A stretch of 64,000 nucleotides of DNA from Candidatus Methylobacter favarea (GCF_902806695.1 NZ_CADCXN010000047.1:62001-126000); one strand, 5' to 3'; positions 1-64,000 are shown, numbered from the stretch's first letter. The notes: a model not told the origin generated them from the sequence alone. A program made the numbers and translations.

Positions 1-268
1 CGCCATGTTTACGAAGCGGCGTTGCCCAGTAATCCACCAGGCTGATAATTTCATTGCCTTTATCGGCACCAGGTTTGAAATGCACAGAATCGAGGAGGCC
101 GATCAATATAAAAAATATCAACACTACCAATGAAACCATGCCCACTTTACTGCGGCTTATTTTTTGCAGCGGACGTTTAATATGGTCTTTGCCGCGCAGA
201 TAAAATGCCAGCAGCAAAATGACCAGAATCAGGATAAATATCAACGCGTCAGTCCACAGTATAACCAT
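1..268 (-). CDS. ABC transporter permease, OppC-like (N-terminal part only)
   Basis: The minus-strand reading frame opens with ATG at 268 and runs off the left edge, giving about 89 residues. It starts with a strongly hydrophobic helix, then a basic loop (RGKDHIKRPLQKISRSK) and a second hydrophobic helix. This is the usual N-terminus of the second membrane subunit of dipeptide/oligopeptide importers. The ATG overlaps the stop codon of the upstream permease gene (TGATG), so the two are translationally coupled. The assignment rests mainly on position in a binding protein-permease-permease operon, because the conserved permease domain lies outside the window. An ATPase gene would be expected further left. 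Confidence 0.7.
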   Translation of the reverse strand, partial: MVILWTDALIFILILVILLLAFYLRGKDHIKRPLQKISRSKVGMVSLVVLIFFILIGLLDSVHFKPGADKGNEIISLVDYWATPLRKHG

Positions 269-1245
269 CAGGACAGTCTCACTCGCGGATCCACCAGCGT
301 GTAGGAAATATCCGTCAGCAATAGGCCGATGACATATAACACCGATCCCAAAAACACCATTGCCCTCACGATGGCGAAATCCTGGCTATTAATAGCATCA
401 ATCGTGTAGCTGCCAAGCCCTGGAATACTGAAAAAAGACTCCATGATCAGACTGCCCATAAACAGCAGCGGCAAAATTACCACTACGCCGGTCAGAATCG
501 GAATCATGGCATTTTGCAATACATGCCGAAACATGGTTTGCGTTTCAGTCAGCCCTTTTGCCCGTGCGGTCCGCACATAATCTTTTTCGACTTCTTCCAG
601 AAACAAGGTTCTATACCATCTGGCTCCTGAACCAATGCCCGAAAACACGCCGATCAGCACAGGCAATATGAGGAACTTCAACGCCGCGAAACCGCCGTCA
701 TAACCGGAAATAGGCACTAGCTTTAATAATTTGCCGATCAAAAACTGGCCGCCGATAATATAAAACAATGAGGAAACAGACATTAAAATAACGCACAGGA
801 CTATGCCCCCGTGCTCCAGGTAACTGTTGCGGAACAACACCATCATCAAGGCAAAACTGATATCAACCAGTAGCCCGACAAGCAAAGTGGGCAAGGCTAC
901 GGCAAGGCTTGGCCACATGCGCTCTTTAATATCCGCGCCGATATTTCGGCCGCTATCCGAAACGCCAAAACGAAACAGAAATAATCCAACGGATTTCTGG
1001 TAAAAAATGGTTTTGGTGAGTTTTTCCTGGTGCTGCGCCTCAGAATTCCATAATAACGGTAAATCATAGCCGTGCTGCTGTTTCCAGTTTGCCACCGCTT
1101 CTTCGGTCACATGCTTTTGGCCCAGCTGCATGCGCGCCATATCATCGGGGCTGTTGATGATGAAAAACAGCACAAAGGTTAAAATATTTACGCCCATTAG
1201 CAAGGGGAAGGCATATAGAATTCGGCGGATGATATAGCGGCTCAT
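268..1245 (-). CDS. ABC transporter permease, OppB/DppB-like
   Basis: This is a 325-residue inner-membrane subunit of a peptide-type ABC importer. The protein begins MSRYIIRRILYAFPLLMGVN, the typical first helix of OppB-type permeases. It has several further membrane helices and the cytoplasmic EAA-like loop that contacts the ATPase (DYVRTARAKGLTETQTMFRH, about residues 220-240). The C-terminal DPRVRLS is also typical of the family. A longer frame is open upstream, but the ATG at 1245 overlaps the stop of the binding-protein gene by 4 bases (ATGA), which fixes the start. The substrate (peptides or another solute) cannot be read from sequence. Confidence 0.88.
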   Translation of the reverse strand: MSRYIIRRILYAFPLLMGVNILTFVLFFIINSPDDMARMQLGQKHVTEEAVANWKQQHGYDLPLLWNSEAQHQEKLTKTIFYQKSVGLFLFRFGVSDSGRNIGADIKERMWPSLAVALPTLLVGLLVDISFALMMVLFRNSYLEHGGIVLCVILMSVSSLFYIIGGQFLIGKLLKLVPISGYDGGFAALKFLILPVLIGVFSGIGSGARWYRTLFLEEVEKDYVRTARAKGLTETQTMFRHVLQNAMIPILTGVVVILPLLFMGSLIMESFFSIPGLGSYTIDAINSQDFAIVRAMVFLGSVLYVIGLLLTDISYTLVDPRVRLS

Positions 1246-3389
1246 TGCAGCGTTTCCCTGGCCCGACGGCGGTAAGCATTCACCGCCGGCATTAGCATCA
1301 GCACAAACAAACCGGAAGCCAAACCCAACGGCCAAATCACCGGTTGGTTCCATTCTCGTCTTTTTTCTGCTCTGACAGCAGTATTAATGCGGGTATATTT
1401 AAGCCGATTATTGGCCATTAGATTGGGCTTAAGATTATTATACCAGCCATGATAGAGCCCGAAATCTTTCGGATGAAAGCCAAAAACCCAGGGCGCATCA
1501 TGCCGAACGATTTCCTGCAGTTGCTGGATAATCTGAAAACGCTGTGGGCTGTTGTCCATATTGCGCATTTGTTCGAATAGCCGGTCAAACTCAGGGTTCT
1601 GATAATTGCCGGCATTCTCTCCGCCGTGCCTGCTTTTTGAATTAGGGCCATACAACAGGAAAAAGAAATTCTCCGGATCAGGATAATCGGCATTCCAGCC
1701 CCAGACGAATAACTGGGCATTGCCGGTGCGCATTTTCTGTTGAAAGCGGTTGTAATCGGTCGCCCGAATAACCAGCTTGATACCCAGTTTCTCAAACTGT
1801 TTACGATACCAGTTCATGCTGGGGCGGTCGTCAATACTGACTGAAGTCGTATCAAAATGCAGAATTAGCGGCTCTTTCGTTTTGGGATCAATGCCATTGG
1901 CATAGCCTGCTTCCGCCATCAACTGCTGCGCTGTAGCGATTTTTTTACGCTGCGCCGTGCCATTCGCCAGGTCGTGCGTATAGGGATTAATGCCGGCTTT
2001 ATCTTCCGCGTAACCAAAAATACCGGGCGGTATCAAGCCTTGCGCGACAACGCCCCGGCCATTCCGGAAAATGGAGATATATTCTTCATAATCAACAGCA
2101 ATGGAAATGGCCTGACGTAACTTCCTGGCTTTTTCGCTGTCTCCGCCTACCGTTGCATCCAGCATATTAAAACCCATATAGAAAATGGAGGTTTCCACTG
2201 CCGTTTGCAGCCGGATGCCTTTTTCCTGCATGGAAGGCGTTAAAGCCGCTTCGCCGCTGCCGGTAAATTGTATGGCCTGGTCAAAACTGTCCGAAGCAAT
2301 GCCTGAAGCATCATAGTAGCCTTGCAAAAACTTGTTCCAGTAGGGAATGGTTTCTTTTTCCAGCATAAAAACAACTTTATCGATAAAGGGCAGTTTTTTT
2401 CCTGCATCCTTTAACAAGCCATTTTCCTTATCTTCCGGCTCGCCTTCGGAAGGATAGGTTTCCGAATGAAATAACGGGTTTCTGGTTAACATCATGCGCC
2501 GGTTGGGATTATTCTCGGCCAGAAAATAAGGGCCCGTACCGAGCGGAAACCAGTCCAGCGTGATGTTTTTGTCAGCTAAACCAGGCTGTTCATAAAATAC
2601 ATCCGCTTCCCACGGCATAGGCGCAAAAAAAGGCATGGCCAGCCAGAAAATAAATTGCGGATATTTGCCTTTAATCCGTATGCGGTATTGATAACGATTG
2701 ATGGACTGAACGCCTGCTATTGGCAGATCTTTAATATCAGGCTTTTGCTTGTCGCTGACTTGTTTGGAAAAATCATCAAAGCCGACAATATAATTTTTCA
2801 TGATTTCGGCTATGGGCGATTGAACTTTAGGATGCGCAAGTCGCTTGATCTGGTAAATATAATCTTCGGCAGTAAGTTCGCGCGAGCCGGTAGATTCCAG
2901 ATCCGTCAGTTTGTCAAGCTGATTGATTTGGGTACCGGTCAAGCGATGGTACAGATAGTTGCCCTGGCTATCTTTTGCCAGCGCCGGATGCGGCTGAAAG
3001 CGGATATCAGGCTGAATTTCAATTACATAGTCGGTAAAAGCAATTTCGCTGATCTTGGCTCCCTCCTCCAGTTTTTGCCCTTGCGCATTCAGATACTTAA
3101 TGTCAGGCATGCCGGTGGCTGTTAACGGCGCCAGTTGATAAGGGCGTTTCAGGTAATGATATTGAAAGGGCGGCTCATAAATTTGTGCAATAAAGGCATA
3201 TTCATTTTCACTGTAGGCGACCGCCGGATCTAAATGCTTGGGCCGTTCTGAAAATGATTGATATAGAATCGGCAGATTTTCATTTTCTTTGGGATAAGGG
3301 TTATTAAGCTCTGAATAATCGCAAGCATTCAAAAATACGGCAACTACGAGCAGGACTAGCAAGCGAGCATGGCAGAGGCACATCTTCAT
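1242..3389 (-). CDS. peptide-type ABC transporter substrate-binding lipoprotein with C-terminal membrane helix
   Basis: This is a large family-5 (SBP_bac_5) solute-binding protein that would deliver peptides or a similar solute to the two permeases downstream. From the ATG at 3389 it has about 715 residues. The N-terminus is a signal sequence ending in a lipobox (FLNAC, Cys about 23), and family blocks such as GTGPYFLAENNPNR and WGWNADYPDPENFF follow. In-frame ATGs also exist at 3455, 3422, 3407 and 3383, and none has a clear ribosome site. The C-terminus is odd: after the usual fold comes a hydrophobic stretch (VIWPLGLASGLFVLMLM) and a basic tail, so the protein may be anchored to the inner membrane at both ends. 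It is divergent from fabI. Confidence 0.85.
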   Translation of the reverse strand: MKMCLCHARLLVLLVVAVFLNACDYSELNNPYPKENENLPILYQSFSERPKHLDPAVAYSENEYAFIAQIYEPPFQYHYLKRPYQLAPLTATGMPDIKYLNAQGQKLEEGAKISEIAFTDYVIEIQPDIRFQPHPALAKDSQGNYLYHRLTGTQINQLDKLTDLESTGSRELTAEDYIYQIKRLAHPKVQSPIAEIMKNYIVGFDDFSKQVSDKQKPDIKDLPIAGVQSINRYQYRIRIKGKYPQFIFWLAMPFFAPMPWEADVFYEQPGLADKNITLDWFPLGTGPYFLAENNPNRRMMLTRNPLFHSETYPSEGEPEDKENGLLKDAGKKLPFIDKVVFMLEKETIPYWNKFLQGYYDASGIASDSFDQAIQFTGSGEAALTPSMQEKGIRLQTAVETSIFYMGFNMLDATVGGDSEKARKLRQAISIAVDYEEYISIFRNGRGVVAQGLIPPGIFGYAEDKAGINPYTHDLANGTAQRKKIATAQQLMAEAGYANGIDPKTKEPLILHFDTTSVSIDDRPSMNWYRKQFEKLGIKLVIRATDYNRFQQKMRTGNAQLFVWGWNADYPDPENFFFLLYGPNSKSRHGGENAGNYQNPEFDRLFEQMRNMDNSPQRFQIIQQLQEIVRHDAPWVFGFHPKDFGLYHGWYNNLKPNLMANNRLKYTRINTAVRAEKRREWNQPVIWPLGLASGLFVLMLMPAVNAYRRRARETLQ

Positions 3390-3469
3390 GGACAAAAGAC
3401 TGGACATCAATAAAAGGGTCATAGATACTTGAAATTCTATTGTAACAATAAACACACCGGGAGATGATA

Positions 3470-4249
3470 ATGGGTTTTATGCAGGGCAAACGGGTCTTGA
3501 TTGTGGGTTTAGCCAGTAATCGTTCTATCGCATGGGGAATTGCTCAGGCCATGCATCGCGAAGGCGCTGAATTGGCTTTTACCTTCCAAAATGAAAAATT
3601 GCAAAGCCGGGTCGAAGAAATGGCTGAACAGTGTGGCTCCAAAATAACCATTGAATGTGATGTCGGTATGGACGAGCACATAAGCACTGTTTTTGAAGCA
3701 CTGGGCAAACACTGGGATGGTTTGGATTGTATCGTTCATTCCGTGGCATTTGCGCCTCGCGACGCTCTGGATGGCGATTATGTCAACGCCACTACCAGAG
3801 AGAATTTCAGAATTGCTCACGATATCAGTTCCTACAGCTTCACGGCGCTGGCCAAAGCCGGCCGGGGCATGATGGCGGGGCGCAACGGCTCGCTGCTGAC
3901 ATTAACCTATTTGGGCGCTGAGCGGGTTATTCCTAATTACAATGTCATGGGAGTGGCCAAAGCAAGTCTGGAAGCTAATGTCCGTTATATGGCTGTGGCT
4001 TTGGGCGCTGAGGGCACTCGAGTCAATGCCATTTCGGCAGGCCCGATCAGGACGCTGGCGGCGTCCGGCATTAATAATTTTAAATCCATGCTCAGCAAGG
4101 CGGCCGATTCATCGCCGTTAAAGAAAAATGTCACTATTGAGGAAGTTGGCAACGCTGCTGCCTTTCTCTGTTCAGATCTTGCCTCGGGTATTACCGGAGA
4201 AATCACTTATGTGGACGCAGGCTATAACATCGCAGGCTTGAAATTTTAG
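3470..4249 (+). CDS. fabI: enoyl-[acyl-carrier-protein] reductase (NADH)
   Basis: FabI reduces trans-2-enoyl-ACP in the last step of each cytoplasmic fatty acid elongation cycle. The 259-residue short-chain dehydrogenase-like protein has the FabI nucleotide-binding start ([20 protein letters not shown]). It also has the catalytic pattern Tyr-x6-Lys in [13 protein letters not shown], and the substrate-loop region [15 protein letters not shown]. Sequence along its length is close to Escherichia coli FabI, the triclosan target. I chose the ATG at 3470 (MGFMQGKR) over those at 3464 and 3479 because a GGGAG motif lies at ideal spacing and homologues start the same way. The gene is convergent with ppiD and shares a terminator with it. 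Confidence 0.96.
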
Positions 4250-4290
4250 CCGCTAAAAAAGGGAGCTTTAAGCTCCCTTTTTTAGCGGCT
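4248..4290. terminator. bidirectional intrinsic terminator between fabI and ppiD
   Basis: This is a perfect 21-bp inverted repeat around one central base. The core is GGGAGCTT/AAGCTCCC, flanked by A-runs and T-runs. It begins inside the fabI stop codon and ends just before the ppiD stop. A hairpin followed by a T-tract is present in both orientations, so it should terminate both converging transcripts. Confidence 0.93.
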
Positions 4291-4298
4291 AAAATCAG

Positions 4299-6179
4299 TT
4301 ATTGAGCCTTTGACAGTTCAGCCTGGGACCTGACCGATATATCAGCTTCTGCCTGCAAACTGCCCACTACGGCATTGAATTCAGTCTGACCGAAAGCCTT
4401 GGCGATATTCTTTTTAGCCAGCGCCAGCTGTTTCTTATCCTCTTCGCTCATGACCCCTTCTTTCACCTGGGACAAGCTTACTACTACCTGTTCGCCGGAA
4501 GGTAATGCAGTTATAAAAACGCTGTGTTTACCGCCCATTGGTTTCGCCGCCTTAAAAATAGCCTCGTTCAACTGTTCAGGCAACTCACTTTTGCTGCGTG
4601 TTAATCCGGTTAATTTCTTTACTTCCAGTTTATTTTCAGCGGCGCTGGACTCAAGCGACTCGCCGGCCTGCAAACGCGATTTAATCTGCCGGGCTTTTTC
4701 CATACTTTGTTGTTTGGCTTTGTCTTTTAAAATGGCCGCAGCCACTTCCTGCTTAACCTCATTTAAACCTGGCGTAGCGGCCGGTTTGTGTTCCAGCAAC
4801 CGCACTACCAGCAGCCGGTCGGCGCCCAATTCTACGGGGCTGCTGTTATTGCCTTTCAGCACGTCTTCAGAGAATGCTGCCTCACGAATCCTGGGATCAT
4901 TTGCAATATCCTCGCCTTTATCGCGGCTGAACAATGCCGTTTTTTTAATGGTAAGTCCTAAAGCTTCTGCCACTGTTTGCAAATTATCGGGATTCTCATA
5001 GCTCATTTCGGTTAATTTTTCACCTGCATCATAAAAGGCGGTTTCCGCCTGAGCTTTTTGATAAGCCTTTTTCACATCCTCCTTAACTGCATCAAAAGGC
5101 TTGATACTTCCCGGTATTAATTCGGTTACTTTAATCAAATGATAGCCAAATGCTGACCTAACAGGATTCGATACCTCCCCGGCTTTTAAAGCGCTTGCTG
5201 CTTCTTCAAACGGTTTTTCCATTACGCCGGGGGTAAGCAGCCCCAAATCGCCACCGTTTTTTGCCGACAGTTTATCATCGGAAACTGTTGATGCTACAGT
5301 TGCAAAGTCTTTATTCGCCAGTTGCTGTTTTATTTTAAGGGCCTTCTCCAGTGCTGTCTTGTCATCAGTCTTATCATTAATGGCAACTAGAATATGGCTG
5401 ATTTTTCTGCGCTCCGGCGTGCTATATTCATCTTTATGCTCTTCATAGAAAGCCTTCAGTTTATCCTCGGTGACAGCCACAGTCTTAGCTACCTCTGCCA
5501 ACGACAACTCTACATATTCAATGGCAACCTGTTCAGGTCTTCGATATAAATCCTGGTGCTGTTGATAATATGACGCAATCTCTTCGTTGGTGGGCCGTTC
5601 TGACAATTTTGGTACAGTAACAGTCACATAACTGACATCGCGTTGCTGATTCTGAATTTTAAAGAAATTTTCAATATCCTCTTGCGATGCAAAACTGCTG
5701 TCGATAATGCTGCGCTGAAACTGTTCCATGATCAGGGCATTTTTGATTCTGTTCACAAATTCAGAGGATGAAATGCGCTGTGAGCTCAGCAAGGCTTTAT
5801 ATTGCTTGTCACTGAATTTGCCATCTACCTGAAAATAGGCCAAGGATTTTATAAACTCACGCGCGGTATCATCGCTCGCAACCAGGCCTTCTTTATGCAC
5901 ATATTGCAATAAGACTTCATCTTTTATAAGCTTATCCAAAGCTTGTGCTTTTAAGGCTTGCTCATCAATCGCCATGCCCTGGAGAGTCTGACTGTATTGT
6001 TCATAGGCTCTATTAACATCGCGCTGATAAAAATCCTTATCGCCCACCGATGCCACTGGAGCTTCTTTTGCGGTATCCAGGTAATTGTTGATGCCCCATA
6101 ACGCAAAAGGGACACAAATAACTATTAAAATTCCCCATGCAAAAGCACCTTGTGCTTTTTCTCTAATTTTTGTCAGCAT
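4299..6179 (-). CDS. ppiD: SurA-N/PpiC-domain periplasmic chaperone, PpiD
   Basis: PpiD is an inner-membrane-anchored periplasmic folding factor that meets proteins leaving the Sec translocon. The 626-residue protein has a short cytoplasmic N-terminus, one signal-anchor helix (FAWGILIVICVPFALWGI, about residues 13-30) and a SurA-like N-domain. The parvulin (PpiC) domain follows at about residues 250-360, starting at RRKISHILVAI and ending FGYHLIKVTEL. Its length matches E. coli PpiD. It lies downstream of hupB, as in E. coli, with two tRNA genes between. In many PpiD proteins the parvulin domain is catalytically inactive, and activity cannot be judged here. Confidence 0.93.
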   Translation of the reverse strand: MLTKIREKAQGAFAWGILIVICVPFALWGINNYLDTAKEAPVASVGDKDFYQRDVNRAYEQYSQTLQGMAIDEQALKAQALDKLIKDEVLLQYVHKEGLVASDDTAREFIKSLAYFQVDGKFSDKQYKALLSSQRISSSEFVNRIKNALIMEQFQRSIIDSSFASQEDIENFFKIQNQQRDVSYVTVTVPKLSERPTNEEIASYYQQHQDLYRRPEQVAIEYVELSLAEVAKTVAVTEDKLKAFYEEHKDEYSTPERRKISHILVAINDKTDDKTALEKALKIKQQLANKDFATVASTVSDDKLSAKNGGDLGLLTPGVMEKPFEEAASALKAGEVSNPVRSAFGYHLIKVTELIPGSIKPFDAVKEDVKKAYQKAQAETAFYDAGEKLTEMSYENPDNLQTVAEALGLTIKKTALFSRDKGEDIANDPRIREAAFSEDVLKGNNSSPVELGADRLLVVRLLEHKPAATPGLNEVKQEVAAAILKDKAKQQSMEKARQIKSRLQAGESLESSAAENKLEVKKLTGLTRSKSELPEQLNEAIFKAAKPMGGKHSVFITALPSGEQVVVSLSQVKEGVMSEEDKKQLALAKKNIAKAFGQTEFNAVVGSLQAEADISVRSQAELSKAQ

Positions 6180-6229
6180 ATCTGGCTCTGTCCTGTTGAA
6201 TCAACCTAATCTTACTCAAAATCTTACTC

Positions 6230-6260
6230 AAAAAAAAACCCCGAACCAGACGGTTCGGGG
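6230..6260 (-). terminator. intrinsic terminator after tRNA-Val/tRNA-Asp
   Basis: On the minus strand there is a GC-rich stem (CCCCGAACC pairing with GGTTCGGGG, 4-base loop, 6239-6260) followed directly by a run of nine T. It lies just past the 3' end of tRNA-Asp, so it ends the tRNA transcript, perhaps including hupB, before ppiD. Confidence 0.9.
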
Positions 6261-6269
6261 CTTGTGATT

Positions 6270-6346
6270 TGGCGGAGTGGACGGGGCTCGAACCCGCGAC
6301 CACCGGCGTGACAGGCCGGTATTCTAACCAACTGAACTACCACTCC
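6270..6346 (-). tRNA. tRNA-Asp (GUC)
   Basis: The minus strand gives a 77-nt cloverleaf with encoded CCA. The acceptor stem is GGAGTGG/CCACTCC, the T arm contains GGTTCGAGCC, and the anticodon loop CTGTCAC holds GTC. It is transcribed with tRNA-Val, 5 bases away. Confidence 0.97.
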
Positions 6347-6351
6347 AAGTC

Positions 6352-6427
6352 TGGTGGGTGCTGAGGGGATCGAACCCCCGACCCTCGCCTTGTAAGGGCG
6401 ATGCTCTCCCAGCTGAGCTAAGCACCC
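6352..6427 (-). tRNA. tRNA-Val (UAC)
   Basis: The minus strand gives a 76-nt cloverleaf with encoded CCA. The acceptor stem starts GGGTGCT, the D arm is AGCTCAGCTGGGAGAGC, the anticodon loop holds TAC, and the T loop is GTTCGATCC. It lies 12 bases downstream of the hupB stop codon. Confidence 0.97.
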
Positions 6428-6439
6428 GACTAAAGAAAA

Positions 6440-6724
6440 TCAGTTTACTGCATCTTTTAAAGATTTTCCAGCTTTAAATGCAGGAATTTTTGCGGCCTTT
6501 ATTGTAATCTCTTCGCCGGTCTGGGGATTGCGGCCCTTACGCGCCGCTCTTTCCTTTACAGCAAAGGTTCCAAATCCGACCAGAGCGACATTTCTATCTT
6601 TTGGATCTTCGCTGCTTAGCGCGGTTGTAACGGCGTTAATAAATCCATCTAAAGCACGCCCGGCATCCGCTCTAGTCAAGTCTGAAGACTCTGCGATAGC
6701 ATCAATAAGTTCCGATTTATTCAT
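6440..6724 (-). CDS. hupB: DNA-binding protein HU, beta type
   Basis: HU is a small histone-like protein that bends and compacts DNA as a dimer. The 94-residue sequence starts [19 protein letters not shown]. It carries the HU/IHF signature [21 protein letters not shown], including the Pro at the tip of the DNA-intercalating arm, and ends [11 protein letters not shown]. It lies between lon and ppiD, the classical hupB position. A ribosome site (TAAGGGGGG, read on the minus strand) precedes the ATG. The 190 bp to lon probably hold its own promoter. Confidence 0.97.
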
Positions 6725-6916
6725 TATTCCCCCCTTAGGAAATCATTTTTATTGGTATTCATCAAAAATCAGTATGTTAGCTCATGTACAATCTCTGGCA
6801 ACACAAGAAACATGTCACTTTATATCAATGTCACTTACGGAGTGTCAAGTTCTAAACCCCCTGGAAGCCGCGATTTTTGCGGTTTCAGGATATAAGCTCG
6901 AAATCGCATTTCGATT

Positions 6917-9349
6917 TTAATGGGCAGTAAGACCCTGCTTTATGAGTTTACCGGCATCAGCTTCATTTTTAGCCTGTTCGTCGCTTTCCTTTTTAGGAAC
7001 GGGAACCGGCATATATTGCAAAGCTACTTGCAGAACCTCATCTATCCAGTGCACCGCTCTGATGTCCAGATTTCGCTTTATATTCTCAGGTATCTCAACC
7101 AGATCTTTTTCATTTTCTGAAGGAATCAAAACTGTTGTGATTCCGCCTCTGTGGGCAGCCAGAAGCTTTTCCTTTAATCCGCCAATAGGCAATACTTCAC
7201 CGCGCAAGGTAATCTCACCGGTCATCGCGACGCTGGCCCGCACCGGTATTTTAGTCAGTGCCGAAATAATAGCCGTACACATACCTATGCCCGCACTAGG
7301 GCCGTCTTTCGGCGTTGCGCCTTCGGGTACATGTATATGAATATCATTTTTCTGAAACAGCTCATTGTCTATACCCAGGACTTCCGAACGACTTCTTACC
7401 ACTGTCATGGCGGCTTCAATTGATTCTTTCATAACCTCGCCAAGCTTGCCGGTAGTCGAATGTTTTCCTTTTCCCGGGATTACCGCTGTCTCGATGGTTA
7501 ATAATTCTCCGCCAACTTCTGTCCACGCTAAACCTGTAACCTGGCCGACTTGATCCTGTTCCTCGGCAAGACCATAATTAAAACGTTTAACTCCGAGATA
7601 TTTATCCAGATTCTCGGGACCAACCAGTATTTTGGTTTGCTCCCGTGTCAGCAATAGATTTTTAACGACCTTACGGCAGATTTTGGAAATTTCCCTCTCC
7701 AGGCTCCGCACGCCGGCTTCCCGGGAATAATAACGAATCATATCCCGGACCGCTGCTTCTGAAATTTCAATTTCCTGCTCTTCCAGACCGTTATTTTTAA
7801 CCTGTTTGGGAATCAAATAACGGAGAGCGATATTGATCTTTTCATCTTCCGTATAGCCGGCCAGACGTATGACTTCCATCCTGTCCAGCAAAGCCGGAGG
7901 AATATTCATGGTGTTCGCAGTAGCCACAAACATTACATCAGACAAATCAAAATCCACTTCCAGATAATGGTCGGAAAAAGTATGATTTTGTTCAGGATCC
8001 AGCACTTCTAATAAAGCCGACGCCGGATCGCCTCGAAAATCAGCCGCCATTTTGTCAATCTCATCCAGTAAAAACATCGGATTCCGGGTTTTCACTTTAG
8101 CCAGATTCTGCAGAATCTTGCCGGGCATCGAACCTATATAAGTTCGGCGATGCCCGCGAATCTCCGCTTCATCCCTTACGCCCCCCAATGACATTCGTAC
8201 ATATTTGCGATTGGTGGCTCTGGCAATGGATTCACCCAGCGAGGTTTTACCTACACCCGGAGGACCTACGAGGCACAAGATAGGGCCCTTCAGTTGCTTT
8301 ATCCTTTGTTGCACGGCAAGATACTCAAGGATGCGCTCCTTGACCTTTTCCAGGCCATAATGTTCGGCTTCCAGAACCTGCTCGGCAACTTTCAGATCAT
8401 GCCGCACTTTGGTTCTTTTCTTCCAGGGCACAGTAATCATCCAGTCAATATAATTACGCACCACTGTTGCTTCGGCCGACATGGGCGACATTAATTTAAG
8501 TTTATTAAGCTCCGCATCCGCCTTTGTTCTTGCTTCCTTGGACATCCCCGCATTTTCAATTTTCTTTTCCAGTTCTTCAATTTCGTTAGGTACGTCTTCC
8601 ATTTCGCCCAGCTCTTTTTGAATCGCTTTCATTTGCTCGTTCAGGTAATATTCCCTCTGATTTTTTTCCATTTGCTGCTTGACGCGTACGCGAATCCTCT
8701 TCTCCATTTCCAGAAGATCGACTTCCCCTTCCATTAAAGTCATCAAATCTTCCAGGCGCTTCTCGATATCTGCGGTTTCAAGTATGGCCTGCTTTTCATT
8801 AACTTTTAAAGTCATATGAGCCGCCATCGTATCGGCCAGTCGGCTGGGGTCATCAATGCCGGCCAGAGAATTCAGTACTTCGGGGGGAATCTTGTTATTC
8901 AGCTTGACGTATTGGTCAAACGAAGTGATCACGGTTCGTTGTAATACTTCCTGCTCCTGTTCAGGCAGTTCCATAACATCATTAATTTTCATTATGACAG
9001 CTGAAAAAAAGCCGTCTGTCTCTTTATAGCCAATGACCTGGCTACGCTGGCTGCCTTCAACCAGCACCTTGACAGTTCCATCAGGAAGCTTCAGTAACTG
9101 CAAAATATTGGCAAGCGTACCGACCTCATAAAGGTCAGTAAAATCTGGCTCATCAACTTCCGCCTCTTTTTGGGCCACCAGCAATATCTGTTTGTTATCC
9201 TTCATGGCGGCATCCAGGGCCTCAATAGACCGTTCTCTGCCGACAAATAAAGGAATTACCATATGCGGATAAACCACCACATCTCTAAGGGGTAAAACAG
9301 GAATTAAATTACCGGGGCGTTGTAACTCTTTCACTTTATGCGTTTCCAT
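6917..9349 (-). CDS. lon: ATP-dependent protease Lon
   Basis: Lon is a cytoplasmic AAA+ serine protease that degrades misfolded and regulatory proteins. The 810-residue protein has the N-terminal substrate domain ([20 protein letters not shown]) and Walker A GPPGVGKT at about 362-369. Walker B is FLLDEIDK at about 426-433. The protease domain has catalytic Ser at about 685 ([10 protein letters not shown]) and Lys at about 728 (GGLKEK). It starts at the ATG at 9349, preceded by AAGG. It lies downstream of clpX behind a terminator, so it is probably transcribed on its own, as is common for this heat-shock gene. Confidence 0.97.
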
Positions 9350-9458
9350 AACACGGAACCTTTAACAAATTGCGTTGAATTAAGATTATGGGGATGCTAA
9401 TTAAAATAGCAAGGGATAAAGAGCAGCTAAAATAGTAATATTGCACTCCAAAGCGCAA

Positions 9459-9490
9459 AAAAAAGGAGCTTGGAAAAAAGCTCCTTTTTT
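9459..9490. terminator. intrinsic terminator downstream of clpX
   Basis: Inverted repeat AAAAAAGGAGCT / AGCTCCTTTTTT with an 8-base loop, 10 bases beyond the clpX stop codon. The stem ends in a T-run on the minus strand, so it should terminate tig-clpP-clpX transcription before lon. Confidence 0.9.
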
Positions 9491-9499
9491 ATCTCCGCC

Positions 9500-10771
9500 T
9501 TATGATTCTGCCGAGGCTTTTTTCTTCTCGGCTTTATAAACCAGAAAGGGCTCGGATTCGCCTACAATAACACTTTCGTCTACTACGACTTTGCAAATAT
9601 TATCTGCTGACGGTAACTCATACATGGTATTCAGCAAGATATTTTCGACAATTGTCCTTAATCCCCGTGCGCCTGTTTTTCTTTCCATTGATTTGCGGGC
9701 GATTGCATGCAATGATTCTTCGCGAAATTCCAGTTCAGCGCCTTCCATTTCAAATAAATGCTGATATTGTTTGATCAACGCATTTTTAGGCACAGTCAAT
9801 ATCTGTACCAGGGCCTGTTCATCCAGCTCTTCCAAGGTTGCAATAACCGGAAGACGTCCCACAAATTCCGGAATTAATCCGTATTTGATTAAATCTTCAG
9901 ATTCAACTTCGGCAAACAGTTGCCCGACATTTTTTGCTTCATCCTTGGTTTTTACTTCCGCTGAGAAACCTATCCCGCCTTTTTCAGAACGGGCCTTAAT
10001 AACACGATCCAAACCGGCAAATGCGCCTCCGACTATAAACAGTATATTAGCCGTATTTACCTGTAAAAATTCCTGCTGGGGATGTTTGCGGCCGCCCTGG
10101 GGAGGAACCGAAGCGATGGTTCCTTCAATCAATTTTAATAGAGCCTGCTGAACGCCTTCCCCTGAAACATCACGGGTAATGGAGGGATTATCGGATTTTC
10201 TGGAAATTTTATCAATTTCATCAATATAAACAATACCCGTTTCAGCTTTCTCAACGTCATAATCGCATTTTTGCAGTATTTTCTGAATGATGTTTTCTAC
10301 GTCTTCACCTACATAACCCGCTTCTGTCAGCGTGGTTGCATCGGCAATAGTAAAAGGCACATCAAGCAACCGGGCTAATGTTTCAGCCAGCAATGTTTTT
10401 CCTGAACCGGTAGGTCCAATCAACAGGATGTTGCTTTTTGCTAGCTCAACCATATCTTTTCTGGACTTGCTGCGCAAACGTTTATAATGATTATAAACTG
10501 CTACCGCCAGAATTTTCTTCGCTCGTTCCTGTCCGATAACATATTCATCGAGTTCTTTTTTTATCTCTTTTGGTTTGGGTAATTCGTCCGCGCCGGAAGC
10601 AGAATCATCCTGCAATTCATCTTTAATAATGTCATTACAGAGTTCAACGCATTCATCACATACATAAACTGATGGCCCGGCAATAAGCTTTCTTACTTCA
10701 TGCTGACTTTTGCCACAAAAGGAACAATAGAGCAACTTATCGTCGTCTTTGCTGTTTTTGTCATTACTCAT
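9500..10771 (-). CDS. clpX: ATP-dependent Clp protease ATP-binding subunit ClpX
   Basis: ClpX is the AAA+ unfoldase that feeds tagged proteins into ClpP. The 423-residue protein starts [20 protein letters not shown] with the Cys4 zinc-binding N-domain (CSFC ... CDEC). It has Walker A GPTGSGKT, Walker [10 protein letters not shown] and the ClpP-contacting IGF-type loop ([10 protein letters not shown]). An AGGAG ribosome site precedes the ATG at 10771; the open frame upstream of that is not coding. It lies 88 bp from clpP in the order tig-clpP-clpX. Confidence 0.97.
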
Positions 10772-10859
10772 AAATTTGGACTCCTGCAAACATCCCGATG
10801 TGATGTATTTATTGTCGATAATATAAAGAATATATCGAAATCGACAAAGATACCAACGG

Positions 10860-11507
10860 TTATTTTTCAGAAGCCGTGATTCGACTCGATAATACTTTAT
10901 CAATCAAACCATAACTTACCGCCCCATTAGCACTTAAAAAGTTATCTCTATCCGTATCTATCTGCACCTTGTCTAACGGTTGACCGGTATGGTGAGCCAG
11001 GATTTTGTTCAGTTTTTCCCGGATTGACAGAATCTCCCGGGCATGAATATCTATATCAGAAGCTTGTCCCTGAAAACCGCCCAGCGGTTGATGGATCATC
11101 ATTCTTGAATGAGGCAGACAATAACGTTTATCTTTTGCCCCTCCTGTTAGAAGCAATGCGCCCATACTGGCTGCCTGGCCAATGCACAAAGTGCTCACAT
11201 CGGGTTTAACAAATTGCATGGTGTCATAAATTGACATACCGGCGGTTACTGATCCGCCGGGAGAGTTTATATAAAGATGAATATCCTTGTCAGGATTTTC
11301 CGATTCAAGAAAAAGCAGCTGGGCAACGACCAGATTAGCCATATAATCTTCCACCTGGCCAACCAGAAAAATAACCCGCTCCTTTAATAATCTGGAGTAA
11401 ATATCGAATGAACGCTCGCCACGCGCCGTCTGTTCTATAACGATAGGCACTAATCCGCCTGCAGCTTGCGGTGCAATTGCCTGATCTATTACCTGTTTCT
11501 TATACAT
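10860..11507 (-). CDS. clpP: ATP-dependent Clp protease proteolytic subunit ClpP
   Basis: ClpP is the tetradecameric serine protease chamber that works with ClpX. The 215-residue protein carries the catalytic triad: Ser in [11 protein letters not shown], His in [11 protein letters not shown] and the later Asp in the DRDNF region. It also has the oxyanion strand [16 protein letters not shown]. The start ATG overlaps the trigger-factor stop by one base (TAATG), so translation is coupled. Confidence 0.97.
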
Positions 11508-12817
11508 TAGGATTCCTTATTGTTCTGGTTAGCCATGACATCATTAAATTTTACTGTTTCATCTGACACTTTTGCCTGCGCAACCAGCGCTTCGACTGTT
11601 TGCTCCTCCAGCACCATTTGCTGCACATCTTTTAAGCGGCTTTCATCTGAAAAATACCACCTGACAACATCCTGAGGACTTTCATAGCTTTTCGCCAGGT
11701 CTTCTACGGTAGAACGTACTCTGCCGCTATCCAGCTTGATGTTATTTTTTTGAATGACTTCCCCGAGGAGCAATCCCAGAGCCACGCGGCGTTTCGCTTG
11801 TTCTTCAAATACCTCTCTCGGCAAGCGCAAGTCTTCCAGCTTCACTTTCTGTCTTTTAGCGGTTTCCCTATAAGGCTTCATCAGGTTTTCAATTTCCTGG
11901 TCCAGCAAAGTATTTGGCACCGCAACCGGAATTTTTTTATACAAGGCATCCAGTACTGCATTTTTCAGATTGCTGCGCAATGCCTGTTCGAGTTCTCTTT
12001 CCATGTTAGCTCTAACATCTTTACGGAAAGCATCCAGGGAGCCTTCATCAATACCATAGGCTTTAATAAACGCTTCATCGATTTCCGGTAGAGCCGGTTC
12101 TTCAACCTGAATAACTTCAACTTCAAACTCAGCAGCCTTGCCGGCCAGCTTTTCATTCCCGTATTGTTCCGGAAAAAACACTTCAAAAGTTTTAGTAGCG
12201 CCCGCCTTGAGGCCAAGCAGATTTTCTTCAAAACCCGGAATCATTTGTTTTGCGCCACAAACTACCTGATAGTTCTCAACTTTTCCGTCTGTGAAGTTCT
12301 CGCCCTCAGAAATGCCTGAAAAACTTATTGTCAGGCGGTCATTGTCCCGGGCTTCCCGCTCCACGGCATGCCATTCTTTCTTTTGCGCCTGTAACTTGGC
12401 TATCATGTTATCCACATCCGCTTCTTCAACAGTTGCAAGCGGGCGAATGACTTCAAGTTGATCAATGCCTTCGAGGGAAATTTCAGGATAAACTTCAAAC
12501 TCGGCCGTATATTTGAAACCTTCAGCCTCATCCGACGGGTGAATGTGCGGGTGGCCGACAGGCTTTAAATCCTGATCTTGCAAGGCTTCGAAATAAGTAG
12601 ATTGGATCAGGTCGCCGGCAACCTCACCGCGCACCCGTTCTGCAAACATTTTTTTAACTACATGCTGAGGCACTTTGCCGGGACGAAAGCCATCGATTTT
12701 TGCTTCGCGCGCCAATTTTTTTAAGCGCGACGCCATTTTCTCCTGTACAACTTCTTCAGGTATGCTGACAGTCATTTTTCTGCTTAATTCGGATGTCTTT
12801 TCGACAGAAATTTGCAT
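11507..12817 (-). CDS. tig: trigger factor (ribosome-bound chaperone)
   Basis: Trigger factor binds the ribosome exit tunnel and shields nascent chains. The 436-residue protein has the ribosome-binding signature GFRPGKVP at about residues 43-50. It then has an FKBP-type prolyl isomerase domain (about 150-245, with [13 protein letters not shown] and [12 protein letters not shown]) and a long helical chaperone domain. It heads the tig-clpP-clpX operon. Confidence 0.96.
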
Positions 12818-12932
12818 TTCTTTACCTCAAATAATTTAAAATAGAATTTGTATAAGATACCGGCAAACGGCTAAAGGATATGTAAAATTAACGATATAAG
12901 TCGGTAATTTTTAATTTATAGCATGAATCTTA

Positions 12933-13017
12933 TGGTGCGAATGGAGAGACTCGAACTCTCACAGGGCTACCTACTGGAACCTAAATCCAGCGCGTCTACC
13001 AGTTCCGCCACATTCGC
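12933..13017 (-). tRNA. tRNA-Leu (UAG)
   Basis: The minus strand gives an 85-nt class II tRNA with encoded CCA. The acceptor stem is GCGAATG/CATTCGC, the anticodon loop TTTAGGT holds TAG, and there is a long variable arm before the T loop GTTCGAGTC. It lies upstream of tig in the same direction. Confidence 0.96.
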
Positions 13018-13020
13018 ATG

Positions 13021-13416
13021 ATTAACTTCTTATTATAAACAAATCCTTGGTCATACAACAAGCCATAAATTCAACAAATTGTCCAGCCTTGGGCATTATC
13101 AAACGGCAAAAATACTCCAGTTCTATACTTAACCAGATAAGCAATATTGAGTTTTCAGCGGCCGCAGGTTAGGCTAAAGTAAGAAGCTCAACACAACGAG
13201 GCCGCAAACGTCGAATTTGACGACAGGGCGCAGCGGGTCGCCTTGACGCAGATGACCGATGCTGCGGGCCATAAGTATTCTATTATTCCACTGCACGGTT
13301 AATTGGATGCCAAGGAAATTATTATTTGAACTGTGAGGGATTGAAAACCTGACCGGGAGTCAAATAGGTTTTCTGACTGTAAAAATGCCGCTGGTTAGTG
13401 CTCATCAAAGCCTAAA
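13021..13416. other. intergenic stretch, no gene seen
   Basis: About 400 bp between tRNA-Leu and the radical SAM gene. I see no reading frame with coding character. A weak hairpin (AAAACCT ... AGGTTTT, 13346-13375) near the 3' end of the radical SAM gene could help end that transcript. The GC-rich piece at 13200-13260 is different in tone from its surroundings and may be a relic, but I cannot name it. Confidence 0.5.
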
Positions 13417-14268
13417 TCAAATATTCACTGATACATCAAAACCCAAACGCCTGATTTCTTCAGCAAACGCGCTCATCGTTGCTGCCGACAGTGGACTCAG
13501 GTGAACAGCTTCAGGTTGCCATGAGGTCCGCGCTATCGTATATAACATTACCGTTTGCAAACTACTATTTGCCTGAAGCATTTTTAGCACACTCAGAAAC
13601 GCTGCTTTTTCGGTGCTGGATAATCCCTGTTTATTATAGTCAAATAGGCATATCTGCAATTTTGTCGGACACAGCTTTGCTGAGAGCAGTAGATTTTCCA
13701 GACCGGCCCGACTGTTTTGAGCAGTATTATTTATAAATGCCTTGCCCTGGTTGGTAGCGCTATCCAGCTTGAACCAGACTTCTCCGCCATATTCCTTTAA
13801 TCTTTTTAAGCCTTCCTGAACTTTAGACTGATGTATCAGGCTGCCATTCGTAATCAGCACGAAATTACTAGGCGGCAAAACTCCCACTTCAGTTGCTACT
13901 TGTCCAATCAGTGTCACAGCCCGGGCAAAGTCTTTCAGACTGGTCGGCTCGCCATTTCCGGAAATGGCAATATCCTTAATAAGCCGCTGATCTTCATGCA
14001 TGTGAAAGCGCTCGTAAAAATCGCCATTTAACACATCATCAAGAAAAAACCTTAATTCATCTTCCAATAGCTGAAAATCCATTTCGGGCGCAGCGCCAAT
14101 TTTAAGATCAGGCACCTGACAGTAGATGCAGCGCCAGTTACAGGCATTATTGGTATTAAAATTAATGCCGATAGACAAGCCGCCCGCTCGCCTGGATAGT
14201 ACCGGATAAACATATTTTAAGCCGGCCGCGTCGCGATTATGACTGCTTGTTGTTAATACTGATGGCAT
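13417..14268 (-). CDS. radical SAM protein (COG0731-like)
   Basis: This 283-residue enzyme belongs to the radical S-adenosylmethionine superfamily. The [4Fe-4S] motif is Cys43-x3-Cys47-x2-Cys50 (CNWRCIYC), followed by the SAM-binding GNGEPT and NGSLI strands. Its build resembles the group annotated as wyosine-synthetase-related radical SAM proteins (COG0731), but bacteria do not make wyosine, so the substrate is unknown. The neighbouring small Cys-rich and mer genes run in the same direction. The gap to them is 115 bp, so co-transcription is possible but not shown. Confidence 0.8.
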   Translation of the reverse strand: MPSVLTTSSHNRDAAGLKYVYPVLSRRAGGLSIGINFNTNNACNWRCIYCQVPDLKIGAAPEMDFQLLEDELRFFLDDVLNGDFYERFHMHEDQRLIKDIAISGNGEPTSLKDFARAVTLIGQVATEVGVLPPSNFVLITNGSLIHQSKVQEGLKRLKEYGGEVWFKLDSATNQGKAFINNTAQNSRAGLENLLLSAKLCPTKLQICLFDYNKQGLSSTEKAAFLSVLKMLQANSSLQTVMLYTIARTSWQPEAVHLSPLSAATMSAFAEEIRRLGFDVSVNI

Positions 14269-14383
14269 GATAGTGTGCAGGTTAAGTCCCTAGCAATAAA
14301 TAAACCTGTAGTTTGCCCCCTCCATGGGCCCTGGATTCCTGTAATCCATGCCGGAATGACGAATTAGGCATTTGTTGAGATAA

Positions 14384-14602
14384 TCAATGACAGCAACCTT
14401 TATTATCTTTTTGTACGGGCGGACATGGCACCGTACCATAAGAACAAAAAACGCAGCAATCTCCTGCTTTCGGGCGCAGCAATATATGACAGTTTTCACA
14501 TTTATAAAACCATTGACAGGCGTCGGTCGGCATAGTTTCTGTCTTTGCATGGCCGCATTCAGGACACGTTATTGTTGATTCAAGGATGATTTCTTTCTCC
14601 AT
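14384..14602 (-). CDS. small cysteine-rich protein of the GDCCVFCSYG type
   Basis: This 72-residue soluble protein is dominated by cysteines: CPEC (13-16), CENC (35-38), the block GDCCVFCSYGTVPCPP (about 48-63) and a terminal CC. Such proteins are often seen beside merT/merP genes in proteobacteria. Metal (probably mercury or zinc) binding is plausible from the Cys pairs, but no function is established to my knowledge. The start overlaps the merP stop by one base, so it is the last gene of the merT-merP operon. Confidence 0.8.
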   Translation of the reverse strand: MEKEIILESTITCPECGHAKTETMPTDACQWFYKCENCHILLRPKAGDCCVFCSYGTVPCPPVQKDNKGCCH

Positions 14603-14898
14603 TATTTTTTATCCTCTTTAAGCTGTGAAGGATAGCCTGCATTTTCCGTAGCCTTCATTAAACTGTTTATATCGGTAACTTTATCATCAAAAGAGACCTC
14701 CGCTGCTTTACTTTCATAAAGGATATTAACTGATTTGACCCCGTCAACCTTTTGTAAACTTTTCTTTACCGTAATAGGGCATACCGGGCAACTCATTCCT
14801 GGGACAAACAATATTACCGATCGCTCTGCCGCGGATAAAACTCCTGATATAGATAGCAATATCCAAAAAGCCAGCTTATTTCTCATACTATTACCCAT
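14602..14898 (-). CDS. merP: MerP-like periplasmic heavy-metal-binding protein
   Basis: MerP binds Hg2+ in the periplasm and passes it to MerT. The protein (98 residues from 14898, or 94 from the in-frame ATG at 14886) has a signal sequence ending near SAA. One HMA domain follows, with the metal motif GMSCPVC (Cys37, Cys40) and the MerP-type continuation PITVKKSLQKVDGVKSV. The start at 14898 overlaps merT by 8 bases. Neither start has a strong ribosome site, so the exact N-terminus is open. Confidence 0.88.
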   Translation of the reverse strand: MGNSMRNKLAFWILLSISGVLSAAERSVILFVPGMSCPVCPITVKKSLQKVDGVKSVNILYESKAAEVSFDDKVTDINSLMKATENAGYPSQLKEDKK

Positions 14899-15244
14899 AA
14901 ATTATTGAAATAAGATAAGGCGAAGCAATAGACATTAAAACCACCACGGCCACCCCCCAAAATATACCTTCATACGTTCGTTTAACAGGGGGTTCTGCAC
15001 AAACCTTTCCTTTTCCGCACATCTGATCGGGTGCCCGGTTATAGATAAGTGAGTAGGCAACGACTAATGCAGCCAATGCTAGAACAATGAAGACGGGACG
15101 ATAAGGTTTAAGTGCCGCCAAGTTACTGATCCATGCGCCGCTAAAACCCAATGACAATAAAACCAAAGGACCTGCACAACACAGCGAAGTGGCAATACCT
15201 GCGAGCAAGCCGCCAATCAAAGAAATATTTAATTTTTCCGACAT
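14891..15244 (-). CDS. merT: mercuric ion transporter MerT
   Basis: MerT is a three-helix inner-membrane protein that carries Hg2+ into the cytoplasm. The 117-residue sequence has the Cys pair in the first helix (ATSLCCAGPLVLL, Cys22-23). A second Cys pair lies in the cytoplasmic loop (Cys76, Cys82), and the helices are placed as in the family. A MerR-type promoter lies directly upstream. In classical operons the imported Hg2+ is reduced by MerA, which is not encoded nearby. Confidence 0.92.
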   Translation of the reverse strand: MSEKLNISLIGGLLAGIATSLCCAGPLVLLSLGFSGAWISNLAALKPYRPVFIVLALAALVVAYSLIYNRAPDQMCGKGKVCAEPPVKRTYEGIFWGVAVVVLMSIASPYLISIIYG

Positions 15245-15275
15245 ACTTTAAACTCCCCAATTTTTAATTGTGTTC

Positions 15276-15310
15276 AGGAGTATAAGGTCTGTACCCTGGC
15301 ACAGAGTCAA
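15276..15310 (-). promoter_or_regulatory. MerR-type promoter/operator of merT
   Basis: On the minus strand TTGACT (-35, 15305-15310) and TATACT (-10, 15279-15284) are separated by 20 bp; with TTATAC as the -10 the gap is 19. The overlong spacer holds a dyad (CTGTGCC-AG-GGTACAG, 6 of 7 matching). This is the layout recognised by MerR-family activators, which twist an over-long spacer upon metal binding. It lies between merR and merT. Confidence 0.82.
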
Positions 15311-15317
15311 GTAAGTT

Positions 15318-15716
15318 TTATCTTTGTGCAATAGCCGTAATAATCGGACAGCCCTGATGATCCTGATTGGATTCACAGGACTTGATAAGCTTTTCCAGTG
15401 TACTGGCCATAGACTGCAAATCTTGAAGCTTACTTTTTATTATTTCAAGCTTTTGTGCTGCAAGTTCTTTGGTTTCCCTGCAACTGCCATCACCCAGGGC
15501 TAAAAGGCGGGAAATTTCAGCAAGGCTAAAACCAAGTTCTTTGGCGCGCTGGATAAAACGAAGCCGGGATATAGTATCCTCCGAATAAACACGATAGCCG
15601 GACAGTGGTTTTTCAGGCTGATCGATAAGCCCGATTCGCTGATAATAGCGTATTGTTTCAATCCCTACGCCTGCTTTTTTTGCTGTTCCATTAATCGTTA
15701 AAGGTCTGTCTGACAT
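15318..15716 (-). CDS. merR: mercury-responsive transcriptional regulator MerR
   Basis: This 132-residue MerR-family dimeric activator starts MSDRPLTINGTAKKAGVGIE, with a winged-helix DNA-binding domain (TIRYYQRIGL, GYRVYSEDT) and a dimer helix. The three Hg-binding cysteines are present with the spacing of Tn501 MerR: Cys79, Cys114 and Cys123 (35 then 9 residues apart). That supports mercury rather than copper or zinc as inducer. A longer frame is open upstream to 15764, but family alignment favours 15716. Unlike classical operons, it reads in the same direction as merT. Confidence 0.92.
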   Translation of the reverse strand: MSDRPLTINGTAKKAGVGIETIRYYQRIGLIDQPEKPLSGYRVYSEDTISRLRFIQRAKELGFSLAEISRLLALGDGSCRETKELAAQKLEIIKSKLQDLQSMASTLEKLIKSCESNQDHQGCPIITAIAQR

Positions 15717-15792
15717 TGCCCTGACTTCTGTGCTATTGGAGCATAACAGCGAATTATGCTTCAATTTGACGAGATAAAATTACTCTACCCGA

Positions 15793-16620
15793 CTAGAATC
15801 CAGGGTGTGTGATTTTAACCAGAACTTCACCGCGCCCCATTTCCGACATATCGCCGGCATAGCGCTGTACCCGATTAAATGCGGCGGAAGCAGCGGCAAA
15901 CCTGGAATTGAGCTTTTTAAACGACGCAAACAAAATAGGCAAGAATGACAGGGTATGGGCGCCGCAATCATTAAAACTGGCTGACAGCGCCGGCGGATTC
16001 CATAACAATAACGTGCCGCGGCGCATGGCGAAACCTAAATACTGGCCAGTTTGTCCCATTACCGCAATCGTTCCGGCTGTCATTCTTGAACCGCAATAAT
16101 CCCCGGCATTGCCTTCAATCAGGATATTGCCGCGCCGCATGTGATCGCCGGCGCGCTCGCCGGCATTACCTTTAACAAGAATGGTTCCGCCTTTCATGCC
16201 CATTTTATTGCCGGGCAAAGCGGCTCCCAAAAAGTCACCGGCGTCGCCGGCAATTTCCAGACAACCGTTTTTCATTTCGCAGCCGGCAAAAATATCGGCA
16301 TTGCCCGATACCTTAATAGCGCCGGATTTCATACCTAAACCCAGATAAGCCCCAGCATCGCCTTCTATTTTTATACTGCCGCCTTCCAGTTCCCGGCCGA
16401 TAAAGTCAAGCTTTCCAAAACTGTTTTTTATTACCATATTTGTTGCATCAGAACCGCTAATGCCAAATAGTTCATCCACGCGACTCTTGCGCTTGCCGTT
16501 CTGTAAAGTAAGTGAAGCAATTTCAGCAGGCTCCAGCTTTGCCAGTTTTTGATAAACCAGCGGCGACATATCCACCCGCTGATCAGGCCGGTACTTCAGC
16601 GTAAACGTCAGACCGCTCAT
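15793..16620 (-). CDS. fhcC: formylmethanofuran dehydrogenase subunit C
   Basis: FhcC is a structural subunit of the formyltransferase/hydrolase complex that releases formate from formyl-methanofuran (methylofuran) in the H4MPT C1 pathway. The 275-residue protein has a stack of GxxGxxxG-type repeats forming a beta-helix (e.g. GDAGAYLGLGMKSG, GNAGERAGDHMRRG, GNAGDYCGSRM) at about residues 85-210. It overlaps fhcD by 4 bases and is the last gene of fhcB-A-D-C. Confidence 0.95.
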   Translation of the reverse strand: MSGLTFTLKYRPDQRVDMSPLVYQKLAKLEPAEIASLTLQNGKRKSRVDELFGISGSDATNMVIKNSFGKLDFIGRELEGGSIKIEGDAGAYLGLGMKSGAIKVSGNADIFAGCEMKNGCLEIAGDAGDFLGAALPGNKMGMKGGTILVKGNAGERAGDHMRRGNILIEGNAGDYCGSRMTAGTIAVMGQTGQYLGFAMRRGTLLLWNPPALSASFNDCGAHTLSFLPILFASFKKLNSRFAAASAAFNRVQRYAGDMSEMGRGEVLVKITHPGF

Positions 16621-17513
16621 GCCATAATCTCCTGTAAGTGAAAGTGGAACGGCCCCAATTTACCGCCATAATTGCCTGCGCTAATGCGCGTGACGCCATT
16701 ATCAGCGCCCAAATCGCATACCGCCTGAATGCCAGCCCGCATGGCTTTATCAATATCTTCCTTGGCTAAACCATCTATAACAATTTCCATCACTGATTCG
16801 ATATCGGCTGAGAGTTCGGTTTTGGTCATGCCTTTTAAAGTCGGACAGAAAGCATCATTGGTCGAGGCATTTAACGCTTTGTATTTGGAACCGACTTTGG
16901 AGCCGGAACGCACGATGCCGCCGGGAAAAGGCATAATCACATTGGGAATTTTGCGCATTGCCTCAATCGCCGCTTCACAGGCCGCTAACGCTTGCGGCTG
17001 CGATTGCGCCAATACTAAAAAATTGCCGCCGCCTATTGCATCCACCTGACCCGTAGTCGCTTCGGTTAGAAATTCGCCGTCCATCACAGGAATACGCCAG
17101 TAGCGTTTGCCGTCGATGAGCTTGGCTACCTGAAAACCATCGCCAAAATAACGCAGGTTTTTACCCAGAGGTATTCGTGTGCCGCCATCAATTCCGGAAA
17201 ATAATGCCGAAGTCGGCGAAGTTAATACGCATTGCCCTGCCCTGGTTTCAAGCTGCTTAGCCAATCCTTTGCCGCCCATCGCAAAAATCATGATAGAAAC
17301 GCCGGAGCGGCCATCGGGTGTTTCAGATGGAGCCAACACACGTTCAATGCCGGCCTCGCAACCGCAGGCTATCACTGATGTGGCAAAGCCGGTCATTGTC
17401 TGCGCTGCAATCAGCGCCCATTTTTCATTTTGTGCGGTGATGAGTGCTCGTGTCGCTTTCATCGGAAATGCTTCGGCAAATGTTGCATCTATCGCTACCC
17501 CATTAATATTCAT
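16617..17513 (-). CDS. fhcD: formylmethanofuran-tetrahydromethanopterin N-formyltransferase
   Basis: FhcD (Ftr) transfers the formyl group between formyl-H4MPT and methanofuran. The 298-residue protein begins MNINGVAIDATFAEAFPMKA and follows the Ftr fold throughout, with ACGCEAG, FPGGIVRSGSKVGSKYKA and the terminal KLGPFHFHLQEI. The start overlaps the fhcA stop by one base and its end overlaps fhcC by four, so the operon is translationally coupled. Confidence 0.96.
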   Translation of the reverse strand: MNINGVAIDATFAEAFPMKATRALITAQNEKWALIAAQTMTGFATSVIACGCEAGIERVLAPSETPDGRSGVSIMIFAMGGKGLAKQLETRAGQCVLTSPTSALFSGIDGGTRIPLGKNLRYFGDGFQVAKLIDGKRYWRIPVMDGEFLTEATTGQVDAIGGGNFLVLAQSQPQALAACEAAIEAMRKIPNVIMPFPGGIVRSGSKVGSKYKALNASTNDAFCPTLKGMTKTELSADIESVMEIVIDGLAKEDIDKAMRAGIQAVCDLGADNGVTRISAGNYGGKLGPFHFHLQEIMA

Positions 17514-19180
17514 CAGACAGCTTCTCCCTTCGTCGGATGTACCGTCAGACTGCCGCGTCCATCCTCGGTAATTTCATCATCGCTGATTTTAAAGTTATCC
17601 AGCTTCATGGTCAGAAAACGGTCAAAATATTTCCTTAAATCTTTTTCCACCGAGACGTCAAAGTCCGGCTTAACCACATGCGTTGTACCCCATTTGGTAT
17701 GAACAATCTTGCCGTCTTTTACGACTAATTCACCGTCCTTGAAAACATAAGCCGGTTTTTCAAACATAAGCTGCCGGTCGGCATTGTCGGTATAAACAGT
17801 AACATCCCCCCAGTTGCCTGAACCTAAACCGCCGCGATCTTTTAAACCAATCAATCTGGCGGCGCCGGCACGCGTCATAATCGCAATTTCCTGCAAACTG
17901 TATTCGCGGTTAATTGACGCCAGGGTAGTCATCTTTTGAGCCTCCGGATGTATTGTCGATAGCACCTCGTTACGAAAACTTCTATCCATCAACAAGCGAA
18001 TCAAATGCGGATAACTGGTAAACGGCGCACCATTCGGATGATCGGTGGTCAGCGAAATACGCCACGGGTCATCAACCAGTAGAAAGGTTTCGAGGCCAAT
18101 CGCCCATTGCAGGGCATTGACAAAGTTCTGATCCTTGTATTTAAACGGCACGATGCCGCAGCCTGCATCGCATTCAATGTCCATTGTCACCCATTTGTTC
18201 GGGCTGGCATGTTTATGATTGATAAATTGAATCATGCTATCGCCGGAAGCCGTGACAGTTTGACCAAACATGATCTGGCCGACATCAACCGTAATATTCT
18301 TGTTTTTATTGATGGTCTCTGCAATTTGCGCAGCACCCGATGAAAATTTGAAATCGCCTTCCGTGCCGTAACTGTGGAACTGAATATGAGTCAAGTGCAA
18401 GGGCAGGCCGCCGATGCCCTGAATGGTATCCAGCGTAGTATTCATGTTTCCGGGCACGCCCAGATTACAACCATGCACATGCAAGGGGTGAGCAATACCC
18501 AGTTCTTTAACAGCGGTCGCCAGGGTTTTCAGGATGGCGCGCGGCGTTACGCCGTAATGGCTGTTTTGCTCATCCAGATCCAGCCTGCGCTGGTTGAATT
18601 TGAAGGCGCTGATGCCGCCCGCATTCACTACCTTGACGCCAATGCCTTTAGCCGCATGAATAGTCCACGCCACATAATCGTTAATGGCTTTCTGATCTTT
18701 TTTGGCTGCCATCATGCGCAGCAGATAATCATCACTGCCCAGCATGATATAACCGCCCTTATCCAGAATCGGAATATCGGCCATTTCCATATGGGCCTGA
18801 CGCGCATTAGTCGGCAGGACGGCAGGTTCAAAACCGGTGGTATAGCCCATTTCAGCATAGCGATATCCGGTCACAAAAGTACTGGGCGTGGCATGACCGC
18901 AACCGGAGCGGGTGCTGTGCGTACGGGCGACCGGATCAGCGCGGTGACCTTCCGGCATTAACGTTCTGGCAATATTGACTTTACCGCCGCCAATATGGGT
19001 GTGCATATCAATTGCCCCGGCCATGACTGTCTTGCCTTTTAAATCATATTCCCGGTCAACCTGAATATCCTCAACGGGTTTATTAACAATACGCCCGTCC
19101 TGAATGTAAATATCTTGCTGCTGTCCATCAATCCCGCTGGCAGGATCATAAACTGTGCCGCCTGTTAATTTTATTAGCAT
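17513..19180 (-). CDS. fhcA: formylmethanofuran dehydrogenase subunit A
   Basis: FhcA is the amidohydrolase-type catalytic subunit that hydrolyses formyl-methanofuran to formate. The 555-residue protein has the dinuclear metal site HTHIGGG (about residues 60-66), later His in PLHVHGCN and LTHIQFHSYG, and the Asp motif SLTTDHPNG. The start ATG at 19180 has a GGAG ribosome site. It lies 55 bp downstream of fhcB in the same operon. Confidence 0.96.
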   Translation of the reverse strand: MLIKLTGGTVYDPASGIDGQQQDIYIQDGRIVNKPVEDIQVDREYDLKGKTVMAGAIDMHTHIGGGKVNIARTLMPEGHRADPVARTHSTRSGCGHATPSTFVTGYRYAEMGYTTGFEPAVLPTNARQAHMEMADIPILDKGGYIMLGSDDYLLRMMAAKKDQKAINDYVAWTIHAAKGIGVKVVNAGGISAFKFNQRRLDLDEQNSHYGVTPRAILKTLATAVKELGIAHPLHVHGCNLGVPGNMNTTLDTIQGIGGLPLHLTHIQFHSYGTEGDFKFSSGAAQIAETINKNKNITVDVGQIMFGQTVTASGDSMIQFINHKHASPNKWVTMDIECDAGCGIVPFKYKDQNFVNALQWAIGLETFLLVDDPWRISLTTDHPNGAPFTSYPHLIRLLMDRSFRNEVLSTIHPEAQKMTTLASINREYSLQEIAIMTRAGAARLIGLKDRGGLGSGNWGDVTVYTDNADRQLMFEKPAYVFKDGELVVKDGKIVHTKWGTTHVVKPDFDVSVEKDLRKYFDRFLTMKLDNFKISDDEITEDGRGSLTVHPTKGEAV

Positions 19181-19235
19181 TTTTTCTCCAAATTACAGGA
19201 ACTAAGAGTGCCGATAATGCACGGGCATTTTCTGG

Positions 19236-20495
19236 CTACAAGGCTTGTTCAATAGCGCTGAGAACCTGAGCGGTAGTGGGCAAACCGGAATCGCGCAGCT
19301 TTTTCAAACGAATCGCCACCACATTATCCATGCGGTAGGCATGACCGGCATGATCGATACCGGGCGTCCCCACCGGTATGAACACATCCGGCTCTTTTTC
19401 AAAAGTCATTCCGGAGCGGCCCACTACAATGGTAGGTACAGCTGTTACTGGCGGCACGGCGCCGGCATTAAATGCCTGCACCCAAACAAAGGCATCGGCT
19501 TCACCGTTGTCCAGCAAAAAATTGGCATCATTCAGATAAGGATCATATTCGGGAAAACCGCTGGAAAAACGCATACGCGCCGGATAGCCGGTAGTCCAGC
19601 CGCAAACCTGATTGGCGGTCTGATCGCCTTCCTTACCGCCTAAGGTCAAGCCGGAACTGCGGGTGTTCTGGCTGTTAAGGTCCTTAACCATTTCAGAAAG
19701 CGTCTGTACTGTCAATTCAGCCTGACTATAGGCTAAAGCCCCTGCAGCCCAGGTAACAACGCTGTATTTTGCGGCCTTGAGCTTATCGGCGATAGCCTGT
19801 AAATCGGCTACGGCAACTCCGCCTGCCAATGCCTCCCGAATCGGATTACCCTTGACCAGCGCCCTTAACACGGCCGCAACTTCGGGTAAGGCGGACAGGG
19901 GACATTCAAAAACCTGCGCTTTTTTCCCATTGGGTGAAGTCGAGGCATTACCGGAAGGAGCCTGGCCTAAATAAATAACCTCGCGCTTGCCAGTATCATC
20001 CAGAAACATGGAAGCTTCATTCCATAAATAATGCTCAAAAAAACGCGGTGCAAAAGCTTCAATATCCACGCCCACTACCAACAGCAAATCACAACGATTT
20101 TTAACTTCCGTCAATGTCGTATTTATCCAGCCGGAATCCTGCAATACCAGAAAATTGCGCCTGGCGCCGGTAAAATTCATATTGTCTACCACGGCGCCAA
20201 TGCGGTCAGCCAATGCCAGCAAGGCCCGCATACCACTGACATCGGTTGCGCAGCCGCCAATAACAGGCTGATTGGCGGCCTTCAGCAATGCCGCCGCTTT
20301 GGCTACAGCAGCTCCCAGATTGACTTCCTTTCCATCCACTCTAGGACGGGTATCGGTAATGCCCTGTTCAAAAGCCGGGGTATTGACCGTACAGCCGTTT
20401 TTGGTCACTTTAAGCAATACCCCGTCAACCTGGATGGTCAGATCATCCGTTCCAATACCGCAAAAAGGGCTTGGTACTTCAGTTATCTCAGCCAC
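19236..20495 (-). CDS. fhcB: formylmethanofuran dehydrogenase subunit B
   Basis: This 419-residue protein is related to the molybdopterin/tungstopterin subunit FwdB/FmdB of methanogens. It starts with GTG at 20495 behind AAGAGG. Only one Cys remains near the N-terminus (PSPFCGIGTDDLTI), where the archaeal enzymes have a Cys cluster for [4Fe-4S]. No clear metal-ligand Cys is seen near residue 115 (NFTGARRNF). This fits the known view that the bacterial complex no longer does redox chemistry and serves as hydrolase/transferase. It is the first gene of fhcBADC. Confidence 0.94.
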   Translation of the reverse strand: MAEITEVPSPFCGIGTDDLTIQVDGVLLKVTKNGCTVNTPAFEQGITDTRPRVDGKEVNLGAAVAKAAALLKAANQPVIGGCATDVSGMRALLALADRIGAVVDNMNFTGARRNFLVLQDSGWINTTLTEVKNRCDLLLVVGVDIEAFAPRFFEHYLWNEASMFLDDTGKREVIYLGQAPSGNASTSPNGKKAQVFECPLSALPEVAAVLRALVKGNPIREALAGGVAVADLQAIADKLKAAKYSVVTWAAGALAYSQAELTVQTLSEMVKDLNSQNTRSSGLTLGGKEGDQTANQVCGWTTGYPARMRFSSGFPEYDPYLNDANFLLDNGEADAFVWVQAFNAGAVPPVTAVPTIVVGRSGMTFEKEPDVFIPVGTPGIDHAGHAYRMDNVVAIRLKKLRDSGLPTTAQVLSAIEQAL

Positions 20496-21125
20496 ACGCT
20501 ATCCTCTTGTTAGTCTTTTAATTATCATTATTTACGCCTGCTCGACCCTGCACTTCCAGTCCGCAAGCTGTCCCAGCCACGAGCAAGGCCATATAAACAG
20601 CTCTACCCAACTGATTTTGTAGTGATATTCTAACCCGAATTGACAGCACTGTCTCAATAAACACTGCCCTGATTTTATCGAATTTCTGATTGCATCCGAT
20701 CAGGCAGGTAACTGCTGCAAACGCACCCTAAATTAAACTATGTTATTTAACACGCCGGGAATAGGTCATTTGACGCACTTTTTATCTTATCATTATGTTC
20801 CCGCCCCTCAGCAGAGCATGATAAGCGCGCAGTCACTGGACAAACAGCATTAAAGACTATCAGGTATAATAGTTGCTTATCATTGACTTAGGGGTCAGTC
20901 ATATTTTCCATCTAAATACCTGGATGGGTAAATTCTTCTCATTTTTAACTAATCAGCCTTTGTAGCCGCCCGTTTCAGGGTTTTTCTAGCGAGCCTGCCG
21001 ATATAGTAAAATACCGGGGTAACTTACAATAAATCAATGTTTCTTTTTCTGCTTCAGATAAAGACGCCTGAAATTTTTGCAGCACACCTTCACCGAACTT
21101 AAAAATATAATTATCAGGATTATTT
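20496..21125. other. intergenic region between fhcB and the divergent channel gene
   Basis: About 630 bp that must hold the start signals for fhcBADC (leftward) and for the channel gene (rightward). A TATAAT box occurs in AGGTATAATAGTTGC near 20866 on the plus strand, but its best -35 candidate is 22 bp away, so I do not call it. No open frame of coding character and no clear structured RNA was seen. Confidence 0.5.
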
Positions 21126-22207
21126 ATGAATCAATCGAAAAAAATACCTCTGGCGGTAAGCCTAATCTTGTTAGTCGCCACATACAGCGGCGCAGTTCTG
21201 GCCGATCATGGCTCGTTGGGCTTCGGCATTGGCACCGCATCGCCCATTATCACGCAAACAGGGGTAACACTTCCCACAGGCATGTGGGCAGGCGGCCAGG
21301 CTTTTGCCGAATCCGCGCGCGTCAACTTGTAACACTTCCCACAGGCATGTGGGCAGGCGGTTTGATCGCCCAGTTTATCAGCCTTGACAGCGCCTCGGAT
21401 GCCACTTTGCTCGACATCAAGAATAATGCAGTGGATGAAGCCCATGGCGATGTCCACAGCGTAAATACTTTATTAATACCATCGGTCTTTGCGGCCTATG
21501 GCATTACCGACGATCTGACTCTGGGCCTGAGAATTCCTTATGTCTTGCGTTCCGGCGTACGTTCGCCGAATGAAGAGGGCGATGCCGTTAATAAGCAGGG
21601 TGATCCCAGCGGTTTTGGGGATGTCTCTGTATTTGGCCAGTATCGGTTTTTTCATAGTGCTGATAATTTAAATCATGCCTCTCTGGTGATCGCGCTTAAA
21701 ACACCGACAGGTGAAACAGGTGTGCAGAATAATCAAGGCAACAGTTTCGAAACCCACCATCAACCCGGCGGCGCCTGGTCTCCTTCTGCAGGTCTTTCTT
21801 TTACTCGTGCGATGGGGTCGTTCTCGTTTGATACCAGCGTTCTTTATACCGTAGCGACCCAAGGCGCACAAAAAACCGACCTCGGCGATATTTTCGGCTA
21901 TAACTTTGCGCTTTCCTATGCTTTCGGCGCTCCAGTCCGTAACGCCTTTTTTTCTTCCAGCAACAATGCGCCATGGACAGCTGTCCTGGAACTTAACGGC
22001 GAGTGGCAGGATCAGCAAAAAACAGACGGCTTGAAAGATCCCAATTCCGGTGGCCATAGCGTTTTTATTTCACCTGGCGTCAGGTACTCGGGAGGCAAAA
22101 GCTGGAACACCGCGCTATCAATAGGAGCGCCGATAGTTACGGATCATAACGGCTTTCAGACCGATCCTGATTACCGGATTACTTATCGCTTCGTAGCCGT
22201 ATTCTAA
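21126..22207 (+). pseudogene. outer-membrane channel protein (PF13557-type), interrupted by a 65-bp insertion
   Basis: The reading frame from ATG 21126 has a signal peptide (LAVSLILLVATYSGAVLA) and the start of a mature protein (GFGIGTASPIITQTGV). It then stops at 21332. The remainder lies in another frame from about 21330 to 22207. It resembles the phenol_MetA_deg/putative transporter barrel family (DLTLGLRIPYVLRSG, GFGDVSVFGQYRF) and ends in a terminal Phe, the usual outer-membrane signal. A 32-bp direct repeat with a 65-bp offset lies exactly at the break, and removing 65 bp restores one frame of about 338 codons. As sequenced the gene is broken. It heads a cassette with the Asp-box lipoprotein and thioredoxin-like genes. 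Confidence 0.82.
21264..21360. repeat. 32-bp direct repeat, 65 bp apart, inside the channel gene
   Basis: The 32 bases at 21264-21295 recur identically at 21329-21360; both copies encode VTLPTGMWAGG. The 33 bases between are unique. Since 65 is not a multiple of three, the duplication shifts the frame. Recombination or slippage between the copies would delete exactly 65 bp and restore the gene. Confidence 0.95.
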
Positions 22208-22242
22208 TATTTTTGCATAGTCTGAATTGATTTAATGATTAA

Positions 22243-23553
22243 ATGATAAATTTGCCTGATTTTCCCATTATAAAAAGAGCTGCTCGTATCACTAATAAAA
22301 CCAGGGGAAAGGGATTTTCAGGAGGTTTCCTTAAAGGCGGCTTCAGTTACCCCTTTACACCCTGGGCGGCTAAGGCCGCCTCTACAGTGTTGCTGATCAG
22401 CGCGGTAGCGTTAAGTGCTTGCAGTCATGGCAACCAGGACTATCTAAAATCCGGAGCGGCCGATTACAGTCATTATCCTGAAGGCGGCGGTCTGTTCGTC
22501 TCTGCCGCGTTCGGACCGGACGGCCGATTGTGGCGGATTGTGCCGGAAAAAAAACATGTCTATGTGGATTATTCGACCGACCTGGGTAAAACCTTCAGTG
22601 CGCCTGTCGTCATCAACAAGGAATCTCAGCCCATCAAGGTGAGCGGCGAAAACCGGCCCGGCATCGCCGTGGATGGTTCCGGCCGAATCACTGTCATTTA
22701 TGCGGCTGAAGGGGCTCAGCCAGTCGCTTTATTTTTCAGTGTATCCGCCGATAACGGCCGCAGCTTTTCGACGCCGTCGCCCTTAAGCGACAAAGCGTCC
22801 GAAGCCAACTCCTTTCAGGGCCGCCTGGCGTTGAGTCTGTCCGGCCGGGCCTATGCCTTCTGGCATGACGAACGAGATCGCAGCGACTGGCGACAGCTTG
22901 GCAACGCGATTTATTACACGACTATCGACGCCCGGAGCGGCTCTGGCCCGGTTGCCCAAAAGCTGTCCGATTCCGTCTGCGATTGCTGCCGCATTGCCGC
23001 TGCCTTTGATAGTAATGAGCAGCCTGTGTTATTGGCGCGCTTCATTTATCCCGGCGGCATCCGTGATCATGGTCTGATCACAATACCAACTGGCGGCAAG
23101 GAAGCGCTTTCATGGCGGGTTACCTTTGATCAATGGCGTATCGAGGCATGTCCTGAGCATGGTCCTGCCATTTCGATCAGTGATGGGCGATACCATATCG
23201 CCTGGTTTACCCAGGGCAGCGTCCGTCAAGGTTTGTTCTATGCCTATTCATCCGACCAGGGACAGCATTTTTCAAATCCCTTGTCTTTTGGCAATTCGGA
23301 AAAACTGCCCAGCCATCCTGATATCATGGCTCAAGGTGAACACGTTGTCTTAACCTGGACTGAGTTTGACGGCGTCAAAACACAGCTTATGGTTATGCAA
23401 TCCCACGATGGCGGTCAGACCTGGCTGCCGCCCAGGGCAATAGCAGAAGCCACAGATGAAACCGACTTTCCATTTTTGCTGAGCAATAATCAAGGTATTT
23501 TCGTTTCGTGGAACAGCAAGACCAAAGGTTATCGCTTGCTTCCCCTGAACTGA
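22243..23553 (+). CDS. sialidase-fold (Asp-box) lipoprotein with a Cys cluster
   Basis: This predicted lipoprotein has up to 436 residues. A hydrophobic segment ends in lipobox LSAC (Cys60). A six-bladed propeller-like body follows, marked by Asp-box repeats (STDLGKTFS, SADNGRSFS, SSDQGQHFS, SHDGGQTWL). The middle holds a Cys cluster VCDCCRIA (Cys246, 248, 249), which could bind metal or form disulfides. The N-terminus before the signal segment is unusually long, so a later start (e.g. TTG/GTG near residue 49) is possible. It sits between a channel gene and a thioredoxin-like gene. True sialidase activity is not implied. Confidence 0.75.
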   Translation: MINLPDFPIIKRAARITNKTRGKGFSGGFLKGGFSYPFTPWAAKAASTVLLISAVALSACSHGNQDYLKSGAADYSHYPEGGGLFVSAAFGPDGRLWRIVPEKKHVYVDYSTDLGKTFSAPVVINKESQPIKVSGENRPGIAVDGSGRITVIYAAEGAQPVALFFSVSADNGRSFSTPSPLSDKASEANSFQGRLALSLSGRAYAFWHDERDRSDWRQLGNAIYYTTIDARSGSGPVAQKLSDSVCDCCRIAAAFDSNEQPVLLARFIYPGGIRDHGLITIPTGGKEALSWRVTFDQWRIEACPEHGPAISISDGRYHIAWFTQGSVRQGLFYAYSSDQGQHFSNPLSFGNSEKLPSHPDIMAQGEHVVLTWTEFDGVKTQLMVMQSHDGGQTWLPPRAIAEATDETDFPFLLSNNQGIFVSWNSKTKGYRLLPLN

Positions 23554-23582
23554 ATCGTCCACTACTTTATAAAGGTCTAATC

Positions 23583-24077
23583 ATGTCACTTAAAAAAATA
23601 TTTTCAGGCTTGGTTTTTATTTTTCTAGCCGCGACCAACATTTCTGCACTTGCCGGGAATTCGGACTTGAAAGCGTTTACCTCCGGCAGTTATCAGCAAA
23701 TGCTGGCAAACAACGCCAACCGGCCCTTCATGCTGGTAATCTGGTCAGTAGATTGTTCTTCCTGTCTGAAAGACATGGCGCTACTGAGCAGTATTCATAA
23801 GAGCAGGCCGGAACTTAAAATGATCATGCTGGCCACTGATGACTTATCGGCAACCGGTGAAATTCAGCAGCTACTGGAAAAAAATCAATTATCCGGGATT
23901 GAAAACTGGATTTACGCTGAAGATAATACCCAGAAACTTCGCTTTGAAATTGATCCGAAATGGTATGGCGAATTGCCCAGAACCTATTTTCTGGATGCCA
24001 CGCATTCACGCGTCGGCGTAAGCGGAGTAATCTCAAAAAAAGATTATGAAACCATGTTCAAAAAAATTTTAAATTAG
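23583..24077 (+). CDS. exported thioredoxin-like protein
   Basis: This 164-residue protein has a signal peptide (IFSGLVFIFLAATNISALA) and a thioredoxin-like fold with redox motif CSSC (Cys58, Cys61) in LVIWSVDCSSCLKDM. A cis-Pro follows in LPRTYFLDA. It resembles TlpA/ResA-type thiol-disulfide proteins. I chose the ATG at 23583 because AAAGG lies before it and the longer frame overlaps the upstream gene. Its location directly after a lipoprotein rich in Cys suggests that it may reduce those cysteines or deliver a metal. Confidence 0.8.
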   Translation: MSLKKIFSGLVFIFLAATNISALAGNSDLKAFTSGSYQQMLANNANRPFMLVIWSVDCSSCLKDMALLSSIHKSRPELKMIMLATDDLSATGEIQQLLEKNQLSGIENWIYAEDNTQKLRFEIDPKWYGELPRTYFLDATHSRVGVSGVISKKDYETMFKKILN

Positions 24078-24104
24078 ATCATATCAATAGGCTCGCGTAT
24101 GGCC

Positions 24105-24127
24105 CCTTATTCTTTATTGAAATAAGG
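24105..24127. terminator. weak hairpin between convergent genes
   Basis: CCTTATT pairs with AATAAGG across a 9-base loop, between the stops of the thioredoxin-like and symporter genes. The stem is short and AT-rich and no long T-run follows, so it is only a possible terminator. Confidence 0.4.
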
Positions 24128-24128
24128 C

Positions 24129-25517
24129 TTATTTGCCGGTGGATGACAGGTCTTCAACCATTAAAGCAGCGGTAATTTTATTGCGGAGTTCCTGCTGGTG
24201 TTTCTTGTCTATCGGAAAATTCCACAAAAACGGCACTCCCAGGACCAAAATCAGGCAAGGCAGCCAGCCGTAGATAACCATTAACGAGCTTATGGCCGCT
24301 GCTGTATGGGTTGTTTCAGCCGGATTAAAACCAAAAAACGCCGGCAATGAAGTGCCCAGTACTACCCCCAGCCCGATTGAAAGCTTGCTCGCCATCCCCC
24401 ATACCGAAAAATACAAACCGGTTCGCTGTTTGCCCGAGACTACGGTATCGTAGTCAACTACGTCCGCGCCGATCGAGCTTGATAAAAAGAAAATCGAAGC
24501 CAGGCTGCTGCCCCGCAGCAATATCAAGGTTACATACAATACGCTGTCGCCTTCTCCTACAACCGGCAGGAAAACACTCCACAGCGCAATCCATAAGGCT
24601 GCAAGCGATACCGCCCGATGTTTGCCGATATGGTCGGAAATCCATATCCATAACGGCAAGCACAGTATGGAACCGATGTTTTCCGCCAGAATCATGGGCG
24701 CAAACAGGTCCGGCGCCTTGACAATATGATTTAAAACAAAGCGGTGCAAGGTGGCTTGCATTAAGACGGCTGTGCCGAATAAAACCACGGCGGCAAGGGT
24801 GCGTAAAAAAGCGCGGTTTTTTCCTAATAATGCCAGCGCCTGCCAGCCTTTGCTGATCGTCTGTTCACTTCCGGCCAAAACTTCCGGCATTCGTTCCGGC
24901 ACTTTCCATAAAGTCACTGTCACCAGTAAGGGTTGGCTGATAACGATGAGAATGGCAATGGCTAAAAGTTGCAAGCGAACATCGGTAATGTCTTTAAGGG
25001 CCATCGCCATTAAAGTGCCCAAAAACAGAATCTGCCCAAAGGCGCCAAAGGCTTCCCGCCAGGCAGTCACGCGCGAACGTTCGGAATAATGGGTTGAGAG
25101 TTCGGCTCCCCAGGCTTTATACGGTAAATCCACGAAGGTATAGGCTAGATACAACAGACTGGTCCATCCGAACAGATAAGCGACGGAAATGCCTTCACCT
25201 GGAACAAAAACCATCCATGCCGATAAAATCAATAAGGGCGTCCCCAAAGCAAGCCAGGGTTTGCGCCTGCCCCACCGGGTCTGCAGCCTGTCGCTGATTA
25301 TCCCGACGACAGGATCTGAAATAATGTCCAGCAGTCTTGAGGCTGCAATCGCCAGGCCCACCGATGCCATCGGCAAGGCTAATTCATCAGCATAATAAGA
25401 CGGGATAAAAAGCGCCAGCGGCAAGGCGACGATGGCATGCGTCAAATGCGGCAGGCCGTAAAAAACCATTAACATCCGGGAAAGAGGATGATCGGTTGTT
25501 AAAGTCTTTTCTTGCAT
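24129..25517 (-). CDS. MFS transporter, glycoside-pentoside-hexuronide:cation symporter type
   Basis: This 462-residue inner-membrane protein has 12 predicted helices and the GPH-family signature DPVVGIISDRLQTRWGRRKPW at about residues 67-87. A matching loop lies in the second half (ADVVDYDTVVSGKQRTG). Members usually import sugars or glycosides with H+ or Na+. It is divergent from the carbamoyltransferase operon with about 120 bp between, so shared regulation or export/import of a related compound is possible but unproven. Confidence 0.85.
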   Translation of the reverse strand: MQEKTLTTDHPLSRMLMVFYGLPHLTHAIVALPLALFIPSYYADELALPMASVGLAIAASRLLDIISDPVVGIISDRLQTRWGRRKPWLALGTPLLILSAWMVFVPGEGISVAYLFGWTSLLYLAYTFVDLPYKAWGAELSTHYSERSRVTAWREAFGAFGQILFLGTLMAMALKDITDVRLQLLAIAILIVISQPLLVTVTLWKVPERMPEVLAGSEQTISKGWQALALLGKNRAFLRTLAAVVLFGTAVLMQATLHRFVLNHIVKAPDLFAPMILAENIGSILCLPLWIWISDHIGKHRAVSLAALWIALWSVFLPVVGEGDSVLYVTLILLRGSSLASIFFLSSSIGADVVDYDTVVSGKQRTGLYFSVWGMASKLSIGLGVVLGTSLPAFFGFNPAETTHTAAAISSLMVIYGWLPCLILVLGVPFLWNFPIDKKHQQELRNKITAALMVEDLSSTGK

Positions 25518-25638
25518 AAAACTTGACCTTGGAGCGGGCTATGTAATAGTGAAGATGTTACATTATGCAACTAAATCAGCAATAGAAAATCTATTGCTGA
25601 TTATAATAAAAAATGCAAGGGATTGAGGCGAGGGTGGA

Positions 25639-27399
25639 GTGAATAAATATTATATAGGTCTGTCGGTTACCTATCATGATTCGGCTTTGGCTATCATTGA
25701 TGCTCAGGGAGACGTGCTGTTTGCCGAGGCGACTGAGCGTTATCTGCAAAACAAGCGCGCATTAAACTGCGAGCCTGACCAGTTATTTCTGGTTCCGGAT
25801 TTACTAAAGCAGTATTGCCCCGCCCCCGACGAATTTGTTATTGCTATTAACTGGCGCAAAAAACGGCCTGTTTATGAGTCCGCAGTTTCCCGCCTAGGCT
25901 TTCTTTCAGCGCCCGGCCTATTAAAAACCGGCATTAAAAAACTCCGTTCCCCGCTGGAAAATTACCAGTTGCACCATATGATGGCCTGTCAGCGCAACAG
26001 TATCCTTGCCGCCGGCATTAACCTGGTGCGTATCATTCGGGAATATTACCCCGGCTGCAAAATCGCCTTTGCCGACTATGATCATCACCTGACTCATGCC
26101 GCAACAGCCTGTTACAGCAGCCCGTTCGATCAGGCCGCCTGTGCGGTTATTGATTCCTATGGTGAAAAGGGCGCTATGGCCTTTTACCGCTACAACCATC
26201 AAAAACTGGAACGCCTGCATGAAACCAAAGGCATAGGCACAGGCAGTCTCGGTTTGTATTACATGAAGATCACCGAGCTGTGCGGCTTTGACTGGCTGAA
26301 AGGCGAAGAATGGAAAGTCATGGGCCTCGCGCCTTATGGCAAATTTGACCAGGAGCTTTATGAACTGCTGCAATCCGTAATCTGCGTTAACGGCTTCGAT
26401 TGCAAACATCCAGCCAAGCCCTTGTTCCAGAGCCTGACCCGGCTGGAGCGTTTCAGACGGCCAAAAGACCGGCCGATAGAACAGGCGGCTGACTGTGCTT
26501 ATACCGGCCAGGTTTTTTTTGCCGAGCTGGTAACCAAATTATTAAATCATCTTTATGAAGTGACGCAGTGTGAAAATCTCGCACTGGCCGGAGGCTGCGC
26601 CCTGAACTCTTCTTTCAACGGGCAAATTACCGGCCGCACCGCGTTCAGACAGGTATATATTCCTTCTGCGCCCGCCGATGACGGCTGTGCGCTGGGGGCC
26701 GCGTGGCTGTCCTATTATGCGGAGCACTCCAATCATCGTAAACAGCCAAAACTGCTGACGTCTTATACGGGTTCAAGTATTGCCAGTGACGCTATGGAAC
26801 GCTTTTTAAAGTTCAACCGCTCGCTGCATGTTCAACACTTACCCGGCAGCGTCTGTGATATTACCGCCGGACTGCTGGCAACAGGAAAACTGGTCGGATG
26901 GATACAAGGCCGGGCCGAGTTCGGTCCCCGAGCGCTGGGGAATCGCTCTATTCTTGCCGACCCGAGATCGGCCGCCACCCGGGATCACATCAATCAAAAA
27001 ATTAAATTTAGAGAAAGTTTTCGCCCGTTCGCGCCCTCGGTTTTGCATGAGTATGCTGCGGATTATTTTGAAAATTACCAGGAGTCGCCCTATATGGATA
27101 AAACCCTGTCAATCAAGAAAGCCATGCGCGAGCGTATTGTCGCAGTTTGTCATATCGATGGAACCGGACGCTTGCAAACTGTCAAAGAAGATTGGAATCC
27201 GCGCTTTTATCATCTGCTGAACAGTTTTTACCAGTTGACTCAAATTCCCGTTTTACTGAATACCAGTTTTAATGTCATGGGCAAGCCGTTAGTCCATTCG
27301 CTGGAAGATGCTGTTGCCGTGTTTTTGACCACCGGACTGGATGTGTTAGTGATAAATGATTATCTAATTACCAAATCTCCTGATGAATCAATTGAATGA
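25639..27399 (+). CDS. carbamoyltransferase (NodU/TobZ/CmcH family)
   Basis: This 586-residue enzyme of the O-carbamoyltransferase family transfers a carbamoyl group from carbamoyl phosphate to a hydroxyl via carbamoyl-AMP. The N-terminal Kae1-like domain shows the metal motif DHHLTHAA and IDSYGEKG. The C-terminal YrdC-like domain shows GRAEFGPRALGNRSILADPR and PVLLNTSFNVMGKPLV. It starts at GTG 25639 with purine-rich sequence upstream. It overlaps the next gene by 17 bases. Family members decorate antibiotics, Nod factors and other secondary metabolites, so the locus is probably biosynthetic. The acceptor is unknown. Confidence 0.92.
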   Translation: MNKYYIGLSVTYHDSALAIIDAQGDVLFAEATERYLQNKRALNCEPDQLFLVPDLLKQYCPAPDEFVIAINWRKKRPVYESAVSRLGFLSAPGLLKTGIKKLRSPLENYQLHHMMACQRNSILAAGINLVRIIREYYPGCKIAFADYDHHLTHAATACYSSPFDQAACAVIDSYGEKGAMAFYRYNHQKLERLHETKGIGTGSLGLYYMKITELCGFDWLKGEEWKVMGLAPYGKFDQELYELLQSVICVNGFDCKHPAKPLFQSLTRLERFRRPKDRPIEQAADCAYTGQVFFAELVTKLLNHLYEVTQCENLALAGGCALNSSFNGQITGRTAFRQVYIPSAPADDGCALGAAWLSYYAEHSNHRKQPKLLTSYTGSSIASDAMERFLKFNRSLHVQHLPGSVCDITAGLLATGKLVGWIQGRAEFGPRALGNRSILADPRSAATRDHINQKIKFRESFRPFAPSVLHEYAADYFENYQESPYMDKTLSIKKAMRERIVAVCHIDGTGRLQTVKEDWNPRFYHLLNSFYQLTQIPVLLNTSFNVMGKPLVHSLEDAVAVFLTTGLDVLVINDYLITKSPDESIE

Positions 27400-29596
27400 A
27401 TTGAATCCTTTTAATCCATCCTTGCAAGCGGCTTTTTCCAGCCGGGCCTGTAAGTCGGCGTTAAATTATCAACAGGACAGCCGGCAGCTGTTTTATACCC
27501 TGATCCATATCAGTGAACACTGTGCCGCTCTTCCGCTAGCTTATCACTACCTCCGCCAGCATTTAACAGAAGTAAACAAGCAATACCCGATAAATTTTTC
27601 CGAACCATATCACCCCGATGCTATCGGCGTTACCCTGAGTATGCCGTTACCTGATCCAGGATTGGTTGAATTAAATCTGAACGCCTGTTTGTTGCAATCC
27701 TCGCCGGTTATTTTGACTGAAGCCTGCTGGCTGCAGGCTATTTCCCAGGCGGCCAGCAGTCAGTCTCAAATGGCCGTTAAGCTGATGGCTGTCTATTCAA
27801 GGTTAACGAATCGAGAATCGTATAAGGTTTTATATCAATCACTATTACTAACGGCAGGTATAGAGATGCCGGCTTTGCATACCTGGGCATTTGCCCGCCA
27901 GGAACAGATTAGCGACTGTAGCTTTGAGTTTGCAAGCATCCAGCTTGCTCTGACGCATTTCCCGCGCGTTTTTTTTCCCGAAATACTGGGCTTTACATTG
28001 GCTTATTGTCAATCCCGCACCCTGCTAGAACACTGTTTTCCTGCGCAAAAGCTGCAAACGCAATCCAGCCTGATGCATTTTTTGACAGGCCGGCAGAAGC
28101 TGTTGAGCGCTCAGATTCCCTTCATCATTGAAGCGGTCAGGGATTATTTACAGATTTTTGCTGAACGCACGGAATCCTTATGGCCGCGCATGCAGACCGG
28201 TTTTTGGCTTTACAAGCAACAGACGGAGCGTTGTTATCGGCATTTAAAACAGCAGCTGGAAAATCCTTTATCAACCCGGCAGGCGCTGGCAAAATTGCTG
28301 CAATACAAAGCCTCTTCTGCTTTCGGACATCACGCGAAAATTCAACTGGCCGGCAAATCTCTGGATGACTGGTTTTCACAATCTCCATTTGACAGCGAAA
28401 ACTTTCTTACCGTCTTAAAACAATCTCCGTATATCAACACACAAAATCCTGCCGACAGTCCATTACTTAAGCTGTTTGATTTCAACGGCCCCATGTTCGG
28501 GGTTTTGACTGAATCTGAAAAAGAACTGCTGAAAATCTGGCTAGGGTCTGAAAATTCAGAAATACCCAGTCAGGATAAATCGGCAGCGGTTATGATGGAA
28601 GTTAAAAACCCGCTGCCGTTTGATGAAAAAAAATGCTCGCCGATTATTAACTGCTCCCATATCGATTACGCCAATATTAACTACTCCAGGCTGAATACCA
28701 GAGAGCTTTATTATTATCTGGTAAACGCCGACTTATACCCGGAAGTATTGGCGACGGCGAGACGGAGAGTGCAGCGTGTTTTACAAGTGGCAAAACTCCT
28801 GAATCGCTTGCCATTCAAGCCATACAGCCATCAGGTTTTTGAAGAGTATATTGACGCGATTTATCAGCGCGAAATCAAGGCTTACCAACCGCTTGAAGCA
28901 TCACCGAAATTATCAAGGAAAGCCTATTTATGGGGAATTGAACAGTTTGCGCCTACAATTTTAACCGACGGCTGCTGGCTGCAGCATGTTAATCAGCTAG
29001 GCTATTCCCACCCTGCCATAGCCGCTATTTTATTCAGGATTTATGAGGACGAAACAGGCAATGGCCGGCTCGAACAAAATCATCCTTATATTTATCAGCG
29101 CTTACTGAATAGCCTGAACATAAGCGTGCCGCCGATTCATAGCCGGCAGTTTATTGAATATCCGGGTTTCATAGCCGGCGCTTTCGACATCCCGGTCTAT
29201 TTACTAGCCATTTCAAAATTCCCGGCTGCTTTTCTGCCCGAGCTATTAGGTTTGAATATGGCCATCGAGTTAAGCGGCCTGGGCAGGGTCTATATGCAGT
29301 TAGTTGATGAATTAAAGTTTTGGGGCATCGATCCTGCTATTGTCAGCATACATATTTCCATAGATAACATTGCTTCGGGACATACCGCCCTGGCAAAGAA
29401 AGCTGTCCAGTTGTATCTGGATGATATTTCTGCTTCTCATGGAGAGTCGGAAATGCAGCGTCACTGGCAGCGCATCCATACCGGCTATTGTTCACTGCAA
29501 ACAGTCGGCAGAAACTTTAAATGGACATTGATATACCGATATTTATTAAAGCAAATGACTGGCTGGCCCAAGTCATCATTAAAAATGACAAGTTGA
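27383..29596 (+). CDS. duplicated haem-oxygenase-like diiron (HDO) protein, N-half degenerate
   Basis: This 737-residue protein contains two related halves. Blocks repeat: LTEACWL (111-117) with LTDGCWL (527-533), and FFPEILGFTLA with FLPELLGLNMA. The second half keeps the iron ligands expected of iron-containing redox enzymes: acidic YEDETGNG (554-561), His567, Glu in the 620-629 helix, and the block H657-x3-D661-x5-H667. In the first half the matching positions carry other residues (e.g. Gln for Asp661 and His667). HDO enzymes use O2 for decarboxylation, N-oxygenation or C-C cleavage. Its start lies inside the carbamoyltransferase gene. The substrate is unknown. Confidence 0.82.
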   Translation: MNQLNELNPFNPSLQAAFSSRACKSALNYQQDSRQLFYTLIHISEHCAALPLAYHYLRQHLTEVNKQYPINFSEPYHPDAIGVTLSMPLPDPGLVELNLNACLLQSSPVILTEACWLQAISQAASSQSQMAVKLMAVYSRLTNRESYKVLYQSLLLTAGIEMPALHTWAFARQEQISDCSFEFASIQLALTHFPRVFFPEILGFTLAYCQSRTLLEHCFPAQKLQTQSSLMHFLTGRQKLLSAQIPFIIEAVRDYLQIFAERTESLWPRMQTGFWLYKQQTERCYRHLKQQLENPLSTRQALAKLLQYKASSAFGHHAKIQLAGKSLDDWFSQSPFDSENFLTVLKQSPYINTQNPADSPLLKLFDFNGPMFGVLTESEKELLKIWLGSENSEIPSQDKSAAVMMEVKNPLPFDEKKCSPIINCSHIDYANINYSRLNTRELYYYLVNADLYPEVLATARRRVQRVLQVAKLLNRLPFKPYSHQVFEEYIDAIYQREIKAYQPLEASPKLSRKAYLWGIEQFAPTILTDGCWLQHVNQLGYSHPAIAAILFRIYEDETGNGRLEQNHPYIYQRLLNSLNISVPPIHSRQFIEYPGFIAGAFDIPVYLLAISKFPAAFLPELLGLNMAIELSGLGRVYMQLVDELKFWGIDPAIVSIHISIDNIASGHTALAKKAVQLYLDDISASHGESEMQRHWQRIHTGYCSLQTVGRNFKWTLIYRYLLKQMTGWPKSSLKMTS

Positions 29597-29599
29597 CAG

Positions 29600-30655
29600 A
29601 TGTTGATACGATTGAGCCATTTGCTCCCCTTTATTTTACCGGTCAGCGTTTTCTTTTTTCTGCTAAGCGGGCCTCACAGTATTGAGGGAGCGCTGGCCTG
29701 GACAACACCGTTCTGGACAGTCCTGCTGGCTGACTGGCTCAGCCCTGAAGTAACAACGCAGCAACAACAAAGTGTTAAAAATGGATTTTATGATGGCATT
29801 TTATACGGCCTCGCTGTCTTGCAGATGGTAAATGTAGGTTTAATGCTGGATTATATCAGCCGATTAGAGTGGACTTCATCAGGGGCGGCAATAGTCGGCT
29901 TGGCCAATCTGGTTGCGGTCAGATTTCTGGTCGGCACTAGCTCGGGAACGTCAGGAATCGTCGTCGCCCATGAGCTGATCCATCGTCCCCAATGGCCTAT
30001 GCAGCAACTGGGCCGATTATTGTTATGCAGCGTCTGTTATGAACATTTTGTCATCACCCATAAGCGCGGACATCACCTGAATATTGGCATGCCGCAGGAT
30101 ATTGCCATGCCGCATCTGGGCGAAAGTTTTCATGACTACTGGAAGCGGATTTATACCGGCAATTTACGCTACGCCTGGCGCTCCGAGCAGGATAGACTGG
30201 GACTTCCCCAAAATCCGTGGGGCAGTTTAAAAAGCCTTCATAATCGGGTATTGCATGGGCTGCTGGCTGAATTGATACTGGTTGTTTCAATAACCGTATT
30301 TTTTGGCTGGATTGCCGCCTTCATGTTTTTATACCAGGCCTTTGCGGCCGTTCGCATACTGGAGGCCGTCAATTATTTTCAACATTGGGGGCTTGAAGAT
30401 GGGCGCTACGGCCATAGCTATGGCTGGGTCAATAACTCCTGGCTGACCAGCTATGCTTTAATCGGGCTTTCCAACCATATCGGTCATCATCAGAATGAGA
30501 AAAAACATTTTTATGAAATCGCCTATTCCGACCAAGGGCCGAAAATGCCCTACGGCTATTTCATCATGAATCTTTGGGTAAAACTGAACAATGACTCATA
30601 TCAAAAAATGGCAATGCGCGAACTGCAACACTATCGGTGCTCTCAGCGGTCCTGA
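29600..30655 (+). CDS. AlkB-like membrane diiron hydroxylase
   Basis: This 351-residue integral-membrane protein has the His-rich motifs of the alkane hydroxylase/fatty-acid desaturase superfamily. They are HELIH (124-128), THKRGHH (153-159), NYFQHWG (258-264) and HIGHHQNEKKH (293-303). They match the AlkB-type set (HELxHK, EHxxGHH, NYxEHYG, HxxHH), with the Glu of the second motif replaced by Thr. It starts 3 bases after the HDO stop, so the three genes form one operon. Members hydroxylate alkyl chains or other lipophilic substrates. Here it may place the hydroxyl that the carbamoyltransferase modifies, which is inference. Confidence 0.87.
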   Translation: MLIRLSHLLPFILPVSVFFFLLSGPHSIEGALAWTTPFWTVLLADWLSPEVTTQQQQSVKNGFYDGILYGLAVLQMVNVGLMLDYISRLEWTSSGAAIVGLANLVAVRFLVGTSSGTSGIVVAHELIHRPQWPMQQLGRLLLCSVCYEHFVITHKRGHHLNIGMPQDIAMPHLGESFHDYWKRIYTGNLRYAWRSEQDRLGLPQNPWGSLKSLHNRVLHGLLAELILVVSITVFFGWIAAFMFLYQAFAAVRILEAVNYFQHWGLEDGRYGHSYGWVNNSWLTSYALIGLSNHIGHHQNEKKHFYEIAYSDQGPKMPYGYFIMNLWVKLNNDSYQKMAMRELQHYRCSQRS

Positions 30656-31106
30656 GAATGTGTTCATATTCATAACACAGGCGCTGCCTTCCTTTCTTTG
30701 ATCCTGCAAGGGAAAGTTATTGATCAAGAGCTAAGTTACTGATTTAAAAGAGTGTACCCAATTGAGGAACTAAAAGCCGGGCAATCAGGTCATCTGGTTT
30801 GATAATGGCATCCAGCTTGAGGAAAAGGGCAATAGCCGGTTTTTTATTAGCGCCAAAGCCGCTGCCTGAGAACCGGCAGTCGAGCCGGCATTTATAGTTA
30901 TAAACTTTTAGTTATAAATAGCGCAGGCTTTTCATGAATGGCTGGATAATATAATCATTTTAATCAAAAGCCTACCTGTTTTTTTACCTTAAAATGCATA
31001 AACTGCCTTATTTTTTTATCCTCGAATGGGGCGAGAGATTATACTATTTCCTGGTTTAGCCATATCACCCCATACCTCCACAGACACTCAGCAGCAGGCA
31101 TATTTT
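30656..31106. other. intergenic stretch after the AlkB-like gene
   Basis: About 450 bp. A short stem CCGGC-AGTCGA-GCCGG near 30872-30887 might act in transcript ending but lacks a T-run. The 10-mer TAGTTATAAA occurs twice within 25 bases (about 30893-30917). No convincing coding frame was seen. Confidence 0.5.
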
Positions 31107-31691
31107 ATGAAGACGAGCATAACAATTTTGGCTAGTATAATAGCTATCACCCTGACGGCGTGTTCAACTCAAGAGGTCAGGCAAACTGCAAAAGGCTCAC
31201 CGGCAGCACCGCCTGATCAATCGCTATACCAGGCCGGCGCAAATCCGCCGCTTACCATAATTAAAGATCATAAGACTTTGAATCTGGTCAGAGTAATGGA
31301 TGGCGCCGCCTGTAAAAATGATTTTCAGGGGGCTAAAGGGGAATTTCTGATTTATGCCGATCCGAGCGATATAGAGCGCATTAAACGCGAAAAAGGCCCT
31401 AAAGTATTTAGTGATTTCGAAAGAAAAATCCAGGCGTTTTCGACAGAAGTCTTGCAGCACGCCATTAACGCCACTAACCTGGCCGAAGACCCTTTTTCGC
31501 TGGGAGAAGATCAAGCTCAAGAGAAGCTGGCCAAGCAGTTGACCAGCAATTTCCGGAGTGCCGTAGCTGGCGCTGTTACTACTTTCGGAAAAGAAACCAC
31601 GTTAACAATTGACATCGCTCCTTATCCGCCTTCGTTTGTGTTTTATCAAAAAGGCTGTGAAGCTACTCGGGTTGAGCCGGAAAGCACATAA
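31107..31691 (+). CDS. hypothetical lipoprotein
   Basis: This 194-residue predicted lipoprotein starts MKTSITILASIIAITLTACS, a signal peptide with lipobox LTAC (Cys19). The mature part has no domain I recognise; it is rich in charged residues and has two Cys (in GAACKND and QKGCEAT) that could form a disulfide. I chose the ATG at 31107 because it begins the signal peptide and follows a GCAGG motif. It is convergent with tpx. It could be an envelope stress or assembly protein; no function is proposed. Confidence 0.7.
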   Translation: MKTSITILASIIAITLTACSTQEVRQTAKGSPAAPPDQSLYQAGANPPLTIIKDHKTLNLVRVMDGAACKNDFQGAKGEFLIYADPSDIERIKREKGPKVFSDFERKIQAFSTEVLQHAINATNLAEDPFSLGEDQAQEKLAKQLTSNFRSAVAGAVTTFGKETTLTIDIAPYPPSFVFYQKGCEATRVEPEST

Positions 31692-31695
31692 TGCA

Positions 31696-31719
31696 GGAGC
31701 TCAGGAGCTCAGGAGCTAA
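31696..31719. repeat. octanucleotide tandem repeat
   Basis: AGGAGCTC AGGAGCTC AGGAGCTA: three copies of an 8-mer directly after the lipoprotein stop codon. It is outside any gene and may be a slippage-prone site. Confidence 0.85.
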
Positions 31720-31740
31720 GGATATAAATTGTTACGGGAC

Positions 31741-32235
31741 TTACAGCGCAGCCAAAGCCTTGTCATAATCGGGCTCATCCGCTATTTCACTGACCAGTTG
31801 GGTATAAGTAACGATGTTGTTCCCGTCAATAACTACAATAGCGCGGGCGGTTAAGCCGGCAAGCATGGTATCGAGCAGTTTTACGCCATAGTCATCAGCA
31901 AAAGTTGAACGGAAGGTGGATAAGGGAATGACATCTTTTAAGCCTTCAGCTTCACAAAAACGGCCCTGAGCAAACGGTAAATCGGAAGAGACAATCAGAA
32001 CAACGGTATTATCCAGGCTCGATGCTTTCTCGTTGAACTTGCGAGTTGAAGCGGCACAGGTCGGCGTGTCCAGACTGGGTACGATATTCAGTATTTTCTT
32101 TTTGCCGGCAAAGTCTGCCAGAGTAACATCCTGTAATTTTCCATTCACCAGTTTAAAGTCAGGCGCTTTGGCGCCTTTGGCAGGCAATTCGCCGGAGGTA
32201 TGTAATGGATTGCCTTGAAATGTAATTGTTGCCAT
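31741..32235 (-). CDS. tpx: thiol peroxidase
   Basis: Tpx is an atypical 2-Cys peroxiredoxin that reduces lipid and hydrogen peroxides with thioredoxin. The 164-residue protein starts [18 protein letters not shown]. It carries the peroxidatic Cys in [17 protein letters not shown] and the resolving Cys in [10 protein letters not shown] chose the ATG at 32235 (AGGAA upstream) over an open extension to 32277. It lies downstream of der, 94 bp away, and probably has its own promoter. Confidence 0.95.
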
Positions 32236-32329
32236 TGGATTTCCTCGCAGAGTTGCATCGTCAAACTTCACCGGCACTCATGGAAACATTTTTTGCGCTG
32301 TTTTCCTTTCCCTGCCCATGTCATTTAGT

Positions 32330-33721
32330 TTATTTTGTAGTTTTAATATGCTTGACCAGACGTTTACGTTTTTGTAATTGCCGTTCTGTCAGCTTGTTTT
32401 TCTGCCCGTGAAACGGATTGACCGGTGATTTAAATTCCAGTCGTATCGGAGTTCCTGACAAAGCCAATTTATCACGATAATAATTTATTAAATAACGTTT
32501 ATAAGAATTTGGCAATGCCTCTGTCTGCACCCCGTGAATAACTACCACAGGCGGATTTCGCCCGCCCTGATGAGCATATTTCAGCTTGATGCGGCGATTG
32601 TTCACTAGCGGGGGCTGATGCGCGTCAGTCGCCTCTTTCAGAATTCTGGTAAGCATCGGCGTTGACATATCCAGCATTGCCGATTCATACAATTTTTCGA
32701 CCACATCAAACAACTTTCCAACGCCGCTGCCGTGCAGCGCGGAAATCGGATGTTTTTCGGCAAACTCCAGAAATGCCAGCTTGACATCCAGCTGCCGCTT
32801 AACGCTCTCCTTCTGTTCGATAGTCAAACCGTCCCATTTGTTCAAACCGATAATCAAAGCTCTTCCGGCTTCCAGCACCAGGCCTAACAAATGAGCATCC
32901 TGATCCGTAATGCCTTCCCTGGCGTCAATTAAGTAAATCACTACATTGGATTTTTCAATCGCCTGCAGCGTCTTGATAACGCTGAATTTCTCGATAGCTT
33001 CCGAGACTTTGGACCGTCGCCTCATGCCGGCAGTATCGACCAGAGTAAACAGCTTGCCGTTACGTTCAAATGGAATATAAATACTGTCGCGCGTAGTCCC
33101 GGGCTCATCAAATACGATTACTCTTTCTTCGCCCAGCAGCCTGTTGACCAGGGTCGATTTGCCGACATTAGGCCTGCCGACAATTGCAATGCTGATGCCG
33201 CTGTGTTTTTCATCGGCCGCTTCTTCAGCAGGCGGCAACAGTGGATTAATTCTGGCGAGTAATTCAGGTATTCCCCTGCCATGCGAGGCGGCAATTTGTA
33301 CAGGTTCCCCGAGAGCCAGTGAATAAAAGTCTGAAGACGCTACATTGGCGTCAATGCCGTCGACTTTATTAATAACCAGGACTACGGGTTTATTTAATTT
33401 TCTAAGGCTATTCGCAATAACCTTATCCGAGGCGCTAAGACCTTCCCGCGCATCCACCATGAACAGCACGATATCAGCCTCCCCCAGGGCTATCTGCGCC
33501 TGCTTTCTGGCAAAACTTTCTATGCCTTCCGCATCATCGGCAATTCCACCCGTATCGACCACCAGACAGGCTCGATCACCGCCTTTCACGCGTCCATATT
33601 GCCTGTCCCTGGTTAAGCCGGGGAAATCGGCAACCAGAGCTTCCCGGCTGCGGGTTAAGTAATTGAATAATGTGGACTTGCCCACATTGGGCCGCCCTAC
33701 CAGGGCTATAACAGGCAACAT
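32330..33721 (-). CDS. der: ribosome biogenesis GTPase Der (EngA)
   Basis: Der is a double GTPase needed for 50S ribosome assembly. The 463-residue protein has two G domains, each with P-loop GRPNVGKST (about residues 8-16 and 185-193), DxxG (DTGGI, DTAGM) and NKxD (NKVD, NKWD). A C-terminal KH-like domain follows. It lies 2 bp after bamB, the usual neighbour. Confidence 0.97.
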
Positions 33722-33723
33722 GG

Positions 33724-34917
33724 TTAAAGTGACCGGGCTTTTAAAGCGGCAAGAGTGCCGTCTTTTGCATAAACATAAACAATATTATCCACGACAACAG
33801 GCTTGACATCGATAGGACTATCGGTAATTTGCACACGCCCAAGCTGTCTGCCGTCAGTAGTGGACAGCCAATGCACATAGCCTTCAAAATCGCCTACTAC
33901 CACATAATCCTCATAAACAGCAGGGGCCGTCAGTTTTCTTTGATGCAACTCCTTTTGTTTCCATAACGATGCGCCGTTTCGCTGATCCAGCTGCCATACA
34001 TGACTTTCCGAATCCGACAGGTAGAGATAACGCCCGTCATAGCTTAAACCTGTATATGAAGAAATAGTTTCGTTGCGCCACAATATATCGCCATCCAGTT
34101 CGGAGATAGCGCCTACTCCGCCATGATAGCTGGCAATATAAACCACACCGCCGACCTCTATCGGATCAACATCCAGATCCACCAGTCTTTCAACTTCAGA
34201 GCGCCCGGTCGGGATAGCAATACTGGTTTCCCAGACATACTTGCCGTCCACCAGGCGCAGCGCCATTAGCTTGCCGTTATCATAGCCATCAATTACATTA
34301 TCCTCCACAACTACAGGCGTACCGGCTCCGCGTATGCTTAACGCCGGTACGTTATGCTCATAGCTCCACAGTTTTTCACCGGTCTTCTCGTCAAGAGCGA
34401 CGACTGAGCCATCTGTAGTGCGGACTAAAACAATGCCTTTGGCAATGACCGGAACAGAAAGCACTTCGCTGGATACGGTCGACTTCCACAGCAACTTGCC
34501 GTTATCCATATTTAATGCGGTAACGTCGGCATCACTGGAACCCATAATTACAGTGCCGTTACCGAGGCCAGGTCCGCTGGAAAAATGAATTTCAGTTTCT
34601 GCTTCCCAAATGAGTTTGCCGGTTTTTAGGTCTCTGGCCTGCACCAGCCCCTCCCTGTCAGCGGCAATTATTTTTTCAGCACCGACTGCAGGAATCAGTT
34701 TCAGGGATTGTTCATCGCTGCCCACGCCGATACTTTCCTTCCAGGCTACATCTATGCCAATCTCGGGCTTATACTCAACTAATGGGTTCGGGGGATCGGC
34801 ATTATCTTCACCGCCGAGAAAATAATCCGAAATGCCCGAAATGGAATCTTTAACCGTATCCACGGCCGCACAGCCTGTCAAGCCCAAAAAAATCAATACC
34901 AGAATAAGCCGACGCAT
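33724..34917 (-). CDS. bamB: outer-membrane assembly lipoprotein BamB
   Basis: BamB is the eight-bladed PQQ-like propeller of the BAM complex that inserts outer-membrane beta-barrels. The 397-residue protein has a signal peptide and lipobox (LGLTGC, Cys16) and repeated propeller motifs such as [34 protein letters not shown] and [10 protein letters not shown]. The start overlaps the yfgM stop by one base (TAATG). Confidence 0.96.
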
Positions 34918-35564
34918 TATTTTTGATTTTCAAGCTGTTCAGGCGCTGTCAGATCATTAATTTTAAGTTGCAGCAAGGGTGACTGATAGCCGTTTCTTAA
35001 CGCCTTCTGATAGTAAGTGCGCGCCTCATCCAGACGATCCAGGGCCACATACAAGTCGCCTACCAATTCATCATAAGCCCCCGCAAAACTTGAAGTTTCC
35101 GCGGCATCAACGCCGGCGATTAACTGCAGCCCCTGCTCATATTCCCCGTTCGCCATCATTAAGCGCACCAGTCTGAGCGTGGCGACATTTTTCAGCTCCG
35201 GATTGGAACTTGCCGCAATTTTCTTCAGAATTTCCTTAGCAGCCGTAAAATCCCCTTGCTGGACTTTTAATTTTGCCCGGAATAACTCACCGTATAGCGC
35301 ATATTCAGTTCCATCAAATTGTTTTTGCAGGCGTTCAGCCAGCTTTTCCGCCGTATCTTTTTGGTCCGCCTCAACCGCTTTAAGCAGCTGATCATACAGG
35401 ACAGAAGCCTGCGCAGCCTGATCTTTCCGATGATCCTGCCAATAATTCCAGCCCAGAATTACTGCAAAGCCCACAGCCAGACCCATAATGATGGATTTTC
35501 CGCTTTCTTTCCACCATCGTTTAAAGGCTTCAAGCCGTTCTTCTTCGGTATCGTAAATTTCCAC
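34917..35564 (-). CDS. yfgM: YfgM-like membrane-anchored TPR protein (ancillary SecYEG factor)
   Basis: YfgM is an inner-membrane protein with a periplasmic TPR-like domain that associates with SecYEG and PpiD. The 215-residue sequence starts MEIYDTEEERLEAFKRWWKE, followed by one membrane helix (IIMGLAVGFAVILGWNYW, about 24-41) and helical repeats. Its position between hisS and bamB matches E. coli. PpiD, its partner, is encoded elsewhere in this window. Confidence 0.92.
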   Translation of the reverse strand: MEIYDTEEERLEAFKRWWKESGKSIIMGLAVGFAVILGWNYWQDHRKDQAAQASVLYDQLLKAVEADQKDTAEKLAERLQKQFDGTEYALYGELFRAKLKVQQGDFTAAKEILKKIAASSNPELKNVATLRLVRLMMANGEYEQGLQLIAGVDAAETSSFAGAYDELVGDLYVALDRLDEARTYYQKALRNGYQSPLLQLKINDLTAPEQLENQK

Positions 35565-35578
35565 TTTTTATCTCTATT

Positions 35579-36922
35579 TTATATTTTTAATGAAGCGGTT
35601 GCGTCCTGACGAATTGCCGGCGTCCGATACTGGTTAAGCTGCAGTTGCTCGCGCAGAAACCTGATTGCCTCCTGTTGAGACATAGTCTGCTGCGCAGGTT
35701 CCTGAGCAGTTCCAGTGCGCAAAAATTTAACACCGACCTCGCCCCTGCTGACTTCATCATCGCCCAGAATAATCGCATAGTCAGCGCCGGTCTTGTAGGC
35801 TTTTTTAAACTGACTTTTAAAACTGCCGCCATCCATACCTACCTGAAGTTTCAAGCCGGGCATTTCATTCCTGATCACTTCAGCAAAACGCATGCCTTCC
35901 TGCTCCGCCAGGTCGCCTACCCGGATCATATAGACATCAACAGGCCTTGCAAGAGGAAGGTTATCGATAGTCTCCATCAGCGCCAGTATGCGCTCCATGC
36001 CCATGGCAAAACCTACCGCATGATTGGCTTTTCCGCCCAGCTGTTCTATCAGGCTGTCATAGCGCCCGCCCGCACAAACAGTGCCTTGCGAGCCCAGCTC
36101 ATCGGTTACCCATTCAAAAACCGTTTTGCTGTAATAATCGAGGCCGCGCACAAGTCTGGAATTGATTTCATAGCCAATGCCAAGATTATCCAGGGTGGCA
36201 GTCAAGGCATTAAAATGAGTGCGGCTGTCCTCGCCCAGATAATCCATCAATTCCGGCGCATTGGCGACCACCTGTTTCATGGCTGGGTTCTTTGTATCCA
36301 GGATCCGCAGCGGATTTGTCGTCAGGCGGCGCAAACTGTCTTCATCCAACTGATCCGTGTGCTTTTGAAAATACTCAACCAGCCTGTCGCGATACTGCAC
36401 CCGCTCGGCAATGGTTCCCAGGGAATTAAGCTGCAATCGAACCTTATCCTGGATGCCCAGTCTTTTCCATAAACGCTCATTTATCAGAATCAATTCAGCA
36501 TCACTATCGGGTCCGGACATGCCGTAGGTTTCAACGCCTAACTGGAAAAACTGGCGATAGCGTCCTTTTTGCGGACGCTCATGACGGTACATGGGCCCGT
36601 AATACCACAACCGGTGCACCTGATTATGTAATAACCCATGCTCGAGGCAGGCTCTAAGACAGCCGGCCGTCCCTTCCGGCCGCAACGTTAAAGAATCGCC
36701 GTTCCGGTCGGCAAACGTGTACATTTCTTTTTCGACAATATCGGTCACTTCGCCGATTGATCGCTTGAAAAGCTCTGTTTTTTCTACAATGGGCAGGCGG
36801 ATTTCGTTATAGCCATAGGCTTCAAGAACTTCTCTGATTATTTGCTCTGCATACTGCCAGAGCGGCGTCTGCCCGGGAAGAACATCATGCATGCCGCGGA
36901 TTGCTTGTATTATCTGGGCCAT
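35579..36922 (-). CDS. hisS: histidyl-tRNA synthetase
   Basis: HisRS charges tRNA-His. The 447-residue class II synthetase has motif 1 near the start ([10 protein letters not shown]), motif 2 ([19 protein letters not shown]), the histidine-A motif ([15 protein letters not shown]) and motif 3 (GFAMGMERI). A C-terminal anticodon-binding domain follows. The last 20 or so residues extend a little beyond the usual E. coli end. It lies 14 bp upstream of yfgM. Confidence 0.97.
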
Positions 36923-36938
36923 GAGTTAATGCAGAGGA

Positions 36939-37685
36939 TTACTGCAGAGCAGGTTTAAGGTGTTTTGCTTCATCTGAAAGCGGAAATTTTTCGAGTAATA
37001 AATTTTGGTATCCCCTGGCCAATTCCTCATTGCCCAGCGCGCGTTCGGTTTTCACGGCCAGCCCCAACGATTCAGGCGTGTGAGCGGCAACCCGCAGATA
37101 TCTTTGCAAATAGCCTTTTGCCGCCCAGAACTCACCGCTTTCGTAGCTGATTTTCTGCATTTCCTGCAATGCCGGCGCATACGCGTCATTTAACTGCAGC
37201 GCGCGCTTGAAATAGGCTTTGGCTTTTTGTTTTTGTCCCATTCCCGATTGACAGCGTCCGGCATTCGTTAAGGCCAGCCACTGCCGGTCATTTAACGGCG
37301 TGGAAATCGCTAAGGTCAATAACGCCATACCTTTTTCAAATTCGCCGCGCTCGCACAAAAACCGGCCGAAATTATTTTGCACGCCCAGATCATCCGGCGT
37401 TTGTTTCAAAGCAATCTCATAGTGGTCTCTGGCCAGATCATAATCATTTATTTTTTCATACAAAAAAGCCAGGGCGTTATGAACCTGGGTGTTGTCAGGA
37501 TCTTTCTTCAGCGCCTGCTGCAAGTTCTCTTTGGCCACTTCCAGCTTGTTCAGGCTCAGATACCGAATGCCCAGCTGCAAATAGACATCCGCAGAGGTAT
37601 TGTCGTTTTTAACGCCATTTCCGGCCGAAGAAGCGCAGGCAATCAAGACCGCTGAAAGCAAAAAAATTGTAAACCGTTTAAACAT
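36939..37685 (-). CDS. pilF: type IV pilus biogenesis lipoprotein PilF/PilW
   Basis: PilF is the outer-membrane pilotin lipoprotein for the type IV pilus secretin PilQ. The 248-residue protein starts MFKRFTIFLLSAVLIACASS with lipobox Cys17, and carries several TPR repeats (e.g. YLQLGIRYLSLNKLEVAKE, QVHNALAFLYEKINDYDLARDHY). The longer open frame upstream overlaps rlmN and is rejected. In many Gammaproteobacteria rodZ and ispG lie between pilF and hisS; here they are absent and pilF directly precedes hisS. Confidence 0.93.
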   Translation of the reverse strand: MFKRFTIFLLSAVLIACASSAGNGVKNDNTSADVYLQLGIRYLSLNKLEVAKENLQQALKKDPDNTQVHNALAFLYEKINDYDLARDHYEIALKQTPDDLGVQNNFGRFLCERGEFEKGMALLTLAISTPLNDRQWLALTNAGRCQSGMGQKQKAKAYFKRALQLNDAYAPALQEMQKISYESGEFWAAKGYLQRYLRVAAHTPESLGLAVKTERALGNEELARGYQNLLLEKFPLSDEAKHLKPALQ

Positions 37686-37695
37686 GCCGGCGAAC

Positions 37696-38808
37696 TCAGG
37701 CGGCACGCTCTGAACCCGTTGATCTATTCCCAAAGCGTCGGCGGCTTTTATCCTCAACCTGCCCCACCAGCTGCCCGCAGGCCGCATCAATATCTTCACC
37801 GCGCGTCTTTCGAACTGTAGTCACTATGCCGGCGTCATTTAACATTGTTTTAAAACGATTAATCGTTGCGCTGCTTGAACACCGGTAAATCGAACCCGGA
37901 AACGGATTAAACGGTATTAAATTAAGTTTTGACGGCACAGTTTTTAATAATTTGATTAAGCCGCGCGCATCCTGCATGGAATCGTTAATGCCGTCCAGCA
38001 TGACATATTCAAAGGTAACTGTGCGCCGCGGGGCTATTTTTGCGTTAGCGCGGCAGGCTTCCATTAATTCCCTTAACGGATATTTTTTATTGATGGGAAC
38101 CAGTTGATCCCTTAATTCATCGGTCACGGCATGTAAAGACACGGCAAGGCTGACATCGCAGACTTCCGTCAGGCGGTGCATGGCCGGTACTACGCCGGAA
38201 GTGCTGATGGTTACGCGGCGTTTGGAGAGGCCATAGGCGAAATCATCCATCATCAGATTCATTGCCGCCACAACATTGTTAAAATTAAGCAGCGGTTCGC
38301 CCATGCCCATCATAACCACATTGGTGATTTTTTTTTCCGCACCCAGGCGTTTTTGCGCGGCAAACACCTGGCCGATAATTTCCGCTGTGGTCAGATTACG
38401 GTTAAAGCCTTGCCGGGCAGTGGAGCAAAAAGTGCAAGCCAGCGCACAGCCGATTTGCGAGGACACGCATAAGGTGCCGCGTTCCTCTTCAGGAATAAAA
38501 ACGGTTTCCACCCGATTGCCGCAGCTGGTTTGCAAGGCCCATTTACAGGTGCCGTCGCCGGCAATTTGTTCCACCACAATCTCGGGCGCGGCAATATGGC
38601 AATGCTCATGCAGATAAGCGCGCAGCGGTTTGCTGAAATTGGTCATCTGGTCGAAGTCTTCGACGCCTTCCTGATAAATCCATTTAAGCACTTGTGTAGC
38701 CCGGAAAGGTTTTTCACCCAACCCGGCAAAAAAGGCTGCGAGGCCTTTCCTGTCGAAATCCAGCAGATTGACAGCTTTAGGTTTAACGGGTGCGGGAGCA
38801 GAGTTCAT
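37696..38808 (-). CDS. rlmN: 23S rRNA/tRNA (adenine C2)-methyltransferase RlmN
   Basis: RlmN is a radical SAM enzyme that methylates A2503 of 23S rRNA and A37 of some tRNAs. The 370-residue protein has the cluster motif CALACTFC (Cys-x3-Cys-x2-Cys). It also has the second Cys pair of the mechanism in the C-terminal region ([11 protein letters not shown]). The likely start is the ATG at 38808, which puts the first 26 bases inside the end of ndk. The open frame extends upstream in the ndk antiphase and is not coding. Confidence 0.95.
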
Positions 38809-39214
38809 GGTCTGAAAAAAAGAAAGCAATTTCTTCCTTGGCGGTTTCTGCGGCATCGGAACCATGCACCGCATTTTCATCAATACTGTTTGCAAAATCC
38901 GCGCGAATCGTTCCGGCGGCGGCTTCTTCAGGATTTGTGGCGCCCATTATTTCACGGTGTCTGGCTACGGCATTTTCGCCTTCCAGCACCTGCATCATGA
39001 CCGGCCCTGAAATCATAAACGCCACCAGATCATTAAAGAAAGGCCGGTCCTTATGCACAGCATAAAAACCTTCTGCCTGCTTTTTGGTTAGATGAAGCAT
39101 TTTTGCGGCAATAATTTTTAGACCGTTTTTCTCAAAACGACTGTAAATTTCCCCTATTACATTTTTTGCTACAGCGTCGGGTTTAATGATTGAGAAAGTG
39201 CGTTCTATCGCCAT
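38783..39214 (-). CDS. ndk: nucleoside diphosphate kinase
   Basis: Ndk balances nucleoside triphosphates through a phospho-histidine intermediate. The 143-residue protein starts [20 protein letters not shown] and holds the active-site His in [16 protein letters not shown]. It ends [12 protein letters not shown], close to E. coli Ndk. It heads ndk-rlmN-pilF-hisS-yfgM-bamB-der. Confidence 0.97.
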
Positions 39215-39302
39215 TTTTTAAAACTCCAGTATGAATAAGGAATAAACATATAAATAATCGATTATACCCGATCAGTGGGTGTATTTCGAAGAACCTGGCA
39301 GC

Positions 39303-40229
39303 TTAAGGCCTGCTATCCAGTGTCGCGCCTTCTTTTACCGGTAGCATTAAATCCTCAGGGCTGATGCCCAACATCAACGCCGCCGGACTGGCAATAAAAA
39401 TAGACGAATAAGTGCCAAAAATAACGCCGAACAAAAGTACGATGGAGAAATTATGAATAACTTCGCCACCCAAAAAGAATAAAGAAACCAGCACCAACAT
39501 GACAGTTACGGAAGTCATAATCGTACGGCTCAACGTTTCATTAATGGAAATATTCATAATCTCTTCGGTCGATTTATTTCTTAACAGCCTGAAATTCTCC
39601 CGGATGCGGTCATATACCACGATAGTATCATTCAAGGAATAACCGATAAGAGCCAAAACAGCGGCTAGCACTGTTAAATCAAACTCCAGGCCTAAAATTG
39701 AAAAAAATCCCATCGTAACAATAACGTCATGAAGCGTCGCAATGATGGCGCCCGTAGAAAATTTCCATTCAAAACGCCAGGCAATATAAATCAAAATACC
39801 GATTGTTGAATACAACAATGCCAAGAAACCATCCTGGGCCAAATCCTCACCCACTTGCGGCCCCACGAATTCAACACGGCGCAAGCTTGCGGGCTCTGCG
39901 GTATTTTTATTAATGACTGAAAGCACTTGCCCGCTTAATTCCGCACTGCTAATGCCTTCATGCAACTTCAACCGGATCAGTACATCTTTTGTCGTACCGA
40001 AGTTCTGGACAGTAGCGTCAGTAAAGCCCGCCTTGTCCAGGGTATTGCGCAATGCCGTTAAGTCCGCCGCCTGTTTATAGCCCACTTCAATAAGCGTGCC
40101 GCCGGTGAAGTCAATGCCCATCTGCAGCCCGCGTACAGCCAGTGAAGCGATTGAGATAACCATCAGGACGGCGGAAAATATCAGCGCTACTTTCCGGTTA
40201 CCTATAAAGTTTATATTTTTTTTAAGCAT
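39303..40229 (-). CDS. secF: protein translocase subunit SecF
   Basis: SecF works with SecD as a proton-driven RND-type motor that pulls exported proteins into the periplasm. The 308-residue protein starts with a first helix (VALIFSAVLMVISIASLAV). It then has the periplasmic P4 domain after GIDFTGGTLIEVGY and five further helices, including the conserved GYSLNDTIVVYDRIREN. It follows secD by 44 bp. Confidence 0.97.
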   Translation of the reverse strand: MLKKNINFIGNRKVALIFSAVLMVISIASLAVRGLQMGIDFTGGTLIEVGYKQAADLTALRNTLDKAGFTDATVQNFGTTKDVLIRLKLHEGISSAELSGQVLSVINKNTAEPASLRRVEFVGPQVGEDLAQDGFLALLYSTIGILIYIAWRFEWKFSTGAIIATLHDVIVTMGFFSILGLEFDLTVLAAVLALIGYSLNDTIVVYDRIRENFRLLRNKSTEEIMNISINETLSRTIMTSVTVMLVLVSLFFLGGEVIHNFSIVLLFGVIFGTYSSIFIASPAALMLGISPEDLMLPVKEGATLDSRP

Positions 40230-40273
40230 GTCTAAATTCTTTTTTAGGTGAGATAAAGTCTATGAATCATCGA

Positions 40274-42121
40274 TTAAATGGATAATTTCTCAACTCTACG
40301 GTTACCATATGTCCAGTTAATGATCATCCGCGTACAGGTAATTGCGGTAAACATGGATGACAAAATACCGATAATCAGAGTCACGGCAAAACCTTTGACC
40401 GAGCCCGTACCAAAGGCGAACAACACAACAGCTACCACTAGATTAGTGAAGTGAGAGTCGAGAATAGTGGCAAAAGCCTTATCAAAGCCAATGAATATAC
40501 TCGGTTGTACGGTATTACCCTTTCTGAGCTCTTCTTTAATCCGCTCAAATATCAATACATTGGCATCCACCGACATACCAACTGTCAAGATAATTCCGGC
40601 AATTCCGGGCAAAGTCAACGTTGCCTGCAACATCGATAAAATAGCCACGACAATAATCACGTTGAACGCCAGCGCGGCATTGGCAATCATACCAAAAATC
40701 TTGTAATAGACAGCCATAAACAGCACCACCAAGGCAAAACCGACAACAAAAGACAGCATGCCTTTATTGATATTATCCTGCCCAAGGCTCGGGCCCACGG
40801 TACGTTCTTCAACAATATCAACCGGCGCCGCGAGTGCTCCCGCTCTTAACAGCAGTGATAAATTACGCGCTTCCTGCGGGCTGTCCAGACCGGTAGTTTG
40901 AAAACGTTTGCTGAAAGCCCCCTGGATGGTCGCCACACTGATGACTTTTTCTACTTTTTCCTTATGACGGATTTTCTGGCCGTTAACTGTTTTTGTATCG
41001 ACTTTATATTCAATAAAGACCACCGCCATCGGCTTGCCTATATTGGCCTGGGTCACTTTGCCCATTTTCGCCGCGCCGACGCCGTTCAAAGAGATAAATA
41101 CGGCGGCACGGCCGTCCTGGTCAATCCCCGAGGAGGCATCGACAATTTGATCGCCGGTCACAATCACACGCCTGTCCAGCAGAATCGGATTGCCGTTTTT
41201 TTCATAATACAAGCGGCTGCTCACCGGCACATGTCCGGCAACAGCCTGCTGCACATCATGTTCGACATCAACCAGACGGTATTCCAGAGTCGCGGTAGTG
41301 CCGAGAATTTCCTTGGCGCGCGTCGTATCCTGGACGCCAGGCAACTGAACCATGATACGGTTTTCACCCTGCTGCTGTATCACAGGTTCGGCAACGCCGA
41401 GTTCGTTAACGCGGTTGCGCAAGGTAGTCATATTTTGCGCCACGGCAAACTTTTTAATCTCCCGTTGTTCTTTTTCAGAGATTTTTAGCGTTATTTCAGT
41501 CTGATCTTCCGGCTCGGTTAAATCGAGATCGTGAAAGTCCTTATTCAGAAGAGCTAAGAAAGCAGGCTTATCGTCTGCCGCTTTCAGCTTGACTTTAATA
41601 GCGCCGTTATCCTTGGATACCAACAGATAGCGGATTTTTTCCGCCCTTAATGCCTGACGAATATCATCGGTATAACGATCCTCCGCCTGTTTAAGCGCCG
41701 CATCCATATCCACTTCCAGCAGAAAATGCACGCCGCCGCGCAAATCCAGGCCCAGATACATCGCCTGAGCGCCCAGAGTCTGCAGCCAGGCCGGTGTCGT
41801 AGGCGCCAGATTCAAGGCAACCGTATAATCGCTGCCCAGTTCGTCCCGCAGCAAATCAGCCGCCTTGAGCTGATCATCGGTATTGTTAAAACGGGCCAGA
41901 ACATGCCCGGCTTTAATTTCGAGAGACTTTATCTCCAGTCCGGCGGTTTTAAGCGCTGACTCGATGCGGTTTGCCTGTTCCTGTGCTATCGGCGCGGCTC
42001 GCGTGGATGACACCTGAACAGAAGGATCGTCACCGTATAAATTAGGCAACGCATAAATAATCCCGACAACAAAAACAATCAGGATTAATAGGTTTTTCCA
42101 GAGGGGGAAATGGTTTTGCAT
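40274..42121 (-). CDS. secD: protein translocase subunit SecD
   Basis: SecD (615 residues) has one N-terminal helix, a large periplasmic region starting with the GLDLRGGVHFLLEVD motif (about residues 123-137), and five C-terminal helices. The latter carry GMSVDANVLIFERIKEELR, the proton-relay Asp region. It lies between yajC and secF in the conserved tgt-yajC-secD-secF operon. Confidence 0.97.
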   Translation of the reverse strand: MQNHFPLWKNLLILIVFVVGIIYALPNLYGDDPSVQVSSTRAAPIAQEQANRIESALKTAGLEIKSLEIKAGHVLARFNNTDDQLKAADLLRDELGSDYTVALNLAPTTPAWLQTLGAQAMYLGLDLRGGVHFLLEVDMDAALKQAEDRYTDDIRQALRAEKIRYLLVSKDNGAIKVKLKAADDKPAFLALLNKDFHDLDLTEPEDQTEITLKISEKEQREIKKFAVAQNMTTLRNRVNELGVAEPVIQQQGENRIMVQLPGVQDTTRAKEILGTTATLEYRLVDVEHDVQQAVAGHVPVSSRLYYEKNGNPILLDRRVIVTGDQIVDASSGIDQDGRAAVFISLNGVGAAKMGKVTQANIGKPMAVVFIEYKVDTKTVNGQKIRHKEKVEKVISVATIQGAFSKRFQTTGLDSPQEARNLSLLLRAGALAAPVDIVEERTVGPSLGQDNINKGMLSFVVGFALVVLFMAVYYKIFGMIANAALAFNVIIVVAILSMLQATLTLPGIAGIILTVGMSVDANVLIFERIKEELRKGNTVQPSIFIGFDKAFATILDSHFTNLVVAVVLFAFGTGSVKGFAVTLIIGILSSMFTAITCTRMIINWTYGNRRVEKLSI

Positions 42122-42209
42122 TATTCTATTCCAACAATTAAACCGGGCCTGGCTTGAACAAGCGTTTACCTGCCAGCTATGCGTATAACTAAAGGCGTAT
42201 ATTAAAATT

Positions 42210-42551
42210 TCAAACTTTTTTAGTTATGGCCTTGTAAGTGCCTTTCGGCATGAGACTTTCCACGCTATGGCGCTGTACTCGAATAAAGGTATTGTCGCAG
42301 ATTTCAATTTTGAGAAAGTTATCATCCAGATCGACTATTTTACCCAAAATGCCTCCGGAGGTAACGACTTCAGCGCCTTTAGTCAAGGTCGCCATCATTT
42401 GCTTTTTCTCTTTGGCGCGCTTGGATTGCGGCCGCAAAAACAAAAAGTAGAAAAATACCAGAATACCCAGTGGAAACAGCATGCCTTCGATGCCGGGTTG
42501 TTGCGCGGCAGGCGCGGCTTCAGCAAGTGCGTCAGAGATAAAAAAACTCAT
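42210..42551 (-). CDS. yajC: Sec translocon accessory protein YajC
   Basis: YajC is a small single-helix membrane protein that accompanies SecDF. The 113-residue protein has its helix at about residues 22-40 (GMLFPLGILVFFYFLFL), then the family motif RPQSKRAKEKKQMMATLTKGAEVVTSGG (about 41-68). It lies between tgt and secD. Confidence 0.96.
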   Translation of the reverse strand: MSFFISDALAEAAPAAQQPGIEGMLFPLGILVFFYFLFLRPQSKRAKEKKQMMATLTKGAEVVTSGGILGKIVDLDDNFLKIEICDNTFIRVQRHSVESLMPKGTYKAITKKV

Positions 42552-42593
42552 TGTTGTCCTCGGTTGTTCGTAATTAAATAAAAAAGTTGATTA

Positions 42594-43751
<1,158 letters not shown>

Positions 43752-43912
43752 TTAAATTAAAGTACATGTGAAGCGTTAAAATATTGTTGAATACACACCA
43801 CCCATTCATGATGCCGGAGCGAAATCTTAACGCCATTTCCCATATCGCATCGTGCTGATAAAAGCTATGATATGCTTGATCTTTAACAAACTATTCCCCA
43901 GCGAGGTGATGC

Positions 43913-44494
43913 ATGTCCTCCGTACTAACACAAACTCACTACACCGCCGAAGACTATTTAGCGCTGGAACGCAGCGCATCCTGTAAAAGCGAATTCCACG
44001 ACGGTGAGATTTATGCAATGACCGGCGCAAGCCGGAAACATAATCTGATAACGGTCAATATTGCCGGAGAATTGCGAAGCCAACTCAAAAAACGTCCCTG
44101 CGAAGCCTATATCAACGATATGCGCGTCAAGGCTGCCGAAGCGCGCAGCTACCATTACCCCGACATCGCGGTTGTTTGCGGGTCACCGCAATTTGAAGAT
44201 GCGCATGTGGATACCTTGCTCAATCCTACCTTGCTGATTGAAGTGCTGTCGCCTTCCACCGAAGCGTATGACCGGGGCAGCAAATTCGCCCATTATCGTA
44301 AAATACCTACCTTGCGCGAATATCTGCTGGTTTCGCAAGACCAGCCCAGTATCGAGCGCTATATGCGGCAAGGGGATGTCTGGATATTAACGGAAGCCGT
44401 CGGGCTTGAAGCTTCCGTGCCCCTGGAAAGCATAGGCTGCGTTCTCAGCCTCGGCGAGATTTACGACAAGGTTCTGGATGATGAGGAAAAATAA
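43913..44494 (+). CDS. Uma2-family (DUF820) putative nuclease
   Basis: This 193-residue protein has the Uma2/DUF820 restriction-endonuclease-like fold. The PD-(D/E)xK-type core is visible as YPDIAVV ... LLIEVLSPST ... DRGSKFAHYRKI, with Asp, Glu and Lys in place. These proteins are very common in cyanobacteria and some methanotrophs, usually as scattered single genes, and their biological role is unclear. It is divergent from tgt, and the next gene, an ABC protein, starts 232 bp downstream. The intervening DNA shows no feature I can name. Confidence 0.85.
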   Translation: MSSVLTQTHYTAEDYLALERSASCKSEFHDGEIYAMTGASRKHNLITVNIAGELRSQLKKRPCEAYINDMRVKAAEARSYHYPDIAVVCGSPQFEDAHVDTLLNPTLLIEVLSPSTEAYDRGSKFAHYRKIPTLREYLLVSQDQPSIERYMRQGDVWILTEAVGLEASVPLESIGCVLSLGEIYDKVLDDEEK

Positions 44495-44726
44495 TCAGGG
44501 AGCATTCTCACACAGACAGATGATCGCAGACACGAAGCCGAGACCGCCTGGTCCTTTTCAATGATAGCTGCAATCCAGCCAGCATCGCAGTCTTTATCAG
44601 TCTACACCTGACTATACCTGATCCGCATCAAACCTGTTTATGAGCGCTTCAAGAACGCCCCCACCGATCTGGTCAGTTATATGACGCTTGCCTTACTATT
44701 TTTTCTGACTATCCGGAGCCCAGTGC

Positions 44727-46421
44727 ATGCGCTATTCAAATGGATTTTTTATTCGCTTCATACGCCTGGCCGGCCCTTTCTGGAACTCTGACAACAAAGC
44801 CGCAATTCGCAGGCAGACGCTGGCTATGATTGTCCTTACAGTCATACAGATAGGTATCGCCGTGGTCATTACCGAATGGAGCGCGGCGCTTTTCAATGCC
44901 CTTGAGCAGCATTCGATGCCCAGGTTATTAAAACAGACTGCCCTGCTTATTCTGATTTTTGCGGCCACTATGGCCGCCACTGCTACCCATTTAAAAATCA
45001 AGCGCCGTTTGCAGGTGGAATGGCGCGGCTGGCTGACCGATCGCGTTACCAGTCAATGGATGGATAAGGCGCATCATTATCAGGTAACGCATATACAGTC
45101 AGCCAATCATGACAATCCTGATGGCCGCATTGCCGAGGATATTCGTATTGCTACCGAGGATGGGATTGCGCTTTGCCACTCGCTGTTTTACAGCGTGCTG
45201 GTGCTGATCAGTTTCACAGCCGTGCTCTGGACCCTGTCGGGTAAAATAATTGTTGATTTGGGGCTGATTGAAGTTCCCATCTACGGACATCTCGTCTGGA
45301 TTGCAGTTATTTACGCGGTTGTAGCGTCTTTTTTGGGTTGGCGTATCGGCAAACCCTTAATTAACGCGACAGATAGCCGGCAAACGGTAGAGGCTAATTT
45401 CCGGTTCAATCTCGTGACCGCCCGCGAAAATTCGCTGGCAATAGCATTGATTCATGGCGAGGCGGACGAGCGAAAGCGTTTTTTCAGACTGTTTCAGGAT
45501 ATTATCGGCGCCTTTAACCGGCAAACTCATGCGTTGTCGAATATTATGCTGTTCACCTCCGGCTATTCGGTCTTGTCGATGGCATTTCCTGTGCTGGTCT
45601 CTGCGCCCCGCTATATTCTCGGAAGTATTACGCTGGGCGCATTAATGCAATCGGTGCAGTCATTTCAGCAAATGACTTCCGCATTATCGTGGCCGGTCGA
45701 TAATATGTCCACGGTTGCGCAATGGCGCGCATCGGTCGAGCGCGTACTGAGCCTGATGAAGGCGCTGGACGATCTGGAACTGGAGCTTGCGCGAACCGAC
45801 CCGCACCGGATCGTGCTCGAAAAAGGCGAGGATTCCGTCTTGCGTTTTCAGGATTTATGCATCTTCAGGCTCGATAGTGTCGTCTGTGTTTCAGAATTAA
45901 ACGCCGAAATAAAGGCAGGGGAGCGGGTTCTTATTGCCGGCAATGCCTTTACAGGCTCGAAGCTGTTCAAGGCGATAGCAGGCTTATGGCCGTGGGGCTC
46001 GGGGCACATTGTTGTGCCTGATGACGAGCCGATGTTTTTTATGCCGCCGAGGCCGTATTTGCCGACCGGCACTTTGCGCGCCGCGATTTGCTATCCGTCG
46101 GCCGGCGAACCGGTCAGTCAAACTGCGCTTGTGCAGGCGCTGGAACTTGCCGGTTTGAAGGAATTGGCGGAACAACTTGATCAGGTTGATATCTGGGATA
46201 AGTCGCTACCTCGCGAGCAGCAGCAACGCCTGGGGCTGGCAAGGCTGCTGCTGCAGCGGCCGAAGTGGATTTTATTGCAGGAAGCCTTTGATTCGCTTAC
46301 TCCAGATGGCGAAACCGCGATGTTCCAGGTGATCTGTCAGGAACTGCCCGGGGCGACGCTGCTGACGATAACCAATCAGCCGACCGTGGAGAAGCTTCAT
46401 CAGCGGCGAATTACCTTATAA
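44727..46421 (+). CDS. ABC_membrane_2 (SbmA/BacA/ABCD-like) transporter with degenerate ATPase domain
   Basis: The 564-residue protein joins an SbmA/ABCD-type membrane domain (about residues 1-340; WRGWLTDRVTSQWM, NPDGRIAEDIR) to an ATPase domain (about 370-560). The ATPase domain has lost its key residues. Walker A reads GNAFTGSKLF (405-414), as if the Lys codon had been deleted. The signature is LPREQQQR instead of LSxGEQQR. Walker B ends LLQEA, with Gln for Asp. The switch His region is TITNQPT, with Asn for His. The frame is intact and conserved around these points, so it is probably expressed but unlikely to hydrolyse ATP. SbmA itself works with a proton gradient and no ATPase, which makes ATP-independent function conceivable. 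Confidence 0.85.
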   Translation: MRYSNGFFIRFIRLAGPFWNSDNKAAIRRQTLAMIVLTVIQIGIAVVITEWSAALFNALEQHSMPRLLKQTALLILIFAATMAATATHLKIKRRLQVEWRGWLTDRVTSQWMDKAHHYQVTHIQSANHDNPDGRIAEDIRIATEDGIALCHSLFYSVLVLISFTAVLWTLSGKIIVDLGLIEVPIYGHLVWIAVIYAVVASFLGWRIGKPLINATDSRQTVEANFRFNLVTARENSLAIALIHGEADERKRFFRLFQDIIGAFNRQTHALSNIMLFTSGYSVLSMAFPVLVSAPRYILGSITLGALMQSVQSFQQMTSALSWPVDNMSTVAQWRASVERVLSLMKALDDLELELARTDPHRIVLEKGEDSVLRFQDLCIFRLDSVVCVSELNAEIKAGERVLIAGNAFTGSKLFKAIAGLWPWGSGHIVVPDDEPMFFMPPRPYLPTGTLRAAICYPSAGEPVSQTALVQALELAGLKELAEQLDQVDIWDKSLPREQQQRLGLARLLLQRPKWILLQEAFDSLTPDGETAMFQVICQELPGATLLTITNQPTVEKLHQRRITL

Positions 46422-46462
46422 AACTTCCGGTTTCGCTACTATTCAATCTGACAGGTAATAAA

Positions 46463-47584
46463 ATGAATACTTATTTTGACAACAAATTCGGCAAAAAACT
46501 GCGCGGCGTTAATCTTGGCAGCTGGCTGGTTATTGAAAAATGGATGGTGCCCAGCCTTTTTGACGGTCTGCAAGCAACGGATGAAACTTCGTACTGTGTA
46601 GAACTGGGTGCCTGCGCCAAGCATACACTGAAACATCACTGGAACACCTTTATCACCCGCGCTGACTTTGCCTGGATTGCTCAAACCGGCATTAACGCCG
46701 TGCGCATTCCGATAGGCCACTGGCTATTCGGGCCGGATTACCCTTACCACAGGGCTTATGGCGAGTATGCGCATCCTTTTGTGACCGGCGGCACAGACAT
46801 ACTGGACCGCGCCTTCGGCTGGGCCGAGGAGTTCGGCCTGCATGTCGTGCTGGATCTGCATGCCGCTCCCGGCTGCCAGAACGGCTTTGACCACGGCGGT
46901 ATCAAGGATATTTGCGAATGGCACACCAAAGAGGAGTATATTAACTATTCATTGCTCGTGCTGGAACGGCTGGCCGAACGCTACCACACCCGGCCCGCCT
47001 TGCATGCTATCGCAGTATTGAACGAACCGCGCTGGGATATTCCTACCGATCTGCTGAAAAAATATTATACCGACGCCTATTATCGAATCCGCAACTATTG
47101 CAAGCCTGAAGAGGTTGCTGTGGTTTTCAATGACGGCTTCCGTCCCTACACTGAATACACGGGTTTTTTTACCGAACCGGAATTCAGCAATGTGGTCTTC
47201 GATATTCACCGCTATCAATGCTTTGTCCGCGAAGACATAGACCTTGATATTTACGGGCATATCCAAAAGACTGTGGTCGACTGGAAAAACGAAGCAGATG
47301 AGATTAATCGCGACCGCGGCTTATGGACGTATGCAGGCGAGTGGAGTCTGGGCATCAATTTAAAAGAGGTATCGCTGTGGGCTGACGGCCCATTCAACCA
47401 TGCTCTGCAAGGTATGGACGACTTTCAAACGACTGTCGCCTACCGCGCCTATGCCGCCGCCCAGCTTGCGACATTTGAAAAATACCTGGGCTGGTTTTTC
47501 TGGAGTTATAAAAGCGAAACAACGCCGGCCTGGTGTTTCCGTGAAGGCGTAAACAGGGGATGGCTGCCTGACCGTTTTTTATGA
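46463..47584 (+). CDS. glycoside hydrolase family 5, exo-1,3-beta-glucanase-like
   Basis: This 373-residue TIM-barrel hydrolase has no signal peptide, so it is probably cytoplasmic. The start (KKLRGVNLGSWLVIEKWM) is typical of GH5 subfamily 9-like glucanases. The acid/base Glu lies in IAVLNEPRW and the nucleophile Glu in YAGEWSLGI. A His-rich substrate wall follows VFDIHRYQCF. It starts 41 bp after the ABC gene and is transcribed in the same direction. The substrate is probably a beta-1,3-glucan or a glucoside. Confidence 0.85.
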   Translation: MNTYFDNKFGKKLRGVNLGSWLVIEKWMVPSLFDGLQATDETSYCVELGACAKHTLKHHWNTFITRADFAWIAQTGINAVRIPIGHWLFGPDYPYHRAYGEYAHPFVTGGTDILDRAFGWAEEFGLHVVLDLHAAPGCQNGFDHGGIKDICEWHTKEEYINYSLLVLERLAERYHTRPALHAIAVLNEPRWDIPTDLLKKYYTDAYYRIRNYCKPEEVAVVFNDGFRPYTEYTGFFTEPEFSNVVFDIHRYQCFVREDIDLDIYGHIQKTVVDWKNEADEINRDRGLWTYAGEWSLGINLKEVSLWADGPFNHALQGMDDFQTTVAYRAYAAAQLATFEKYLGWFFWSYKSETTPAWCFREGVNRGWLPDRFL

Positions 47585-47686
47585 TAGAAAATATTCCTGA
47601 ATGCAACGTGTCCTGTTGGTTTTTGCGGCTGTTTACCCGATAGTGCAGCGCGGACTCCTTCCTGTTCCGGTTAAACGCAGAGAGCC

Positions 47687-48151
47687 ATGAGTAAAACGGC
47701 GACGCAAGTAGGTCCGGCAATTTTAACCGATATTCCGGCGCTCTGCGGATTGCTGGATTGCCTGTTTGCTCAGGAACTGGAGTTTACGCCCGATCACGAA
47801 GCGCAGAGCCGGGGCCTTGCCCGCATAATCAACAGCCCGGAAATCGGCCATGTTCTTGTCGCTCGTCAAGGCAGCGAGATCGCCGGCATGGTCTGTCTTC
47901 TCTATACCGTATCGACCGCGCTGGGCGCCAGGGTTGCACTGCTTGAGGATATGATCATAGCCCCTGACTATCGCGGTTTGGGAGTGGGCTCGTATTTGCT
48001 TGAAAACGCCATCAAGTTTGCCCGCAAAAATAAATGCAGGCGCATCACCTTATTAACCGATTGCGCTAATGAGCCAGCCCAGCGCTTCTATCAACGTCAC
48101 GGCTTCGCTCTTTCCTCCATGCTGCCTCTGCGCCTGCCTCTGCACGAGTAG
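47687..48151 (+). CDS. GNAT-family N-acetyltransferase
   Basis: This 154-residue acetyl-CoA-dependent transferase has the GNAT core: motif A at about residues 90-110 (LLEDMIIAPDYRGLGVGSYLL, with the Q/RxxGxG/A acetyl-CoA loop) and motif B in NEPAQRFYQRHGF. The acceptor is unknown. It lies about 100 bp beyond the GH5 gene and is convergent with the histidine kinase gene. Confidence 0.88.
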   Translation: MSKTATQVGPAILTDIPALCGLLDCLFAQELEFTPDHEAQSRGLARIINSPEIGHVLVARQGSEIAGMVCLLYTVSTALGARVALLEDMIIAPDYRGLGVGSYLLENAIKFARKNKCRRITLLTDCANEPAQRFYQRHGFALSSMLPLRLPLHE

Positions 48152-48213
48152 CTCGCCGATAACCTGTTCATCTGCATGAGGCCGCGTTATATTCAAAATG
48201 GGCGGGAGCAACG

Positions 48214-50532
48214 CTAGGGCTTCACTTTATCCTGATGGGGCCTTTCGGCTTGATGAAAAGAAGTCAGTAAGGCGGATAATTTTGCAAAATCCAAGGGCTT
48301 GAGCAAGTGATGATTGAATTGGGCCGAGTACGAGCGCTCATAGTCTTCAGTCCGCCCGTAGCCGGTTAAGGCAATCAGCATCGCATCGCGGGTCTCAGGC
48401 AATAAGCGCAGCCGTTTGGCGACCTCATAGCCATCAATGTCGGGAAGGCCAATATCCAGCAGCACGATCTGCGGGTGAAAAATCTGGGCCAGCTCAAGCG
48501 CTTTCATGCCGCAATCGGCAGTTTCGACCTTGTGCCCTTGCTCTTGCAACAGCATCTGCAGACTATCGGCCCCGGCAGGATAGTCATCGACGACCAGAAT
48601 GCGGATTTTGGATATTGGCAGCGCAGATTTTGCCGGCGTGGATTTGGGAGCAGATAATTTGCCCGATGAGGCTGGCAGCCGCACCGTAAAAGTGCTCCCC
48701 AGGCCGGCGCCCGCGCTGGCTGCCGTGACTGTGCCGCCGTGTATTTCGGCCAGTTTGCGGACCAGCGTCAGGCCAAGTCCAAGGCCGCCTTGAGAACGGG
48801 CCAGGGAATGGTCGGCCTGGGTAAAAAGATCGAAAACATACGGCAGAAAATCGGGGGAGATGCCGTTGCCGCTGTCCTGCACCTCAATGACGGCCTCAGA
48901 GCCTTCGCGCCTTATGTTTAGCATGATATTACCGTTTTTCGGCGTATACTTGGCGGCGTTATTCAGTAGATTAGACAGCACTTGCGTCAATCGGACGAGG
49001 TCGCCCTGGATCCACTGCCGCGTCTTGATCGGCGAGACAGTCAAGGTTTGCTCACGCGATTCAATCAGCGGGCGACTGGTCTCCAATGCGTTACTTACAA
49101 GGTCGGCAAGTTCGATACGCTCAGGCCTCAGAGTGATTTTTCCGCGCATAATACGGGTTATATCCAGCAAGTCATCGAGCAATCGCGACATATGGGTCAC
49201 CTGACGATCGATAACATCACGGCTCCATATCAGCTTGGGATCCGACATTTCATGCATTTTCAGGAACTGTACGGCATTGCAGATGGGCGCCAGCGGATTG
49301 CGCAGTTCGTGGGCCAGCATCGCCAGGAATTCATTTTTACGGCGGTCCGCCTGACGTAATGCGTCACCGACGCGTTTGCGCTCGGTAATATCGGTTGCCA
49401 CAACGAGCACTTTGTTACACTTATCGTCGTCAATCAGCGGAATCTTGACCGTGTTGTACCAGTGTGAAGAGCCATCGGCATGCGTGACTTTTACGTCCGG
49501 GATGACCTTGGGTTTGCGGGTGTTTATAACCTCGAGGTCGCATCGATGGAAGTAAGCCACTTCATCGGCGTTGGTATTGAAGCTCGCCTCGGTCAGACCG
49601 ATCAAGCTTTCCGTGGTGGCGCCACAGGATTGGACCAAAGCCTGATTACCTAAAAGGTAGCGCCCTTCCCGGTCCTTGACAAAAATCACACTGGGCACTG
49701 CATCGATGACTTGTCTGAAGAAGCTTCGTTCATAGTGCAAGGCTTCCTGACTGTTTTTAATATCGGTAATATCTTCAGTTGTTCCAAATGCGCCGATCAC
49801 GGCGCCATGCTCGTCAAATTCGAGTTCAGCCAACTCGCGCACCCATTTGATCTTGTGGTTTACTATTATCCGATGTTCAATATCGAAGGGCTTGCCGATA
49901 AGAGCGTCTTGCCATGCCTTAGTGACTAACTTCCGGTCTGCCGGGGGGATTCTCTCAAGACATGATTGATAAGTTAAGGGTGTGCTATTGCGGATGCCAA
50001 AAATGCGGAAATTTTCGTCAGACCATTCGACTATATTAGTGCAGATGTTCATACGCCAGCTGCCGATATGGGAGACCGCCTGGGCATGGTTCAGATCGAT
50101 CTGGCTTTTGCGCAGGCCTTCTTCAGCCCGCTTGCGCTCAGAGATTTCATGCTTAAGCTGTTTCTCGTGTTCCATGACTGTTTGCAAAGCCTGTTTCTCC
50201 TGCTTATATAAGCGTGAAATGATCAGGCTGCATATGGTACCCACGACAATCAATAGCGAGATGCGCAATATTTCGATGGGTTGAGCGATATAAAATGAAT
50301 TGTGAGGCTCGAATAAAAAATAAGTGCTTATTGCGGCACTCAACAGGGTAATGAAAAGTCCCGCCCTTAATCCCCCGCACCAGCTGGCGAAAGCGGTCAC
50401 CATTAAAAAAAGCAGCAATTGAGGGGGACCGCCGAAAATAAACTGGAGATATTTCAAGATAAGCGAGATAGCCGCAGTCCCCAGTATGGAGGCTATATAG
50501 ATATTGCTGAAAAAATATTTAAAACGAATCAT
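48214..50532 (-). CDS. hybrid sensor histidine kinase/response regulator
   Basis: This 772-residue membrane sensor starts with a KdpD-like DUF4118 bundle of helices (about 1-115) and a coiled linker. Two PAS domains follow (about 145-260 and 265-390). The HisKA dimer helix carries the phospho-His in FLAMLAHELRNPLAPI, and the HATPase domain carries NLLNNAAKYTP, DSGNGIS and GGLGLGLTLV. The C-terminal receiver holds acceptor Asp in VLLDIGLPDIDGYEV. No separate output regulator lies beside it, so the signal and target are unknown. No strong ribosome site precedes the ATG at 50532. Confidence 0.93.
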   Translation of the reverse strand: MIRFKYFFSNIYIASILGTAAISLILKYLQFIFGGPPQLLLFLMVTAFASWCGGLRAGLFITLLSAAISTYFLFEPHNSFYIAQPIEILRISLLIVVGTICSLIISRLYKQEKQALQTVMEHEKQLKHEISERKRAEEGLRKSQIDLNHAQAVSHIGSWRMNICTNIVEWSDENFRIFGIRNSTPLTYQSCLERIPPADRKLVTKAWQDALIGKPFDIEHRIIVNHKIKWVRELAELEFDEHGAVIGAFGTTEDITDIKNSQEALHYERSFFRQVIDAVPSVIFVKDREGRYLLGNQALVQSCGATTESLIGLTEASFNTNADEVAYFHRCDLEVINTRKPKVIPDVKVTHADGSSHWYNTVKIPLIDDDKCNKVLVVATDITERKRVGDALRQADRRKNEFLAMLAHELRNPLAPICNAVQFLKMHEMSDPKLIWSRDVIDRQVTHMSRLLDDLLDITRIMRGKITLRPERIELADLVSNALETSRPLIESREQTLTVSPIKTRQWIQGDLVRLTQVLSNLLNNAAKYTPKNGNIMLNIRREGSEAVIEVQDSGNGISPDFLPYVFDLFTQADHSLARSQGGLGLGLTLVRKLAEIHGGTVTAASAGAGLGSTFTVRLPASSGKLSAPKSTPAKSALPISKIRILVVDDYPAGADSLQMLLQEQGHKVETADCGMKALELAQIFHPQIVLLDIGLPDIDGYEVAKRLRLLPETRDAMLIALTGYGRTEDYERSYSAQFNHHLLKPLDFAKLSALLTSFHQAERPHQDKVKP

Positions 50533-51023
50533 TTTATCTGTAGCAATTTACATTGGCAGGCATCTATTTAATCCCAGGCATAGAGGAGCTCTAAGATAAA
50601 CTAAAGGAATTTTCAATATAGCTGCTGTCAATAACTTGTTACTGTTCATAATGAAAACATGTACAAGCTAATAAATAGAAAGGATTTATGGTTTTTCGGG
50701 TATAAAAACCCCTAGAAAATGTCATGATAACCAGATTCATCCTGATATTCACTATTTTTAAGGGATTTTAAACAGAGAATTTTTAAAACTTATAGTTCAA
50801 TATAAACAGAGAGATAAATTGGGCAAGCTAAAAAATTCCAATTTTTTACCGCTGTTGTTCAATCGTTCTGTTCCACCGCACCATTAAGTCGGCCGCTATC
50901 TGTCTTTCAGCGCGCGGGCTGCTTGCCTGCATTCCTTAAAATACGCTCTTCCGCGCCGAATGCCAAGCTTGGCGGTTTCTATAACACGAGCGGATAAATC
51001 CATGCAGCAGGCCTTCACTGTAT
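50533..51023. other. intergenic stretch next to the N-ATPase relic
   Basis: About 490 bp between the histidine kinase start and the atpQ-like relic. The first 300 bp are AT-rich with no coding frame. On the minus strand at about 50890-51010 a short frame is open (MDLSARVIETAKLG...), but I cannot match it to an ATPase subunit or any family. Confidence 0.5.
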
Positions 51024-51098
51024 TTATAATCGCCAGCCTGATTGCGCCGGACGCCGCTTCTGCAGAGCGGCGTTGAGAGCGGGGTATTGATTATTCAT
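51024..51098 (-). pseudogene. possible relic of N-ATPase subunit AtpQ
   Basis: A 24-codon frame (MNNQYPALNAALQKRRPAQS and a few more) starts with an ATG that overlaps the atpC-like stop codon (ATGA), exactly where atpQ starts in N-type ATPase operons. It ends at a stop before any membrane segment. The call rests on position and basic, Arg-rich composition only. Confidence 0.4.
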
Positions 51099-51505
51099 GA
51101 CAGCCACACCGCCTTGCGTTCAAGAGCCAACATGCGTTCAAGCATGGCCTGCTCCATTCAATGCAGGCTGTCGCGGGTCGAGCGCAGATCTTCTTCCTCG
51201 CTCATCAATTGCTGCTCCAATAAGGCGCTGATTCGTTCAGGATCGGTATCTACCAGAAAATGCCGGGTACCCAGCGTCGATTCATCATTGTTGAAGTAGA
51301 CAACCGCACCGGGCAGGGCCAAACAGCGCCAGTCTTCAGTGGCCAGGCGAAAACGCGCCAGCCCGAAAACCAGAGTGGTCATAAACCGGGCATGATTGGG
51401 CTGAATGCCGAAACTGCCCGAAGCGTCTTCGCCGATAAAGGTAGTGACGCCCGCTATTCGCTGTTCGTGCGTCGCATCAAACAGGTTCAGTGTGAATTGT
51501 TTCAT
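51095..51505 (-). pseudogene. N-type ATP synthase epsilon subunit (atpC-like), nonsense mutation
   Basis: The frame from ATG 51505 reads as the epsilon subunit of the alternative (N-type) F1F0 ATPase: MKQFTLNLFDATHEQRIAGV, then IGEDASGSFGIQPNHARFMT and FGLARFRL. A TGA at 51158-51160 stops it. In the same frame the family's C-terminal helix continues (MEQAMLERMLALERKAVW) to a TGA at 51095. A CGA-to-TGA change is the simplest explanation. Flanking subunits are also broken, so this is a decayed operon, though the main domain could still be translated. Confidence 0.82.
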
Positions 51506-51826
51506 GACAGCGCCTGCACGCTTACCTGCATGTAACATTGCGCTCAGGACAAGTGAGTATGGCGCCCTGAAAAAAGGCCTCGCAATCGGTCAAGGTATGC
51601 TTTAAAGACCGCATAACAGCCTTGACAGTCACTCATCAAGATGCGGATGAACCTCGAAAACATAGGTGATATGATCAAAACAGGTGCATAAAGCCTGATG
51701 CAGCGCGGGCAGCCAGATACACTCAGTAATTACCACGGGTCCATGGACTTCAACAATGGCGCCTATAAGCTGTTTATCTTCTTGCTGGGCAGGCAAACTA
51801 TTTAAGGCATGATCCTCTATTTTCAA
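51506..51826 (-). pseudogene. N-type ATP synthase beta subunit (atpD-like), internal deletion
   Basis: The N-terminal piece (51629-51826) reads LIGAIVEVHGPVVITECIW and ends YVFEVHPHLDE before a stop; this is the start of an F1 beta subunit. The next bases, in another frame, read MRSLKHTLTDCEAFFQGA and then LTCPE, which aligns with the beta C-terminus (LKDT...GE...PE). So about 400 codons containing the nucleotide-binding domain are missing. The open frame begins only at TTG 51826; no ATG or ribosome site was found. Confidence 0.82.
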
Positions 51827-51884
51827 GGATTATTTTCGCCCGCTAAAAGCCTCATTAAACTGAACTATTTCCCGCTTAGAGCCA

Positions 51885-53471
51885 TTAAGCGAAATGATCT
51901 AACAGCGTTTTCAGGGCATTGCTGCTTTCGGTATCAATAGTAATTATATAATCGTGTTCTTCCTCTGACAGAGGCTGCCCTGATTGCTGCTGTCGCCGGA
52001 TAACTTCACTGGTGGCTTCCGATGCATCGTTTTGTTGTTGCTGACGTTGTTTGATACGCCTCAATAATTCTTCATCGGAGGCTTGAAAATCGATAATAAA
52101 AAACGGCGCGCCGCAGTCAGAGGCGAGCTTTCTGAACAGAGCGCGCTGCTCGAGTTTAAGAAAAGCCGCATCGATAATCGCAGTAAAACCTGCCTCAATC
52201 ACAGCCTTGGCAAGCCCGGCAAGACGCTGGTAAGTTTGCAGCCCGGCCTCTGGCGTATAAAGCCCGCTGTCAATGCCGCTGCCCGTAGCTTCCTGGGCAC
52301 GATAGCCGAACAGCCGTTTGCGCTCTATATCCGAACGTATTTGCAAGGCGCCGGTTTTTTCAGCAAGCTGACTTGCAAAAGCGGACTTGCCTGAACCTGA
52401 ATAGCCATGCGTAATAATTAAAACTGCCCGGCTTTCTCTGGTAAAACGCTCAGCCAGATTGGCAAAAAGACTGTATTCATCAAGCGCTTTTTTGCAAACA
52501 GCAGCGTTATTGCGGTGCTGGGCCATGTGCAATAATGCAACCTTGCCGCGTACCAGCGCGCGATAAACCAGGTAGTAGCGCAACAGCGCCAGCCCTGCGT
52601 AATCACCCGTGTGTTGAAGATAATGATTAAGAAAGCGCCAGGCGTGAGGTTCATGTCCAAAATACAGCAAATCAACAATTACGAAAGCCACTTCGCTGAT
52701 GACATCGATCCAGCGCAGCAGCGGATTGAATTCAATACAATCAAACGGCGTTATCTGACCGTTTATAACAGTCATGTTGCTCAGATGCAGATCGCCGTGG
52801 CATTCGCGCACCTTTCCCTGCTGCTTGCGCTGTTGCATTAGCGCTTTTTTATTTCGCCATTCATCATTGCCCCATAGCCGGATAGCGTCTAATTGCCGTT
52901 TGTGACTGCCATGTTCAAGCAGCGGCCCGATAAGGTCAAAATTCTCGTCAAACCAGTGCCGTATATCTTTACTATTTCCGTAAGGGGAATCTGTGGCCGC
53001 CTTTTCAATCGTTTCATGAAAATCAGCAATGATAGCGGCCATTTGATCGATTTCATTTTTGCCCAGCGTCCCCCGTTCTGCATACTCGCTCAGCAAGTGT
53101 CCTGAGGGGAACTGAACCATCTTGACGGCATATTCAATCGCTTCACCCGCGCCGTCCATTTTGGGATGATCGGGGCTTCCTGTTATCGGCGCCACCTCAA
53201 GATACAAATTGGCCGCCAGCCGCCGGTTTAGCCTTAATTCTTCATGACAGAAAAACCGCCGCTTTTCCAGGCTAGAGAAATCCAGAAAACCGAAGTTAAC
53301 GGGCTTTTTGATTTTGTAGGCATATTCACCGGTCAGCAGCACCCAGGAAATGTGCGTTTCAACCATGCGCACGGACGCGACTTCATGAGCATAAGCGATT
53401 GTTTCAGATAATGCTTTAATAAGGGTAATGCCTGAATCCAGGGCTTTATTGCCGGTCGGTGTATTGCTCAT
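51885..53471 (-). CDS. fused aminoglycoside-phosphotransferase-like and AAA kinase-like protein
   Basis: This 528-residue cytoplasmic protein has two parts. The N-terminal part (about 1-330) is APH-kinase-like, with ECHGDLHLSNM (catalytic Asp) and PFDCIEFN (metal Asp). The C-terminal part (about 345-528) is a P-loop kinase-like domain with Walker A GYSGSGKS at about 355. The same fusion (COG2187 plus COG0645) is widespread in proteobacteria, often annotated as an aminoglycoside phosphotransferase/AAA ATPase. Real drug resistance is unlikely and the substrate is unknown. Confidence 0.85.
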   Translation of the reverse strand: MSNTPTGNKALDSGITLIKALSETIAYAHEVASVRMVETHISWVLLTGEYAYKIKKPVNFGFLDFSSLEKRRFFCHEELRLNRRLAANLYLEVAPITGSPDHPKMDGAGEAIEYAVKMVQFPSGHLLSEYAERGTLGKNEIDQMAAIIADFHETIEKAATDSPYGNSKDIRHWFDENFDLIGPLLEHGSHKRQLDAIRLWGNDEWRNKKALMQQRKQQGKVRECHGDLHLSNMTVINGQITPFDCIEFNPLLRWIDVISEVAFVIVDLLYFGHEPHAWRFLNHYLQHTGDYAGLALLRYYLVYRALVRGKVALLHMAQHRNNAAVCKKALDEYSLFANLAERFTRESRAVLIITHGYSGSGKSAFASQLAEKTGALQIRSDIERKRLFGYRAQEATGSGIDSGLYTPEAGLQTYQRLAGLAKAVIEAGFTAIIDAAFLKLEQRALFRKLASDCGAPFFIIDFQASDEELLRRIKQRQQQQNDASEATSEVIRRQQQSGQPLSEEEHDYIITIDTESSNALKTLLDHFA

Positions 53472-53815
53472 GCTGAAATTATAAATGTCTGTCAGTTTTT
53501 GCGTAATCTAAGCTATTCGCTTGCTTTTCAGCCCTCTTTTTCCATGGCTAAATGAATACCTCATTGCCGGCTCCTGTAGATAATTTGCCATTGCCCGTTA
53601 CCGCAGGGTTAAAGTTCACTCCGCATGAGGGCGGATGGCGGCATAGCGGCAGAGAAAGAAAAAGCTGAATCTTGAATTAACGATCGGCAGGACCTTAAAG
53701 TTAAGGCCCTTTACAAACAGGATTGTTCAGCGCTGCCAGTATTTGCTACTGATGATTACGCTCATTAATGACATTCATTTAAAGTTCAGACGTTTTAATC
53801 AGTCTAAAAATAATA
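53472..53815. other. intergenic stretch, no gene seen
   Basis: About 345 bp between the start of the kinase fusion gene and the terminator of the DUF2382 gene. No coding frame or recognisable RNA. It probably holds the promoter of the kinase fusion gene. Confidence 0.5.
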
Positions 53816-53847
53816 AAAAAGCGGCAGCTAACTATCCGCCGCTTTTT
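53816..53847. terminator. intrinsic terminator downstream of the DUF2382 genes
   Basis: Stem AAAAAGCGGC / GCCGCTTTTT with a 12-base loop. It is followed by T-rich sequence on the minus strand, about 35 bases after the stop of the 252-residue gene. Confidence 0.9.
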
Positions 53848-53882
53848 ATACTGATTACTAATTGACTGGCAGACAATCGCTA

Positions 53883-54641
53883 CTACTTGCGTAAATTATC
53901 GCTGGCTGTTTCTTCTACATCAACTTCAGTTTTTCTCACTGTATCTGTTACGGTTTCCTCGCGCTCGTCTACATCTTTGCCAACCCGAACTTCCTCGACT
54001 ACACGCGCCTCTTTAGCCACTACCGGAACTTCAGCATGTTCGGTAAGTTCTATTTCACCTTCCTTAAAACTGGACAGATCGGCTTCGGTCGCCGGCCGGT
54101 TCACAGCATTTCTTTCCACATGCACATGCTCTTCGCGAAGCCTGAGGCTTTCTGCCACAGGGCGTTCAATTATTCGGCTGCGAAGCCTTGTTCTGCCTGT
54201 TTCAACTTCCTTTTTCCCTACATTTAACTGTTCTTCAATAATCGGAATAGTGGCTTCCTCGCGAGCGGGTTCAGCAGCAAGCGTTTCCGATGCGGCGTAA
54301 CCAGGCGTTTCAGATGCCGCATAGGCGGTTTGGCCGCTTCGCTCGCCCATGTCCACAGCGCCTGCTTGATCCAGAATTTCTCCGGCGCGCCATGCTTCCT
54401 CCTCTGATTCCGCATGAACTGTGACGATGGCTCCACTTCGACCCGCTATCTCAGCATATGAATTTGCCTCGTCTGTTTCAAACAGAGAGCCAAAAAAATT
54501 GCGAATACTTCCCTGATCCTGATCGGATTTTTGAAACGAAATGTCAACATTCGCCCGTAAAAAACCATTATCCAAAAGTTGTTGTACGGCATCTTTTGCA
54601 TCTGAAGCGTCATTGAATATACCTATTACTGTTTGTTTCAT
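53883..54641 (-). CDS. general-stress type protein with DUF2382 domain (YsnF/AvaK-like)
   Basis: This 252-residue soluble acidic protein has an N-terminal 17M-like domain (VIGIFNDASDAKDAVQQLLDNG) and a short repeat YAASETPG/YAASETLA (about 107-122). A C-terminal DUF2382 domain follows, starting at IPIIEEQLNVGKKEVETGR, with alternating charged strands. Such proteins occur in desiccation- and salt-stress settings in bacteria; the molecular role is unknown. A GAGG ribosome site precedes the ATG. It follows a second DUF2382 gene in the same direction. Confidence 0.85.
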   Translation of the reverse strand: MKQTVIGIFNDASDAKDAVQQLLDNGFLRANVDISFQKSDQDQGSIRNFFGSLFETDEANSYAEIAGRSGAIVTVHAESEEEAWRAGEILDQAGAVDMGERSGQTAYAASETPGYAASETLAAEPAREEATIPIIEEQLNVGKKEVETGRTRLRSRIIERPVAESLRLREEHVHVERNAVNRPATEADLSSFKEGEIELTEHAEVPVVAKEARVVEEVRVGKDVDEREETVTDTVRKTEVDVEETASDNLRK

Positions 54642-54697
54642 AATGGTTACCTCATAAATTGAAATTTATTGATTTAAATGATTATCAGCTCTTCATT

Positions 54698-55171
54698 TTA
54701 TTCCTTGTCAGGATCTGAAGCCTTGGCGTTGCTGCGTTCGACCGCTACTTCCTCTTTCCTTAACGTCACTTGTCGGGTTTCCTGCTTTTGATTCTGACGT
54801 TTAACTATGTGTAATTCTTCAACGAGCATCAGGCGCTTTTCTAATACAGCCACTTCCCTTATTATTGGAATGATCATGGTGTCGCCTTCATATCTAAGGG
54901 CTGGAGGCGGTGAATCAACAAATTGATTGACAGCTACCCTTTCCACCTGTATTTCCTCCTCCAGCAGGGGTATGGTTACGGTTTGTTCATGTTCTGTGAC
55001 CTGTTTTGAAATACGCACCGTGCCCGCTTTACTGACTTTTTTTTCAATATGAAGCTGTTCCTCAATGACGGGAATGACAGCTTCCTGCCTTGCAGCCTGC
55101 TCTGCAGGCAAGCTGTCTATTTCTTGCCATGCCTGATCTAGCGCTCGTAGAGAATCATCTTCCGGGTTCAT
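54698..55171 (-). CDS. DUF2382 domain protein
   Basis: This 157-residue protein is almost wholly a DUF2382 domain: two copies of the IPxxEExxxVEK-like strand pair (VIPVIEEQLHIEKKV, IPLLEEEIQVERVAV) and a third variant (IPIIREVAVLEKRL). It lies 56 bp upstream of the larger DUF2382 gene, so the two may form an operon. No ribosome site is obvious. Confidence 0.82.
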   Translation of the reverse strand: MNPEDDSLRALDQAWQEIDSLPAEQAARQEAVIPVIEEQLHIEKKVSKAGTVRISKQVTEHEQTVTIPLLEEEIQVERVAVNQFVDSPPPALRYEGDTMIIPIIREVAVLEKRLMLVEELHIVKRQNQKQETRQVTLRKEEVAVERSNAKASDPDKE

Positions 55172-55351
55172 GGTTTTTAATGGAATGTAAAAGTTAATAG
55201 TTACAAATACGCTTGGCTTGTTTTCACTTATTGAAGCAAGGCAAGGACTTATGGCTGAAAATTTTTTGAATTATCGTAGGGTTTTCTTGCTTGAGTTTGC
55301 TCTTTTACCCAAATTTTTAATGAAATCAAAAAACTTAAGGAGGAATTCCTT

Positions 55352-55408
55352 ATGAGCATAACTCATACGGCATTTCTTATTTGTATCAATGACTTTAGAT
55401 TACGATAA
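55352..55408 (+). CDS. possible micro-ORF with strong ribosome site
   Basis: Eighteen codons starting ATG at 55352, preceded at 8-base spacing by AAGGAGG (55337-55343), the strongest Shine-Dalgarno match of the region. The peptide MSITHTAFLICINDFRLR has no family I recognise. It may be a real small peptide or chance in an AT-rich region. Confidence 0.3.
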   Translation: MSITHTAFLICINDFRLR

Positions 55409-55422
55409 AAGGGGCAGGAGTT

Positions 55423-55470
55423 ATGTGCGTTAATACACGCAAGGGGAAAAAGAAATTAGTCCAGCATTAA
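55423..55470 (+). CDS. possible second micro-ORF
   Basis: Fifteen codons (MCVNTRKGKKKLVQH), very basic, with GGCAGGAG ending 3 bases before the ATG. It follows the first micro-frame by 14 bases. Support is the ribosome site only. Confidence 0.22.
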   Translation: MCVNTRKGKKKLVQH

Positions 55471-56196
55471 TATTTCCTGATACAGTAAACTTTCTTGCCG
55501 GATCACTGCATTAAATCTAAACGATATGTATCTGCTTGTATCAAGCCTTACTGGGCGCTCTTGGCGATATGGAGCTCACCCGTTTGCCGTCAGGATAATG
55601 ATTAGTTGGCGGGGATTTTCAGGGCCGCCCTTGGAAAACTGGTAATTATTCAACGGTGGAGGGCTGTGCATTAGCTTCATTGACAATGAGCACGAGTAAA
55701 TCCGTTACCCCGGCTTCAGCACTTCTAAAATAACACTATGGACAGCCCGCTATTGATGAGGGTTTAATGATTGAAGAAATGAGCAATCTGGCTCCCGTGC
55801 GCTGCCAAATTCAAAATACCCCTCCCATCATTGCCAAATATCCGCGGGCGCTCTGCCGAAAATTATTTTGTCCTTGAAATCCTGAAGTTTCCAGATTATT
55901 AGGTTCTGATATCGTTTTGCAGATAAATTACGAAATTCAATAATCTCCGGTCTTTCAGACCCAGCTAGCTCTATAGCTCAACTGTTGATCGGCGATACAT
56001 TACGCCTTTCATTGCGAATGCGGAATTTTCTATATACCCGTGATAGGATTGGCGCTGGCTCGCTATCCAAGAGTCTGACCAAGCACGGGCGCGATGCCTT
56101 GGAGGATAAGCGTTAGTCACAGTGGCTCCTGTAGAAACGTTGCTTGCCTTTAGGCAATTCCTGTACTGGCTCCTGTGAAGGGTCGCCAATAATAAG

Positions 56197-56215
56197 CCCC
56201 CGACATTGCCGGGGG
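56197..56215 (-). terminator. terminator downstream of the PEP-CTERM gene
   Basis: Stem CCCCCG / CGGGGG with a 7-base loop, followed on the minus strand by CTTATTATT. It lies about 100 bp past the stop codon of the PEP-CTERM gene. Confidence 0.72.
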
Positions 56216-56313
56216 TGATATAACTTAATCGCTTGTACAGAGTGGAGGTTTTCATTCAAAGACCGTATTCCTCTTTAGGCAGAAATGGCTCCTAAAGTAA
56301 GGACTCACAATTT

Positions 56314-57207
56314 TCAGCAAACTGACGTACTGGTTCTGGAAGTCCAGCTTTCAAGGTCTCTGCATCTCCACCCAAATCCAGCCAGCCCGATACCTAATAA
56401 GAGCCAGGTGGAAGGCTCCGGGACTGCCGCTGCCTGAGGCTCAGAGTAGAGAAAATCATCCAAGACCACCACGTCAATCCCCGCTCCATCATTCGGACCC
56501 AAGCTGCTATTGCCCGTGGTGATCCTCACCCTGGAGATCAGCTCATCGGTGAATTGAATCCCCAGGAAAGACAGTCCATTATCAAAGGTATCAGCAGAAA
56601 ATGTGCCGAGCGAACTCCCACCCAGATCGAAATACTCGATCGAGGATGTATCAGCCAGATCTACATCGCTGAAAACCGCGCCGAATCCTGACACCGTTGC
56701 AGAAGCAGCGCCGTTGGTGCCCGGAATGAAGAAGAGCCCGTCCGTAATATTGCTGCCTACCGGGGCGAACAGTCGCTCAGCGCTAAAGGTGCTGAAGATG
56801 GCGCCGTATGTAGGATTATTGAACAGCCCGGCCAGTCCCCCCGTTCCTGTTGGGTCTTGAACCAAATCGGCGGTAGGAGGGGCCTGCGTAAGCCCCGTCC
56901 CGGGTGTGGTGAACTGGGCACCGCGGGTGTTCCGGAACACATTGAACGGTGTTACCGGAGCTGTTGTAGTGAAGTTGTTGCCGCCGCCATCCCAGTTGAT
57001 TTCGCGGCGGCCCGCAGCGAGGGGACCCGTAGCGTTGCCGTTATTAGGATCGCCCAGCGCCGCGCGGAAGTCATCTACGCTACCCTGAATGGCTGCGGCA
57101 TTGGCCCCGGCGCTTGAAAAGGTGAGCGGAACGGCGCTTGCCGACATCGGTACTATCAGGAATCCCCAAAGAATAATAATAAACCAGCGTGAAAGTAACA
57201 TATGCAT
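56314..57207 (-). CDS. PEP-CTERM sorting-signal protein
   Basis: This 297-residue exported protein has a signal peptide (FIIILWGFLIVPMSASA) and a long Gly/Ala/Asn/Thr-rich body. The PEP-CTERM signal VPEPSTWLLLGIGLAGFGW starts at about residue 262: a PEP motif, a hydrophobic helix and Arg residues. Exosortase (EpsH/XrtA family) would cut and anchor or release it, in systems linked to exopolysaccharide and flocs. The C-terminus is odd: after WRCRD it runs on for 12 more residues to a final Cys instead of stopping after a short Arg cluster. AAAGGAG precedes the ATG at 57207. No exosortase gene is in the window. Confidence 0.88.
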   Translation of the reverse strand: MHMLLSRWFIIILWGFLIVPMSASAVPLTFSSAGANAAAIQGSVDDFRAALGDPNNGNATGPLAAGRREINWDGGGNNFTTTAPVTPFNVFRNTRGAQFTTPGTGLTQAPPTADLVQDPTGTGGLAGLFNNPTYGAIFSTFSAERLFAPVGSNITDGLFFIPGTNGAASATVSGFGAVFSDVDLADTSSIEYFDLGGSSLGTFSADTFDNGLSFLGIQFTDELISRVRITTGNSSLGPNDGAGIDVVVLDDFLYSEPQAAAVPEPSTWLLLGIGLAGFGWRCRDLESWTSRTSTSVC

Positions 57208-57304
57208 AATCGTCTCCTTTGAATGATGGATTATGAAGAGAAAGCTTAAAGCTTATTGACAGAAAATCTAAAATGCCTAAAGACCTGCTGGGCTATAAGA
57301 TATA

Positions 57305-57320
57305 GGCAATAACAATGCCC
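57305..57320 (-). promoter_or_regulatory. sigma-54-type promoter of the PEP-CTERM gene
   Basis: On the minus strand GGGCATTGTTATTGCC places GG and GC 12 bp apart and matches the -24/-12 consensus (TGGCAC-N5-TTGC) at the key GG, CA and TTGC positions. It lies about 100 bp upstream of the start codon. RpoN-dependent control of PEP-CTERM genes has been reported in floc-forming bacteria. No mapped start site supports it here. Confidence 0.72.
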
Positions 57321-57383
57321 TATATAAAAACAAGCATAATTTCAATTACTTGGATTTAAAACAGAACGGTCGGCAGACGGGCT

Positions 57384-57400
57384 TGTAAAAAGTTCTGACA
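57384..57400. promoter_or_regulatory. palindromic site upstream of the sigma-54 promoter (copy 1)
   Basis: TGTAAAAAGTTCTGACA, an imperfect palindrome (TGTAA ... TKACA), lies about 65 bp upstream of the -24 element, the usual distance for an enhancer-binding activator. Two close variants occur at 57940 and 57983. It may be the site of a PrsR-like regulator, by analogy only. Confidence 0.6.
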
Positions 57401-57531
57401 GTAAGACCATTGACAACGATCTAAATGAATTCACGTCGTCCGACGAACTGGCTGAGGTCGCGGGTGCCCAGCACCACGGGATTGCCGCATAAGCAACTAG
57501 CCAGCCTAGAGTCTGGAGGCAGGACTTACAC

Positions 57532-57552
57532 TCAAGCATTTTTTCCAGTTAA
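57532..57552. repeat. 21-bp repeat, copy A
   Basis: TCAAGCATTTTTTCCAGTTA followed by A; the identical 21-mer occurs at 58196-58216. Translated on the plus strand both copies read KHFFQL, with similar preceding residues (EAGLTL here, GAGLAI there). Confidence 0.85.
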
Positions 57553-57939
57553 GCTATATCATCTACGGCTTGGCCGGTGGTTTAACATGGTTAATTAGTG
57601 CATGGCATTCCTGGTTCGGGTCACTAAAACTCACATCACTCCAATACTACCGGACCAGCTAAAAATTCATGATGCATAAAAAGTGTCTAAGGTTCAGGCT
57701 TAGTACAGACTGCAGAAACAACTTGATCAGTTACCCCACCTAATACTATCGGATATGGGTGTAAGGGGCTTTGGCTACCTTGAGGATCAAAATGTGCCGC
57801 TATTTATATTCCAGGAACCGTTACCCGTGTTAGCGCCCGCCCCTCCGGAAAATTAGCTGGTCTTACAATCACCATTCGTTATGTATTTATAAGCGGTTGC
57901 TTGATTTAAGAAAGCAATTGTCAATAAAGACCGGCCATT

Positions 57940-57956
57940 TGTAAAAAATTCTGACA
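57940..57956. promoter_or_regulatory. palindromic site (copy 2)
   Basis: TGTAAAAAATTCTGACA differs from copy 1 by a single base. No gene start or clear sigma-54 promoter is near it, so it may belong to a lost promoter. Confidence 0.55.
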
Positions 57957-57982
57957 GATTATATGGATTCAATTTGAAATGG

Positions 57983-57999
57983 TGTCAGTATTTCTTACA
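57983..57999. promoter_or_regulatory. palindromic site (copy 3, inverted)
   Basis: TGTCAGTATTTCTTACA is the same element in the opposite orientation (reverse complement TGTAAGAAATACTGACA), 27 bp from copy 2. Confidence 0.52.
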
Positions 58000-58195
58000 C
58001 AATCATGTATCATGCCATCTTCGTTGATTGATAAATTCCGACTTTCTTCCTTCTCTATGCCCCATGTATCCAACTCTGTATTTCGTTACCACAACACCAG
58101 CGCACCAAGCACCAATTCAACGATTATTCCAAAGGCCTGGAGTCGCTGGATCAGGATGATCCGCTTAACCCCTAACCCGGGCGCAGGCCTTGCTA

Positions 58196-58216
58196 TCAAG
58201 CATTTTTTCCAGTTAA
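58196..58216. repeat. 21-bp repeat, copy B
   Basis: Identical to the 21-mer at 57532-57552. It lies at the end of an open plus-strand frame whose last residues are GAGLAIKHFFQLN. The protein-level similarity upstream hints that both are remains of one coding or mobile sequence. Confidence 0.85.
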
Positions 58217-58323
58217 ATTAACATTATGGCAAGACCACTAAGATTAGGCTCAGGCGGTTTATATCTTGTCACTTCCATTGTTTATTAGATAATGAGTGAC
58301 ACAGCTCCACGTACTGCTTAAGT

Positions 58324-59136
58324 TCAGGGAGCGATCAATCCCTTTTGTAAATAGGTTTCTGCATAATTGAAAACGATATCCGCATCCGGGAGCACCAGCG
58401 CTTCGTCCTTGCCCTTATAGTCAAGACGAAACAGCATATCCTTAATTACATTGATCCTGGCGGATTGTTTACAGTCAGATCTGACTACTGTCCACGGCGC
58501 CGTCAAATAATGGGTTCTGGCGAACATTACGTTGCGGGCCTGGCTGTATTCGTCCCAGTATTTTTGGGCGGCTTTATCGATGGGGCTTGACTTCCATTGC
58601 TTGAGCGGGTCTTGCTGTCTTGCCTTAAGCCGTTTTTTTTGTTCATCGCGGCTGATATCCAGGTAATATTTCAGCAATTTGATACCCGACCGCACCAGCA
58701 TCTGTTCGTAACCGGGCACGGTTTCAAGGAACTCATGATATTCTTCATGCGTGCAAAAACCCATCACATGCTCTACACCGGCACGGTTATACCAGCTGCG
58801 GTTAAATAAAACCAATTCCTGGGCAGCCGGAAGATGGCGGGTGTAGCGTTGAAAATACCATCTGCTTATATCCCGGTCAGAAGGCTTGCCAAGGGCTACA
58901 GTGCGCGTTTCCCGCGGGCTAAGATGCTGGATGATGCGCTTGATAGCGCCATCTTTACCCGCGGCGTCCCGGCCTTCGAAGAGGACCAGGATTTTATCGT
59001 TATTGTTAATAATATAGTTTTGAAGTTTAACCAGCTCAATTTGTAACTGTCTCAGAGTCTTTTTATAATCCTCTTCGCAGCTTATTTTTTTATCAGGTTT
59101 TTTCGTCATGCTTGACTCAGTTGATTGTTGACTCAT
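58324..59136 (-). CDS. ppk2: polyphosphate kinase 2
   Basis: PPK2 transfers phosphate between polyphosphate and nucleotides. The 270-residue P-loop protein has Walker A FEGRDAAGKDG (about residues 53-63), the lid-region motif PSDRDISRWYFQRY, and Walker B-type VLFNRSWYNRAGVEHVMGF. The length fits a single-domain PPK2. It may be co-transcribed with the aldolase gene 36 bp upstream. Whether it makes ATP, GTP or nucleoside diphosphates cannot be told. Confidence 0.94.
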   Translation of the reverse strand: MSQQSTESSMTKKPDKKISCEEDYKKTLRQLQIELVKLQNYIINNNDKILVLFEGRDAAGKDGAIKRIIQHLSPRETRTVALGKPSDRDISRWYFQRYTRHLPAAQELVLFNRSWYNRAGVEHVMGFCTHEEYHEFLETVPGYEQMLVRSGIKLLKYYLDISRDEQKKRLKARQQDPLKQWKSSPIDKAAQKYWDEYSQARNVMFARTHYLTAPWTVVRSDCKQSARINVIKDMLFRLDYKGKDEALVLPDADIVFNYAETYLQKGLIAP

Positions 59137-59171
59137 ATAGAATATGATTTTAGGTTACATGAACCGGAGTT

Positions 59172-60194
59172 TTATTCTTTTTCCATTTCCGCCGTATAAC
59201 TTCCCAAACAGGCAGCACTGTTAAGCTTGGCGCGCTTGTAAAGCGTATCTTGCGCGGCCGCAATGTTTTCCGGTTTTCCTTGCCAGGCCTGCAATACCGG
59301 TTGCTGCAATGCGCGTGCGTAGGAGAAGCTTAATAACCACGGCGCATTGCCGGCCATAGTATTTATATAATTAAGATTCCGGGTGGCTTCCTCCGGTGTT
59401 TGTCCGCCGGAAAGAAAATTAATGCCGGGAACGGCAGCCGGTACTGACCGGCGCAGCTGGACAAGCGTCATTTCGGCGATTTCTTCCGGACTGGCTGTGC
59501 TCGGGGAGTCTTTGCCCGGCAAGACCATACTGGGTTTGAGCAGCATATATTCCAGTTGTACGCGATGCCGGTGCAGGGCATGAAATACTGAATGCTGAAC
59601 AGCTTCTGTTACTTCAAAGCAGCAGGCAATCGTGTGGTCGCCATCCAGTAACACTTCCGGTTCAACGATGGGCACCAGTCCCAGTGATTGACAAATGGCG
59701 GCATAACGAGCGAGCACCTCGGCGTTGGCGTCCATGCCGAGTTGAGTCGGATTATGCGCGCTTATCGTATAAACATTGCGCCATTTGGCAAAACGCGCGC
59801 CCTTTTCCTTATAATCCGACAAGCGGTCAGCCAGACCGTCCAGCCCCTGGGTCACCAAATCACCGCACGCATTGGCCAGCGATACAGTGCCTTTATCGAC
59901 TTTGATGCCCGGCACTATGCCCTGTTCGACCGCTATTTGAAGTAATGGCTTTCCGTCAGCTGTGCTTTGCCCCAGGGTTTCTTCGAACAGTATAACCCCG
60001 CTGATAAATTCGCCTAAACCGGGTGTAGTGAGCAGCAATTGACGATAGGCCAGGCGACTTGTCTCGGTGGATTCGACCTTAATTTCTTTAAAACGTTTGG
60101 CAATGGTAGGCTGACTCTCATCGGCCGCGAGCAGGCCTTTACCCTTGACGACCAGATCAGCAATTGTAGATTGTAGTTCGCTTTGTATGCTCAT
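59172..60194 (-). CDS. class I fructose-bisphosphate aldolase
   Basis: This 340-residue Schiff-base aldolase is of the eukaryote-like class I type. Visible blocks are GKGLLAADESQPTIAKRF, the active-site Glu in VPIVEPEVLLDGDH, the Schiff-base Lys in LEYMLLKPSMVLPG, and FLSGGQTPEEATRNLN. The ATG at 60194 follows CCGGAG; the longer frame to 60233 has no such site. In methanotrophs aldolase also serves the ribulose monophosphate cycle cleavage branch. Confidence 0.95.
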   Translation of the reverse strand: MSIQSELQSTIADLVVKGKGLLAADESQPTIAKRFKEIKVESTETSRLAYRQLLLTTPGLGEFISGVILFEETLGQSTADGKPLLQIAVEQGIVPGIKVDKGTVSLANACGDLVTQGLDGLADRLSDYKEKGARFAKWRNVYTISAHNPTQLGMDANAEVLARYAAICQSLGLVPIVEPEVLLDGDHTIACCFEVTEAVQHSVFHALHRHRVQLEYMLLKPSMVLPGKDSPSTASPEEIAEMTLVQLRRSVPAAVPGINFLSGGQTPEEATRNLNYINTMAGNAPWLLSFSYARALQQPVLQAWQGKPENIAAAQDTLYKRAKLNSAACLGSYTAEMEKE

Positions 60195-60254
60195 GATTAA
60201 ACTCCGGTTATAATTTTTATTGCTTTGGGCCAATGGCTAAAAATCAAAATGACC

Positions 60255-62798
60255 TTATATTTTTACCAGACGGTAAAAAATGTGTTTTGCAAGCTCCGCT
60301 GTAGTAAGGTAAAGCATAACAATTAACCCCAGCAGGGCCAGTAAAGAAAGCGGCAATGGCTGAAAGCCTACCAAATGCGCAATAGGGGTGTAAGGTAAAG
60401 CCAGGGTAACAACGATGATAAGGAAGGTTGCAGTAAGCAGATATTTGCCCGGCCGGCTTTTAAAAAAAGAGTTCCTGCTGCGCACAATAAAGACGATCAG
60501 CGCAGCCGAAACGACTGACTCCAGAAACCAGGCGGTGCGGAATTGTTCTATGGAGACATCCAGCAGCCAGAGCAGGCCGAAAGTCATAAAATCGAACAGG
60601 GAACTGACGAAGCCAAACGTGATCATAAATTTACGAATAAACTTGATATCCCAGCGACGCGGTTGCGAGACCATTTCCGCATCGACATTATCCGAGGCTA
60701 TGGTCATTTCCGGAAAATCCGTGAGTAAATTGGTCAACAGAATCTGCTTGGGTAATAACGGCAGAAAGGGCAGCAATAAGGAGGCGCCCGCCATGCTGAA
60801 CATATTGCCGAAGTTGGAGCTGGTTGCCATGAACACATATTTCAAGGTGTTGGCGAAAGTGATGCGCCCTTCGCGAACGCCCTGAACCAGTACGCCCAAA
60901 TCCTTTTCCAGCAGCACAATTTCAGCCGTTTCTTTGGCCACATCCGCTGCGCTTTCGACAGAAATGCCGATATCGGCGGCATGCAGCGCGGATACATCAT
61001 TAATGCCATCGCCCATATAGCCGACCACAAAACCGGCTTTTTTCAGGGCGATGATAATGCGTTCTTTCTGGTTGGGTTCGACTTCGGCAAATAAATCAAC
61101 GTCCGCCACTTTATTCATCAAGGCCCTGCCGCTCATTTGCTCAATTTCCGGGCCGGTAAGTATTTCGTGTTCTGCAAGCCCCAGTTGTTTACTGACTGTG
61201 GCCGCTACCAGACGATTATCGCCGGTAATGATTTTGAGCGTCACGCCCAGTTCGCGCAATTGCTTGATGGTCTCGGCACAGTCTGCTTTGGGCGGGTCGA
61301 AAAATAACAGAAAGCCCAAAAATCGCATTCCGGTCTCGTCCGTCTTATCAATTCGTGCCTGGGCATCCATGAGCTTATAGGCCAGTCCCAGGGTGCGGAA
61401 TCCCTGACGGCTGAAATCTTTGTAACGCTGCTGGATTTGCTTACTCGCAGATGCTATCGGCAGCAGTGAGCCATCGGCATTTTCCACTTCAGAGCAGGCG
61501 GCAAGCACATGGGTCAGCGCGCCTTTGGTGATCAAGATATTTTCGCCCCGTTTTGAAATTAACAGGCTTAGTCGTTTGCGGTAAAAATCATAGGGAATTT
61601 CCGCCAGCTTTTTGCAGTCTTTTATATCGAACTGCCGATATTGCCTGATTGCTTCGTCAATGGGATTGCTGAATCCGGTTTCATAAACAGAATTAAGATA
61701 GGCATAAAATGACACCCTGTCGCTGGCATTGCCCGACAGATCAAACGCACCGCGCATATGCACAGCGCCTTCCGTCAAGGTGCCGGTTTTATCCGAACAC
61801 AGCACGTTCATGCTGCCGAAATTCTCGATTGAGGCTAATTGTTTGACGACGACTTTCTGCTCGGCCATACGCTTGGCGCCATGAGCCAGATTAATGCTGA
61901 TAATTGCGGGTAGTAATTGCGGCGTTAAGCCGACGGCAAGCGCCAGCGCGAACAAAAACGAGTCCAGCACCGCTTTTTCGAGATAGACATTCACGGCAAA
62001 AATAAGCATAACCAGTATCAGCGTGATTTCCATGAGCAGGTAGCCAAAGCGTCTGATGCCGCTCTCAAACTCGGTTTCAGGCGCTTTTAACTTGATGCGC
62101 AGTGAAAGTTTGCCGAACTCGGTTGTCTGCCCTGTTGCCACCACCAGCGCTGTTGCATCGCCGCTTTGCACATGCGTTCCCATCCATAAGGCGTTAATGC
62201 GCTGACTTAACGCGGTATTTGCCGGCAACACGCCAGGCAGTTTTTCGACCGGATAACTCTCACCGGTCAGTATGGCTTCATCAACAAACAGGTTAGCGGA
62301 TTCCAGAATCAAACAATCTGCCGGAATAATGCCGCCCGCCTTAAGCAATATAATGTCTCCAGGCACTAAACTTTCGGCGGCAACTTCCGTTGCAGTCCCG
62401 TCACGACGCACGCTGACTCTGATTTGCACGATCTCGAGCAGTTTTTTTATAGCGCCGGCGGCCCCTTTTTCCTGCCAGAATCCTAACAATCCGCTGATCA
62501 GTACAATCGTTAAAATAATCGCAGCATCCAGCCTGTCATGTAAGAAAAATGACAAGCCGGTGGCAAAAAGGAGTATGAGAATAATGGAACTTTTAAACTG
62601 GGCAAAAAACAGCCGCAAATTTCCCCTTGGCTTTTTGCTATTAAGCCGGTTGGCGCCATAACGCTTTAGGCGCCGATTTGCTTCTTTACTGGCTAGACCT
62701 TGAGGCGTCACGGCTAACAGCTTCAATTGCTGTTCAGCCGGAATACTCCAGAATGTGTTGCATGGCACAGTCTTACCGGATTTTGTAATGTTTGCCAT
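60255..62798 (-). CDS. mgtA: P-type ATPase, Mg2+-importing type (MgtA/MgtB-like)
   Basis: This 847-residue type IIIB-like P-ATPase has the phosphorylation motif CSDKTGTLTEG (about residue 330), the TGES loop (ILTGESYPVEK) and the hinge GYMGDGINDVSAL. The membrane helices have the MgtA pattern (ALAVGLTPQLLPAI, LLTNLLTDFPEM). It lacks metal-binding N-terminal repeats. It is somewhat shorter than E. coli MgtA. No Mg-sensing leader could be identified in the 30 bp upstream, where moaA ends. Confidence 0.9.
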   Translation of the reverse strand: MANITKSGKTVPCNTFWSIPAEQQLKLLAVTPQGLASKEANRRLKRYGANRLNSKKPRGNLRLFFAQFKSSIILILLFATGLSFFLHDRLDAAIILTIVLISGLLGFWQEKGAAGAIKKLLEIVQIRVSVRRDGTATEVAAESLVPGDIILLKAGGIIPADCLILESANLFVDEAILTGESYPVEKLPGVLPANTALSQRINALWMGTHVQSGDATALVVATGQTTEFGKLSLRIKLKAPETEFESGIRRFGYLLMEITLILVMLIFAVNVYLEKAVLDSFLFALALAVGLTPQLLPAIISINLAHGAKRMAEQKVVVKQLASIENFGSMNVLCSDKTGTLTEGAVHMRGAFDLSGNASDRVSFYAYLNSVYETGFSNPIDEAIRQYRQFDIKDCKKLAEIPYDFYRKRLSLLISKRGENILITKGALTHVLAACSEVENADGSLLPIASASKQIQQRYKDFSRQGFRTLGLAYKLMDAQARIDKTDETGMRFLGFLLFFDPPKADCAETIKQLRELGVTLKIITGDNRLVAATVSKQLGLAEHEILTGPEIEQMSGRALMNKVADVDLFAEVEPNQKERIIIALKKAGFVVGYMGDGINDVSALHAADIGISVESAADVAKETAEIVLLEKDLGVLVQGVREGRITFANTLKYVFMATSSNFGNMFSMAGASLLLPFLPLLPKQILLTNLLTDFPEMTIASDNVDAEMVSQPRRWDIKFIRKFMITFGFVSSLFDFMTFGLLWLLDVSIEQFRTAWFLESVVSAALIVFIVRSRNSFFKSRPGKYLLTATFLIIVVTLALPYTPIAHLVGFQPLPLSLLALLGLIVMLYLTTAELAKHIFYRLVKI

Positions 62799-62828
62799 AT
62801 AAGACTCTGAAGCAGTAGGGTGAATGTA

Positions 62829-63836
62829 TTAGCCGCCTGTCATATTCATATACCGCAGGATAACCGGTTGCTCGTGGATATTGAATTCGTGCTTTTCAGG
62901 TTTAATCAGCATGGCCTCGATAATGGCTTGTTTTAATACCGCCATATCGCCGGGATTAGCCCTCATCACTTTCTTTAAATCAACGGAGTGTTCATTGCCC
63001 AGGCACAGCAATAACCGTCCTTCCACAGTCAGTCTGACCCGGTTGCAGGTGCTGCAAAAATTCTCGCTGTGGGGAGAAATGAAGCCGACGCGGGTTTGGC
63101 TGCCTGAAATCCTGAAATAATTTGAAGGCCCGCCGGTTTTTTCAGCGCTAACAAGCAAAGAAAAATTCCGGGCCAGATCGGCTTTGATCAAATCACTGGA
63201 ATAATAGGCTTCTGATCTGTCATGCTGATTAACTATGCCCAACGGCATTTCTTCAATAAAGCTGATATCAATACCGTTATTAACAGCGAACTGCACCAGG
63301 TCATTAACTTCAAGATGATTTCTATTTTTTAGTATGACTGCATTGATTTTTATACCCTCAAATCCGGCTGACCTGGCGGCCTGAATGCCGTTAAGCACTT
63401 TCTGTAAATCCCCGGTTCGGGTTATGGCTTTAAATTTATCAGCATCGAGTGTATCCAGGCTGATATTGATGCGTTTTACACCTGCTTCCTTTAAGGATGC
63501 CGCCATTGCTTCAAGCTGAGAACCATTCGTCGTGATCGCCAGTTCATTCAGGCCGTCAATGCTGCCGATCTTTTGCAGCAGCTCTAACGCGCCTTTTCTG
63601 ACTAAAGGTTCGCCGCCTGTCACCCTGATTTTTTTCACCCCTAATTCAGCAAATGCCTTAGCCAGCGTATAAATTTCCTCCAGCGTCAGAATCTGCGCGC
63701 GCGGCAAAAACGTCATGTCTTCCGCCATGCAATAGACGCAGCGGAAATCGCATCGATCCGTAATCGAAATTCTCAAATAATCAACTTTTCTGCCAAAGCG
63801 ATCGATCAATTGAACAGCAGGTTTGGATGGAGTCAT
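62829..63836 (-). CDS. moaA: GTP 3',8-cyclase
   Basis: MoaA starts molybdenum cofactor synthesis from GTP with radical SAM chemistry. The 335-residue protein has the N-terminal cluster motif CDFRCVYC and the second cluster motif [20 protein letters not shown]. It ends in the C-terminal Gly-Gly (MTGG) needed for activity. Molybdenum cofactor serves formate dehydrogenase and related enzymes in C1 oxidation. It is separated from the P-ATPase start by 30 bp. Confidence 0.96.
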
Positions 63837-64000
63837 AAGCGTGGAATTAATATAGCAATAGTTATTTTACGGGCTTTTGGCCATAAAGCCTTTCCATTTC
63901 ACGGAATATCAGACTTTATGGTTTGCATTTGATTCATTTATGAAATTTTTCACTTCCAATTTTAAAACGACTCCTTTCATGGAGGGATAAAGCTTTTTCA

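What the first reader, a model, noticed from the sequence alone, without database searches (positions are those of the whole stretch)
25639..30655. Undescribed-looking operon: carbamoyltransferase, duplicated HDO and AlkB-like hydroxylase
Seen: three plus-strand genes, 17-base overlap then a 3-base gap, encode an O-carbamoyltransferase, a 737-residue haem-oxygenase-like diiron protein and an AlkB-type membrane hydroxylase. A GPH-type symporter is divergent. Known: these families decorate or oxidise secondary metabolites or lipids, using carbamoyl phosphate and O2. Inference: a small oxidative pathway makes a carbamoylated, probably lipid-like product. The substrate is unknown and I recall no described system with this trio.
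Basis: partly seen in the sequence, partly recalled or inferred. Interest (0 to 1): 0.8.

Follow-up and report, generated by a model that had tools for sequence, protein, structure and literature searches.

The report
Methanotroph carbamoyltransferase, diiron N-oxygenase, hydroxylase operon
Many methane-eating bacteria carry three genes, two for iron-dependent oxygenases and one for an enzyme that attaches a carbamoyl group, which are gained and lost together and probably make an undescribed modified small molecule; the core pair resembles part of the machinery that makes a natural herbicide in Pseudomonas.

Summary
Three plus-strand genes encode a NodU/TobZ-type carbamoyltransferase (25639-27399), a 737-aa haem-oxygenase-like diiron protein (HDO, 27383-29596; 17-bp overlap) and an AlkB-type hydroxylase (29600-30655; 3-bp gap).

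Of 151 genomes of the order (Methylococcales), 70 have all three subfamilies, 76 have none, and 5 fragmented drafts have two. The genes keep company even where AlkB lies on another contig. The divergent GPH symporter is not part of the unit.

The HDO is duplicated, but only the C-terminal copy keeps the metal ligands. Fold and motif put it nearest N-oxygenases (RohS, HrmI, SznF).

The HDO-carbamoyltransferase pair is not unprecedented: it is also the core of the gvg cluster for the herbicidal amino acid 4-formylaminooxyvinylglycine (GvgC/GvgF) and of gvg-like clusters. The methanotroph version lacks GvgA, the GvgB peptide and exporters nearby, and adds AlkB; I found no description of it.

Best reading: a dedicated pathway that N-oxygenates and carbamoylates a substrate, which AlkB hydroxylates at the membrane. 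Substrate and product are unknown. A hopanoid-carbamate product is weakened: trio-negative Methylotuvimicrobium alcaliphilum still makes a little.

The parts
25518..25638 (.). 121-bp intergenic region between the divergent symporter gene and the operon; presumed to hold the operon's promoter
   Evidence: Position only; no promoter scan was run.
25639..27399 (+). NodU/TobZ-type carbamoyltransferase, 586 aa, GTG start
   Evidence: Pfam PF02543 and PF16861; NovN, GdmN and TobZ structures; HHxxHA and other motifs invariant in 15 homologues.
27383..29596 (+). two-domain haem-oxygenase-like diiron protein (HDO), 737 aa
   Evidence: Pfam PF14518; AlphaFold model, mean pLDDT 84.8; HDO structures at Z up to 22.
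27437..28276 (+). N-terminal HDO-fold copy (about residues 19-298) that lacks the metal ligands
   Evidence: Aligned to HrmI at Z 21 (residues 19-294); E...H and HxxxD...H ligands absent in the family alignment.
28670..29572 (+). C-terminal catalytic HDO domain (about residues 430-730); predicted ligands E557, H567, E629, H657, D661, H667, plus invariant D529
   Evidence: Residues invariant in 16 diverse homologues; motif shared with SznF and RohS; fold match to N-oxygenases.
29600..30655 (+). AlkB-type integral-membrane hydroxylase, 351 aa
   Evidence: Pfam PF00487; alkane 1-monooxygenase structures 8f6t and 8sbb; nine His and Glu125 of the AlkB site invariant in 13 homologues.

Best explanation
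The three genes are one co-inherited pathway of gammaproteobacterial methanotrophs. SHOWN by comparison: the three subfamilies occur together or not at all, whether or not AlkB is adjacent; the core is an HDO-carbamoyltransferase pair that also occurs without AlkB in a related clade and, more distantly, as GvgC/GvgF in FVG-type clusters. INFERRED: the C-terminal HDO domain is an N-oxygenase that uses O2 to hydroxylate a nitrogen of the substrate, and the ligand-less N-terminal copy is structural or binds substrate. The carbamoyltransferase moves a carbamoyl group from carbamoyl phosphate (by way of carbamoyl-AMP in characterised relatives) onto a hydroxyl or hydroxylamine. The AlkB-type enzyme hydroxylates an aliphatic part of the substrate at the membrane. 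With no NRPS, PKS, carrier peptide, exporter or esterase shared by the loci, the substrate is probably a ready-made cellular amine or amino-lipid and the product is cell- or membrane-associated. The order of steps and the substrate are unknown.
For: Co-occurrence in 151 genomes: 70 all three, 76 none, 5 drafts with two, including genomes with AlkB on another contig (G044, G106, G146, G147). Conserved order CTase-HDO-AlkB in family f1, AlkB mostly divergent from CTase-HDO in the other families. Catalytic residues conserved in all three. Structural neighbours of the HDO are N-oxygenases (Z 17-22 against 11-14 for other HDOs), and the motif region matches SznF and RohS. HDO plus carbamoyltransferase without AlkB in G178 and G323, and in gvg-like loci. 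No fourth shared gene.
Against: No substrate, product or activity is known. The N-oxygenase reading rests on fold and motif; sequence similarity is weak (E 0.002). 'Membrane product' rests on AlkB alone. The HDO-carbamoyltransferase pairs of methanotrophs and of gvg clusters are only about 30-35% identical, and the carbamoyltransferase is no closer to GvgF-type than to some other carbamoyltransferases.
Confidence: 0.5

Rival explanations
1. A true gvg-like system: the trio makes a diffusible FVG-like amino acid or other antimetabolite, released to act on neighbours.
For: GvgC and GvgF are both needed for FVG (PMC8067088), and the same enzyme pair is found here and in gvg-like loci. HDOs mostly act on amino acids (PMC13185094).
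Against: No GvgA, GvgB, GvgH, GvgI or LysE exporter near the trio; presence of a membrane AlkB enzyme; family-wide inheritance in f1.
Confidence: 0.2
2. The trio modifies amino-bacteriohopanepolyols (for example carbamate head groups or the extra side-chain hydroxyls of aminopentol).
For: Methylcarbamate hopanoids are known from Methylobacter-type cultures (PMC11844350, PMC5100885). M. alcaliphilum, whose 20Z genome lacks the trio, has no aminopentol and under 3% methylcarbamate-triol (PMC5100885); Methylococcus and Methylocaldum, genera with trio-positive genomes here, are reported as aminopentol makers (PMC5100885).
Against: The trio-negative species still makes methylcarbamate-triol. A carbamoyltransferase gives CONH2, not the reported CO-OCH3; ethyl forms exist (PMC11844350). 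The same core pair occurs outside methanotrophs.
Confidence: 0.12
3. The HDO is a UndA-like or BesC-like carbon oxidase, and with AlkB it processes fatty acids or hydrocarbons; the carbamoyltransferase caps the resulting alcohol.
For: AlkB homology; UndA, an HDO, acts on fatty acids (PMC13108848); UndA is in the structural list (Z 13).
Against: Motif and fold are nearer N-oxygenases.
Confidence: 0.12
4. The genes are neighbours without a shared pathway.
For: No biochemical proof of a shared pathway; the AlkB gene changes orientation between families.
Against: 70/76/5 co-occurrence pattern, including unlinked cases and genera in which some species have all three and others none (g7, g20, g34).
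Confidence: 0.04

Closest known systems
gvg cluster for 4-formylaminooxyvinylglycine (FVG), Pseudomonas fluorescens WH6, and gvg-like clusters (PMC8067088, PMC8064604)
   Same: An HDO (GvgC) and a NodU-family carbamoyltransferase (GvgF) encoded close together; HDO of about 670-740 aa with two halves in the gvg-like loci read here.
   Different: The methanotroph unit has no esterase GvgA, peptide GvgB, aminotransferase, formyltransferase or LysE exporter beside it; it has an AlkB enzyme; identity to gvg-like relatives is only about 29% (HDO) and 35% (carbamoyltransferase).
HDO N-oxygenases RohS, HrmI, SznF, FlcD
   Same: Fold (Z 17-22); E-x9-H motif shared with SznF and RohS, and invariant Asp529 aligned with a Glu of SznF.
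   Different: Here a ligand-less copy of the fold is fused in front; no cupin domain as in SznF; partners differ; activity unknown.
TobZ / GdmN / NovN O-carbamoyltransferases
   Same: Both Pfam domains, most of the length aligned, conserved motifs.
   Different: A separate, long-branched clade; not inside an antibiotic cluster; substrate unknown.
AlkB alkane 1-monooxygenase
   Same: Nine His and a Glu of the metal site invariant; fold family.
   Different: Distinct subfamily that follows the HDO and carbamoyltransferase across genomes rather than alkane-degradation genes.
MboA/MboB of mangotoxin biosynthesis (PMC13185094)
   Same: An HDO in a small amino-acid-derived pathway; 3-His/3-carboxylate diiron site.
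   Different: MboA is a desaturase/acetylenase with a different E-H ligand spacing and a redox partner; no carbamoyltransferase is mentioned in that paper.

Membership tests
HDO superfamily (diiron haem-oxygenase-like) | Seven-helix haem-oxygenase-like fold | tested here: met
   Model and VIA-align Z up to 22 for the C-terminal half and 21 for the N-terminal half.
HDO superfamily (diiron haem-oxygenase-like) | 3 His / 3 carboxylate metal ligands | tested here: met
   E557, H567, E629, H657, D661, H667 invariant in the C-terminal half. Not met in the N-terminal half. Metal content not measured.
HDO N-oxygenases | Oxidises a nitrogen atom of the substrate | not testable with these tools
   Only fold and motif similarity.
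gvg / gvg-like cluster | GvgC-type HDO together with GvgF-type carbamoyltransferase | tested here: met
   Pair present and co-inherited; homologous to the A. vitis gvg-like pair at 29% and 35%. The WH6 proteins themselves were not held for comparison.
gvg / gvg-like cluster | GvgA esterase and GvgB Lys-rich peptide (core genes) | tested here: not met
   No SGNH gene in the window locus, no shared extra gene across trio loci, no GvgB-like peptide near any trio; pattern hits in the own genome equal the control.
gvg / gvg-like cluster | GvgH aminotransferase and GvgI formyltransferase (for FVG itself) | tested here: not met
   None beside the trio in the window. Not searched genome-wide.
NodU/TobZ carbamoyltransferase | Carbam_trans_N and Carbam_trans_C domains with conserved motifs | tested here: met
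NodU/TobZ carbamoyltransferase | Carbamoyl transfer to a hydroxyl group | not testable with these tools
   No assay possible; acceptor unknown.
AlkB membrane hydroxylase | Nine-His diiron site in a membrane protein | tested here: met
   H124, H128, H154, H158, H159, H262, H293, H296, H297 and E125 invariant; AlkB structures as nearest PDB sequences.
AlkB membrane hydroxylase | Rubredoxin electron partner | not tested
   No rubredoxin gene is seen beside the trio; the rest of the genome was not searched.
Enzymes of methylcarbamate- or penta-hydroxylated amino-hopanoids | Trio present in makers, absent in non-makers | tested here: inconclusive
   M. alcaliphilum 20Z lacks the trio (G036); the species has under 3% MC-triol and no aminopentol (PMC5100885); too few named genomes.

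The most novel reading that the evidence does not exclude
A new, lineage-wide oxidative pathway of gammaproteobacterial methanotrophs in which a tandem HDO N-oxygenase, a carbamoyltransferase and an AlkB enzyme convert a membrane amine or amino-lipid into a hydroxylated, N-oxygenated carbamate: a compound class not yet described, built on the same HDO-carbamoyltransferase chemistry that helps make FVG.
Probability: 0.25. Interest if true: 0.8.

Novelty: new variant of a known kind. Interest (0 to 1): 0.58.

Why it matters
It defines a conserved three-enzyme pathway in about half of the sampled genomes of a well-studied order of methane oxidisers, with no known product. It also links that pathway to the unsolved biosynthesis of FVG, in which the roles of the HDO and the carbamoyltransferase are unassigned. 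Co-inheritance narrows the open question to which nitrogen the HDO oxidises and what is carbamoylated, which a set of deletion strains and one metabolomics run could answer.

Tried and rejected
GPH symporter, outer-membrane protein, BNR lipoprotein and thioredoxin-like genes as cluster members: rejected, they accompany the trio only in the same genus (the symporter also in G004). A fourth shared gene: none; a radical-SAM/DUF4070 gene precedes the trio in 7 loci only. A GvgB-like peptide at the trio: not found. Trio as a mark of methanotrophy: rejected, pmoA-type genes in 120 of 151 genomes against 74 with the HDO. PDB hits to designed PPR proteins for the HDO: rejected as a repeat artefact of residues 631-678, absent when that part is left out. 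hmmsearch of the full HDO profile against the PDB gave nothing. Other HDO kinds than N-oxygenases are in the fold list at lower Z. Rfam and promoter scans were not run. A careful HDO tree did not finish; the quick one was used. Literature searches for the trio found nothing. Methylcarbamate hopanoids as the product: weakened, see rivals. The single genome-contig scan gave one relative only, so most genomes here are unnamed; some were named through their plasmids.

Full report
WHAT IS THERE. Pfam gives both carbamoyltransferase domains to the first, Haem_oxygenas_2 to the second and FA_desaturase to the third. Solved relatives are novobiocin carbamoyltransferase, GdmN and TobZ for the first and alkane 1-monooxygenases for the third. 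A GPH-family symporter diverges upstream. The genome is a Methylobacter-like methanotroph: the one named close relative is Methylobacter sp. STD1_208. Identified members of family f1 are Methylotuvimicrobium alcaliphilum 20Z (G036), Methylobacter sp. YRD-M1 (G052) and Methyloprofundus sp. (G085); f4 holds Methylococcus sp. EFPC2 (G111) and Methylocaldum szegediense (G120). NCBI places Methylotuvimicrobium in the order Methylococcales.

ACTIVE SITES. In 16 diverse HDOs the C-terminal half has invariant D529, E557, H567, E629, H657, D661 and H667; the pattern holds in 41 homologues. The corresponding positions of the N-terminal half lack the E...H pair and the HxxxD...H motif. The AlphaFold model (mean pLDDT 84.8) shows two HDO-fold halves: residues 436-735 align to RohS at Z 22 and residues 19-294 to HrmI at Z 21. 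So the duplication is real, but one diiron site is predicted. N-oxygenases (RohS, HrmI, SznF, FlcD) lead the structural list at Z 17-22, above BesC, UndA, AetD and PolF at Z 11-14. With residues 500-604 alone, the matched HDOs in the PDB are SznF (E 0.002) and RohS (E 0.1). The alignment puts E557-x9-H567 on their E...H motif and invariant D529 on a Glu of SznF; an extra glutamate ligand, first recognised in SznF, marks the 3-His/4-carboxylate subset in a recent review (PMC13108848). Reading the HDO as an N-oxygenase is therefore an inference of moderate strength. The carbamoyltransferase keeps HHxxHA and the other motifs, and the AlkB-type enzyme keeps nine His and a Glu.

CO-INHERITANCE. I searched the same 151 genomes of the order with each protein: the HDO, the carbamoyltransferase subfamily and the AlkB subfamily. 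Taking only high-scoring subfamily members, 70 genomes have all three, 76 have none, and 5 (G019, G086, G118, G124, G147) have two; all five are drafts of about 280 or more contigs. In G044, G106, G146 and G147 AlkB lies on a different contig from the HDO, and in G100 about 5 kb from the carbamoyltransferase, yet it is still present. Some genera (g7, g20, g34) hold both trio-positive and trio-negative species. Shared descent inflates any p-value, but the pattern is hard to explain without a shared function. Gene order is CTase-HDO-AlkB in family f1, while in the other families AlkB mostly diverges from CTase-HDO. The trio is not a mark of methanotrophy: 120 of the 151 have a pmoA-type gene.

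WIDER RELATIVES. In samples of 369 genomes of the class and 398 of the phylum, HDO matches above 300 bits outside the order were found in 7 genomes. Six have a carbamoyltransferase within about 5 kb, and the seventh has the same-clade enzyme on another contig. Two of the seven (G178, G323) carry the trio's own carbamoyltransferase clade but no AlkB relative. So HDO plus carbamoyltransferase is the core, and AlkB is an addition in Methylococcales. Plasmid records show the same pair in Agrobacterium vitis and Acinetobacter with a LysE exporter and an SGNH esterase. This is the published layout of gvg-like clusters. In Pseudomonas fluorescens WH6, gvgC (haem-oxygenase 2) and gvgF (NodU-family carbamoyltransferase) are both needed for 4-formylaminooxyvinylglycine, with gvgA (esterase) and gvgB (Lys-rich peptide) (PMC8067088); gvgA, B, C and F are the core of gvg-like clusters (PMC8064604). 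The text of that survey names no methanotroph.

IS IT A GVG CLUSTER? Not on the features tested. There is no esterase, aminotransferase, formyltransferase or exporter beside the trio in the window, and no such gene is shared across trio loci. All eight gvg-like HDO loci read here encode a short, mostly Lys-rich peptide ending in IYP[MLF][FRH]; no such peptide lies near any trio, and pattern hits in the window's own genome equal the reversed-pattern control and have no Lys-rich context. The trio's carbamoyltransferase is about 35% identical to the A. vitis gvg-like one and about 33% to a Methylosinus one that has no HDO beside it, so a single origin of the pair is plausible but unproven. It works like the GvgC-GvgF pair; it is not filed as a gvg cluster.

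MOST LIKELY MECHANISM. Shown: three enzymes of recognisable class, kept or lost together, with intact active sites. Inferred: the HDO hydroxylates a nitrogen, the carbamoyltransferase adds a carbamoyl group, and AlkB hydroxylates an aliphatic part at the membrane. Since no assembly-line gene, carrier peptide or exporter is shared by the loci, the substrate is probably an existing cell amine or amino-lipid. One tempting candidate is the amino-hopanoids. M. alcaliphilum 20Z lacks the trio, and cultures of that species contain no aminopentol and under 3% methylcarbamate-triol, whereas Methylomarinum and Methylomarinovum contain much (PMC5100885). But the trio-negative species still makes some, the published group is a methyl ester rather than a carbamoyl amide, and ethyl forms exist (PMC11844350). 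I give this 12%.

VERDICT. Novelty is a new variant of a known kind, because the HDO-carbamoyltransferase core has a genetically characterised relative in FVG biosynthesis, although the papers read assign no reaction to those two proteins.

Noticed in passing
L107:7799, L108:8125, L109:11305(-), L110:8274, L111:4670(-), L123:15695, L124:15474, L162:3520: All eight gvg-like HDO loci read encode a short, mostly Lys-rich peptide with a C-terminus IYP[MLF][FRH], probably GvgB; loci with a related carbamoyltransferase but no HDO (L161, L163-L165) lack it. It looks like a carrier or substrate peptide whose last residue the HDO might oxidise.
   Followed up: partly
L042 (G009:C157), 7275-9599 +: A second, diverged two-domain HDO (35% identical) without a carbamoyltransferase or AlkB beside it, in a genome that also has the full trio.
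   Followed up: no
L120 (G091:C88), 2011-3735 -: A second carbamoyltransferase of the trio clade (46% identical) without an HDO on the held contig, in family f2 genomes (G091, G098, G104), each match read with one in-frame or terminal stop.
   Followed up: no
G067:C207:2971-3345: A short AlkB fragment of the trio type with a stop, in a genome without HDO or carbamoyltransferase: possibly a remnant of a lost trio.
   Followed up: no
L125 (Streptomyces sp. NBC_00158 plasmid) 9641-11908; L126 (Sinorhizobium meliloti pSmeSM11b) 9428-11731: Two-domain HDOs about 26% identical to the window's, followed by an acyl-CoA dehydrogenase in NRPS-type clusters that also hold a class I tRNA-ligase-like gene; no carbamoyltransferase nearby.
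   Followed up: no
window 21077-24077: An outer-membrane transporter-like protein, a BNR-repeat lipoprotein with a Cys-rich DSVCDCC motif and a thioredoxin-like protein lie in a row upstream; conserved in the same genus but not linked to the trio elsewhere.
   Followed up: no
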